Source of the DNA: a virus
Direction: 5' to 3' (one strand)
IMG/VR virus record: IMGVR_UViG_3300042540_000549
Span: 1-35,051 of that record
Length of the DNA stretch: 35,051 nt
The translations under genes and the position numbers were made by a program. How positions within the stretch are numbered: position 1 is the first letter of the stretch; every line of letters starts with the position of its first letter. Below, piece after piece: positions 1-35,051 of this stretch. The notes under the pieces were generated by a model. It ran no database searches, had not been told where the DNA came from, and saw only the letters and a list, made by a program, of their open reading frames with translations.

Positions 1-129
1 AAGAAGGGCGAAGAGAAGACCGTGTTCCTCGGCAAGCGTGTCGCCAAGTTCGACGACGCGCAACTCTGGTCAGTCAGCGACGAGGCACCAGCCCCGCGTC
101 ACAAGACCCTCGACGAAGAACCATTCTGA
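1..129 (+). CDS. C-terminal end of a protein with an SSB-like acidic tip (partial)
   Basis: The reading frame is open from the first base of the window to a TGA at 127-129, giving 42 residues of a protein that starts upstream. The tail is charged and ends in L-D-E-E-P-F. This resembles the acidic tip with a terminal Pro-Phe that ends bacterial single-stranded DNA-binding proteins (usual form DDDIPF), which recruits replication and repair partners. The visible part has no fold-defining motif, so an SSB or another replication-associated phage protein is only an inference. The following gene begins 4 bases after the stop, which suggests a shared rightward operon. Confidence 0.55.
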   Translation, partial: KKGEEKTVFLGKRVAKFDDAQLWSVSDEAPAPRHKTLDEEPF

Positions 130-133
130 GCCG

Positions 134-376
134 ATGAACAAGGGGAAATACCGTTACCCTGCTGAGCGTCTGCTCGCAGAGTTCGCCGACCTCTCCGCTG
201 CACAAGTGGCGGGGAGGTTCGGCGTACACCGTTCGGTCATCAACCGTTGGCGTCAACCTGGGGCGATGATGAACCAGTGGGACGCCGACCGCTACGCAGT
301 GATGCTCGGCAAACACCCAGGTGAAGTGTGGCCTGAGTGGTTCGACATCGAACTAAGGAACAGCGTTGGCGTGTGA
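134..376 (+). CDS. Small helix-turn-helix protein
   Basis: An 80-residue protein. I chose the ATG at 134 because it follows the previous stop by 4 bases; an in-frame ATG at 38 would overlap the upstream gene almost completely. Residues about 12-37 (LSAAQVAGRFGVHRSVINRW) read as a classic helix-turn-helix: an alanine-rich first helix, a Gly turn and a recognition helix ending in NRW. The C-terminal W-P-E-W-F resembles short Cro/XRE-like proteins of actinophages. The likely role is DNA binding, either as a regulator or as part of replication control. The target is unknown. The end overlaps the next small ORF by 11 bases. Confidence 0.7.
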   Translation: MNKGKYRYPAERLLAEFADLSAAQVAGRFGVHRSVINRWRQPGAMMNQWDADRYAVMLGKHPGEVWPEWFDIELRNSVGV

Positions 377-530
377 CCACTGCGGAACTGTCGAACGTGC
401 GCTCGCTAAGTATCCGCAAGAAATCCACGACACCTGCCCCTGCCCCTGCCACGCATACCGCATGGGTAAACTGACAGCGAGTGAAACAGGATGGCAGAAG
501 AAACCAAACAAACGAAAGCGCGATGCCTGA
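366..530 (+). CDS. Cys-rich 54-residue putative zinc-binding protein
   Basis: This ORF starts at a TTG (366) and encodes 54 residues with a CDHC pair near the N-terminus, a CPCPC cluster around residues 30-34 and a Lys/Arg-rich end. The spacing suits a small zinc ribbon. It overlaps the upstream HTH gene by 11 bases and the downstream gene by 40 bases in another frame, so its reality rests on the paired cysteines and on filling an otherwise empty gap. The start codon is uncertain; no strong ribosome binding site is seen. The function is unknown. Confidence 0.5.
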   Translation: MACDHCGTVERALAKYPQEIHDTCPCPCHAYRMGKLTASETGWQKKPNKRKRDA

Positions 531-673
531 AATGCGGAGAGACGGTCACACACAACCGTCGCCAGATACAGGGCTGTAACTGCGACCCAGACGCACCGAC
601 ATGGGTGTACATCGAACTCGACGGAACCATCCGAGGGTTCTCGCAAGCGGAATGGGAGAGAGTGGACACGTGA
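491..673 (+). CDS. Small Cys-rich (zinc-ribbon-like) protein
   Basis: A 60-residue protein with C12-x2-C15 (CLKC) and C29-x-C31 (CNC) around a basic segment, followed by a short beta-rich stretch (TWVYIELDGTIRGFS). Four cysteines in this arrangement suggest a single zinc site. An AGTGAAACAGG sequence lies just upstream of the ATG. The stop overlaps the GTG start of the next gene (GTGA), a pattern seen throughout this genome and consistent with translational coupling. The function is unknown; it is probably an accessory protein of the early region. Confidence 0.65.
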   Translation: MAEETKQTKARCLKCGETVTHNRRQIQGCNCDPDAPTWVYIELDGTIRGFSQAEWERVDT

Positions 674-1068
674 GTGACGACTTCGACCCCGTAAGTTTCA
701 GCCTCCTGAAACACGCTCTGGTCGCACTCGAACAAGAAGGAATACTCGAAGTCGTTGGAATCAGCGACGACGGCGAAGAAATGTACCAGATAACAGAGAA
801 AGGATTCGCGTACTACATGAGCAACACAATGGACTTCGACACTTGGGCAAAGGTCGGCTACGAAAACGGGTGGTGTTCACCGCCGATGTGCTACACGCAC
901 GACGGGCTACCTCTCACCGCCAGCGAGGACGAGGAACTGAACGAAGGGCACGACCCGTGTATCCACATCGTACGCCTCTATGAATCAGTAGAGCAGAAGA
1001 AAAGTTGTGAGGCGCAGAATCCTGCTGCCGTGTGGCGGGCAACGAACCTCGGTTGGGAAGAACAGTAG
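670..1068 (+). CDS. Hypothetical protein with winged-helix-like N-terminus
   Basis: A 132-residue protein starting at a GTG (670) that overlaps the previous stop by 4 bases; the ATG at 601 lies deep inside the upstream gene. Residues about 8-45 (LLKHALVALEQEGILEV, then a short hairpin ending in YQITEKGFAYY) read like the helix-helix-wing part of a winged-helix domain. The second half holds four cysteines and an acidic stretch (SEDEELNEGHD) and matches no domain I recognise with certainty. It is the last gene of the rightward block and converges with the leftward operon ending at 1120. It may bind DNA or be a small regulatory protein; the function is unassigned. Confidence 0.65.
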   Translation: MSDDFDPVSFSLLKHALVALEQEGILEVVGISDDGEEMYQITEKGFAYYMSNTMDFDTWAKVGYENGWCSPPMCYTHDGLPLTASEDEELNEGHDPCIHIVRLYESVEQKKSCEAQNPAAVWRATNLGWEEQ

Positions 1069-1077
1069 AGTTCCCCA

Positions 1078-1103
1078 CCCCTCGGAGAAAGGTGAACAAG
1101 GGG
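1078..1103. terminator. Possible bidirectional hairpin between convergent operons
   Basis: CCCCTCG at 1078-1084 pairs with CAAGGGG at 1097-1103 (7 pairs including one wobble, 12-base loop) in the 51-base gap between convergent genes ending at 1068 and 1120. No T-run follows on either strand, so this is a weak terminator candidate supported mainly by position. Confidence 0.3.
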
Positions 1104-1119
1104 CAGGGAGACTCCACTG

Positions 1120-1398
1120 CTAACGCCAGCGGTTGTGGTTGTACCGCTTTATCTGTGGGCGTTTCGCAGAACTATCAAACTCTACCTCGACGGGGCGCAC
1201 GTTCGCAAATCCCCGCCACTCGATAGCGGAACGGCAAGCAGCCTCGCTACCCCAGTAGTAGAACAGTGGTTCGTGGCTTGTGAAGGTGCGACCCTGCCAG
1301 CGGTACTCGCCAGCCCAGCATTTACCGTCGGCTCGCTCGGCTCGCCATACGGTGCGTCTCGGGGTGGGCTTAGGTCGGAATCGTCTAAGCCAACTCAT
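1120..1398 (-). CDS. Hypothetical basic aromatic-rich protein
   Basis: A 92-residue protein. The ATG at 1398 is preferred over a TTG one codon upstream; it overlaps the end of the upstream gene by 14 bases. The N-terminus is strongly basic (several Arg and Lys in the first 20 residues). The centre is rich in Trp, Tyr and Phe (GEYRWQGRTFTS, LFYYWGSEAACRSAIEW), giving the look of a small alpha/beta fold. No family is recognised. It is the last gene of the leftward operon. Confidence 0.6.
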   Translation of the reverse strand: MSWLRRFRPKPTPRRTVWRAERADGKCWAGEYRWQGRTFTSHEPLFYYWGSEAACRSAIEWRGFANVRPVEVEFDSSAKRPQIKRYNHNRWR

Positions 1399-1861
1399 CA
1401 AGAGCCTTCACGATGCCAGCGATACGGTCACGGTCAAACTCTGAGGTCAGCCCGTCACGGCACGCAGACACCAACTCTTCCAACCTGACCCGCCTCTGCC
1501 CAGCCTTCGTAGTCTTGGGTGAGTCGTGTACTTCTGCGTCCGTGTAGAACGCACGGTACTTGGTGTGTATGTACGGGTGGCTTCGGTTGTACCTCTTTTT
1601 GAGCATGAACACTGCGCCTGCTTGGTGAAGGTTGGATAGTGCGCCCGACACCTGCCCATGATGGAGACTCAGTGCCTGTCCTGTGCCTGACCATGTCGCA
1701 CCGCCAGCCCCAACTCTGTCTAGGTAATCCAAGATGACTGCCTGCCTGTCGGCGAGCGTACCGTCGTCGGCTTCTGCCTCTGCTCGGAGTCTGCTCGCTT
1801 CGCTTCCTGCGTGACCGCCCGTGCCGTCATACGGCGTGAACGGAAGTTCTGGGTAGGTCAT
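1385..1861 (-). CDS. Winged-helix DNA-binding-like protein
   Basis: A 158-residue protein. Residues about 40-90 follow a winged-helix pattern: ADRQAVILDYLDRVGAGG, then a helix with SLHHGQVSGALSNLHQAGAV, then a basic wing (LKKRYNRSHPY). A second part from residue 110 is helical and basic (RRVRLEELVSACRDGL). This resembles phage regulators or replication-associated proteins that read double-stranded DNA. The ATG at 1861 overlaps the stop of the upstream gene by 4 bases. It is the longest protein of the leftward operon and the best candidate there for a transcription regulator. Its target is unknown; the structured leaders and the 5124-5139 dyad are possible sites. Confidence 0.65.
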   Translation of the reverse strand: MTYPELPFTPYDGTGGHAGSEASRLRAEAEADDGTLADRQAVILDYLDRVGAGGATWSGTGQALSLHHGQVSGALSNLHQAGAVFMLKKRYNRSHPYIHTKYRAFYTDAEVHDSPKTTKAGQRRVRLEELVSACRDGLTSEFDRDRIAGIVKALDELA

Positions 1862-2112
1862 GCGTTCACCTCGTACTCGTCCACCGACACGACTTGGAAG
1901 TCGTGCCCACCCTCAGCCATAAGCCGAGGCAGTTCGTCTGGTGTCGTGTAATAGAACACGAGGTCGTCTCTGTGTCCGAGCGTGTCGTACACCTCGTCCT
2001 TATCAGGGTCGTACTCGCCGAAGGAGAAGAACACTGGCGACAGTGTCTTGTCTTCGTCGTGGTACTTGATGGCGCACCACGCCCCTGTTGCGTTTGCTGG
2101 TATCGGTTTCAT
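1858..2112 (-). CDS. Hypothetical acidic protein
   Basis: An 84-residue acidic protein (Asp/Glu-rich, for example YDPDKDEVYDTLGHRDD). The start is ATG 2112, which forms an ATGA overlap with the upstream stop and is preceded by an AAAGGGAA ribosome-binding-like stretch. Alternating hydrophobic and charged residues suggest a compact alpha/beta protein. No family is recognised. An acidic, DNA-mimic-like composition is notable but proves nothing. Confidence 0.6.
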   Translation of the reverse strand: MKPIPANATGAWCAIKYHDEDKTLSPVFFSFGEYDPDKDEVYDTLGHRDDLVFYYTTPDELPRLMAEGGHDFQVVSVDEYEVNA

Positions 2113-2282
2113 TGCTTGTTCCCTTTCTGTTGTTGTGTTGTTGTTATTACTTCTCTTAGTTCCGTGAAACGCTCCGCCCGAGCAGAACCACCACACCTAT
2201 GGCGAGGTGGCTCGGATGGGGTGATGTGAAGGGTGATGCGACATCCGCAGACATCGCACCCCCACTCACTACGCCGAGGCAT
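2109..2282 (-). CDS. 57-residue Cys-rich protein
   Basis: A start at ATG 2282 gives a 57-residue protein that overlaps the upstream gene by 14 bases and the downstream gene by an ATGA. It contains C9-D-V-C12-G-C14 and a further C31 in a GG/RHRCGG context, suggesting a small zinc-binding knuckle. The tail is Gln/Lys-rich. The tight overlaps at both ends and the cysteine pattern support a real gene. The function is unknown. Confidence 0.5.
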   Translation of the reverse strand: MPRRSEWGCDVCGCRITLHITPSEPPRHRCGGSARAERFTELREVITTTQQQKGNKQ

Positions 2283-2454
2283 CTTCCATACCGAGCAGGG
2301 TTTCCAAAATCTCCCAGCCCACCTCAATACTGCGGTCAGTCAGGGCACGCCCGAACTTCTCCAGTACCGCCTCGCAGTCGTCCAGCGACCAGTCGGGTCG
2401 TAAGTGCTGTATGTCCTCAGCAACCCACCTGATTACCACCTCTGTTTTAGTCAT
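2269..2454 (-). CDS. Small helical hypothetical protein
   Basis: A 61-residue protein with an amphipathic helical pattern (IRWVAEDIQHLRPDWSLDDCEAVLEKFGRAL in overlapping parts) and an acidic C-terminus. ATG 2454 has a clear ribosome-binding-like AGAAAGGAAA stretch 5-6 bases upstream on the leftward strand. The gene starts 31 bases after the stop of the previous one, so unlike its neighbours it has its own initiation site. No family is recognised; a small helical protein-protein interaction module is plausible. Confidence 0.65.
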   Translation of the reverse strand: MTKTEVVIRWVAEDIQHLRPDWSLDDCEAVLEKFGRALTDRSIEVGWEILETLLGMEDASA

Positions 2455-2484
2455 TGCTGTTTCCTTTCTCTGTTTGTTGTTGTA

Positions 2485-2649
2485 TTACCTGCCACGCCAA
2501 GCGTGCCAGACCTTCACCCCGAGGTGAAAGAACGGGTACACCGACACGCCCACACCGAGCATCACCAAAGGCGACCCCGACACCAACCCGACAGTCAGCA
2601 TCACAACCCAAGTGTGCCCCAACGCATACCCCACGACAGGCGGTCTCAT
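2485..2649 (-). CDS. Small membrane protein
   Basis: A 54-residue protein. The upstream GTG at 2700 would also be open, but ATG 2649 forms an ATGA overlap with the stop of the 41-residue ORF upstream, matching the coupling style of this operon. Residues about 12-45 are two hydrophobic stretches (HTWVVMLTVGLVSGSPLVM and LGVGVSVYPFFHLGV), giving one or two membrane segments with a basic C-terminus. The function is unknown; together with the next gene it forms a pair of coupled membrane microproteins. Confidence 0.55.
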   Translation of the reverse strand: MRPPVVGYALGHTWVVMLTVGLVSGSPLVMLGVGVSVYPFFHLGVKVWHAWRGR

Positions 2650-2771
2650 ACTTCCCGCCTGACCACGAACCGCCACAGAGGGCGACCCTGCCCACGACAC
2701 GCCCGCAACACGAACCAGAGAGGCACAAAGATAACTGCCTCAATGGTGGCGAACAGTAGAAGCGTTCTCAT
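2646..2771 (-). CDS. 41-residue membrane microprotein
   Basis: This short ORF starts at ATG 2771, overlapping the upstream stop by ATGA, and ends at 2646, overlapping the next start by ATGA. It encodes 41 residues: a hydrophobic N-terminal helix (LLLFATIEAVIFVPLWFVL) followed by a strongly basic tail (several Arg). This is a textbook single-span membrane peptide with the positive side inside. The double ATGA junction is hard to explain by chance. The role is unknown; membrane-acting phage microproteins often interfere with host functions or superinfecting phage. Confidence 0.55.
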   Translation of the reverse strand: MRTLLLFATIEAVIFVPLWFVLRACRGQGRPLWRFVVRREV

Positions 2772-3070
2772 TCTGCGCCTTCTTTCGCCACGACCTCACG
2801 CATAAGTTCTGTCGTGCGCTCCAAGTAAGCCCCGAGCCAGTACCCTTCGTAGTCTGCCAACTCACCCCACGACCAGCCCTCAGTGCTCAGGTCGCTCGGC
2901 ATGAAGTCATCGAACGGTGACGGCAGAATGTAGTCGTGAAGTGTTCCCGCCTCGGCTGTGCGTATCCATTCCCGAGCGTGCTCAGGTTCTGCGGGGTCAG
3001 TGACCCAGAAGTCAAGTGCTGCGTCTCGCCCGTGACGGGTCGCTAGTGCGTAGAGTTCGTCGTGCTTCAT
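2768..3070 (-). CDS. Hypothetical acidic protein
   Basis: A 100-residue acidic protein with many Trp and Tyr. It starts with MKHDELYALATRHG at ATG 3070, ATGA-coupled to the upstream gene; an alternative start ten codons upstream lies inside that gene. Helical N-terminal and C-terminal parts flank an acidic aromatic middle (FDDFMPSDLSTEGWSW). No family is recognised. Confidence 0.6.
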   Translation of the reverse strand: MKHDELYALATRHGRDAALDFWVTDPAEPEHAREWIRTAEAGTLHDYILPSPFDDFMPSDLSTEGWSWGELADYEGYWLGAYLERTTELMREVVAKEGAE

Positions 3071-3267
3071 GGCGTGACCACTTTTCCGCAATCCGCACAA
3101 GTGAACCCGTCAGGGTACGACTCAAAGGTCGTAGGGTCTGCGTTATCGACAAGTTCCGCTAGTGCTTTCTCGTCATTCTCTGCCGTGAGTTTGTCTGTCC
3201 AGTATTCGTAGCACTCGGGGCAGATTACTTCGTCGGGTGTGTGGTATCCGATGATTTCGTGCGTCAT
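3067..3267 (-). CDS. Zinc-ribbon-like small protein
   Basis: The real start is ATG 3267 (66 residues); the frame stays open further upstream, but those codons overlap other genes. C17-P-E-C20 and C57-A-D-C60 form a two-knuckle zinc ribbon separated by an acidic helix (TAENDEKALAELVDN). The ATG overlaps the upstream stop by ATGA and the stop overlaps the next start by ATGA. Zinc ribbons of this size in phages commonly mediate contacts with nucleic acid or host RNA polymerase, but nothing here fixes the function. Confidence 0.65.
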   Translation of the reverse strand: MTHEIIGYHTPDEVICPECYEYWTDKLTAENDEKALAELVDNADPTTFESYPDGFTCADCGKVVTP

Positions 3268-3470
3268 TGTTTGCCCGCTTTCATCGCCAGAAACTCTGCC
3301 AAGAGTTCGGGCTTGCCGATAGCAAACTCTAAGAACTCTGCGGACAGTTGCCACCATTCGCCGATAGGGTCGGCATCTGGTTCGGTAACTGTCGGCAGGT
3401 AGGGCAGGGCTTCCTCTTTCTGGTATTCCACCATGCCCAATAGTGCGGCGTGTAGTTCGTTCGGGGTCAT
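3264..3470 (-). CDS. Small helical acidic protein
   Basis: A 68-residue protein starting with MTPNELHAALLGM at ATG 3470, two bases after the upstream stop. An in-frame ATG at 3482 would add four residues and overlap that gene; I prefer 3470. The sequence is mostly helical (LHAALLGMVEYQKEEAL, LSAEFLEFAIGKPELLAEF) and acidic, ending in a basic tail. No family is recognised. It is coupled by ATGA to the zinc-ribbon gene downstream. Confidence 0.6.
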   Translation of the reverse strand: MTPNELHAALLGMVEYQKEEALPYLPTVTEPDADPIGEWWQLSAEFLEFAIGKPELLAEFLAMKAGKQ

Positions 3471-3472
3471 GG

Positions 3473-3844
3473 CTACGCCCATTCATGGCGGATAACATAA
3501 CCCGCCCGCTCAGTGTCGTGCTTGTACAACTCATAAGACAAGTTGTAGACAAGGTGAAACCCCATGTCCATACCGCAACCATTCACGCGAATCACGCGCC
3601 AACCGTTTCGGTCTTTGACCTTCTCGCCCATAGCCTCGGCTGCCGTGTAGGTGATGTCCACGAGGTCGCCGTCCTTGTCCACGAGTTTTAGAGAAATGTC
3701 TCTACTCATGCCAGACTGCGAGACATGGCGTAGAAGTGTGTGGATTACGGGCTTTTCTACCCCTTCCAACATCTCCCGCAGTCGTCGCCGTGCTAGTTCT
3801 CGGTCTATTGCTGCTTGCGTTTTCTTGGTAATTGCTCGTGGCAT
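3473..3844 (-). CDS. Conserved phage hypothetical protein (123 residues)
   Basis: Start ATG 3844 is preceded by GAGAAAGGGG, the strongest ribosome binding site of the leftward block, and lies 19 bases after the GACCGAATAAC box of leader element A. The N-terminal third is basic and helical (KKTQAAIDRELARRRLREML). The rest is beta-rich and contains LLRHVSQSGMSRDISL and NGCGMDMGFHLVYNL. Proteins with this ...SQSGMSR... pattern recur in actinophages and plasmids as uncharacterised small proteins (from memory). The nucleic-acid-binding look comes from the basic helix; the function is unknown. Confidence 0.7.
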   Translation of the reverse strand: MPRAITKKTQAAIDRELARRRLREMLEGVEKPVIHTLLRHVSQSGMSRDISLKLVDKDGDLVDITYTAAEAMGEKVKDRNGWRVIRVNGCGMDMGFHLVYNLSYELYKHDTERAGYVIRHEWA

Positions 3845-3863
3845 CTCTGCCCCTTTCTCTTTT

Positions 3864-3950
3864 GTTATTCGGTCACCAAGCACCACGCTTGGCGTTACCT
3901 TGTACCCTAGCGAGGTAGTGAGCCTCGGTCAAGCCTTCGCTTTCTAGGGT
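3864..3950 (-). promoter_or_regulatory. Structured leader element A (tRNA-like/promoter composite)
   Basis: On the leftward strand: closing stem ACCCTAG (3950-3944) with CTAGGGT (3910-3904); one base; arm AAGC-GAAG-GCTT (3942-3931); linker GAC; arm CGAGG-CTCACTA-CCTCG (3927-3911), which abuts the closing stem; ACAAGGTAACG; hairpin CCAAGC-GTGGT-GCTTGG (3892-3876); then TGACCGAATAAC (3875-3864). Overlaid on this is a promoter match, TTGACC (3932-3927), 17 bases, TAGGGT (3909-3904). It begins 7 bases after the upstream stop. It is one of four copies (see elements B-D) whose arms differ in sequence but mostly keep pairing. Confidence 0.7.
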
Positions 3951-3957
3951 TGGGGGA

Positions 3958-4164
3958 TTACTCGCCGAGGCGATAGCGAAGTTGTGTTACTGCGTCCTCA
4001 ATACTGTCTAACAGTACCGCCGATACTGCGACGGGCGTACCCCAAGTAGCACCCCGCATAGTAGAAGCCCACCCCATAATCTCGGACAGTAGTTCTTCGT
4101 CTTTCATTGAGCGCATGGCTATCCTTTGTCTATCTCTGCGCCATGCTTGGCTATCGGTAATCAT
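3958..4164 (-). CDS. Hypothetical protein of 68 residues
   Basis: Starts at ATG 4164 (MITDSQAWRRDRQRIAM) after GAGAAAGCGAGACACA, 19 bases after the GACCGAATAAC box of leader element B. An upstream in-frame start would translate the leader box itself and is rejected. The N-terminus is basic; the middle is acidic and helical (MKDEELLSEIMGWAS); the C-terminus is helical (LLDSIEDAVTQLRYRL). No family is recognised. Confidence 0.6.
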   Translation of the reverse strand: MITDSQAWRRDRQRIAMRSMKDEELLSEIMGWASTMRGATWGTPVAVSAVLLDSIEDAVTQLRYRLGE

Positions 4165-4183
4165 TGTGTCTCGCTTTCTCTGT

Positions 4184-4271
4184 GTTATTCGGTCAAGGTT
4201 CACCACGAACCTTGCTACCTTGTACCCTAGTCGCCTATCGCTGGCGAGTCAAGTCTTACACTTGCTAGGGT
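4184..4271 (-). promoter_or_regulatory. Structured leader element B (tRNA-like/promoter composite)
   Basis: Leftward strand: closing stem ACCCTAG (4271-4265) with CTAGGGT (4230-4224); one base; arm AAGT-GTAAG-ACTT (4263-4251); linker GAC; arm TCGCC-AGCGATA-GGCGA (4247-4231); ACAAGGTAGC; hairpin AAGGTTC-GTGGT-GAACCTT (4213-4195); then GACCGAATAAC (4194-4184). A promoter match overlays it: TTGACT-N17-TAGGGT. Compared with element A, both inner arms and the last hairpin differ in sequence while pairing is fully kept, and loop GTGGT and the downstream box are identical. Confidence 0.7.
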
Positions 4272-4279
4272 CGTTTGCC

Positions 4280-4420
4280 TTACTTGCCTGCCCGTGTCCT
4301 TACGATACGGTAGCGTGTACCCTGCCACGATAATGCTGCCATGACATAGTCTAGGGCTGCTTGTTTGGTGGGGAATTCGTAGGGTAGGAACCCTGCTGGC
4401 GTTTCTATTTTGTAAATCAT
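4280..4420 (-). CDS. 46-residue hypothetical protein
   Basis: A short ORF from ATG 4420 to TAA 4280 encoding MIYKIETPAGFLPYEFPTKQ followed by 26 more residues, helical in the middle (AALDYVMAALSW) and basic at the end. It has a GAGAAAGGCAAGAG ribosome-binding-like stretch and lies 14 bases after the GACCGAATAA box of leader element C, exactly where its neighbours start. It fills an otherwise empty interval between elements B and C. No family is recognised. Confidence 0.6.
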   Translation of the reverse strand: MIYKIETPAGFLPYEFPTKQAALDYVMAALSWQGTRYRIVRTRAGK

Positions 4421-4434
4421 CTCTTGCCTTTCTC

Positions 4435-4522
4435 TTATTCGGTCAAGCCTCACCACGAGCCTTGTAACCTTGTGACGCTATCGGGACTCGCACCCGATGA
4501 CGAGCCTACGCTCGTTAGCGTC
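4435..4522 (-). promoter_or_regulatory. Structured leader element C
   Basis: Leftward strand: closing stem GACGCTA (4522-4516) with TAGCGTC (4480-4474); one base; arm CGAGC-GTAG-GCTCG (4514-4501); 3-base linker; arm TCGGG-TGCGAGT-CCCGA (4497-4481); ACAAGGTTAC; hairpin AAGGCTC-GTGGT-GAGGCTT with one G-G mismatch (4463-4445); GACCGAATAA (4444-4435). The closing stem is entirely different from A and B yet still 7 bp. The -35 region has degenerated to TCGTCA with TAGCGT 17 bases later, so promoter activity is doubtful while the fold persists. The 7-base loop TGCGAGT is close to a tRNA T-loop. Confidence 0.65.
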
Positions 4523-4529
4523 CGTATTC

Positions 4530-4724
4530 TCAGTGTGTTAGTTCGTGACCGATAAGAGAGAAAATGTTACCCTCTCGCACCCGCTCTGTGAGGTCATCGT
4601 AACACTCGTCGCATAGGTGCTGTACCCATTCATCTATGCGCCATTGTGATTTTTCGGCTGCCTCTGTGTAGATAGCCTTCATCGTAGGCTCTGCCATTTG
4701 GCATTTATCGCACCATTTAGTCAC
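4530..4724 (-). CDS. Zinc-ribbon-like protein, GTG start
   Basis: A 64-residue protein starting at GTG 4724, with GAGAAAGGGTACACA upstream and leader element D before that. C5-D-K-C8 and C38-D-E-C41 give two CxxC knuckles about 30 residues apart; between them is a helical segment (YTEAAEKSQWRIDEWVQHL). This is a clear zinc-binding fold. Its resemblance to the 3067-3267 gene is limited to the two knuckles. Likely nucleic-acid or host-protein binding; the function is unassigned. Confidence 0.65.
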   Translation of the reverse strand: MTKWCDKCQMAEPTMKAIYTEAAEKSQWRIDEWVQHLCDECYDDLTERVREGNIFSLIGHELTH

Positions 4725-4743
4725 TGTGTACCCTTTCTCGGTA

Positions 4744-4828
4744 GTTATTCGGTCATGCCTCGGCGAGGCTTGTACCTTGCGGGCGGGTGAGGTAGTGAAC
4801 CTCGCAACCCCTACGGGTCACCCGTCCC
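4744..4828 (-). promoter_or_regulatory. Structured leader element D (divergent copy)
   Basis: Leftward strand: closing stem with one bulge (4828-4821 with 4787-4781); arm ACCC-GTAG-GGGT (4818-4807); 3-base linker; arm GAGG-TTCACTA-CCTC (4803-4789); GCAAGGTAC; hairpin GCCTC-GCC-GAGGC (4769-4757), whose loop is shortened from GTGGT; then GACCGAATAAC (4754-4744). No -10 sequence remains (TAGGGT is replaced by GC-rich stem), so this copy argues that the fold, not the promoter, is what is kept. Confidence 0.6.
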
Positions 4829-4834
4829 TATGAC

Positions 4835-5035
4835 CTACGCCCTTTCGGACTCAATCCCCGTACACTCAACCCAACCGCAAGCGTTACGGAAAGTGTGACG
4901 GTTGAACCTTTCGTTGTCCTCTCTCAGGGCGCTTGCTAACCCGTTTACTATTGCCATCCAATCGTACGGGTTAGCCCCGTCGCGTAGTTCTTTCTTCATC
5001 GCCTTTGCGATGAGTTCGTAATCCTTGCGGGTCAT
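4835..5035 (-). CDS. First gene of the leftward operon, hypothetical
   Basis: A 66-residue protein, mostly helical (MTRKDYELIAKAMKKELRDG..., IVNGLASALREDNERF), ending with a short Cys-containing segment. ATG 5035 has GAGAAAGTGAGAGA directly upstream. It is the first gene after the strong promoter at 5113-5085 and a leader hairpin, so it should be made early and in quantity. Short helical proteins with this kind of N-terminus (YELIAKAMKK) are common uncharacterised early genes of actinophages. No function can be assigned. Confidence 0.65.
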   Translation of the reverse strand: MTRKDYELIAKAMKKELRDGANPYDWMAIVNGLASALREDNERFNRHTFRNACGWVECTGIESERA

Positions 5036-5055
5036 TCTCTCTCACTTTCTCTAGT

Positions 5056-5075
5056 GGGTTCGTACCACCGAACCC
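5056..5075 (-). promoter_or_regulatory. 5'-end hairpin of the leftward transcript
   Basis: Leftward GGGTTCG (5075-5069), loop GTGGTA, CGAACCC (5062-5056): a perfect 7-bp hairpin starting a few bases from the predicted transcript start (about 5078). The GTGGT loop matches the hairpins of elements A-C, so this is a fifth, truncated member of the leader family. It may protect the 5' end or bind a protein. Confidence 0.6.
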
Positions 5076-5084
5076 GATAGCACC

Positions 5085-5113
5085 ACCATAGCGAACCCGT
5101 CGCCACTTGTCAA
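5085..5113 (-). promoter_or_regulatory. Strong sigma70-type promoter for the leftward operon
   Basis: Leftward TTGACA (5113-5108), 17-base spacer, TATGGT (5090-5085). The -35 is a perfect consensus match and the spacing is ideal. The predicted start near 5078 gives a leader of about 43 bases before the ATG at 5035. Confidence 0.8.
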
Positions 5114-5123
5114 GCCATTTCAG

Positions 5124-5139
5124 TGTGACTCTAGTCACA
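5124..5139. promoter_or_regulatory. Perfect dyad upstream of the leftward promoter (operator candidate)
   Basis: TGTGACT-CT-AGTCACA, 7-base arms around a 2-base centre, about 10 bases upstream of the -35. A GGTTCGCTAT sequence occurs on the leftward strand both just upstream of it and again between -35 and -10. The position suits a repressor or activator site; the protein is unknown. Confidence 0.5.
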
Positions 5140-5233
5140 ATAGCGAACCGTAACACAACCGCAACAAACCAGCCAGAATGTAAGGTGCGCCTAACAACCT
5201 GTCAGGGTCACCTAATAAATTACCACCAAGTAA

Positions 5234-5315
5234 GTTACCGACGGGTAACATAGGCGGACTTGTCCGCTTGCTACAGCAAGCACCTTGCTAGCAACCGTTA
5301 GCGAACACTTGTTCG
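5234..5315. repeat. Tandem perfect inverted repeats
   Basis: Successive dyads: GTTACC-GACG-GGTAAC (5234-5249), GCGGAC-TT-GTCCGC (5254-5267), CTTGCT-AC-AGCAAG (5267-5280), AGCAAG-CAC-CTTGCT (5275-5289), TTGCTAGCAA (5285-5294), CGAACA-CT-TGTTCG (5302-5315). The CTTGCT/AGCAAG units alternate, so they allow mutually exclusive pairings. Such density suggests a replication origin, a recombination site or a structured transcript. Confidence 0.7.
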
Positions 5316-5330
5316 GGGGTGGGGGTTGGG

Positions 5331-5395
5331 TGGTCATTCGGTCACGGTGAGTGGTCAAACGCTCAGTGTGGTTGAGTGGTCACGGTGCGTAGTCA
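5331..5395 (+). repeat. GGTCA direct repeats (iteron-like)
   Basis: TGGTCA at 5331, 5352 and 5377, GGTCA at 5340 and TAGTCA at 5390. GGTCACGGTG occurs twice (5340-5349, 5378-5387) and GAGTGGTCA twice (5349-5357, 5374-5382). Short spaced direct repeats next to inverted repeats and an AT-rich patch are typical of initiator- or regulator-binding arrays. Confidence 0.55.
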
Positions 5396-5499
5396 ATGGG
5401 TGGGGCTTGACGGGTAGTCTGCCGAGCCACCCCACCCTATGTGTATGTATAAGGGTTGGTCTGTGTGGTCATTTTTGTTGGTGGCGGGTTTGTGACCTA

Positions 5500-5525
5500 G
5501 GGAGGCGGGGAGGGGGGGGTGGGGG
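5500..5525 (+). other. G-quadruplex-capable tract
   Basis: Four G-runs of 3, 4, 8 and 5 with loops of 4, 1 and 1 bases on the + strand fit the canonical G3+N1-7 pattern. More G-runs occur at 5315-5334. This lies in the non-coding region upstream of the late operon. Confidence 0.5.
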
Positions 5526-5749
5526 TTTGTGTGGTTGTGCGGGTTTCGGGTGTTTGCTTCTGTGCCATGTGGCTACGGGGTTGATGTGTTGTGCCTAAGC
5601 ACACCCCATTCATCGGCGAGGGGCCAAAGGTTTATTAGCCCCCCCAAGTTCTCTTTTACGCCTGAACCCGTCTGTCTCGATACCGAAAGAAGGCGACCAC
5701 CATCGGTCCCCTTTTCAGGCCATGCTCCCGTGCGGTCTAACCATGCTGC

Positions 5750-5772
5750 CCCAATCGAATGGTTTGATTGGG
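5750..5772. repeat. Inverted repeat CCCAATC/GATTGGG
   Basis: Seven-base perfect arms separated by 9 bases, about 95 bases upstream of the first late gene. It could be an operator or the base of a leader hairpin. No T-run follows. Confidence 0.4.
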
Positions 5773-5867
5773 AGGAATGTAACCGTTTAGGGTCCGTATT
5801 CTTTCGTGTTGTCTTGATGGTAGCAGAGGGGTGTGCGTTGTTGCAACCTGCTATGTTTGTTTGCACC

Positions 5868-6326
5868 ATGGCAAAGAAACGCGCATCGAGTCGCAAGCCT
5901 CGTTCTACTTCATCTGATAATACTGCGAAGGCTGATGCTGGTGGCGGGCAGATGGAGCAGACGCGGGCGCAGTTGGGTTTGGGTGCTTATGCGTTTGGGG
6001 TTGGTGCGACGTCGGCTGCTGCGGCTGCTGTTGCTGCCGCGAAGACGGGACGTTTGGGTCGTGTGGTGAGGGTTCCGTCTGTTGCCGCGAAGTCTGAGCA
6101 GCGTCATTTGGCGGATTTGCAGAAGCAGTTCGCTGGGAAAGATTTGAAGAGGGTTCAGGGTTTGAAAAAGGGTGACCGTGGCGAGATTGTGATGCAGCGT
6201 TATCAGGGTTCGTTTGATGATGCGGTGAGTCCGCGTACTGTTATTGCTATGCAGCGTCAAGCGGTTAGTGATGCGATGAAGTCGTCTAGGGGTAAGTTGA
6301 AGTACGTAAAACCGAAGCGTAAATAG
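5868..6326 (+). CDS. Small basic protein upstream of terminase
   Basis: A 152-residue protein. ATG 5868 is chosen because the same N-terminus (MAKKRASS) begins the gene on the other side of terminase at 8324; the frame is open further upstream and no clear ribosome binding site precedes any candidate. After a basic N-terminus comes an Ala/Gly-rich hydrophobic stretch (about residues 46-64, ATSAAAAAVAAAK), then a basic helical C-terminal half (HLADLQKQFAGKDLKRVQ). Its place immediately before the large terminase would suit a small terminase subunit, but no HTH is obvious. The stop overlaps the terminase GTG by one base. Confidence 0.6.
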   Translation: MAKKRASSRKPRSTSSDNTAKADAGGGQMEQTRAQLGLGAYAFGVGATSAAAAAVAAAKTGRLGRVVRVPSVAAKSEQRHLADLQKQFAGKDLKRVQGLKKGDRGEIVMQRYQGSFDDAVSPRTVIAMQRQAVSDAMKSSRGKLKYVKPKRK

Positions 6327-8302
6327 TGCCTGCTGGTCGTTCGGGGAGGCGGCAGATTCCGCCGCAAGATGTAGCACGCTATTGGCAGTCGCGTGCTGCT
6401 GGGATGTCGATTCAGGATGCCTCCAAGATTGCTGGTATCCATCCGAATACTGCTTCTGGCTGGGAGGCGAAGAAGCGGAAAGCGGCTGCTGAGATTCAGT
6501 TGGCTGAGGTTGAGGTCGGTCAGGTGCGTAAGAAGCAGGGTGGTGTGCAGGCTGAGCAGTGGAAGGCTGCGATGGATGTCGCCGATTTGCCGCCTGTTAT
6601 CCCGTATGACCGTCTGTCGCCTGAGGCGCAGAGGGGTTGGGATGATTTCGACTACTTCAGACGCCGATACCTAGGCCGTGTGCCGTCTCCGTGGCAGGTG
6701 GATGCTGCGTACAAGATTGTCAAGATGCTCGAATCGCCAGAGAAAGAATTCATTCTCATCAACTGCCCGCCTGGTGCAGGCAAATCGACGCTGTTTCACG
6801 ACTTCGCGTGCTGGATGATTGTGCGTAACCGCAAGATTCGTGTACTGATTGGTTCTGCTACACAGACGTTGGCAAAAATGTACAGCCGTCGTATCCGTGA
6901 GACGTTGGAACGCCCCTTTCCTTTGCATCCTGACCCAATTCTTGTGGAGAAAGGGTTGGCTATCAACGCTGAAGGCTGTCTGTCTATTGACTATGGGCGT
7001 TTCAAGCCGTCATCTAGCGGTGCGTTGTGGCGTGCCGAGGAGTTCATCGTCGAACAAGAAGACCTCTCGGGTCTAGACAACAAGGAACCGACCGTTTCGT
7101 CGTACGGTATCGACTCAGAGTTCATCGGTCACCGTGCCGACCTCTGTTTGTTCGACGACGTGGCAACCCCAGAGAACGCCAAAGAGTCCGTTGCACGTGA
7201 CAAACTTCTGGAACGGTGGGATACCGTGGCTGAGGCACGCGTCGACCCAGGCGGCCTGCTCGCTGTCATCGGGCAGCGTCTCGGGCCAGGTGACCTCTAC
7301 GCCCATTGTCTCGCCAAAGTGACCTACGAGGAAGACCCTGACGCGTATGACGGGGCCGACGTCACCGACATTTCCGACGTCCAAGAACCAGAAAAAAAAT
7401 CTAAGTACACCCACTTTATTTACAAGGCCTACTACGACGAACTGGACACGGGCAGGGAATCCAAGAAAACTACCGCACCACCCTGGCCCAACGGGCCGCT
7501 GTTGGACCCGTACAGGCTCTCGTGGAAAGACCTCTCGTACCTGAAACACTCGACCCCTGCGAAGTTCCAGGTCATCTATCAGCAGGAGGACATGGCGCAA
7601 GGGAACTATCTGATTGAACGCGTCTGGGCAACAGGCGGCATGGGCAATGATGGTGTGTTGTATCCAGGGTGTATTGACAATGACCGTAGGCCTGGGTACA
7701 TTCCGTCTCATTTGGAGCCGCCAATTATTTCGATAGCGTCCGTGGACCCAAGCCCGACGAACTTTTGGGCTATCCAATGGTGGCTCTACCAACCCAAAAC
7801 AAACCTGCGTTATTTGATTGACTGCGAGCGGGTGAAACTGACGGCAGAGGAGTTACTTGGGTTTGATACCAGTTCTCGCGAGTACGGCGGAATAATGGAG
7901 ATTTGGCAGAACCGTTCGTTCGAGATGGGCTACCCCATCAGCCACTGGATAGTTGAGGTCAACGCCGCCCAACGCTTCCTCCTCGCCCACGACTTCGTCC
8001 GAAAGTGGCAAGCCCTTCACGGGGTCAACGTCATCCCTCATACAACATCCCGCAACAAACTAGATGAAAACCTGGGCGTAGAGGCACTACTCCCTAACCT
8101 GTTCCGTACGGGTCAGGTTCGTCTGCCGACGATGAGGGAGAACTGGAAGACGTTGGCGTTCGTCGAAGAGTTGTCGTCGTGGACGCCGAACAAGAAGAAT
8201 GGGACTGACCTTGTGATGTCGTGCTGGTTTGCCATGTTGCATCTGCCTGAGTTGGGGCCGTTGAAGGTTCCGCCTCGCCTGTGGCGCCCTTCGTGGATTT
8301 GA
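6326..8302 (+). CDS. terL: Terminase large subunit
   Basis: A 658-residue ATP-dependent DNA packaging motor and headful nuclease. It starts at GTG 6326, overlapping the previous stop. Residues about 14-45 form a helix-turn-helix (MSIQDASKIAGIHPNTASGW) more usual in small subunits. The ATPase has Walker A PPGAGKST near residues 148-155 and Walker B LCLFDD near 272-277, followed by a catalytic-glutamate-type region. The C-terminal RNase H-like nuclease shows SVDPSPTN near 471, an acidic IVEVN near 545 and TDLVMSCWFA near 627, matching the three acidic clusters of the family. The fusion of an HTH to TerL may mean it recognises DNA without a separate TerS. Confidence 0.93.
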   Translation: MPAGRSGRRQIPPQDVARYWQSRAAGMSIQDASKIAGIHPNTASGWEAKKRKAAAEIQLAEVEVGQVRKKQGGVQAEQWKAAMDVADLPPVIPYDRLSPEAQRGWDDFDYFRRRYLGRVPSPWQVDAAYKIVKMLESPEKEFILINCPPGAGKSTLFHDFACWMIVRNRKIRVLIGSATQTLAKMYSRRIRETLERPFPLHPDPILVEKGLAINAEGCLSIDYGRFKPSSSGALWRAEEFIVEQEDLSGLDNKEPTVSSYGIDSEFIGHRADLCLFDDVATPENAKESVARDKLLERWDTVAEARVDPGGLLAVIGQRLGPGDLYAHCLAKVTYEEDPDAYDGADVTDISDVQEPEKKSKYTHFIYKAYYDELDTGRESKKTTAPPWPNGPLLDPYRLSWKDLSYLKHSTPAKFQVIYQQEDMAQGNYLIERVWATGGMGNDGVLYPGCIDNDRRPGYIPSHLEPPIISIASVDPSPTNFWAIQWWLYQPKTNLRYLIDCERVKLTAEELLGFDTSSREYGGIMEIWQNRSFEMGYPISHWIVEVNAAQRFLLAHDFVRKWQALHGVNVIPHTTSRNKLDENLGVEALLPNLFRTGQVRLPTMRENWKTLAFVEELSSWTPNKKNGTDLVMSCWFAMLHLPELGPLKVPPRLWRPSWI

Positions 8303-8323
8303 TGTGTTATCCTGAAAAGCACT

Positions 8324-8698
8324 ATGGCCAAGAAGCGTGCAAGTAGCAAAAATCGCAAACCTGCTTTGGTGTATCCACCAGGTATGGACCCATACAAAGA
8401 TAAAGATTATGTTGCGTCGGGCACTCGGAGCGAAATGGAGGGACGCCGCATCATGCGGAATCCTTACACACGGCCAAATGTTTCAAACCCAGCGGTGTTG
8501 CGAGCCTATGGCGAAGGCAAGGTTGCAGGGCCAAATCCTTACACTACCTTTACTTATCCGACTGGTTTGGAACCAAGAAACACATTTGGTGAACCAAGTC
8601 GCAGCGCATCTTCTATGAGAAAAGATGTGTTAGCGGACATTCGAAAGAAATCTCAAAAAGACGCCCAACGGCGCACAAACCTAAAAAAGAAAAAGTAA
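8324..8698 (+). CDS. Small basic protein between terminase and portal
   Basis: A 124-residue Lys/Arg-rich protein. The first eight residues (MAKKRASS) are the same as in the gene before terminase, though codons differ. The middle is rich in Pro, Tyr and Asn (NPYTRPNVSNPAV, PNPYTTFTYPTGLEP), suggesting an extended, poorly ordered chain, and the end is a lysine tail. The ATG is 22 bases after terL, with only a weak AAAAGC-type site. It may be a minor head component or DNA-binding packaging accessory; the function is unassigned. Confidence 0.65.
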   Translation: MAKKRASSKNRKPALVYPPGMDPYKDKDYVASGTRSEMEGRRIMRNPYTRPNVSNPAVLRAYGEGKVAGPNPYTTFTYPTGLEPRNTFGEPSRSASSMRKDVLADIRKKSQKDAQRRTNLKKKK

Positions 8699-8709
8699 GG
8701 GGCTGACCG

Positions 8710-10464
8710 TTGCGGTCGCTTGACGAAATCGTAGAACTGTACCACCAGCGAAGACTCGCTGCTGGTCCGATTCATGAGCAGATGCGCCGCGTCCGCGACC
8801 TTGCCAACGGCGACGTCATCGTTCCACTGAACGAGTTGGACCGCAACGCCAAAACCAACGTAGCCAACCTGCTGGTACAAGGCCTGGAACAGATGTCGAT
8901 GCGCGTCTCGTCGACGATGCCGAACCCGTACTTCCCACCCGTGAAAGAGGGTTCGGAGAACGCGAAGAAGTTGGCGCGTATGCGCAAGAAGGCGATGCTC
9001 GGTTTCTGGGATGAGAACCGTATGCAGATGAAGTTGCGTCGCCGCGCCCGACACCTTCTCGCCTACTCGTCGTCACCAGTTTTCTTGAAGCCTGATTTCG
9101 CGACGTTGACCCCGAAGTGGGAGATTCGTAACCCGTTGGACACGTTTCCTGGACCGTTGGAAGATGATGAGGTGGTGCCAGAGAACTGTATTTTTACGTC
9201 GCGTGTGACGGCGTCGTGGCTGTTGAAGAACTATGGGGAGATGGTCGCAGACAAACTTCGTTTCGGTCGCGTTGACTCCGACGCCCGCTACACGCTCCTG
9301 GAATACGTCTGCGAAGATTCACTACAACTCATCGTGTTGGGCGCTGAGGATAATCCTGAGTTGTCTGCGTCTGAGCGTGTCGGTTTGGAAGCAATCCTGT
9401 TGGAGGCGATACCGAATCGTACTGGTATGCCGCTTGCGGTTATTCCGCAGCGCATCACGCTCGATAAGCCGCGAGGCCAGTTCGATGGTGTGCTCGGCAT
9501 GTATTACACGCGTGCACGTTTGCAGGCGTTGACGGAGATTGCGATTGAGCGCGGCATTTTCCCTGAGGAGTATTTGGTTGCGCGTCCTGGTGAGAACCCT
9601 GAGATTTTGCAGATGGCTGACGGCAAGTCGGGAATCCTTGGTGTTGTCAAAGGTGGCGACATCCAGCAGTTGCAGTTGAATCCTGGTTACAAAACCGACA
9701 CAGCCCTTGACCGTCTAGAACGCCAAGAGCGTCTTGAAGGCGCGATACCCGCAGAGTTTGGCGGCGAGTCCGCAACCAACATCCGAACTGGTCGACGCGG
9801 CGAAGCGGTGCTTTCAGCGACGGTGGATTACCGTGTGCAAGAAGCACAAGAAATCTTTGCCAACTCGTTACTCCACGAGGATAAAATCGCAATCGCACTT
9901 GAGAAAGCGTATTGGGGTGAGCAACCGAAAACGTTCTTCATGTCTGGTCGTATGACACAGGGGCAGGAGACGTACACACCGAACAAGGTGTGGCAGACGG
10001 ACTATCACTTCGTTTCGTATTCGGCTGCTGGCACTGACGTCAACAACCTCATCATCGGATTAGGTCAGCGTCTTGGTGTCGGGTTGATGTCGAAAGAATC
10101 GGCCCGTGAAGCAGACCCGCTTATCTCGGACCCCGACTTCGAGCATGACCGCATCATCGCCGAAGGTGTTGAGGATGCGTTGCTTGCGTCGATTCAGCAG
10201 CAGGCCGCTAACCCGCAAGGCCCATACCAGCCAGATGATTTGGCGTACCTCACCCGCCTCGTTGTGGAGCAAGATGTTCCACTGTTTGAAGCGGTTGCTA
10301 AGACTGATGAGCGTGCACGTCAACGTCAGGCGGAGGCGATGCCTGCTGGTTCGCCTGAGACGATGCCAGGGTTGGCGATGCCAGGGATGGGCGCTGAGGC
10401 GCCTGCGGCTGCGCCTGCTGGTGAGCCGTCGTTGGAGTCTCTACTCGCACAACTTGGGGGATAA
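8710..10464 (+). CDS. Portal protein
   Basis: A 584-residue protein directly after terminase, with the length and composition of podovirus-type portals. It starts at TTG 8710 after an AAGGGG ribosome binding site. The N-terminal helices (LDEIVELYHQRRLAAGPIHEQ) and the NAKTNVANLLVQGLEQMS region are typical of phage portals that begin with a helical wing. The middle includes WEIRNPLDTFPGP and a long hairpin region (LDRLERQERLEGAIPAEFGG) in the position of the tunnel helix. The C-terminus is a Met/Pro/Ala-rich flexible tail. Twelve copies would form the vertex ring through which DNA enters and leaves. Confidence 0.88.
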   Translation: MRSLDEIVELYHQRRLAAGPIHEQMRRVRDLANGDVIVPLNELDRNAKTNVANLLVQGLEQMSMRVSSTMPNPYFPPVKEGSENAKKLARMRKKAMLGFWDENRMQMKLRRRARHLLAYSSSPVFLKPDFATLTPKWEIRNPLDTFPGPLEDDEVVPENCIFTSRVTASWLLKNYGEMVADKLRFGRVDSDARYTLLEYVCEDSLQLIVLGAEDNPELSASERVGLEAILLEAIPNRTGMPLAVIPQRITLDKPRGQFDGVLGMYYTRARLQALTEIAIERGIFPEEYLVARPGENPEILQMADGKSGILGVVKGGDIQQLQLNPGYKTDTALDRLERQERLEGAIPAEFGGESATNIRTGRRGEAVLSATVDYRVQEAQEIFANSLLHEDKIAIALEKAYWGEQPKTFFMSGRMTQGQETYTPNKVWQTDYHFVSYSAAGTDVNNLIIGLGQRLGVGLMSKESAREADPLISDPDFEHDRIIAEGVEDALLASIQQQAANPQGPYQPDDLAYLTRLVVEQDVPLFEAVAKTDERARQRQAEAMPAGSPETMPGLAMPGMGAEAPAAAPAGEPSLESLLAQLGG

Positions 10465-10815
10465 ATGGTTCAGCCACAGTTCAAAGGTCAGACGTACGGT
10501 GAGGGTGCTGCGCAGGAGCGTCGCGTTCAAGCGGTTCCGACTGGGTCGGCTCCGACGCAGCAGCGTGCGCAACAGGCTGCGCGTCGCGTAGCACCGAACG
10601 CTCCTGGTTCGCTTGTTGCGCCTACGGCTCGTCCGATGGAGCCGATTACTGAGGGTGCACCGTTTGGTGCTGGTGGTGGTCCTGCTGCTGCTGGTATCCC
10701 GATGATGTCACCTGCTGGCGACAACGTGGTCGAAGAGTTGAAGGCGATTTATCAGCGGTTCCCGAACGACGACTTGGCCGACCTTCTGGACTCGTTTCTC
10801 CGTGAAGGATACTGA
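10465..10815 (+). CDS. Hypothetical Pro/Ala/Gln-rich protein
   Basis: A 116-residue protein starting directly after the portal stop and overlapping the next start (TGATG). The first 85 residues are low-complexity (Ala, Pro, Gln, Arg, with a GAGGGPAAAG stretch) and probably disordered. The last 30 residues form a helical acidic segment (VVEELKAIYQRFPNDDLADL). This layout, a disordered arm plus a short helix, suits an accessory of portal or internal virion assembly. No family is recognised. Confidence 0.6.
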   Translation: MVQPQFKGQTYGEGAAQERRVQAVPTGSAPTQQRAQQAARRVAPNAPGSLVAPTARPMEPITEGAPFGAGGGPAAAGIPMMSPAGDNVVEELKAIYQRFPNDDLADLLDSFLREGY

Positions 10816-13800
10816 TGGCCTACGGGGTGCTGCCAGAAAAAGGCGATGAAGACGCAATCCTTGACGGGATTGAATCAAAGAACAGGATGCGCGACCAGGT
10901 CGCTGCTACTGCGACACCTGAGTTGGCTTCACGCATCGGAGAGATTTACCGCGCCAACCCGTGGATGAAACCAGGCGAGATTCTCGCATTGGCGAAAGCG
11001 GGCGCGTCTGACCAGTTGGTGAACGCTGCGTCTGCGCAGTCGGGGAAACAGTTGACTCAACGTTTGGACCCGAATCCTCCGCGGAAAAAGAACTGGTTTG
11101 AACGCAACGTTTATGACCCAATCAAATCTGCTGCGCGTTACACGTTTGCAACATTGAATCTTGCGCCAGAGTTGGCGCAGAACGTCGGTTCGCAACTGTT
11201 GAACCGCGACAACCCAGCAGGTTTTGACGGTTTCTTCAAGTCGACTTCGCTTGGCACGATGCTTGCCGCTTCGAAGGGTGAGGTTGACCCTGCGACTGGT
11301 CAGCCGATTACCGCTGGTGAAGGTTTCTTTCTTGGTGGCACTGCTGCCGAGAAACAGTCGGAGCGTGCCCGCCGTTTCCGTGGCACTATCAACGGGTCCG
11401 CGTGGACCCTGGGTCGTGGCGCTGCGGATGTGGTGTTTGCGCCTGGGACGAAGGCGTATTCGTTTTTGTCTGGTTTGATTGACGCGTCGGTAGCGGTGTT
11501 TGCGGACCCGACGTTGTACGGCGGGAAAGCGTTGAAGGCTGCTCGTGGCGCAAAGGCAGCGATTCCTGCTATTCAGAGCGCCGAGGAGATTGCGGCGTTT
11601 CAAAAGGTTGCGGGTGTTGGCGAACTCGCTGCGGCGGGTTTGTCGCAAGCAGAAACTGTTGCATGGAACTCATCGAAGTTCCGCAACTGGGTCACCACCA
11701 ACGGCAAAGCACAACGGCTCATCTCCACGCTCGTCGAGAAAGACGACGCCTACGACATCTTCTCCAACGTCTTCAAAGGGAAGATTGACGTCGCTGAAGC
11801 GAAACGTCTTGCGGATGCAAAGACGACGGATGAAGTATTGGCCATCATTGGTGAGCAAACCAACCGCATGGACGCAGAACTTTCAGGCCTGTTCCCAACG
11901 GACATCCGCGAACTCGTCAAGTTCCGTGAACGCATCCCTGGCTACAACAACCTGCGCAACAGTCGACTTCTCACCAAGATGCCCGAAATGGTCATCAAGA
12001 CTGGTTCCAGTCGCGACGCAGTAAACGCCGTCAACTCGTACGGCAACTACCTGAAGTCAATCGGTTTGAACCTCACCGAAGGCGAAGGCAAAGACTTCAT
12101 GAAGGAAGTCATGGAGGTGTTCGCCGACCCGAACGCAGCAGGCTCTGGGCGCGTCAACGGACTGTTCGAAAACATCGTGAAGAAAACCGTCAGCGACGAA
12201 CTCACCAAAGGTGTTGGGGCGCTCGTGAAAGCCGATGCTGATGAGGTTGCAACCGATTTGTTCCGCCGCGTTGCTCAAGCCCGCGAAGAACTCCGCCTCT
12301 ACCTCATCAACGAGGCAGGCGAAATCGACGACTTCGGGCTACTGCAATCACTCAAAGATTCGGGTCAACTCGTTTTCGACGGCGACCTCAACCCCGCAAC
12401 CCTCGCCGATTTGCGTCTCGCTGGACCAGGTTCGCTTGCCGAACTCGCAGACAAAATCCAAGTCCTCCCAGACCTCCGCGCCGTTCGCCGCGTGACCGCC
12501 AACCCGTTCATCCGCCGAGCACTCTCCAAGCAGGCCAAGTTCGCTGACGCACCATCGCAGGCCGCGATTGCGCGCGGTGTCCCACTTGAAGAAGCGCCAC
12601 GCGAACTCGTCCGCGGCGCAGGCCAATCGCGTGCAGCCGTCACAGTAGCCGACTATTTGCAGAACGAAGTGTGGAAACCGCTCGCTTTGATGACTGGCGG
12701 CTACATCTTCCGCAACATGTTCGACGCCCAAATCCGTATGGCGACCGTCGGCAAAGCAGGATTCTTCAATCACCCCATCCGCTACATGCAAATCGTCCTC
12801 GGCAAAGCACTGCCCGAAAGTTTCATCGGGCGGGCACTCGACGAAGAGGACTACAACCGCATCGCAGGCAAATGGGACGAATACACCGACGACTTCGAAG
12901 AAGCGTTGTCGTTCGGTTTGCGCCGCAACATCGACGACCCAGAGATGACGTACCGTCGCGCCCTGCGCAGCAACTCGATGGTCACCGTCTCCAAGGTCAG
13001 CAACAAACCCCAATACCTTAAAGGCTTGTACGAGGAACTGCGCCGCTTGTCGCTCGACCAGATAAACAACGCCGTAGCCAAAGGAATCCCAACCGAAGAA
13101 CTCGTCACCTGGCTGCGCAACAATCAGGACCCGAAAGCGCAGAAAGCGTTACGCACACTCACCCGCTATCTGGAAGGCGGCTTGGATGTCTATGACCCAG
13201 GCACCCAGCGGATGCACACCGTCCGTGTTGCTGGCGGGCAAGTCACCGACGATGTCATTAGCCGTTGGATAAACCGTCTCGGTAACCCGCGTATCGACCT
13301 CACCACAGGCGGCGACGAGACACTGCGGTTCGCTGTCGCTCACCGACGTCTCCCACTTGCCGCATCAGAAACCATCGACCCACGCAACTTCGCAGACGCC
13401 GATTTCGTTGGCGGTACGCTGCGTCGCGGTGTCGGCTCCGAAGTCCGTCTCGGCGTCGCGGACGGTAAAGAGATTCGTGGTGTCGTCACCGCAGTCAACA
13501 GCGACACTTCGTGGACTGTACGCCGCCTCTCCGACAACGACGTGTGGGACACGGCACTCGGCCAGAAAGAGTTGCAGGATTACATTCGTGGCGTCTACGA
13601 AACCCGCGGCAATAACCTTCCGCGCCGCGTCAAGTACGCCCCAGAACTCGGCGAAGCAGACGCCTTGGGTATCACCCAGAAACAGAAAGAGGCGCTCCAG
13701 TTGTGGAACCGTGGCGTCAACTTCTTCTTCGACAACGCGTACGGAAGACTGAGCCGCAAGTTTGAACGCTCACCTATCTACCGCCAGTTCTACTATGAGC

Positions 13801-15497
13801 AGTTCATCGAGAACGCGGACCTGTTGACGAAAGAACAGGCGCAACTGTTCAAGCAATCCATCGAAGGTCGGGCGTCCGCGCTCAACGTCACCAAAGAGGC
13901 TTTGTTCGGTGGCAAAGACCAGTACGACTCACTCATCGCCAAACTTGACTCCGCGAACGGCACGGGCACTGTGAAGCAGTTGGAGGACTATGCGGGACTC
14001 CGCGCTCTCAACTCAACCAAAGAAACTTTGTTCAACGCCGTCGAACGAAACAACCTTGAAGACATCCTGCGCATCATTGTCCCGTTCGGACCAGCATGGC
14101 GCGAAGTGTTGAAGCGTTACGGTTCGTTCCTTGTTGAGGACCCGACCCGCATCCGCCGCGCCCAACTCGTCTACAACGGCGCAACAAACTTCGACCCAGA
14201 CGCAGACGGACAAGGCTTCTTCTACAAAGACCCCATCACTGGGCAAAACACGTTCAACATCCCGTTCTCTGGCGACCTCGCCAAAATCATCACTGGTGTC
14301 AACGCACCGTTGCAGGCACCAGTCAAAGGGTTGTCGATGGGTTTGCAGGTCATCCCGTCCATCGGACCAGTCGCCCAAATCGCCGCATCAGAACTCATCC
14401 CCGACACCCCGTCAACCGACACCATCGTTGGGATTCTGCTGCCTTACGGCAGGAAGCAAGGTGGCGCCCTTGTGCCAGGGTATGTGACGAAGGCCTACTC
14501 GGCGTTGCGCGACAACCCAGGCAAAACCGAATCCATCTACGCGAACACATACACCGAAACCGTCCGCGCCCTTTCCGCTTCTGGCGAATACAACTTGGAA
14601 GACCCAGCAGAAAAAGAACGCCTCCTGCAAGACGCCAAGTGGCGTGCCCGCGTCCTCACAGGATTCCGTGCACTGTCTCAGTTCCTCGGACCAACCTCGG
14701 GTACACCAGAGGCAATCGTTGAAACCGACAAGGGCGACATCTACGCGTCCTACCTACTGAAAGCGTTCCAGGACTTGCAAGCCGAAAACTATGACACGGC
14801 AGTCAAACGATTCCTCGACATCTACGGCGACGACGCACTCCTCTACGTCTCGTCCAAAACGCAGGCGGTTCAGCCTGGTTTGGCGGCAACGGAACAGTTC
14901 GGCGACTGGGAAAACGCGAATGAGGAAATCCTTGATGCATTTCCGCTCGTGGCCGCCTACTTCGCCCCAGGCGGAGACGACTTCTCGTTCTCCGTGTGGG
15001 ACCGTCAGATTCGCACAGGGACACGCAAGCGTCTCACCGCTGCTGAGATGATTGACCTGGCGCAGTTCCGTGTCGGCAACGCCATCTACCAGGACCTGAA
15101 GCGCCAAGCAGGGAAGTATCCGCCCACAGAAGTCAAGGACTGGTTGCGTCGTCAACGCGAGAACATCAACAAGAAACTGCCTGGTTTTCCCGCGAAACCC
15201 GTGTTTACGGTCGGCGAGTTTGACCGCAGCATCAAGGAAATGAAGCGCGCCGTGGATGACCCGCGACTCGCGGACAACGAGATTGCTGGCGCAGTCAAGG
15301 AATACTTGGGTTACCGTGACCAGGCAATCGCTGACTATGTCGCTGCTGGCGGCAAGGAAGGCGGGTTCGCGACCGCTAAACAGGCAGCCGATTTGCGTCA
15401 GTGGCTGTTCAACATCGGCACCGCACTGTCGGAAGCGGTCCCAGATTTCCAGCGAGTGTGGGACCGTGAACTAGCATCAGAGGTCGACGAACTATGA
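10815..15497 (+). CDS. Very large virion (internal/ejection-type) protein
   Basis: A 1560-residue protein, the largest in the window, encoded between portal and capsid. It contains long helical stretches with few Cys. Recognisable landmarks are a segment near 618-645 (VWKPLALMTGGYIFRNMF) with the look of a membrane-active amphipathic region, and a region near 1085-1150 (IVPFGPAWREVLKRYG, then a YKDPITG hairpin). No transglycosylase or protease motif is evident. Podoviruses carry large internal proteins of this size that are ejected to make a conduit across the envelope; location and size fit that role, by inference. The stop overlaps the following start by ATGA. It could alternatively be a large portal-vertex protein. 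Confidence 0.65.
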   Translation: MAYGVLPEKGDEDAILDGIESKNRMRDQVAATATPELASRIGEIYRANPWMKPGEILALAKAGASDQLVNAASAQSGKQLTQRLDPNPPRKKNWFERNVYDPIKSAARYTFATLNLAPELAQNVGSQLLNRDNPAGFDGFFKSTSLGTMLAASKGEVDPATGQPITAGEGFFLGGTAAEKQSERARRFRGTINGSAWTLGRGAADVVFAPGTKAYSFLSGLIDASVAVFADPTLYGGKALKAARGAKAAIPAIQSAEEIAAFQKVAGVGELAAAGLSQAETVAWNSSKFRNWVTTNGKAQRLISTLVEKDDAYDIFSNVFKGKIDVAEAKRLADAKTTDEVLAIIGEQTNRMDAELSGLFPTDIRELVKFRERIPGYNNLRNSRLLTKMPEMVIKTGSSRDAVNAVNSYGNYLKSIGLNLTEGEGKDFMKEVMEVFADPNAAGSGRVNGLFENIVKKTVSDELTKGVGALVKADADEVATDLFRRVAQAREELRLYLINEAGEIDDFGLLQSLKDSGQLVFDGDLNPATLADLRLAGPGSLAELADKIQVLPDLRAVRRVTANPFIRRALSKQAKFADAPSQAAIARGVPLEEAPRELVRGAGQSRAAVTVADYLQNEVWKPLALMTGGYIFRNMFDAQIRMATVGKAGFFNHPIRYMQIVLGKALPESFIGRALDEEDYNRIAGKWDEYTDDFEEALSFGLRRNIDDPEMTYRRALRSNSMVTVSKVSNKPQYLKGLYEELRRLSLDQINNAVAKGIPTEELVTWLRNNQDPKAQKALRTLTRYLEGGLDVYDPGTQRMHTVRVAGGQVTDDVISRWINRLGNPRIDLTTGGDETLRFAVAHRRLPLAASETIDPRNFADADFVGGTLRRGVGSEVRLGVADGKEIRGVVTAVNSDTSWTVRRLSDNDVWDTALGQKELQDYIRGVYETRGNNLPRRVKYAPELGEADALGITQKQKEALQLWNRGVNFFFDNAYGRLSRKFERSPIYRQFYYEQFIENADLLTKEQAQLFKQSIEGRASALNVTKEALFGGKDQYDSLIAKLDSANGTGTVKQLEDYAGLRALNSTKETLFNAVERNNLEDILRIIVPFGPAWREVLKRYGSFLVEDPTRIRRAQLVYNGATNFDPDADGQGFFYKDPITGQNTFNIPFSGDLAKIITGVNAPLQAPVKGLSMGLQVIPSIGPVAQIAASELIPDTPSTDTIVGILLPYGRKQGGALVPGYVTKAYSALRDNPGKTESIYANTYTETVRALSASGEYNLEDPAEKERLLQDAKWRARVLTGFRALSQFLGPTSGTPEAIVETDKGDIYASYLLKAFQDLQAENYDTAVKRFLDIYGDDALLYVSSKTQAVQPGLAATEQFGDWENANEEILDAFPLVAAYFAPGGDDFSFSVWDRQIRTGTRKRLTAAEMIDLAQFRVGNAIYQDLKRQAGKYPPTEVKDWLRRQRENINKKLPGFPAKPVFTVGEFDRSIKEMKRAVDDPRLADNEIAGAVKEYLGYRDQAIADYVAAGGKEGGFATAKQAADLRQWLFNIGTALSEAVPDFQRVWDRELASEVDEL

Positions 15498-16288
15498 GCA
15501 ACACGCCAGTTGATGACACCATCGTTGACGTGGAGCCGATGCCCACGGTCATCCCGCGCACCAACAGCACACCTACCTATTCGCTCGGTGCAGATTTCCA
15601 GTTCACTGAACGCCCAGTCACCCAAGGGTCTTTGGCGTTGGTTGGAACACAGGACTATTACGGGCAGCAGTATTTCACGCAACGCGGAAACAAAACGTAT
15701 TACAAGGGTCCAGGTCTTGTTGACGGGAACGGTGTCATCAAACGCGCACCGTACGACCCGTACAACCTGGACACCGAAGCGTACCGTTTCCTCGCAGGCA
15801 AAGGCCGTGGGGAACGTCTCGCGTTCTTGAACACGCTCGCGGATTACGGCCTGTATGAGGGTGGGAAGCCTTCAGTGACGACGTTTGACGGTAAGGACCT
15901 TGAGGCGACTCAGAAGTATTTGATGGAGTTGAATCGTTGGGGTGTCACCGAGGACATCGGGTTGGCGTATTTGAAAACGGAGTATGCAGGTGGCCAGGTA
16001 AAGGGTGGCCGCACGATTCGCGTCACCGCAAAAGAGGACATTCAGACCGTGTTGCGTGAGGAGTCGTTCCGTTTGTTGGGTCGCACGATGACGCCGAAAG
16101 AGGTTCGTGACGCTGTCCAGTTCGTGCAGTCGCGTGAGCGTCAGGCTGCGATGGGTGGACCTGAGCAGGCTCCGACGCTTGGCACGTTGACGACTGAGGC
16201 TGTCACTCGTGGACGCGGTGATGAGGTCAAGGTTGAAGGTTTCCGCACGTTGGCGGATTTGGTTGAGCGTGCGTTCGGAGGTGCATGA
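15494..16288 (+). CDS. Putative internal/portal-associated virion protein
   Basis: A 264-residue protein. The N-terminal 60 residues are Thr/Pro-rich, then a Tyr-rich segment (DYYGQQYFTQRGNKTYYKG), then a helical part (AYRFLAGKGRGERLAFLNTLADYGLY) and a C-terminal LVERAF helix. It overlaps its neighbours by 4 bases on both sides. The group of four genes from 10815 to 18938 is translationally chained, which suggests subunits of one complex made in fixed ratio. No family is recognised; a structural role is inferred. Confidence 0.6.
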   Translation: MSNTPVDDTIVDVEPMPTVIPRTNSTPTYSLGADFQFTERPVTQGSLALVGTQDYYGQQYFTQRGNKTYYKGPGLVDGNGVIKRAPYDPYNLDTEAYRFLAGKGRGERLAFLNTLADYGLYEGGKPSVTTFDGKDLEATQKYLMELNRWGVTEDIGLAYLKTEYAGGQVKGGRTIRVTAKEDIQTVLREESFRLLGRTMTPKEVRDAVQFVQSRERQAAMGGPEQAPTLGTLTTEAVTRGRGDEVKVEGFRTLADLVERAFGGA

Positions 16289-17817
16289 TGGCGTTACGTG
16301 ATGACCTCAAAGCGGCGCAGGAAGCGTTGGCTGACCCGAACACGAAAACGTACGTTTATCAGGGTTTGACGTACTCGTTGACGCAACTGCGTGATGTGCT
16401 TATTCCTCGCCTCGAAAAACGAATCAAAGACGAGGAGACTAAGACTTCCCGCGAAAAGAACAAGGTCGATAGGGCACGCAACTTGTTGGCTGATGCCAAC
16501 GCGACCTTGATTCGTAATCGCAACGCGTTTGCCAAGCGCAATCTCAGTGAAGCGGAACTTGCGAAGACGGAGCAACTTGTCGCCAAGAGGCAGGCAGAGT
16601 TGGATGCTCTACTCCCGAAAACCGAAGAAGCGGCAGCAGAACAACCCGCCGCCGTAACTACCGCCAAGCCTGGAACGCCAGCCGATGTTGCAGCAGAACA
16701 AGCAATGCGCACCGAAGCGTTCGCAAGCCGAGTTCCCACGGCAAAAGGCCCAGACGTAAATGCAGCCGCAACCACCACTACTGCAACGACGATGAAAGTT
16801 ACTCGTGCTGAAGTTACCGCAGGACTCAAAGCCGCAGGTTTGGCTGACACGCGCGAGAACCGAGCGAAAGTCCGCGCCGACTTGCAAGCAAAAAAGAGTG
16901 GTGCGGCGACATCAACTTGGGAAGAACTTGTAGCCCAGCAAGCCGACGAATACGCATACCTTCTCGACCCCAAATACGAGGGTGTTCCTGAACTGTTGCG
17001 CAAAGCCGTTGAAAACAACTGGTTTGAAACCGAACAGGGCAAGGCACAATTCCTTCAAGAGTTGAAGAAAACCCCTTACGGGTTGAACACGACCAGGACT
17101 CAGCAGGCGTTCGACGTCAAAACGCCAGCCGAAAAACAACTCGCCGTACAAAAAGCGATTGACTCGATTCGCACGGAGTACGGCGACATCCAGTTCGACC
17201 AGGCCGCATTGGAAGAGGTCGCTACTACGGCGGCACGTAACGGTTCCAGCGGTGTCGACCTTGGGCGTCTCGTGTATCGTGCGGCGTTCAAACGCGGTGC
17301 CGCAGCACCCACATTCACTGCACCGACCGCCGCGAAAACTGCGTTGCGCGGCGAAGACGCGGACCGTATCCGCGCCATCTACCGCGCCTACGGACAACGC
17401 CCAGACGACCAGCAGATTTCCCGCATCCTCGCACAGGAAACCGACCCTGCGAGCGGTGTCGTGATGACCGAAGACATGCTGCGCAACAATCTGCGTGACC
17501 TGGCAAAAGTGACGTACAAGCCGTTTGCCGACCTGTTGGACCGCGGCGTGTCCGTGGAAACCATCTTCTCGCCGTATCAGCGCATCGCCGCCAGCGTGTT
17601 GGAGCAGGCGCCTGACCAGGTGGCGCTAGTTGACGAGAACGGGGTGCCGACCAAGTTCGCGTCTGCGTTGATGAGTAAGGAGCCGATGTCGTTGACTGAT
17701 TGGATTACTACCTTGAAGTCGGACGACAAGTATGGTTGGCAGTTCACGACTGAGGCGAAGCAGCAGGCGAGTAATCTGGTTATGAGTTTGGAGAAGGCGT
17801 TCGGGTACCGCGCATGA
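16288..17817 (+). CDS. Coiled-coil virion-associated protein
   Basis: A 509-residue protein. ATG 16288 is preferred: GGAGG at 16277-16281 stands 6 bases upstream of it but only 3 bases from the alternative ATG at 16285. Residues about 35-115 form a charged heptad-like coiled coil (IPRLEKRIKDEETK..., LAKTEQLVAKRQAELDAL). An Ala/Thr-rich linker follows, then helical domains. A segment like YRAYGQRPDDQQISRILAQE near residue 360 and a C-terminal PMSLTDWITTLKSDDKYGW pattern recur in large ejection-type proteins of uncultured phages (from memory). Probably an internal or portal-ring component. Confidence 0.6.
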   Translation: MALRDDLKAAQEALADPNTKTYVYQGLTYSLTQLRDVLIPRLEKRIKDEETKTSREKNKVDRARNLLADANATLIRNRNAFAKRNLSEAELAKTEQLVAKRQAELDALLPKTEEAAAEQPAAVTTAKPGTPADVAAEQAMRTEAFASRVPTAKGPDVNAAATTTTATTMKVTRAEVTAGLKAAGLADTRENRAKVRADLQAKKSGAATSTWEELVAQQADEYAYLLDPKYEGVPELLRKAVENNWFETEQGKAQFLQELKKTPYGLNTTRTQQAFDVKTPAEKQLAVQKAIDSIRTEYGDIQFDQAALEEVATTAARNGSSGVDLGRLVYRAAFKRGAAAPTFTAPTAAKTALRGEDADRIRAIYRAYGQRPDDQQISRILAQETDPASGVVMTEDMLRNNLRDLAKVTYKPFADLLDRGVSVETIFSPYQRIAASVLEQAPDQVALVDENGVPTKFASALMSKEPMSLTDWITTLKSDDKYGWQFTTEAKQQASNLVMSLEKAFGYRA

Positions 17818-18938
17818 GCGACATGAGTTTCACGTTCCCTGACATCCCTGTTACTGAGCAGGATACTGCTGCTTTCACGCAGGGTTTCTTGCAGACGCAG
17901 GAAGGTCAGCAACTTTCGGAGATTCTGCAAGCGCAAGGCCAGCCAGCACTCACCGTCCCCGCAGGCGGTGGAGGCGGCGGTGGAGGCGGCGGTGGCGGCG
18001 GCGGTGGCGGTGGCGGTGGAGCCGACGAAGACACCGACGAAGACACCGACGAAGAAGACGCATCACTCACCTTCGCCCGCCAACAAGCCTTGCAACGCCG
18101 CGAAAACGCTTTCGGCGTCATTAACACCTTCCTCCAACGCGCAGGCCTCCAAGGCCTAGAAGCCCAAATCCGTGCCCTTCTCGCACAAGGCATCGAAGAC
18201 TCCGACGCCATCCTGTTCAACCTTCGCGACACCGAACAGTTCCGCACCCGATTCAGGGCCAACACCGCCCGCGCAGCCCGAGGCCTACCAGAACTAGACC
18301 CCGCCACCTACATCGGCCTCGAACAACAATACCGCTCAGTTCTCGTCGCCAACCGCCTCCCAACCAACTTTTACGACTCACCCGACGACTTCGAAAAACT
18401 CATCGAAGGTGACGTCTCCCCCTCAGAGTTCCAGTCCCGTATCAACGACGGATTCGCCAGGGTTCGTGACGCCGACCCGCAAGTCCTCAACACCCTCCGC
18501 CAGTTCTACCCAGAGGTCGGCAACGACGAATCAGCCCTCGCCGCCTACTTCATTGACCCAGTCCGAGCCAACACTGTCCTCCAACGCCAAGTTGAGGCAG
18601 CCCGAATCGGTGCCCGCGGCAGAGAACAAGCAGGTTTCCAGTTCGGTGCCGCCACCGCAGAAGACTTGGTTCGCCGCGGCTACAGCGCAGAACAGGCACA
18701 GGCGGCGTTCCAGCGGGCAGGACAGTTGGCTGGCCTCTATCAGGAAATGGGCACCGAAGAAATGCTGACTGAGCAACAGAAAGTTGGGGCAGCGCTCGGC
18801 TTCGATGTCCAAGCACAGCAGGCGTTGGAACGTCGTCAACGTGCGCGTGTCGCAGAGTTCCAGGGGGGCGGCGGTTTTGCCCGCACCACAGGCGCAACAT
18901 CAGGTGTCGTCGAAACAGGTGTCGGTCTAGCGCAGTAG
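17814..18938 (+). CDS. Virion-associated protein with a 19-glycine linker
   Basis: A 374-residue protein with an ATGA overlap at its start. A run of 19 consecutive glycines (residues about 52-70), encoded by mixed GGC/GGT/GGA codons, is followed by an acidic DEDTDEDTDEED block. The rest is helical and Gln/Ala/Arg-rich (FARQQALQRRENAF, EQAQAAFQRAGQLAGLYQEM). The Gly run must act as a flexible tether between a short N-terminal peptide and the helical body. It ends the chained block, and a fresh promoter follows at 18944. The function is unassigned; most likely an internal virion protein. Confidence 0.65.
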   Translation: MSDMSFTFPDIPVTEQDTAAFTQGFLQTQEGQQLSEILQAQGQPALTVPAGGGGGGGGGGGGGGGGGGGADEDTDEDTDEEDASLTFARQQALQRRENAFGVINTFLQRAGLQGLEAQIRALLAQGIEDSDAILFNLRDTEQFRTRFRANTARAARGLPELDPATYIGLEQQYRSVLVANRLPTNFYDSPDDFEKLIEGDVSPSEFQSRINDGFARVRDADPQVLNTLRQFYPEVGNDESALAAYFIDPVRANTVLQRQVEAARIGARGREQAGFQFGAATAEDLVRRGYSAEQAQAAFQRAGQLAGLYQEMGTEEMLTEQQKVGAALGFDVQAQQALERRQRARVAEFQGGGGFARTTGATSGVVETGVGLAQ

Positions 18939-18943
18939 GGTAC

Positions 18944-18971
18944 TTGACAAGAGTGGTCGGTGTGCTACTCT
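18944..18971 (+). promoter_or_regulatory. Promoter for scaffold and capsid genes
   Basis: TTGACA (18944-18949), 16-base spacer, TACTCT (18966-18971), with TGC immediately before the -10 (extended -10 feature). It lies in a 100-base gap in front of the scaffold gene and would allow capsid-level expression independent of the upstream operon. The scaffold ATG follows an AAAGGAG site. Confidence 0.75.
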
Positions 18972-19038
18972 GAGTGATGTCACATAAGACAACAGCCACC
19001 AGGAACCTCCAACCTGGTGTGGGTAAAGGAGTGAGCCA

Positions 19039-19491
19039 ATGTCAAACGTCCACGATTTCGAAGACGATTCTGTTGACGAGGCACCGAAAGACCCCGTGCG
19101 TGCACGGATGCGTCTGCTGGAAAAGGAAGCCGCTGAACTGAAGAAACAGTTAGCGGAAGCCGAATCAGTCAAACGCGAGATGGCTTTCATCAAGGCTGGA
19201 GTCCCTATGGACAACCCTGTTGCAAAGTATTTCGTGAAAGGCTACGACGGCGAAGTCTCCCCAGAAGCCATCCGTCAAGCAGCGGAGGAAGCGAATCTCA
19301 TCGCGAAGGCTGCGGAGAACGCGCAAGCGAAATCCGAAGCCGATGCCTGGAACCGTATTAGCAAGGCCCAGCGCGCAGGTGAGACAAGCGAACCTGTGGT
19401 CGATTGGGCATCGAAAATCAACCAGGCTCGCAACGAACAAGAGGTCATGCAGATACTGGCTCAAGCAAGGCAAGAAGCAGAAAACATCTAG
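19039..19491 (+). CDS. Putative capsid scaffolding protein
   Basis: A 150-residue charged, helical protein directly before the major capsid gene. Residues about 22-50 form a coiled coil (RMRLLEKEAAELKKQLAEAE), followed by KAGVPMDNPVAKYFVKGYDGEVSPEAIRQ, a segment often seen in scaffold-like proteins of actinophages, and a helical C-terminus (INQARNEQEVMQILAQARQ). A strong ribosome binding site (AAAGGAG) and its own promoter support high expression. It would be expected to guide assembly of capsid subunits and leave the procapsid. The assignment is from position and composition. Confidence 0.8.
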   Translation: MSNVHDFEDDSVDEAPKDPVRARMRLLEKEAAELKKQLAEAESVKREMAFIKAGVPMDNPVAKYFVKGYDGEVSPEAIRQAAEEANLIAKAAENAQAKSEADAWNRISKAQRAGETSEPVVDWASKINQARNEQEVMQILAQARQEAENI

Positions 19492-19516
19492 CCCGCAGGC
19501 CCCCGTGCCTGTCGGG
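19492..19516 (+). promoter_or_regulatory. Hairpin between scaffold and capsid genes
   Basis: CCCGCAGGC (19492-19500) pairs with GCCTG-T-CGGG (19507-19516), nine pairs with one bulged T and a 6-base loop. No T-run follows, so this is more likely an RNA processing or stability element that raises capsid over scaffold than a terminator. Confidence 0.45.
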
Positions 19517-19534
19517 GGAAAGCAATAACAGGTA

Positions 19535-20509
19535 ATGACCAAGACACAAACAAGCAACCTGCTTACAGACCAGGTTGCATTTGACAGGATTGCGTACTTC
19601 GCACTCCGCTCCGAACTTCTGTTCGACGCGGTTGCAGACGTGATGCCAGTCGCACAAGCAATGCCAGGCTCATCGGTGAAGTTCACAATCTTCAACGACC
19701 TCGCCGAAAAGACCAGCACCCTCACCGAGGACACCGACGTCACCCCAGTGGTGATGGGCGACTCCCAGGTCGAAGTGACGCTGGAAGAGTACGGCAACGC
19801 CGTCAACACCACCGCCAAGTTGCGTGGCACCTCGTTCCTTGATGTGGACGCGGCAGCAGCCAACATCGTCGGCTACAACGCTGGTATCAGCATCGACGGC
19901 GTCATCCGTGACGTCCTTGCCGCTGGCACGAACGTCGTCTACGGCGGTGGCGGAACTGGCACCCCAACGTCGCGTGCGACGGTTCAGCCAGAAGACAAGA
20001 TTGAGGCGAACGACATCCGACGCGTTGTCGCCGCTCTCCGCAAGGCCAACGCCGTTTCGTTCAACGGCATGTACATGGGTTACATTCACCCCGACGTGTC
20101 ATACGACCTCCGTTCGGAGACTGGTGTGGCTTCGTGGCGTGACCCGCACGTGTACAGCGACCCAGCGAACATCTACAACGGCGAAATCGGAGCCTTCGAA
20201 GGCGTGCGTTTCATTGAGACGCCGCGTGCGAAGATTTTCGAGAACGCCTCGGATGGTTCTGGTTCTTCGACGGGTTCTTCGGCAACGGTGGACGTGTACT
20301 GCACGCACATCGCAGGCCGTCAGGCACTCGCCAAGGCGCACAGCATCGTGGATGGCAACGGCGCGTTCCCGCGTGTCGTTCGCGGTCCAGTGGTCGACGT
20401 CCTCCAGCGTTTCCAGCCTGTCGGCTGGTACTGGCTGGGTGGCTACGCACGATTCCGCGAGGCTTCACTGCGTCGCATCGAGTCGGCGTCGAGCATCGGC
20501 GCAAACTGA
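19535..20509 (+). CDS. Major capsid protein (N4-gp56/HK97-like)
   Basis: A 324-residue protein in the expected position after the scaffold. The sequence resembles the N4-gp56 family of HK97-fold capsid proteins: an N-terminal arm (LTDQVAFDRIAYFALRSELLF), a PGSSVKFTIFNDL strand region, EVTLEEYGNAV, a central GYIHPDVSYDLRS motif and a late WYWLGGYARFREASLRRIES segment. These are typical landmarks of this family, in which YIHP is well known. It should form the icosahedral shell. A strong terminator-like region follows. An acidic AKTSTLTEDTDVTP segment probably belongs to the E-loop. Confidence 0.9.
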   Translation: MTKTQTSNLLTDQVAFDRIAYFALRSELLFDAVADVMPVAQAMPGSSVKFTIFNDLAEKTSTLTEDTDVTPVVMGDSQVEVTLEEYGNAVNTTAKLRGTSFLDVDAAAANIVGYNAGISIDGVIRDVLAAGTNVVYGGGGTGTPTSRATVQPEDKIEANDIRRVVAALRKANAVSFNGMYMGYIHPDVSYDLRSETGVASWRDPHVYSDPANIYNGEIGAFEGVRFIETPRAKIFENASDGSGSSTGSSATVDVYCTHIAGRQALAKAHSIVDGNGAFPRVVRGPVVDVLQRFQPVGWYWLGGYARFREASLRRIESASSIGAN

Positions 20510-20525
20510 ACTAGGTAACTAGTTC
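20508..20525 (+). terminator. Hairpin at the capsid stop codon
   Basis: GAACTAG-GTAA-CTAGTTC (7 bp, 4-base loop) begins inside the stop codon of the capsid gene and is followed by TTT. With the larger hairpin just downstream it probably ends or trims the capsid transcript. Confidence 0.5.
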
Positions 20526-20535
20526 TTTAGAATCG

Positions 20536-20574
20536 GTGGGGGGCGGGGTTTCCTCCCCTGCCCCGCTCCCCCAC
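20536..20574 (+). terminator. Strong GC hairpin after the capsid gene
   Basis: GTGGGGGGCGGGG (20536-20548) pairs with CCCCGCTCCCCCAC (20561-20574): 13 pairs with a single bulge and a 12-base loop. The following bases (TTCTAATG) give only a weak T-run. It may act as a partial terminator or block 3' decay. Confidence 0.65.
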
Positions 20575-20579
20575 TTCTA

Positions 20580-21419
20580 ATGCTTTACTCAACCGACTGC
20601 CCACTCTGTTTGGCGGCAGACGTCAAGGTTGTGCGTAGGCAAACGGGTTCCGACACATACCTTTCCCTCATTGAGGCAGGTGATGATGTCATCAGAGAAT
20701 GGTTGAAATGCTCCAACTGTGGGCACGTGTTCAACTCTGCGCAGTTGACGAAATCGGAAATGGCGACGCTGTATCAGCGTTTCCGTGACCAAGAGTGGCG
20801 TAACGAGACGCCTGACGAATACTTTGAGCGCATCACTTCTCTACCTGCGGACGAGTCGGAGAACCATCAGAAGATTGGTTTGTTGCGCGGGATGTTGGAT
20901 TTGTCTTACGGCGGGAAGTTGTTGGACATCGGTTGCGGTGGCGGTGTGCTGCTTCATGCCCTAAGACAGCAGTTGCCTTCGACGTGGAAGTTTTGGGGTG
21001 TGGAGCCGACGGTGAGTTACGCGTCGCTTGCAGCCCGCAGGTCTGGGGCGCATGTGGTGTGCGCGAACTATGAGGCGGGGGTGTTGTCGGACGGCCCTTT
21101 TGATGCGGCTACGTGTTGTCAGGTGTTGGAGCATGTGTCCGACCCTCGCGGCTTTTTGGCTGCCATACACGAGGATTTGAAGCCTGGTGGCTGGCTGTAT
21201 GTGGAGGTGCCCGATGTGTTGGATTTCGATTCGTTGGAGCCTTCGCATGACAGGTTCATGGTGCAGCACGTCTCCTATTTTTCGGCGCCTGTGTTGCGCC
21301 GCCTGTTGATGGATGAGGGGTTTGACATCATTGGTGGCGGGGTGACTCAGACGGTGCGGGGCCGTAACAATCTGTGGTTTTTGGCTGAGGCTGTTCTGCT
21401 ATCATCTCAGGCGAGGTAA
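20580..21419 (+). CDS. SAM-dependent methyltransferase with N-terminal zinc knuckles
   Basis: A 279-residue class I methyltransferase. C7-P-L-C10 and C44-S-N-C47 form a zinc-binding N-terminal domain. The Rossmann domain has motif I LLDIGCGGGVLL near residues 113-124, an acidic motif II-type GVEP, motif IV CQVLEHVSDP and a post-motif LKPGGWLYVEVP. This layout, zinc domain plus Methyltransf-type core, is known from sugar C- and O-methyltransferases, so the substrate may be a glycan, fitting the glycosyltransferase genes at 24886-26641. ATG 20580 lies 5 bases after the strong hairpin and has no visible ribosome binding site, which is odd. Confidence 0.85.
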   Translation: MLYSTDCPLCLAADVKVVRRQTGSDTYLSLIEAGDDVIREWLKCSNCGHVFNSAQLTKSEMATLYQRFRDQEWRNETPDEYFERITSLPADESENHQKIGLLRGMLDLSYGGKLLDIGCGGGVLLHALRQQLPSTWKFWGVEPTVSYASLAARRSGAHVVCANYEAGVLSDGPFDAATCCQVLEHVSDPRGFLAAIHEDLKPGGWLYVEVPDVLDFDSLEPSHDRFMVQHVSYFSAPVLRRLLMDEGFDIIGGGVTQTVRGRNNLWFLAEAVLLSSQAR

Positions 21420-21422
21420 CCG

Positions 21423-21791
21423 ATGTCGATTTCGAATTACGCTGAACTGAAGATTCTCGACCACTTGACTGGTCGCGTTGCTTGGACTGCACCGTCCAAC
21501 GTGTACATCAAGTTGCACACTGGTGACCCTGGTGAGGACGGCACCTCCAATGCTGCGACCGAAACGACTCGTAAGTTGACTGCGTGGTCGGCTGCGTCGT
21601 CTGGTTCTATTGCTACTTCTGCGACGTTGGAGTGGACGAGTGTGTCAACGACTGAGACGTACAGCCATTGGTCTGCGTGGGATAACTCGACCGCTGGTAA
21701 CTGTTTGTGGACTGGGGCTTTGTCTGCGTCGGCTGCGGTGACTGCTGGGGACACTTTTCAAATCACGTCTTTGACGCTTTCGTTGGACTAA
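21423..21791 (+). CDS. Putative tail/fibre-associated structural protein
   Basis: A 122-residue Ser/Thr-rich, beta-type protein with a GAGG ribosome binding site. The pattern NVYIKLHTGDPGEDGT near residue 26 and TYSHWSAWDNSTAGNCLWTG near residue 77 is typical of a widespread phage structural family in which a beta-sandwich ends in a short loop; I know it from tail-adjacent genes of actinophages and marine phages. It probably attaches to fibre proteins. The exact role is not known. Confidence 0.65.
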   Translation: MSISNYAELKILDHLTGRVAWTAPSNVYIKLHTGDPGEDGTSNAATETTRKLTAWSAASSGSIATSATLEWTSVSTTETYSHWSAWDNSTAGNCLWTGALSASAAVTAGDTFQITSLTLSLD

Positions 21792-21804
21792 GGGGTAGCC
21801 CGTA

Positions 21805-23061
21805 GTGGCGACCAATTTTCCGACGTCTTTGGATTCGTTGACGAATCCTTCTTCTGGTGATTCGTTGACGTCTCCGTCTCATGCTGGTCAGCATGCGGAT
21901 GCGAATGATGCGATTGAGGCGTTGCAGGCGAAGGTTGGTGTCAATTCGTCTGCGGTTACGACGAGCCTTGATTACAAGGTGGAGAATCTGTTGGCTGTTT
22001 CTCAGTCAAACAGGAATGTTGTTATCAACGGTGCGATGCAGGTCGCACAAAGAGGAACATCAGTCACGGGAATCACCAGCGGCGGTTATCGCACGGCTGA
22101 TAGATACGCCTTTGATGTTGCAACAATGGGTACTTGGACACAGACCGTTGAGAATGACGCACCGACGGGCTCAGGTTTTCGTAAATCTTTGAAATTGCTT
22201 TGCACGACCGCTGACGCTTCGCCTGCGGCTGGTGATTATTTGATTTTGCAATACTACGCCGAAGGTCAAAATGTTCAGCAGTTTCTAAAAGGCACTTCGT
22301 CGGCAAAGCAATTCACGCTGTCGTTTTGGGTAAAATCAAATGTGACAGGAACATACATTGCCGAAATTGTTGACAATGACAATAGCCGTCGTGTTTCTGC
22401 TTCTTACAGCGTGTCTGCGTCTGCGACTTGGGAGAAGAAAACGATTACTTTCCCTGCGGATACGACAGGTGCTTTTGACAACGACAACGCCGCAAGTCTT
22501 GGTGTTTTTTGGTGGCTTGGTGCTGGCTCAACTTTTACAGGCGGCTCACCGTTGCAAACGACTTGGGGTACAGCAACGAACACTCGTGCGACAGGTGTGA
22601 CGAACCTTGCCGCCGCCACCAACAACTATTGGCAAATCACAGGCGTACAACTAGAACCAGGTGCGGTAGCGACACCATTCGAGTTTGAACATTTTGATGT
22701 TACGTTGCGTAGGTGTATGCGCTACTTTGAAAAATCATTTGATTATGGAACTGCCCCAGCACACAATACTGGTGGTCTTGCTTTGCATAACAACTGTGGT
22801 TCGCTTGGATGTGGCGGAAATACATACTTACGCTTGGCATATCAAGTTCAGAAACGGGCGGCACCTACGATGCGAGCATACGACCCTGGAGCAAGTCATA
22901 CCGCTACTGAAAACTGGTGGCGTTCGTTTAGTAGTTGTACTGGAACAGCAGTACAAAACGCTATCGCCATGACCTTTTATGAATCATTTGCCGACGGATA
23001 TTTGGCATATGCGACTGGTGCTGGATTTGGGTTTCACTACACGCTGGATGCAGAACTATGA
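21805..23061 (+). CDS. Receptor-binding tail fibre-like protein with a carbohydrate-binding-type domain
   Basis: A 418-residue protein starting at GTG 21805 after AAGGGG. The N-terminal 70 residues (PSSGDSLTSPSHAGQHADANDAIEALQAKVG) form a short trimer-type lead-in. From residue about 73, NVVINGAMQVAQRG... begins a carbohydrate-binding-module-like beta-sandwich (DRYAFDV, KSLKLLCTTAD, YYAEGQNVQQF, FSLWVKS-like core), a pattern frequent in marine phage fibres. The C-terminal part is aromatic and Cys-containing (NNCGSLGCGGN) and probably binds the receptor. It is ATGA-coupled to a small fibre accessory gene. Confidence 0.75.
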   Translation: MATNFPTSLDSLTNPSSGDSLTSPSHAGQHADANDAIEALQAKVGVNSSAVTTSLDYKVENLLAVSQSNRNVVINGAMQVAQRGTSVTGITSGGYRTADRYAFDVATMGTWTQTVENDAPTGSGFRKSLKLLCTTADASPAAGDYLILQYYAEGQNVQQFLKGTSSAKQFTLSFWVKSNVTGTYIAEIVDNDNSRRVSASYSVSASATWEKKTITFPADTTGAFDNDNAASLGVFWWLGAGSTFTGGSPLQTTWGTATNTRATGVTNLAAATNNYWQITGVQLEPGAVATPFEFEHFDVTLRRCMRYFEKSFDYGTAPAHNTGGLALHNNCGSLGCGGNTYLRLAYQVQKRAAPTMRAYDPGASHTATENWWRSFSSCTGTAVQNAIAMTFYESFADGYLAYATGAGFGFHYTLDAEL

Positions 23062-23231
23062 GTTTCGTAATTCAACGCCACACCAGTAACGTGATGGGCG
23101 AGTTCATTACTATTTTCGAACCATCATCTGGGAAAATTATTCCACCAGATGAAAACAACACCGACTATCAGGCGTACCTTGCTTGGGTAGCGGAAGGTAA
23201 CACCGCAGAAGAATGGAACCCGCAAGGGTAG
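23058..23231 (+). CDS. Small fibre-accessory protein (57 residues)
   Basis: A short ORF from ATG 23058 (ATGA overlap) to TAG 23229-23231. The C-terminal TDYQAYLAWVAEGNTAEEW is a motif I know from the ends of phage fibre proteins and their small partners, where a helix with YxxYLxWVxxGN follows a beta-hairpin. The role is probably fibre trimer capping or attachment. Confidence 0.6.
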   Translation: MSFVIQRHTSNVMGEFITIFEPSSGKIIPPDENNTDYQAYLAWVAEGNTAEEWNPQG

Positions 23232-23234
23232 TCA

Positions 23235-24365
23235 ATGACTACCTACAACAATTCCGCCTACACCTACAACCAGGCAGGCGTCCGCTACAACTCGGTCACC
23301 GTCACCCGCACAGCGACAGGTAGCGGCACGGGCACCGAATACGCCGCAATCCCAGCCAACCCCAGCCCCAACGGGCTAACCGACTTCCAGTTCGCATACC
23401 GCAACACCCCCGCCTTCTACACAGGCGTCACCATCATCGACCGCACAGCCACAGGCAGCGGCACAGGAACACAAACAGCCACAGGCGTCCGCATCGTCCT
23501 ACGCACCGCAACAGCCACAGGCGCAGGAACAGAAACAGCAGCAGGCCTACGCATCGTCCTACGAACCGCAACAGGTTCAGGTACAGGCACACAAACCGCT
23601 GACGGCGTACGCGTCGCCCAACGCACCGCCACAGGCACAGGCACGGGAACACAGACAGCCGACCCGCTAGTAATCCGCGCCCGCACCGCAACAGGCACAG
23701 GCACAGGCACCCAAACCGCAACACGGCTCATCACCAAAATCCGCACCGCAACAGGCACAGGAACAGGCACACAGTCAACGTCCGTTATCTACGTCCGTGT
23801 CCGCACCGCCACAGGTTCAGGCACGGGAACCGAGTCAGCGCAAGCCCTTGAAATCCTTCCACGCACCGCCACTGGCAGTGGTCAAGCAACCACCGCGAGT
23901 GTTGCCATCGGCCTGCTTACTGTCATCCGTGCGGCTACAGGCAGCGGCACTGCCGACCAGACCGCAACCTTCATCCGCGGCCTTCTACGCACAGCCACAG
24001 CATCAGGCACAGGCACTCAAACTGCTGTCGGTGCCCGCCTCGCCACAGCCACCGCTATCGGCTCAGGCACAGGAACCAGCAACAACGCCGTCGTCAAACT
24101 GTTGCTGTTCCGCCCGCCCGCAACAACCGAAATCCGTGCAGCAGACCGTTTCGATGACTCAATCTCAGGCCGCCTGTTCCGCTACGCCGAACCAACATTC
24201 GCTGGCAGCAACGTCTACAAACTGGTGGACGGAACGTTCACAACTGTTGAGCAGCGGGAGTATGACCGCATCGCCAAGATTTACTATGGTGGCTCCAAGA
24301 ACTTCGTCACCCAAGCAGAGAAAAACGAACTGATAGCAGCAGGGTATGGTGAGTACGTAACATGA
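23235..24365 (+). CDS. Tail-fibre-like protein built of 20-residue repeats
   Basis: A 376-residue protein. An isolated first unit sits at residue 25. From residue 70 to 291 there are eleven consecutive units of the form RTATGSGTGTQTA followed by seven mainly hydrophobic or basic residues; all are 20 residues except one of 22 (210-231). A fixed 20-residue rung strongly suggests a beta-solenoid shaft. The C-terminal module (about 310-375, containing LVDGTFT, IYYGG and AAGYGEY) is homologous to the whole of the next gene product. An AAGGG ribosome binding site precedes ATG 23235. It is probably an elongated tail appendage. Confidence 0.75.
   Translation: MTTYNNSAYTYNQAGVRYNSVTVTRTATGSGTGTEYAAIPANPSPNGLTDFQFAYRNTPAFYTGVTIIDRTATGSGTGTQTATGVRIVLRTATATGAGTETAAGLRIVLRTATGSGTGTQTADGVRVAQRTATGTGTGTQTADPLVIRARTATGTGTGTQTATRLITKIRTATGTGTGTQSTSVIYVRVRTATGSGTGTESAQALEILPRTATGSGQATTASVAIGLLTVIRAATGSGTADQTATFIRGLLRTATASGTGTQTAVGARLATATAIGSGTGTSNNAVVKLLLFRPPATTEIRAADRFDDSISGRLFRYAEPTFAGSNVYKLVDGTFTTVEQREYDRIAKIYYGGSKNFVTQAEKNELIAAGYGEYVT
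23442..24107 (+). repeat. Coding 60-bp tandem repeats
   Basis: Eleven units, ten of 60 bp and one of 66 bp, lie within the 23235-24365 gene. The conserved half encodes RTATGSGTGTQTA-like peptide and keeps near-identical DNA (CGCACCGCAACAGGCACAGG or variants), while the other half varies. Such arrays can expand and contract by recombination. Confidence 0.8.
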
Positions 24366-24646
24366 GCATCTTCAGACCACCAACCGACGACTTCGTAGTT
24401 TTGGGCATCCCGCCTAAAGAGTTCGATTCCCAAGAGGTTCGGGTTGCCTACAACCTGTTCCGCCATTTCGATGCCGAACCTCGCGGCAGAAACGTGTTCC
24501 TGCTCGTTGACGGCACCTACACGGAGAACGAACCGAACGAGATTGCAACTATCCGCAAAGTGTATTGGGGTGGCACCGACAACGAAGTCACCGCCGACGA
24601 AGTTGCTAGTCTTACCGCGGCAGGTTACGGCGCATACATTTCATAG
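24362..24646 (+). CDS. Stand-alone copy of the repeat protein's C-terminal module
   Basis: A 94-residue protein, ATGA-coupled to the repeat-fibre gene. Over its last 63 residues it aligns without gaps to the end of that protein, with about 30 identical residues in my hand count (LFR, NV, LVDGT, E, I-K-Y-GG, VT, E, AAGYG-Y). The conserved LVDGTxT and YxGG segments suggest a small alpha/beta domain. It may cap, attach or compete with the C-terminal domain of the fibre. A duplication within the module is the simplest origin. Confidence 0.7.
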   Translation: MSIFRPPTDDFVVLGIPPKEFDSQEVRVAYNLFRHFDAEPRGRNVFLLVDGTYTENEPNEIATIRKVYWGGTDNEVTADEVASLTAAGYGAYIS

Positions 24647-24652
24647 GGGACC

Positions 24653-24886
24653 ATGAAGCACAGGGAAACACATCCGAATCTTGACGTCGAGGGCTGTTTC
24701 GCTTGCCGTATTTCGCATGTGCGGATGTCGGGGGCGGCGATGCCGACACGCCACAATGTTTCCGCGTTGAACGACAAAGAGAAACAGTGGGGCAAAGACA
24801 TGGACGCATACAAACGGATACGCAAAACTGGTGGCCAACCAACCAAGATTGACGGGTCAGCCAAACTGGAAAAAATTGCCGACTGA
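24653..24886 (+). CDS. Conserved actinophage small protein with CFAC motif
   Basis: A 77-residue basic protein with an AGGGG ribosome binding site. It contains CFAC near residue 15 in a GCFACRISHVRMSG context, then MPTRHN, and a lysine-rich helical end (KDMDAYKRIRKTGGQPTKIDG, split across parts). From memory this matches a family spread through actinophages, usually near structural genes, with no known function. The His/Cys content would allow one metal site. The stop overlaps the next ATG (TGATG). Confidence 0.7.
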   Translation: MKHRETHPNLDVEGCFACRISHVRMSGAAMPTRHNVSALNDKEKQWGKDMDAYKRIRKTGGQPTKIDGSAKLEKIAD

Positions 24887-25554
24887 TGATTGACGGCTTC
24901 AAGGGCAGGTTCAAAGGGCAAACCGTCTACGTGTTCGGCTCAGGAGCCAGCCTTGACCTGTTTGACCGCTCATTCTTTGACGACAAGATTTGTGTCGCCA
25001 CCAACCGCACAGGCATCCGCTACAGACTAAAGAACTATTACATCTGCTCCCACAACCATCTCGCCCACGAATACTCCAGACTGCATCACGTCACCGCCCC
25101 AATCATCTGCCCCGACAGGGACTGCGACAGACTCCACTCCGACCCGTTGCCAGACGAATCGAACGTGTTTCGTTTCCGTGCATCACGTCAGTGGCGTGCC
25201 GCGTTCAACGTTGAGAAACATTGGCCCGCCAACGACACACTGCTCGTCGGCTCCGCGGGTGTTCACACCTCGATGCATTTCGCACAATGGGCAGGCGCAT
25301 CCACCATCATCCTCGTCGGTGCAGATAACGGCGTCCTCGACGACAAAACAAACTTTGACGAGTACATGAAGCCGCCGTACATGAAACCTGAAAACGCTAG
25401 AGGTACCGATAGGTCGTGGGTTGCGTGGGAGAAACACACCCGTGACGTGGCGAACAAGATACGTTCGCTGGGCTGCCAAGTGTATTCTTTGAGTCCGTTC
25501 ATCAACTGGAACCTTGAAGGTCACAAGTATCGCAGTGTCGTCGACATCAACTAA
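24886..25554 (+). CDS. DUF115/MptE-like Rossmann protein
   Basis: A 222-residue protein. VYVFGSGASLDLFDRSFF (residues about 14-31) is a phosphate-binding Rossmann start, followed by KICVATNRTGIRY and, later, LLVGSAGVHTSMHFAQWAGA and IILVGADN. This order, a glycine-rich loop, an ATNR strand and a G-A-D strand, fits the DUF115/6-hydroxymethylpterin pyrophosphokinase MptE-like family, members of which occur in flagellin glycosylation (Maf-type) and sugar modification loci. Next to a GT4 glycosyltransferase, glycan or nucleotide-sugar chemistry is likely. It overlaps that gene by up to 41 bases. Confidence 0.72.
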   Translation: MIDGFKGRFKGQTVYVFGSGASLDLFDRSFFDDKICVATNRTGIRYRLKNYYICSHNHLAHEYSRLHHVTAPIICPDRDCDRLHSDPLPDESNVFRFRASRQWRAAFNVEKHWPANDTLLVGSAGVHTSMHFAQWAGASTIILVGADNGVLDDKTNFDEYMKPPYMKPENARGTDRSWVAWEKHTRDVANKIRSLGCQVYSLSPFINWNLEGHKYRSVVDIN

Positions 25555-26641
25555 CTATCAGCATTGGCACGGTTTCACCGACGGCAGGTTCGGTTACGGT
25601 GCGATGCTGTCAGGGTACCTGTCCGCCGTACCAGACACAGTGACGCTTGACCCTCGTGCATCCGTGTCGGTCCACATGGGTGTCCCGTTCTCCATCAAAG
25701 GATTCTTGGAGGGGCAACACAAGGTTTGTTTCACGATGTGGGAAACAGATGTGCTGCAACATCGCTTCGTGGCGTGGGTACAGCAATACGACCAGATTCT
25801 CGTTCCGTGCCAACACAACGTTGAGATGTTCTCCAAACATCACCCGAATGTTTCCTATGTGCCACTGGGGGTGGACGGGTCGGTGTGGCGACCTGTGGAG
25901 ACGCCACCGAATCCGAAGTTCAGGATTCATGGGGCTGGTTCACTGTGGCGCAGAAAAGGATTGGACATCCTCGTCGAAGCGTGCAGACGCCTGAAGTTTG
26001 ACCACGAGTTACACATCAAACTTGCGCCGCACGCCAAAGACAATCCGCCGCTGAACACGATGCCCGAAGTGACGTTCCACCGCCAGTGGATGAGCCAAGC
26101 CGACCAACTCAGATTCTTCAACCAAGCCGACCTGTGGGTCTGCCCGTCAAGAGGTGAAGGGTTCGGACTCATCCCACTACAAGCGATTGCTTGCGGGAAG
26201 CCGACCATCATCACGGCTACGTCTGGGCAGGCACAGTTCGCCCACCATGCTCTTGATGTTGTGCCGCATCGCAAGGTGCCGTCAGGTGGCCCTGGCATGT
26301 GGGATGAGGCGGACCCCGCCGAATTGGCTGAGAGGATTTCGTATCACTTTCATCACATTGAGGAAGCCAAATTGACGGCTGCCAGGAAACGGGAGGCTGC
26401 GGTCACCGAGTTCTCGTGGAGGAACGCAGGCGAGAAACTGGCTGCCGCAGTACCTGAGGGCAGGCTGCTTGATGGTGGCAAGTTTGTGCCGATTCAGTGC
26501 AAGGTGGAGTTCATGGTGAATCGTGCGACGGAGGCTTCGGTGAACTCCCGTTCGTACAGTTTTGTGCCTGGGGTCAGGTATGTTGAATCTGAGGGCGTGT
26601 TTGAGGTATTGTGGCGGGCAGGCTACATCGACAAGGGGTGA
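25514..26641 (+). CDS. GT4-type glycosyltransferase with phage-specific C-terminal domain
   Basis: A 375-residue protein. The start is uncertain: TTG 25514 (used here) or GTG 25535, both inside the previous gene and without a strong ribosome binding site. The GT-B fold shows an N-terminal HWHGFTDGRFGYG acceptor region and a C-terminal donor domain with HGAGSLWRRKGLDILVEA and WVCPSRGEGFGLIPLQAIACG, the EGFGLxxxEA-type motif of GT4 enzymes (here with Gln for the second Glu). The last about 55 residues (VEFMVNRATEASVNSRSYSF, PGVRYVE, VLWRAGYI) look like a small beta domain seen in phage head/tail proteins. It probably transfers a sugar to a virion protein or host glycan. Confidence 0.82.
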   Translation: MKVTSIAVSSTSTNYQHWHGFTDGRFGYGAMLSGYLSAVPDTVTLDPRASVSVHMGVPFSIKGFLEGQHKVCFTMWETDVLQHRFVAWVQQYDQILVPCQHNVEMFSKHHPNVSYVPLGVDGSVWRPVETPPNPKFRIHGAGSLWRRKGLDILVEACRRLKFDHELHIKLAPHAKDNPPLNTMPEVTFHRQWMSQADQLRFFNQADLWVCPSRGEGFGLIPLQAIACGKPTIITATSGQAQFAHHALDVVPHRKVPSGGPGMWDEADPAELAERISYHFHHIEEAKLTAARKREAAVTEFSWRNAGEKLAAAVPEGRLLDGGKFVPIQCKVEFMVNRATEASVNSRSYSFVPGVRYVESEGVFEVLWRAGYIDKG

Positions 26642-26643
26642 CC

Positions 26644-26802
26644 ATGAAAAACAAGAAACAGTTCTGGGACAAGAAGAACCCGAACAAGAAATCAAAGACT
26701 CTCAGCCCGAAGCAGAAGGCTGCCGCGAAGCGGCGTGCCGCTGACGCTGGACGCAAATGGCCAAATCTCGTGGACAATGCTTGGGCGTCACGCAATGTCT
26801 AA
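26644..26802 (+). CDS. Lysine-rich small protein
   Basis: A 52-residue very basic protein (about half of the first 35 residues are Lys, Arg or Asn) with an AAGGGG ribosome binding site. The C-terminus (AGRKWPNLVDNAWAS) looks like a small folded tail. Such proteins in phages often bind nucleic acid or fill the head, but nothing here proves it. It overlaps the next gene by 8 bases. Confidence 0.6.
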   Translation: MKNKKQFWDKKNPNKKSKTLSPKQKAAAKRRAADAGRKWPNLVDNAWASRNV

Positions 26803-27091
26803 GACCCCAGCGTGGCAACGCAAAGAAGGCAAGAACCCGAAAGGCGGACTCAACGCCAAAGGTCGCGCCTCATACAAGGGTGGCACGCTGAAGCCGCCTG
26901 TGAAATCTGGTGACAATCCTCGCCGCGCATCATTTCTTGCGCGTATGGGTAACATGCCTGGACCTGAACGTGATGACAAAGGTAGGCCGACTCGCCTGCT
27001 ATTATCACTTCAGGCTTGGGGTGCGTCCAGCAAGGCTGATGCGCGTCGCAAGGCTAAAGCAATCTCCGCCCGCAACAAAAGGAAAAAGTGA
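26795..27091 (+). CDS. DUF6321-like small basic protein
   Basis: A 98-residue protein starting at ATG 26795, overlapping the previous gene by 8 bases. The pattern WQRKEGKNPKGGLNAKGRAS, LKPPVKSGDNPRRASFLAR and a C-terminal WGASSKADARRKAKAIS is a recurrent phage family of unknown function; I believe it corresponds to DUF6321 but cannot verify this. It is strongly basic, rich in Gly/Pro and probably binds DNA or assembles into the virion. Confidence 0.65.
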   Translation: MSKTPAWQRKEGKNPKGGLNAKGRASYKGGTLKPPVKSGDNPRRASFLARMGNMPGPERDDKGRPTRLLLSLQAWGASSKADARRKAKAISARNKRKK

Positions 27092-27092
27092 C

Positions 27093-27194
27093 ATGCCGAA
27101 AGTTGGGAAGAAAGAGTTTCCGTACACCCCGAAGGGGATGGCGATGGCTAAGGCTGCCGCCAAGAAGTCTGGCAAGAAAAAGAAGAAGAAGTAA
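27093..27194 (+). CDS. 33-residue lysine-tail peptide
   Basis: ATG 27093 to TAA 27192-27194. The peptide reads as a short basic motif (GKKEFPYTPKGMAMAKAAAKK) ending in six lysines. Very short relatives with FPYTxxGMA are common in phages and lie near capsid or packaging genes (from memory). It starts 2 bases after the previous stop and overlaps the next ATG by one base. Confidence 0.5.
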   Translation: MPKVGKKEFPYTPKGMAMAKAAAKKSGKKKKKK

Positions 27195-27349
27195 TGCCGT
27201 TGCCCAAGAACAAGAAGTCGAAAGTGAAAGGCGCTCCCGCTAAGGAGTATCGTCCTGCACCGAAACCGAAGAAAGGCAAGCGCACCCGCAGAACTTCTGC
27301 TCGTGCGCAGGCAGGTTCGTTTCCAGGATACGGGAGTTACACCTACTAG
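27194..27349 (+). CDS. 51-residue Lys/Arg-rich peptide
   Basis: ATG 27194 to TAG 27347-27349, touching both neighbours. Lysine- and proline-rich (KNKKSKVKGAPAKEYRPAPK), ending in a Tyr-rich tail (FPGYGSYTY). It completes a run of four tiny basic genes (26644-27349). The function is unknown; virion DNA-condensing or assembly roles are possible. Confidence 0.5.
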   Translation: MPLPKNKKSKVKGAPAKEYRPAPKPKKGKRTRRTSARAQAGSFPGYGSYTY

Positions 27350-28234
27350 ATGACGACAGTAGCGACGCTCCTGAACAGGGCTTCGCGTCAGATGTTGGCA
27401 GGGGTCGTTGAAGAACGCAACAAGTTGGCGACAAGCCTCGATAGCAGCACGACAAGTGTTGTTCTGTCTTATGACCTTGGCGGCTTTCGTACTGGTTCTG
27501 TATTCGAAATCGAGTCTGAACTCTTTTACGTTTGGGAAGCCAACACTGCGACGAAGACGCTCACAGTGGAGCGAGGATTCGGCGGAACGACCGCTGCGGC
27601 TCACTCAGCCAACGTACTTGCTACGGTCAGTCCGCGGTTCCCGCGGGCGCAAATGTTCGATGCCGTCAACGCAGAACTGGACGACCTCTCCTCCACGATG
27701 AACGGGTTGTTCCGTGTCGTCACAGTCGACTTGACGTACAACGGTTCGGACCGCCAAATCAACATCACGAACTCTGGCAACATCATCGAACTGTTGGATG
27801 TCCGTCTCCGCTACCTTTCCGACGACCACCCAGTGTTGAACTATGTGCGTCTACAGACTGGTTTGCCGACCACCGATTTCGCTTCAGGGAACACACTGGT
27901 GTTCGATGAGCCTGTGATGGCTGGCTCGGTGCGGGTGCGTTACAAGGCCCCGTTCGTTCGCGCTTCGACTGAGGCGTCGGATTTGACGACTGATTGTTTT
28001 TTGCCTGCCACTTGTGATGACATCGTTGAAACTGGTGTGATGTTGCGGATGATGAACGCCCGCGAAATCAAACGCAACTTCACCGAATCACAAGGCGATA
28101 CGCGCCGCCCAGATGAAGTGCCGCCAGGAGCAATCCGTGATTCGTCGACCAGTCTGGCTCGTTTGCGTCGTGAGCGCATCATCGCCGAAGCCGCACGATT
28201 GAAGGCGCAGTACCCAATCAAGTTCAGGAAGTAG
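27350..28234 (+). CDS. Putative head-tail adaptor (tail tube A-like)
   Basis: A 294-residue protein. The N-terminal 95 residues form a small beta domain (VVLSYDLGGFRTGSVFEIES, LTVERGFGGTTAAAHSA) of a type repeated in a fibre protein at 30096. The rest is helical with PRFPRAQMFDAVNAELDDL and a basic C-terminal arm (RLRRERIIAEAARLKAQYP). Length, helical core and its place directly before a propeller-like tail protein fit the adaptor (gatekeeper) of a podovirus tail, by analogy with the T7 gp11-gp12 order. Not proven by motif. Confidence 0.65.
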   Translation: MTTVATLLNRASRQMLAGVVEERNKLATSLDSSTTSVVLSYDLGGFRTGSVFEIESELFYVWEANTATKTLTVERGFGGTTAAAHSANVLATVSPRFPRAQMFDAVNAELDDLSSTMNGLFRVVTVDLTYNGSDRQINITNSGNIIELLDVRLRYLSDDHPVLNYVRLQTGLPTTDFASGNTLVFDEPVMAGSVRVRYKAPFVRASTEASDLTTDCFLPATCDDIVETGVMLRMMNAREIKRNFTESQGDTRRPDEVPPGAIRDSSTSLARLRRERIIAEAARLKAQYPIKFRK

Positions 28235-28237
28235 CCG

Positions 28238-30088
28238 ATGGCTACGCTGACGCGTTTCAAAGACGCCTTCCGCCCAGCAACAGGTTTCTACACGGGCACT
28301 GGGGCAACCCAGTTGGTTCCCGACATTTTCCCTGTCGCCATCAACGGTCGCCCGTACATGTTGGACATGAAGGCGAATCAGTTCACGCGCCAGTTTGATG
28401 CGCGTGTGCGTGACTCGGTTGACCAGTCAACGGAACCTGGCGAGTCGGCGCTGAATCCGCAGGGGTTGTGGCGCCGTTCGCAATCGTCGTGGCATTACGG
28501 TGCGGGGCAGCAGTATTCGGATACGGCTGACGCCGAGGCGTACAGGTTCTACACGAGCAAGGGCGTTGACCCGTGGACTCGTGGCCGTTTATCGCTTTTG
28601 CGTGATACCACCAACGTGTATCCGACTACTGGCACGAATCTGTATGCGGTTACCGCCGATGGGCGGTTGTATGGGACTGATGGGCAGAACGTCAAGTACA
28701 CGACGGATTTCGTGACGGTCACAACGGTCACTGGTACTGCCGCGTCCAACATTTATTCGATTACGTCCGACGGCTACAACGTGTTCTATTCGTATGCGAA
28801 CGGCAACATCGACCAGACGAACGCTGGCATCTCTACTTCGTCGGCGTACATCACGGGTATCGAGGCTGGCGTTCTTGCCTATGTTCGAGGCCGTCTCATG
28901 GTCGCTGGGCAGGGAGTGGATAAGCGCAAGATTTGGAACATCACCACCGCGGCAGGGTCCTCGGCCAACAACCCGACCGCTCTCTACACGCACCCGAACA
29001 CGAACTGGACGTGGGTGGGTTTCGCCGCTGGCCAGACCCACATCTATGCCGCAGGGTACGCAGGTAACACGAGCATCATCTACAAGACGCAAATCAAGGC
29101 TGATGGAACAGCACTTGACATTCCGACTGCTGCCGCCGAACTGCCCCTCGGAGAAATCGTCCAATCCATCTACGGCTACCTCGGCTACATCATCCTGGGC
29201 ACGACCACAGGATTCCGTTTCTGCTCGGCAGACACCGACGGCAACCTCACCGTCGGCCCACTCGTTGAGACGGGGGCTTCTGTCGGTGCGATGGCTGGCA
29301 TCGGCAAGTACGTCTACTTCGCTTGGTCCAACTTCGACTCCACCTCAGGTATCGGACGCATGGATGTTTCGGTGTTCATCTCCCCGAACCAGCCAGCGTA
29401 CGCAACCGACCTGATGGCTACCGCCCAGGGCACGGTGCAGGCGATACATGAGTTCCAGAACGATGTGCTGTTCACAGTGTCTGGCGTCGGAGTGTTCCAA
29501 CCGCACGCTACGAATCTCGTGTCGTCGGGCTACCTGCGTTCAGGTATCTACCGTTGGGGTGTCCCAGATGCGAAGTTCATCCCCAAGTTGGACATCCGTT
29601 GTCTGCCGTTGGCTGGTTCTGTCCAGTTGTCGGTTGCGTCGGATGGTGGAGACTTCTTCGATTTCGCAACCCTGTCCACTGCCAACGTCAAAGAGAGGAC
29701 ATTCGACGGCTTAGAAGACAAAGTGTTCGAAGCAGAAATTAAGGTGACGTTGGCTCGCTCGTCTGGCGGGACGACTGGGCCAACGCTCACCCGCTGGATG
29801 GCCCGCGCCTACGCCGCCCCGTTGCGCTCCCAAATCTTCTCCGTTCCCCTCATCATGCACCACAAACTCTCAATCAACGGACGTGAGTATTGGCAGGATG
29901 TGGACAGGGAGTTGGGCTATTTGCGGGATTTGGTGGAGAACCCCAGGGTCGTCACCTATCAGGAGAATGAGGAGACGTTCGCGGTGGTGGTGGAGAACGT
30001 GCAGATGCAGATTGGGCAATTGGTGAACGCTCATCGGGCGAACGATTTTGAGGGCACGTGTATCGTTGTGATGCGTAGTGTAAGATGA
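28238..30088 (+). CDS. Propeller-like tail nozzle protein (putative)
   Basis: A 616-residue protein with an AGGAAG ribosome binding site. Repeating short beta units such as NLYAVTADGRLYG, NIYSITSDGYNVFYSY, RLMVAGQGVDKRKIW, HIYAAGYAGNTSIIYK and KYVYFAWSNFD are spaced roughly every 40-60 residues, the signature of a beta-propeller. The C-terminal 120 residues are mixed alpha/beta and acidic. In podoviruses the nozzle (T7 gp12-like) is a propeller protein encoded right after the adaptor, which matches here. An attached receptor-binding role is the main alternative. Confidence 0.68.
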   Translation: MATLTRFKDAFRPATGFYTGTGATQLVPDIFPVAINGRPYMLDMKANQFTRQFDARVRDSVDQSTEPGESALNPQGLWRRSQSSWHYGAGQQYSDTADAEAYRFYTSKGVDPWTRGRLSLLRDTTNVYPTTGTNLYAVTADGRLYGTDGQNVKYTTDFVTVTTVTGTAASNIYSITSDGYNVFYSYANGNIDQTNAGISTSSAYITGIEAGVLAYVRGRLMVAGQGVDKRKIWNITTAAGSSANNPTALYTHPNTNWTWVGFAAGQTHIYAAGYAGNTSIIYKTQIKADGTALDIPTAAAELPLGEIVQSIYGYLGYIILGTTTGFRFCSADTDGNLTVGPLVETGASVGAMAGIGKYVYFAWSNFDSTSGIGRMDVSVFISPNQPAYATDLMATAQGTVQAIHEFQNDVLFTVSGVGVFQPHATNLVSSGYLRSGIYRWGVPDAKFIPKLDIRCLPLAGSVQLSVASDGGDFFDFATLSTANVKERTFDGLEDKVFEAEIKVTLARSSGGTTGPTLTRWMARAYAAPLRSQIFSVPLIMHHKLSINGREYWQDVDRELGYLRDLVENPRVVTYQENEETFAVVVENVQMQIGQLVNAHRANDFEGTCIVVMRSVR

Positions 30089-30095
30089 TGCCTGT

Positions 30096-30635
30096 ATGCC
30101 AGCAGTAACTCGTAGACAGTACAAGGGCGCAGCCGCTCAGACCACCATCACGAACGCTTTGGCGTCTGGTGATACGTCGGCTACGTTGGCGGCGACGACT
30201 GGTTGGCCGTCGACGGCAGCGGTGCCGTTCTTTGTGGTCATCTCGCCTGGGACTGCGAGTGAGGAGAAGTGCCTCGCCACCATTTCTGGCTCGGTGCTGA
30301 CTCTTACCCGTGCGCAGGATGACACGACCGCCCAGTCCCATGCTTCGGGTGCGACCATCTATCCCGTGTTCTCGGCGGATGATGCTGATGAGGCAAACAA
30401 ACTTGCTTCGACGTTGACAACTCGTGGCGATTTGTTGACGATGGGTTCTGGCCCTGATTTTGCGCGTTTGGCTGTAGGTTCGGCTAATACTGTTCTTACG
30501 TCGAACGGTACTGACCCGTCGTGGGGGACTGTTGCTACGGCGATGATTGCCGATGGTGCGGTAACGGCAGCAAAGTTGGTTGGTGGTATCGCCCACGATG
30601 ACCAGTTCGTTTTATCGGCACAAATCTTCGGCTAA
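30096..30635 (+). CDS. Fibre/tail-spike-like protein
   Basis: A 179-residue Thr/Ala-rich beta protein. Residues about 20-90 hold a beta-barrel-type unit with FFVVISPGTASEEKCLATIS and LTLTRAQDDTTAQSHASGATI, closely matching the N-terminal unit of the adaptor at 27350. The C-terminal half has repeats typical of fibre shafts (RGDLLTMGSGPDFARLAVGS, NTVLTSNGTDPSWG, DGAVTAAKLVGG). No clear ribosome binding site precedes ATG 30096. It probably links tail to receptor-binding proteins. Confidence 0.65.
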   Translation: MPAVTRRQYKGAAAQTTITNALASGDTSATLAATTGWPSTAAVPFFVVISPGTASEEKCLATISGSVLTLTRAQDDTTAQSHASGATIYPVFSADDADEANKLASTLTTRGDLLTMGSGPDFARLAVGSANTVLTSNGTDPSWGTVATAMIADGAVTAAKLVGGIAHDDQFVLSAQIFG

Positions 30636-30647
30636 CATAGGAGCATC

Positions 30648-31007
30648 ATGGCATCATTCACCAAGAATCACCTGTCGGGTTCAAGCGACGGGCGGCTTAT
30701 TAAGGTTGCTGCGACGGCTACGCCTGGTACGACGATTCATACTGGTCCGACGAACACTGCGCATTTTCACGAGTTGTGGTTGTATGCGGTCAACAGTGAT
30801 ACGACTGACCGCAAGTTGACTATCGAGTTCGGTAACACTTCAGCACCTGATGACTTGATTGAGCAGACGATTACTGCTGAGTCTGGTTTGATTCTTTTGG
30901 TGCCTGGGTTTGTGATTCAGGGTAATGCGTCGGCGTTGGTGGTGCGTGCGTTTTGTGCGTCTGCGAACGTTGTGATGATTGGCGGATACGTCAACGAGAT
31001 TGCGTAA
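30648..31007 (+). CDS. Small structural protein of the fibre group
   Basis: A 119-residue beta-rich protein with an AGGAG ribosome binding site. Alternating strands (RLIKVAATATPGTTIHTG, HFHELWLYAVNS, KLTIEFGNTSAPDDLIEQ, ILLVPGFVIQGNASALVV) suggest a jelly-roll or beta-sandwich. Similar proteins are found among decoration and fibre accessory proteins of marine phages. The role is inferred from context. Confidence 0.6.
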   Translation: MASFTKNHLSGSSDGRLIKVAATATPGTTIHTGPTNTAHFHELWLYAVNSDTTDRKLTIEFGNTSAPDDLIEQTITAESGLILLVPGFVIQGNASALVVRAFCASANVVMIGGYVNEIA

Positions 31008-31016
31008 GGGGTAGTC

Positions 31017-31946
31017 ATGCGTTTCGGTGAGCGCACACGCTCAGGCACATCAGTCATCAACTGGACCAAGAGAGCCGCCGCAGGCGCAACTGCGCCGACA
31101 ACTGTTGAGTATCTAGTCGTTGGTGGCGGTGGTGCTGGTGGCTCACGCATCGGCGGTGGTGGCGGTGGTGGCGGTTATCGCTGTTCGGTCACAGGTGAAA
31201 CATCTGGTGGCGGAGTATCCGCAGAAGCACAAATGTCAGTCACAAGGTCAGTCACCTACACGGTCACGGTTGGTGGTGGCGGTGCGGCGGCTGTCGGCGT
31301 TGGCGGTGGCAGCGGTTCTAGCGGTTCGGACAGTTCAATCTCTGGAACAGGTTTGACAACGATTACTGCTACTGGTGGTGGTCGTGGCGCACAGTACGAG
31401 TATTGGAACGCCGCAAACGGTGGAAGCGGTGGTGGTGGCTGTTTCGGAAATACTACTGCTGGTGCTGGAACTTCGGGTCAGGGTTCGTCTGGCGGTGCTG
31501 GTTCTGGCTCTGTTAGTGGTGCAGGTGGTGGTGGTGCGTCAGCCGTTGGCGCAACTACTACCAACACCAATGGCGGCAATGGCGGTGCTGGTCAATCGTC
31601 AAGCATCACGGGTTCTGCTGTGACCCGTGCTGGTGGTGGCGGTGGCGCAGCGAATAGCGGTGGCGCTGGTGGAAGCGGTGGGGCTGGTGGTGGCGGTGCT
31701 GGTGTGTCAGGTGGTGACGGAAACGCCACAAATGGAACCGCAAATACAGGTGGTGGTGGCGGCGGTGCGAGAAATCAGAATGACACGGGTGGAACTACAT
31801 CTGGTGCTGGCGGTAATGGCATAGTCATTATTCGTCAAGTAAATACGGCTCTATTCCCAACGACGCTGACAGGCGCAACCCACACGATTATTTCTGGTTA
31901 TCATGTCTTCACTTTCACTAGTTCTGGCACTATTGGCTGGTCATAA
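31017..31946 (+). CDS. Glycine-rich adhesin (polyglycine-type)
   Basis: A 309-residue protein with an AAGGGG ribosome binding site. After a short lead (VEYLVVGGGGAGGSRIGG) comes about 220 residues with many blocks of Gly runs separated by short Ser/Thr/Ala/Asn spacers, then GNGIVIIRQVNT and a C-terminal beta segment (HVFTFTSSGTIGW). Phage adhesins with Gly-rich blocks, such as those of T-even-like phages, pack them as polyglycine II helices that carry variable loops for receptor contact. That fold is inferred from composition. It should be a receptor-specificity determinant. Confidence 0.75.
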   Translation: MRFGERTRSGTSVINWTKRAAAGATAPTTVEYLVVGGGGAGGSRIGGGGGGGGYRCSVTGETSGGGVSAEAQMSVTRSVTYTVTVGGGGAAAVGVGGGSGSSGSDSSISGTGLTTITATGGGRGAQYEYWNAANGGSGGGGCFGNTTAGAGTSGQGSSGGAGSGSVSGAGGGGASAVGATTTNTNGGNGGAGQSSSITGSAVTRAGGGGGAANSGGAGGSGGAGGGGAGVSGGDGNATNGTANTGGGGGGARNQNDTGGTTSGAGGNGIVIIRQVNTALFPTTLTGATHTIISGYHVFTFTSSGTIGWS

Positions 31947-32218
31947 TGGCACATTTCGCAGAACTAGACGCAGACAACATCGTTCAGCGTGTCATCGTCA
32001 TCAGCAACGATGCTTGCGGTGAACCGACACTTGACTTCCCTGATACGGAAGCGGCTGGTCGTGCGTTCATCGCCAACACACTGAAACTAGGCGGCGTATG
32101 GAAGCAGACTTCGTACAACGGCAACTTTCGTGGCAAGTACGCAGGCATCGGTGACCGCTACGACGCCGAACTAGACGTCTTCGAATCCCCAGTTGCGGTC
32201 GAAGAACCAGCCGAGTAA
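31946..32218 (+). CDS. Small conserved tail-fibre accessory protein
   Basis: A 90-residue protein whose ATG overlaps the adhesin stop by one base. The start MAHFAELDADNIVQRVIVIS and the later VWKQTSYNGNFRGKYAGIGD are very common in marine and freshwater phages, where this family lies next to fibre and adhesin genes (from memory). The N-terminal beta-hairpin and the aromatic NGNFR loop are conserved. It probably binds the end of a fibre or helps its folding. Confidence 0.75.
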   Translation: MAHFAELDADNIVQRVIVISNDACGEPTLDFPDTEAAGRAFIANTLKLGGVWKQTSYNGNFRGKYAGIGDRYDAELDVFESPVAVEEPAE

Positions 32219-32344
32219 CTAGTCGAGCGGCGTCTCGTCGTCACCCCACGACGAGAGCACCCACAACAGCAACGCAATCGGGACGAATAACACGAACCCT
32301 AAAGCGACCAACGACACTAGGAACCAGTCACGCACATCTAGCAT
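32219..32344 (-). CDS. 41-residue single-span membrane protein on the opposite strand
   Basis: Leftward ORF from ATG 32344 to TAG 32221-32219, convergent with the fibre gene and divergent from the membrane gene at 32351. It encodes MLDVRDWFLVSLVALGFVLF and on to VPIALLLWVLSSW followed by an acidic end: a clean transmembrane helix with a charged N-terminus. A TAGGGT sequence about 15 bases upstream resembles the -10 of the leftward promoters, but no good -35 or ribosome binding site is seen. The pattern of hydrophobic residues is unlikely by chance, so I list it with moderate confidence. Confidence 0.45.
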   Translation of the reverse strand: MLDVRDWFLVSLVALGFVLFVPIALLLWVLSSWGDDETPLD

Positions 32345-32350
32345 CGTAGC

Positions 32351-32590
32351 GTGCTGACCCTATTAGCATTACTATTCCCGTTCACCCCAGTCCACTGCTG
32401 GACCACGGGTGAACGATGGGAAGACACCCGCACCACCGAAGAACTCCTGGAAATCGGCGCCCTAGAACTCTGCAACGGAGGCGGCATACGGGAAGGCTCC
32501 AAAATCACCGACGAACAACGCCAAGTCGTCAACACTATTATCGTCGTAACAGTCGTCGCAGCCGCAGCCACTAGTATTCGACGCAAATGA
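32351..32590 (+). CDS. Membrane protein with signal-like N-terminus
   Basis: A 79-residue protein starting at GTG 32351, the only start in its frame (a stop lies four codons upstream). Residues 1-16 form a signal-like hydrophobic segment (LTLLALLFPFTPVHCW); the last 20 residues are a second hydrophobic helix with a basic end (VVNTIIVVTVVAAAATSIRRK). A charged 40-residue stretch lies between. It is ATGA-coupled to the next small membrane gene. Possible roles are a holin partner, a spanin-like or antiholin protein. Confidence 0.55.
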   Translation: MLTLLALLFPFTPVHCWTTGERWEDTRTTEELLEIGALELCNGGGIREGSKITDEQRQVVNTIIVVTVVAAAATSIRRK

Positions 32591-32754
32591 AACACCTGCT
32601 CGACTACATCAAAGAAAACTCGTGGACCGTCGCAGGCATCGGCCTCGTACTCATCACCCTCTCAGGCCCAACCCTAAGACAGGCACTATGGATTAGTGGC
32701 GTAGCACTCGTGTTACACTCAGTCCTAACGTTCACAGGGGGTAAGGATGACTGA
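32587..32754 (+). CDS. Two-span membrane protein (holin-like)
   Basis: A 55-residue protein from ATG 32587 (overlapping the previous stop) to TGA 32752-32754. Two hydrophobic stretches (WTVAGIGLVLITL and LWISGVALVLHSVLTF) flank a short turn with charges, the usual layout of a small class II holin. It overlaps the next gene by 8 bases and lies just before the peptidase. Holin function is inferred from size, membrane layout and neighbours. Confidence 0.65.
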   Translation: MKHLLDYIKENSWTVAGIGLVLITLSGPTLRQALWISGVALVLHSVLTFTGGKDD

Positions 32755-33001
32755 CATCATGTTCAAGGCCAACGCCACCGTCGCCAAGTTCCTCGACCTC
32801 GGACAGCGCCTGTTCTCCCTGTTCCTCGCCAACGCCCTCCCCGCCATCACAGGTGGCGCCGTCATCGGTGTGTCGGTAGCCAAGTCGGCGCTTCTGGCAG
32901 GATTTATGGCATGCGTACAAGTAATCCAAAAACTGGCCGCCGCGTCAACGGACGGCGAGTTGACCAAAGAAGAAATCCAAGAGGCGTTCGGCAAAAAGTA
33001 A
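32747..33001 (+). CDS. Membrane protein, probable actinophage holin
   Basis: An 84-residue protein with a GGGGTAAGG ribosome binding stretch. The N-terminal half is amphipathic; LFSLFLANALPAITGGAVIG and SALLAGFMACVQVIQKL form two membrane segments; the end is acidic and helical (TDGELTKEEIQEAFGKK). I know nearly this pattern from holins of actinophages. Directly upstream of the M15 endolysin, this is the best holin candidate; it would permeabilise the membrane at a set time. Confidence 0.72.
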   Translation: MTDIMFKANATVAKFLDLGQRLFSLFLANALPAITGGAVIGVSVAKSALLAGFMACVQVIQKLAAASTDGELTKEEIQEAFGKK

Positions 33002-33600
33002 TGGCGAACCGTTACCCCGTCGTCCCAGTCACCCTCCCATCCGACCTCAAAGGAGTAACACCTGGACGTGTACCTGAAAACCTTATGCGACCGATTGAAG
33101 GCAAAGGCAAACTACATCGTCTTGCGGCTGACGCATACGAAGCAATGGACGCAGCAGCCAACACCGAAGGAATCGACCTCGCCCCGACCAGCCAAGCGGA
33201 CACGTACCGCTCCCTCGAAACCCAAGAGTACGGGTTCTTCCAAAGGTACACAGACAAGCCGAACAAGAAGCAAGCCAAAACCACGCCGCGCATCTACAAA
33301 GGCAAAGCCTGGTATCTGAAGTCCCCGAAACTGGCGCCGATGGCGGTGCCTGGTACCTCTCAGCACAACCTCGGCATTGCCATTGACATCGCCCACGCTT
33401 CAGGCAAACGCTTGGAGTGGCTGCTCAAACACGCACAGTCATTCGGCTTCTCGTGGGAAGTTCAGAGCGAGCCATGGCATCTGCGTTATGTGACTGGCGA
33501 CAATGTGCCAGAACGGGTCAAGGAGTGGAAAGCGAAGAAGTCGCTCACCCCAGACGAACCGAAGCCGTCGGCTTGCCCGACGTGCAACAGGGCCTTCTGA
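33001..33600 (+). CDS. M15-family peptidoglycan peptidase (endolysin)
   Basis: A 199-residue protein starting at ATG 33001, directly after the holin stop. The zinc site is visible: SQHNLGIAIDIAH gives His122 and Asp129, and EPWHLRY gives His160 with Glu157 as the catalytic base, the arrangement of VanY/M15 D-Ala-D-Ala carboxypeptidases and endopeptidases. The N-terminal 60 residues (PSDLKGVTPGRVPENLM) are typical of phage M15 lysins. A C-terminal CPTCNRAF tail may bind metal. It cuts peptide cross-links of the cell wall. There is no signal peptide, so export needs the holin. Confidence 0.88.
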   Translation: MANRYPVVPVTLPSDLKGVTPGRVPENLMRPIEGKGKLHRLAADAYEAMDAAANTEGIDLAPTSQADTYRSLETQEYGFFQRYTDKPNKKQAKTTPRIYKGKAWYLKSPKLAPMAVPGTSQHNLGIAIDIAHASGKRLEWLLKHAQSFGFSWEVQSEPWHLRYVTGDNVPERVKEWKAKKSLTPDEPKPSACPTCNRAF

Positions 33601-33601
33601 C

Positions 33602-33886
33602 ATGGATGCGGGCTGGGCGCTCGTCGTTGCCGCGGTTGTCACGGCAGTCGGCGGAATCATCGTCGCAGTCCTCCAACAGTTCAAGAAAGAAAACTCCAAG
33701 GACCACGCCTATGTGCGGGGGATGTTGACGATGCTGTACTCCTCCCAGCGCCGCATCGAAGGCAAGGTTGACCGAGTTGACGACAGGCTCAGCAACCACC
33801 TAGAGTCACATGCCCTAGAGGGGATGCTTGACAATGAGCGAACAATTCAGCAAGATGGAGTTGAAAGCACTCGCAAGGTTTCTTAG
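33602..33886 (+). CDS. DUF2746-like membrane protein
   Basis: A 94-residue protein starting at ATG 33602. Residues about 3-24 are a transmembrane helix (GWALVVAAVVTAVGGIIVAVL), then a coiled coil (QFKKENSKDHAYVRGML, RRIEGKVDRVDDRLSNHLESH). From memory this is the layout of DUF2746, a small family found after lysis genes in actinophages. It may help lysis or anchor a complex at the membrane. The downstream gene starts inside it in another frame. Confidence 0.68.
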   Translation: MDAGWALVVAAVVTAVGGIIVAVLQQFKKENSKDHAYVRGMLTMLYSSQRRIEGKVDRVDDRLSNHLESHALEGMLDNERTIQQDGVESTRKVS

Positions 33887-34013
33887 GAAGGTCTACCCAG
33901 GGGTGACCGACCAGGATGACTTGTGGGAGTTGATAGAAAAAGTAGACCGACTCTCAAAGGGGAAACATGCACGACCCGACCGCTGGCGCGGAGATTCTTC
34001 TTCGCGCCCATGA
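33834..34013 (+). CDS. Small helical basic protein
   Basis: A 59-residue protein. ATG 33834 overlaps the end of the DUF2746-like gene by 53 bases; an alternative start two codons upstream adds only Met-Thr. The sequence is helical and basic (MELKALARFLRKVYPG, LWELIEKVDRLSKGK) with a disordered Arg/Ser end. No family is recognised. It overlaps the next gene by 47 bases. Confidence is moderate because of the long overlaps. Confidence 0.5.
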   Translation: MSEQFSKMELKALARFLRKVYPGVTDQDDLWELIEKVDRLSKGKHARPDRWRGDSSSRP

Positions 34014-34317
34014 ACTGATTACACGAGACAGGCAGAACGCCTACTCGCATCCGCTCGAAGACTATTCGCGCACGGTTTCGATTTACAACGCGCTGAAGGG
34101 CGAGGACATGATGACCGCCGAGGACGGCATCTTGTTCATGGTGTGCGTGAAACTTTCGCGGCTGATGAACGAACTCGACAACGGGCTAGACATCCCCGAC
34201 AACATCATCGACCTCGCAGGATACGTCGGTTGTCTACAGATGGTGCGCGAAGCATCAAGTCGTACGACAGCAGAACTCGCACGCATGTTCAAAACTGGTG
34301 AGCCGTACATCAAGTGA
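33967..34317 (+). CDS. DUF6378-like phage protein
   Basis: A 116-residue protein with an AAGGGG ribosome binding site. The pattern ELITRDRQNAYSHPLEDYSRTVSIYNAL, MTAEDGILFMVCVKLSRLMN and LDIPDNIIDLAGYVGCLQM (in pieces) fits a small all-helical phage family that I know as DUF6378: an RQxxYGHP loop, a helix with MVxxKLSR, then DNxxDxAGY. This resembles MazG/HD-like helical nucleotide-binding proteins but no catalytic activity is proven. It is common in early regions of phages. Confidence 0.75.
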   Translation: MHDPTAGAEILLRAHELITRDRQNAYSHPLEDYSRTVSIYNALKGEDMMTAEDGILFMVCVKLSRLMNELDNGLDIPDNIIDLAGYVGCLQMVREASSRTTAELARMFKTGEPYIK

Positions 34318-34745
34318 AGAACAGCGCCTGGGACATCAAGTCCAACACATTCAACTTTGCGGAGGATTTGAAGTACGGGCAGATGGGTGAGAAACGCATC
34401 CGCAAGATGCTCGAATCCCTCGTCGAAGGCTCGTTCGAAGTGAAGGCTGACCGCTACCGCAATGGGAACATGGCGATAGAGATGCGCCAGAACCCGCGAC
34501 GCTGCGGCAAATGGATACCATCAGGGCTGCAGGTAACCGAGGCACAGTGGTGGGTGTACATCTTCTCGATGGATGGCGGCTTCATCATCGTCGCGGTTGA
34601 CCGCCTGAAGCGTTTCATTGAGGCGAACAAGGACACGTTGGAGTCCCGCGATTTCGCCCGCCGCTCAGACAACCCAGCGTGGGGCTACCTGTTGAAACCA
34701 GCAGATGTCTGCGCTTTACTGTATGACCAGAGGTACGACGCATGA
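34314..34745 (+). CDS. PD-(D/E)XK-nuclease-like protein
   Basis: A 143-residue protein starting at GTG 34314, ATGA-type overlap with the previous stop. YGQMGEKRIRKMLES (a start helix), FEVKADRYRNGNMAIEMRQ and SGLQVTEAQWWVYIF form the core of a phage family I associate with PD-(D/E)XK endonucleases: E-V-K as the E-x-K catalytic pair, D46-type acid and N-x-x-IE strand, then a T-x-A-x-W-W helix. Such proteins resolve or trim phage DNA or act in recombination. Catalytic residues are plausible but inferred. Confidence 0.65.
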   Translation: MKNSAWDIKSNTFNFAEDLKYGQMGEKRIRKMLESLVEGSFEVKADRYRNGNMAIEMRQNPRRCGKWIPSGLQVTEAQWWVYIFSMDGGFIIVAVDRLKRFIEANKDTLESRDFARRSDNPAWGYLLKPADVCALLYDQRYDA

Positions 34746-35014
34746 CCCCCTGCCCTTGGTCCCTTGTGGCAATCCATTGGATTGACGCGTTCGACTCAAC
34801 GAACGGTTGGATACAGACCCGTGACTACAAGCCGAAGCCGCAGCATGTGGTGTCGGTTGGCTGGTTGTGGCCCGACATCCTCGAAGGTTACCTGTCGGTA
34901 ACTTGCTCGTGGTGCCCCGAAGAAGAACCAGAGATGGACACCGTCGGTATGGTTACCCACATACCAGTGGGCATGGTGCAGAAAGTAGTCGTTCTCGGCA
35001 ACCCCGAATTGTGA
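34742..35014 (+). CDS. Hypothetical Trp-rich protein
   Basis: A 90-residue protein, ATGA-coupled to the nuclease-like gene. Aromatic-rich N-terminus (WSLVAIHWIDAFDSTNGWIQ), a beta-type middle (HVVSVGWLWPDILEGYLSV), then CSWCPEEEPEMD with a Cys pair and acid cluster, and a hydrophobic end with GMVTHIPVGMVQKVVVLG. Proteins with an initial W-x-D-x-F-x-x-x-x-G-W pattern recur in phage early regions (from memory) without known function. Confidence 0.6.
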   Translation: MTPCPWSLVAIHWIDAFDSTNGWIQTRDYKPKPQHVVSVGWLWPDILEGYLSVTCSWCPEEEPEMDTVGMVTHIPVGMVQKVVVLGNPEL

Positions 35015-35015
35015 C

Positions 35016-35044
35016 TTGACTTTGTAGCACCCCTCCTGTACGGT
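35016..35044 (+). promoter_or_regulatory. Promoter at the right edge of the window
   Basis: TTGACT (35016-35021), 17-base spacer, TACGGT (35039-35044), beginning 2 bases after the previous stop. It has the same TTGAC-N17-TANGGT form as the leftward early promoter, and would drive genes beyond the window. Confidence 0.7.
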
Positions 35045-35051
35045 GAAGTAC

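Follow-up and report, generated by a model that had tools for sequence, protein, structure and literature searches.

The 35,051-base virus record analyzed here (the window) carries on its minus strand four copies, A to D, of an element that, judged from its sequence, has the form of a tRNA acceptor/T-arm minihelix: its loop measures 7 nt, its 3' end is R-C, and it has no anticodon arm. The copies are members of a widespread family that occupies intergenic positions in actinobacterial phages, where close relatives have hammerhead ribozymes. We propose, with a probability of roughly 0.6, that these elements are RNase P processing sites that punctuate a polycistronic phage mRNA. In a wider reading, for which we see slightly better than even odds, actinobacterial phages would run a form of tRNA punctuation, with up to about a dozen anticodon-less mimics per genome at which host RNase P would cut the polycistronic mRNA wherever, with few exceptions, two small genes are separated; these mimics would be evolutionarily interchangeable with hammerheads and perhaps with long double-stranded hairpins.

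Elements A to D occupy the intergenic gaps of a single operon of five small genes, before the genes starting at 3844, 4164, 4420 and 4724, where the initial annotation had placed four structured leaders. The first gene of the operon (4835..5035, minus strand) encodes a 66-aa protein of phrog_19432, and similar genes in relatives have hammerheads or a tRNA-like element in front of them. A promoter-like site (TTGACA-17-TATGGT, 5085..5113, minus strand), which is a consensus match only, lies upstream of the whole operon. No promoter-like sites were found at elements A to D, and a search there for a GC hairpin followed by a T run gave no terminator-like site, so the window scan offers no support for reading the elements as promoters or terminators. 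A fifth near-copy of the element tail, GACCGAATGA, is present at 5334-5343 (minus strand), 5' of the promoter-like site, with the rest of the element absent.

Element A (3865..3950, minus strand) precedes a gene (3473..3844, minus strand) for a 123-aa protein of phrog_12365, the homologues of which provided the slot for the comparison of hammerheads and tRNA-like elements described below. It comprises, all on the minus strand, an acceptor-like stem (3950-3944/3910-3904), a small arm with the loop GAAG (3942-3931), a T-arm-like hairpin with the loop CTCACTA (3927-3911), a linker ACAA (3903-3900), and a trailing hairpin (3899-3871) followed by the tail GAATAA. Element B (4185..4271, minus strand) has the same layout, with the T-like loop AGCGATA and the small-arm loop GTAAG, and precedes a gene for a 68-aa protein (3958..4164, minus strand). 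Element C (4435..4522, minus strand), with the closing stem GACGCTA/TAGCGTC and the T-like loop TGCGAGT, precedes a gene for a 46-aa protein (4280..4420, minus strand); no family was found for either of these two proteins. Element D (4745..4827, minus strand) has an 8-bp closing stem with one mismatch and a 4-bp arm with the loop TTCACTA, and precedes a gene for a cysteine-rich 64-aa protein (4530..4724, minus strand), for which a weak match to DUF7685 fell below the cut-off. The closing stem begins 7, 8, 7 and 7 nt past the upstream stop codon in A, B, C and D, respectively.

The layout described in the initial annotation was recovered as the minimum-free-energy fold of each window copy, with z-scores against dinucleotide shuffles of -3.3, -4.2, -3.2 and -2.9 for A to D; in D the predicted fold has one closing-stem mismatch and a shortened loop in the second arm. 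The closing stem and second arm form an uninterrupted 12-bp helix in all four copies, built as 7+5 bp in A, B and C and as 8+4 bp with one A-C mismatch in D. The sequence GACCGAATAA is exact in all four (at 3865, 4185, 4435 and 4745), and its ACC pairs with the GGT of CAAGGT to close the trailing hairpin, so that these conserved letters are partly helix. GACCGAATAA is not family-wide; the family as a whole shares its shape and, in sequence, only a few letters of loop and linker.

The proposal that this is a selected fold drew little from the four copies themselves, since A and B share their closing stem and covariation within the window is slight; it is strongly supported by relatives. A DNA pattern built from the conserved letters retrieved IMG/VR contigs L006, L014, L025, L026, L047, L055 and L082, then L089 and L091, and a homologue search with gene 3473-3844 added many more. 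Most of the 85 matches to the first pattern were chance matches in coding DNA that lacked the fold. A descriptor anchored in sequence only at the loop and linker found 35 distinct elements versus six in reversed sequence. When the 7-nt loop was left free, C was found at position 56 in 38 of 54 hits and a purine at position 57 in 46 of 54, and reversed sequence gave six hits; those of the 54 that lack C56 appear to be due to chance. Among 21 distinct rods of the window group, all 12 pairs of closing stem and second arm change on both sides, and 98.0% of cells are paired, versus 62.5% with partners shuffled and 34-44% with strands slid; the descriptor required pairing with at most one mismatch, which inflates the percentage paired and not the number of pairs changing on both sides, and the rods are related, so that the shuffle count is not a probability, while the slid control retains that relatedness and fails. 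Pair counts were made on gapless rods because MAFFT misaligned the two closing-stem types.

In the window group, the first pair is GC in 11 rods and AU in 10, A and B both beginning with A-U; position 58 is not conserved; and a G recurs at the end of the small-arm loop. C56 and R57 occur in 24/24 window-group elements, a set selected on both letters. Some copies (in L047, L111 and at Oaker 11914) have no small arm at all, which identifies the rod as the core of the element. A blastn search of the window copies against phages and plasmids gave no match, and the relatives among genome contigs are few and proteobacterial.

The initial annotation knew of no described phage leader of this shape. 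That statement did not hold: an acceptor stem of 7 bp and a T arm of 5 bp with a 7-nt loop, joined with no gap, is tRNA geometry, which makes the shape tRNA-like, and divergent relatives carry canonical T-loop and D-loop letters. These relatives, here termed sister elements, are found in near relatives of the window, within the same operons, and also in isolated Mycobacterium, Streptomyces and Gordonia phages. Their T-loop is of textbook form (TTCRANY), they have a GG like that of a D-loop, and the contact between D-loop and T-loop covaries. In the near relatives the loops read TTCGAGT, TTCAAGT or TGCGAGT, and an 11-nt insert containing CT[G/A]GCAG replaces the D and anticodon arms. Inserts with CTGG accompany loops with TTC, and those with CTAG accompany TGC, with no exception among distinct near-relative copies; as far as sequence can tell, this is the tRNA 18-55 contact with both partners changing in concert. 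AU, GC or CG pairs also link insert position 9 to loop position 60. Copies of the sister elements differ strongly in sequence, and still 11 of 12 pairs covary, including the loop-loop pair (AU 20, GC 5, CG 2), with 99.4% of cells paired versus 68.1% when shuffled.

The window copies are a divergent class relative to these elements. R1, a covariance model of the sister class, found no significant match in the window, its best hit being the T-arm part of element C (15 bits, E 0.29); the link between the two classes thus rests on architecture and on intermediates. Element C has a sister-class loop, TGCGAGT, which the L025 tRNA-like element also has; in L119 a canonical T loop occurs together with a window-type tail; and L055 holds both classes in one operon with the common tail CAAGGT...ACCGAATA. 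At minus-strand position 4113, L025 has a sister tRNA-like element before a homologue of window gene 2269-2454; relative to L025, the window at 2455-2500 (minus strand) keeps only the A-rich tail, and the element seems to have been lost there.

Isolated phages were searched by blastn with one sister element as the query. Matches were obtained in unannotated gaps of Mycobacterium phages Oaker, Damien, Konstantine, Papyrus, Send513, Predator and others, and in about 50 Streptomyces phages. A scan of segments of six isolates, which required T55, C56 and R57, returned 58 elements (55 on the operon strand) versus six in the reversed control, and an R-C end was present in 50 of the 55. In these 50 elements, a set chosen for R73-C74 and hence free of selection only at T54, A58, G1-C72 and GG, we observed C56, R57, A58 and C74 in 50/50, T54 in 49/50, a G-C first pair in 48/50, GG in the insert in 47/50, and A or G at N73. 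The rod is 11 bp long in 42 and 12 bp in eight. Whole-record counts with R1, the training set of which included some of the counted isolate sequences, were 7 for Oaker, 12 for Papyrus, 8 for Joe, 10 for Izzy, 6 for Predator and 7 for ObLaDi. In the six isolates an element occupies 44/52 gaps of 55-160 nt and 0/46 shorter gaps; gaps below about 50 nt are too short for an element, and the informative figure is 44/52. The elements lie about 45 nt upstream of start codons, and in both the isolates and the window group the rods often begin 6-9 nt past the upstream stop codon. At that distance a terminating ribosome would reach the rod, which suggests that termination and processing are coupled.

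In a comparison that the initial annotation had proposed, the window copies matched no Rfam family: the window gave nothing at gathering score, and positions 3700-5400 gave nothing at E values up to 5. Neither the yjdF riboswitch model nor the mascRNA-menRNA model matched in the window, and tRNA gene finders, including ARAGORN, and the Rfam tRNA model did not call the elements tRNAs. As a catalogued family, the window elements therefore appear new. In Izzy, Joe and Predator, weak hits of the Rfam models for mascRNA and tmRNA, both tRNA-like RNAs, fall exactly at three elements.

A first hint as to what else can occupy the slot came from a Hammerhead_II hit in L055. A core-based scan of 2.37 Mb, which gave no hit in reversed sequence, then recovered 24 distinct type II hammerheads, among them L014:2081-2122 and L055:11872-11926 (minus strand) and further copies in L089, L100, L106, L107, L122, L123, L135, L145, L151, L161, L169, L172, L176-L183 and others; the Rfam gathering score missed every one of these in the 19 loci scanned with it. 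They sit between co-directional genes of uncultured phages. The hammerhead core (CUGAUGA / GAAA / UH) is absent from the window. Of the 105 distinct regions upstream of 3473-3844 homologues, 17 carry a tRNA-like element, 17 a hammerhead and 24 a long hairpin (at least 16 pairs), and the other 47 have none of these. In the protein tree, a nine-member hammerhead clade, with one more member beside it, adjoins a clade with eight tRNA-like carriers, and the joint branch has 99% support, while many deeper forks are unresolved. The clearest exchange is between L014 and L055, whose copies of the gene share 91% DNA identity starting at the ribosome-binding site, with a hammerhead in front of the gene in L014 and a tRNA-like element in L055, the swap being exact at the ribosome-binding site. 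Since hammerheads cut RNA, the simplest function for both to share would be cutting between cistrons; the exchange suggests cleavage and does not prove it. The long hairpins, which are imperfect and stand in the upstream regions of L146-L149, L160, L171, L196, L207, L212, L216 and L235 among others, resemble RNase III sites and may be a third kind of interchangeable processing element in this slot. No hammerhead was seen in isolated phages that encode a distant homologue of the 3473-3844 protein (phages of Curtobacterium, Gordonia, Achromobacter, Caulobacter and Sphingobium), and a loose scan of them gave many scattered matches on both strands, none acceptable as an element.

The stacked acceptor/T rod, the elbow and the R-C end are the substrate parts that RNase P recognises. 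The sequences show the fold, its covariation, the tRNA-like letters, the position of the elements and their exchange with hammerheads; that RNase P is the agent, where exactly it cuts and what the phage gains are inferred. The acceptor-like and T-arm-like helices would stack into a rod of 11-12 bp, and the small arm or D-loop-like insert would dock on the 7-nt T-like loop to form a tRNA elbow. The cut by host RNase P would then fall on the rod's 5' edge, 7-8 nt past the upstream stop codon, giving predicted new 5' ends near 3950, 4271, 4522 and 4827 and splitting the polycistronic phage mRNA into single-gene messages, the 5' ends of which the tRNA-like fold and the hairpin behind it would protect. 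That the trailing hairpin protects or insulates the new 5' end is a guess. Known targets of RNase P include tRNA-like structures and mRNAs, phage RNAs among them (PMC11143913). Of its substrate features, both the window group and the isolates have purine 73, C74 and a rod close to 12 bp in length. The elements have no anticodon arm: their inserts measure 0-19 nt and hold at most one small arm. Several features speak against RNase P. The full RCCA that it favours is absent, C75 occurring in 1/50 isolate elements and the window group ending in ACAA, ACTA or GCAA (R-C-A/T-A); position -1 is mostly A (41/50 isolate elements) and not the common U; the window copies diverge, with position 58 variable, an A-U first pair in A and B and no significant match to the sister model; and the elements are not recognised as tRNAs by ARAGORN or by the Rfam tRNA model.

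The main rival is that a tRNA-like fold 5' of the ribosome-binding site raises translation of the downstream gene with no cutting, which we regard as unlikely, if still worth serious attention. Such an effect has been demonstrated for the yjdF riboswitch, in which the elbow GG is required, and for tRNAs grafted into mRNA leaders, which gave 2- to 6.3-fold more translation in vitro (PMC9142559), and the distance of the elements from start codons would suit such a role. However, enhancement leaves unexplained both the hammerheads in the same slot and the constancy of the distance (7-8 nt) from the upstream stop codon, and no yjdF match was obtained with Rfam. Another tRNA enzyme, with or without RNase P, might instead cut or bind the elements, as in mascRNA maturation: RNase Z cutting 3' of the rod, the CCA-adding enzyme, EF-Tu or a synthetase. 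The missing CC at 74-75 would permit RNase Z, and the weak mascRNA matches lean the same way; yet RNase Z would not require C74, which is near-universal (50/55 operon-strand hits before selection), and a synthetase would find no anticodon, so that we hold this group of enzymes to be improbable.

Several near-identical copies ahead of different genes in one operon could also be expected of an operator through which a phage or host protein regulates the translation of those genes. This is very improbable, as the closing stems vary freely with pairing kept and the same fold stands ahead of unrelated genes in unrelated phages. Occupation of the hammerhead slot and several conserved unpaired letters might instead point to a new self-cleaving ribozyme, but those letters are the ones of the tRNA elbow and 3' end, and elsewhere the family retains pairing only; we give this reading hardly any weight.

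Processing by RNase P would place the elements among kinds of RNA that are already known, the tRNA-mimicking RNase P substrates and mitochondrial tRNA punctuation. Mitochondrial transcripts are punctuated by tRNAs, and plant mitochondria have t-elements; in both, as in the phages, tRNA or tRNA-like structures in intercistronic gaps mark cut sites, those of the phages being predicted. Unlike mitochondrial punctuation, the phage elements are not functional tRNAs, having no anticodon arm, and their carrier is a DNA phage of bacteria. The tRNA acceptor/T-arm minihelix and tRNA-like RNase P substrates (the TYMV 3' end, phage M3 and C4 RNA, and T4 gene 32 mRNA; PMC11143913) share the 11-12 bp stacked rod, the 7-nt T-type loop and the R-C 3' end, whereas the present elements occur in many copies per genome between phage genes, are followed by a second hairpin, have an incomplete CCA and are cleaved by prediction only. 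The yjdF riboswitch (PMC9142559) is alike in its cis tRNA-like fold and D-loop/T-loop elbow upstream of a ribosome-binding site, but has a four-helix junction and a ligand, whereas the elements have no Rfam match. mascRNA/menRNA (RF01684) is likewise a small tRNA-like RNA with reduced arms, and its model scored 26.9 and 26.2 bits on Izzy and Joe elements, below the cut-off of 42.5; it is, in contrast to the phage elements, the 3' end of a eukaryotic lncRNA. The type II hammerhead (RF02276; PMC3088659) occupies the same intercistronic slots in related phages but has a different, self-cleaving fold, and the elements lack its core. As far as Rfam and the literature searched (including few subscription journals) show, no anticodon-less version has been described that is dedicated, repeated and placed between phage genes.

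The elements offer a concrete, testable reason for the regular gaps of about 90 nt between small genes of many actinobacteriophage genomes. If the proposal is true, RNase P would join T7-type RNase III sites and self-cleaving ribozymes in phage mRNA processing, and the exchange of hammerheads in the slot bears on the open question of the role of hammerheads in phages. Copies in laboratory phages of M. smegmatis and Streptomyces make direct testing possible. Elsewhere in the window, 33001-33600 encodes a predicted VanY-type D-alanyl-D-alanine carboxypeptidase (Pfam PF02557, 3.3e-15), probably the phage endolysin.
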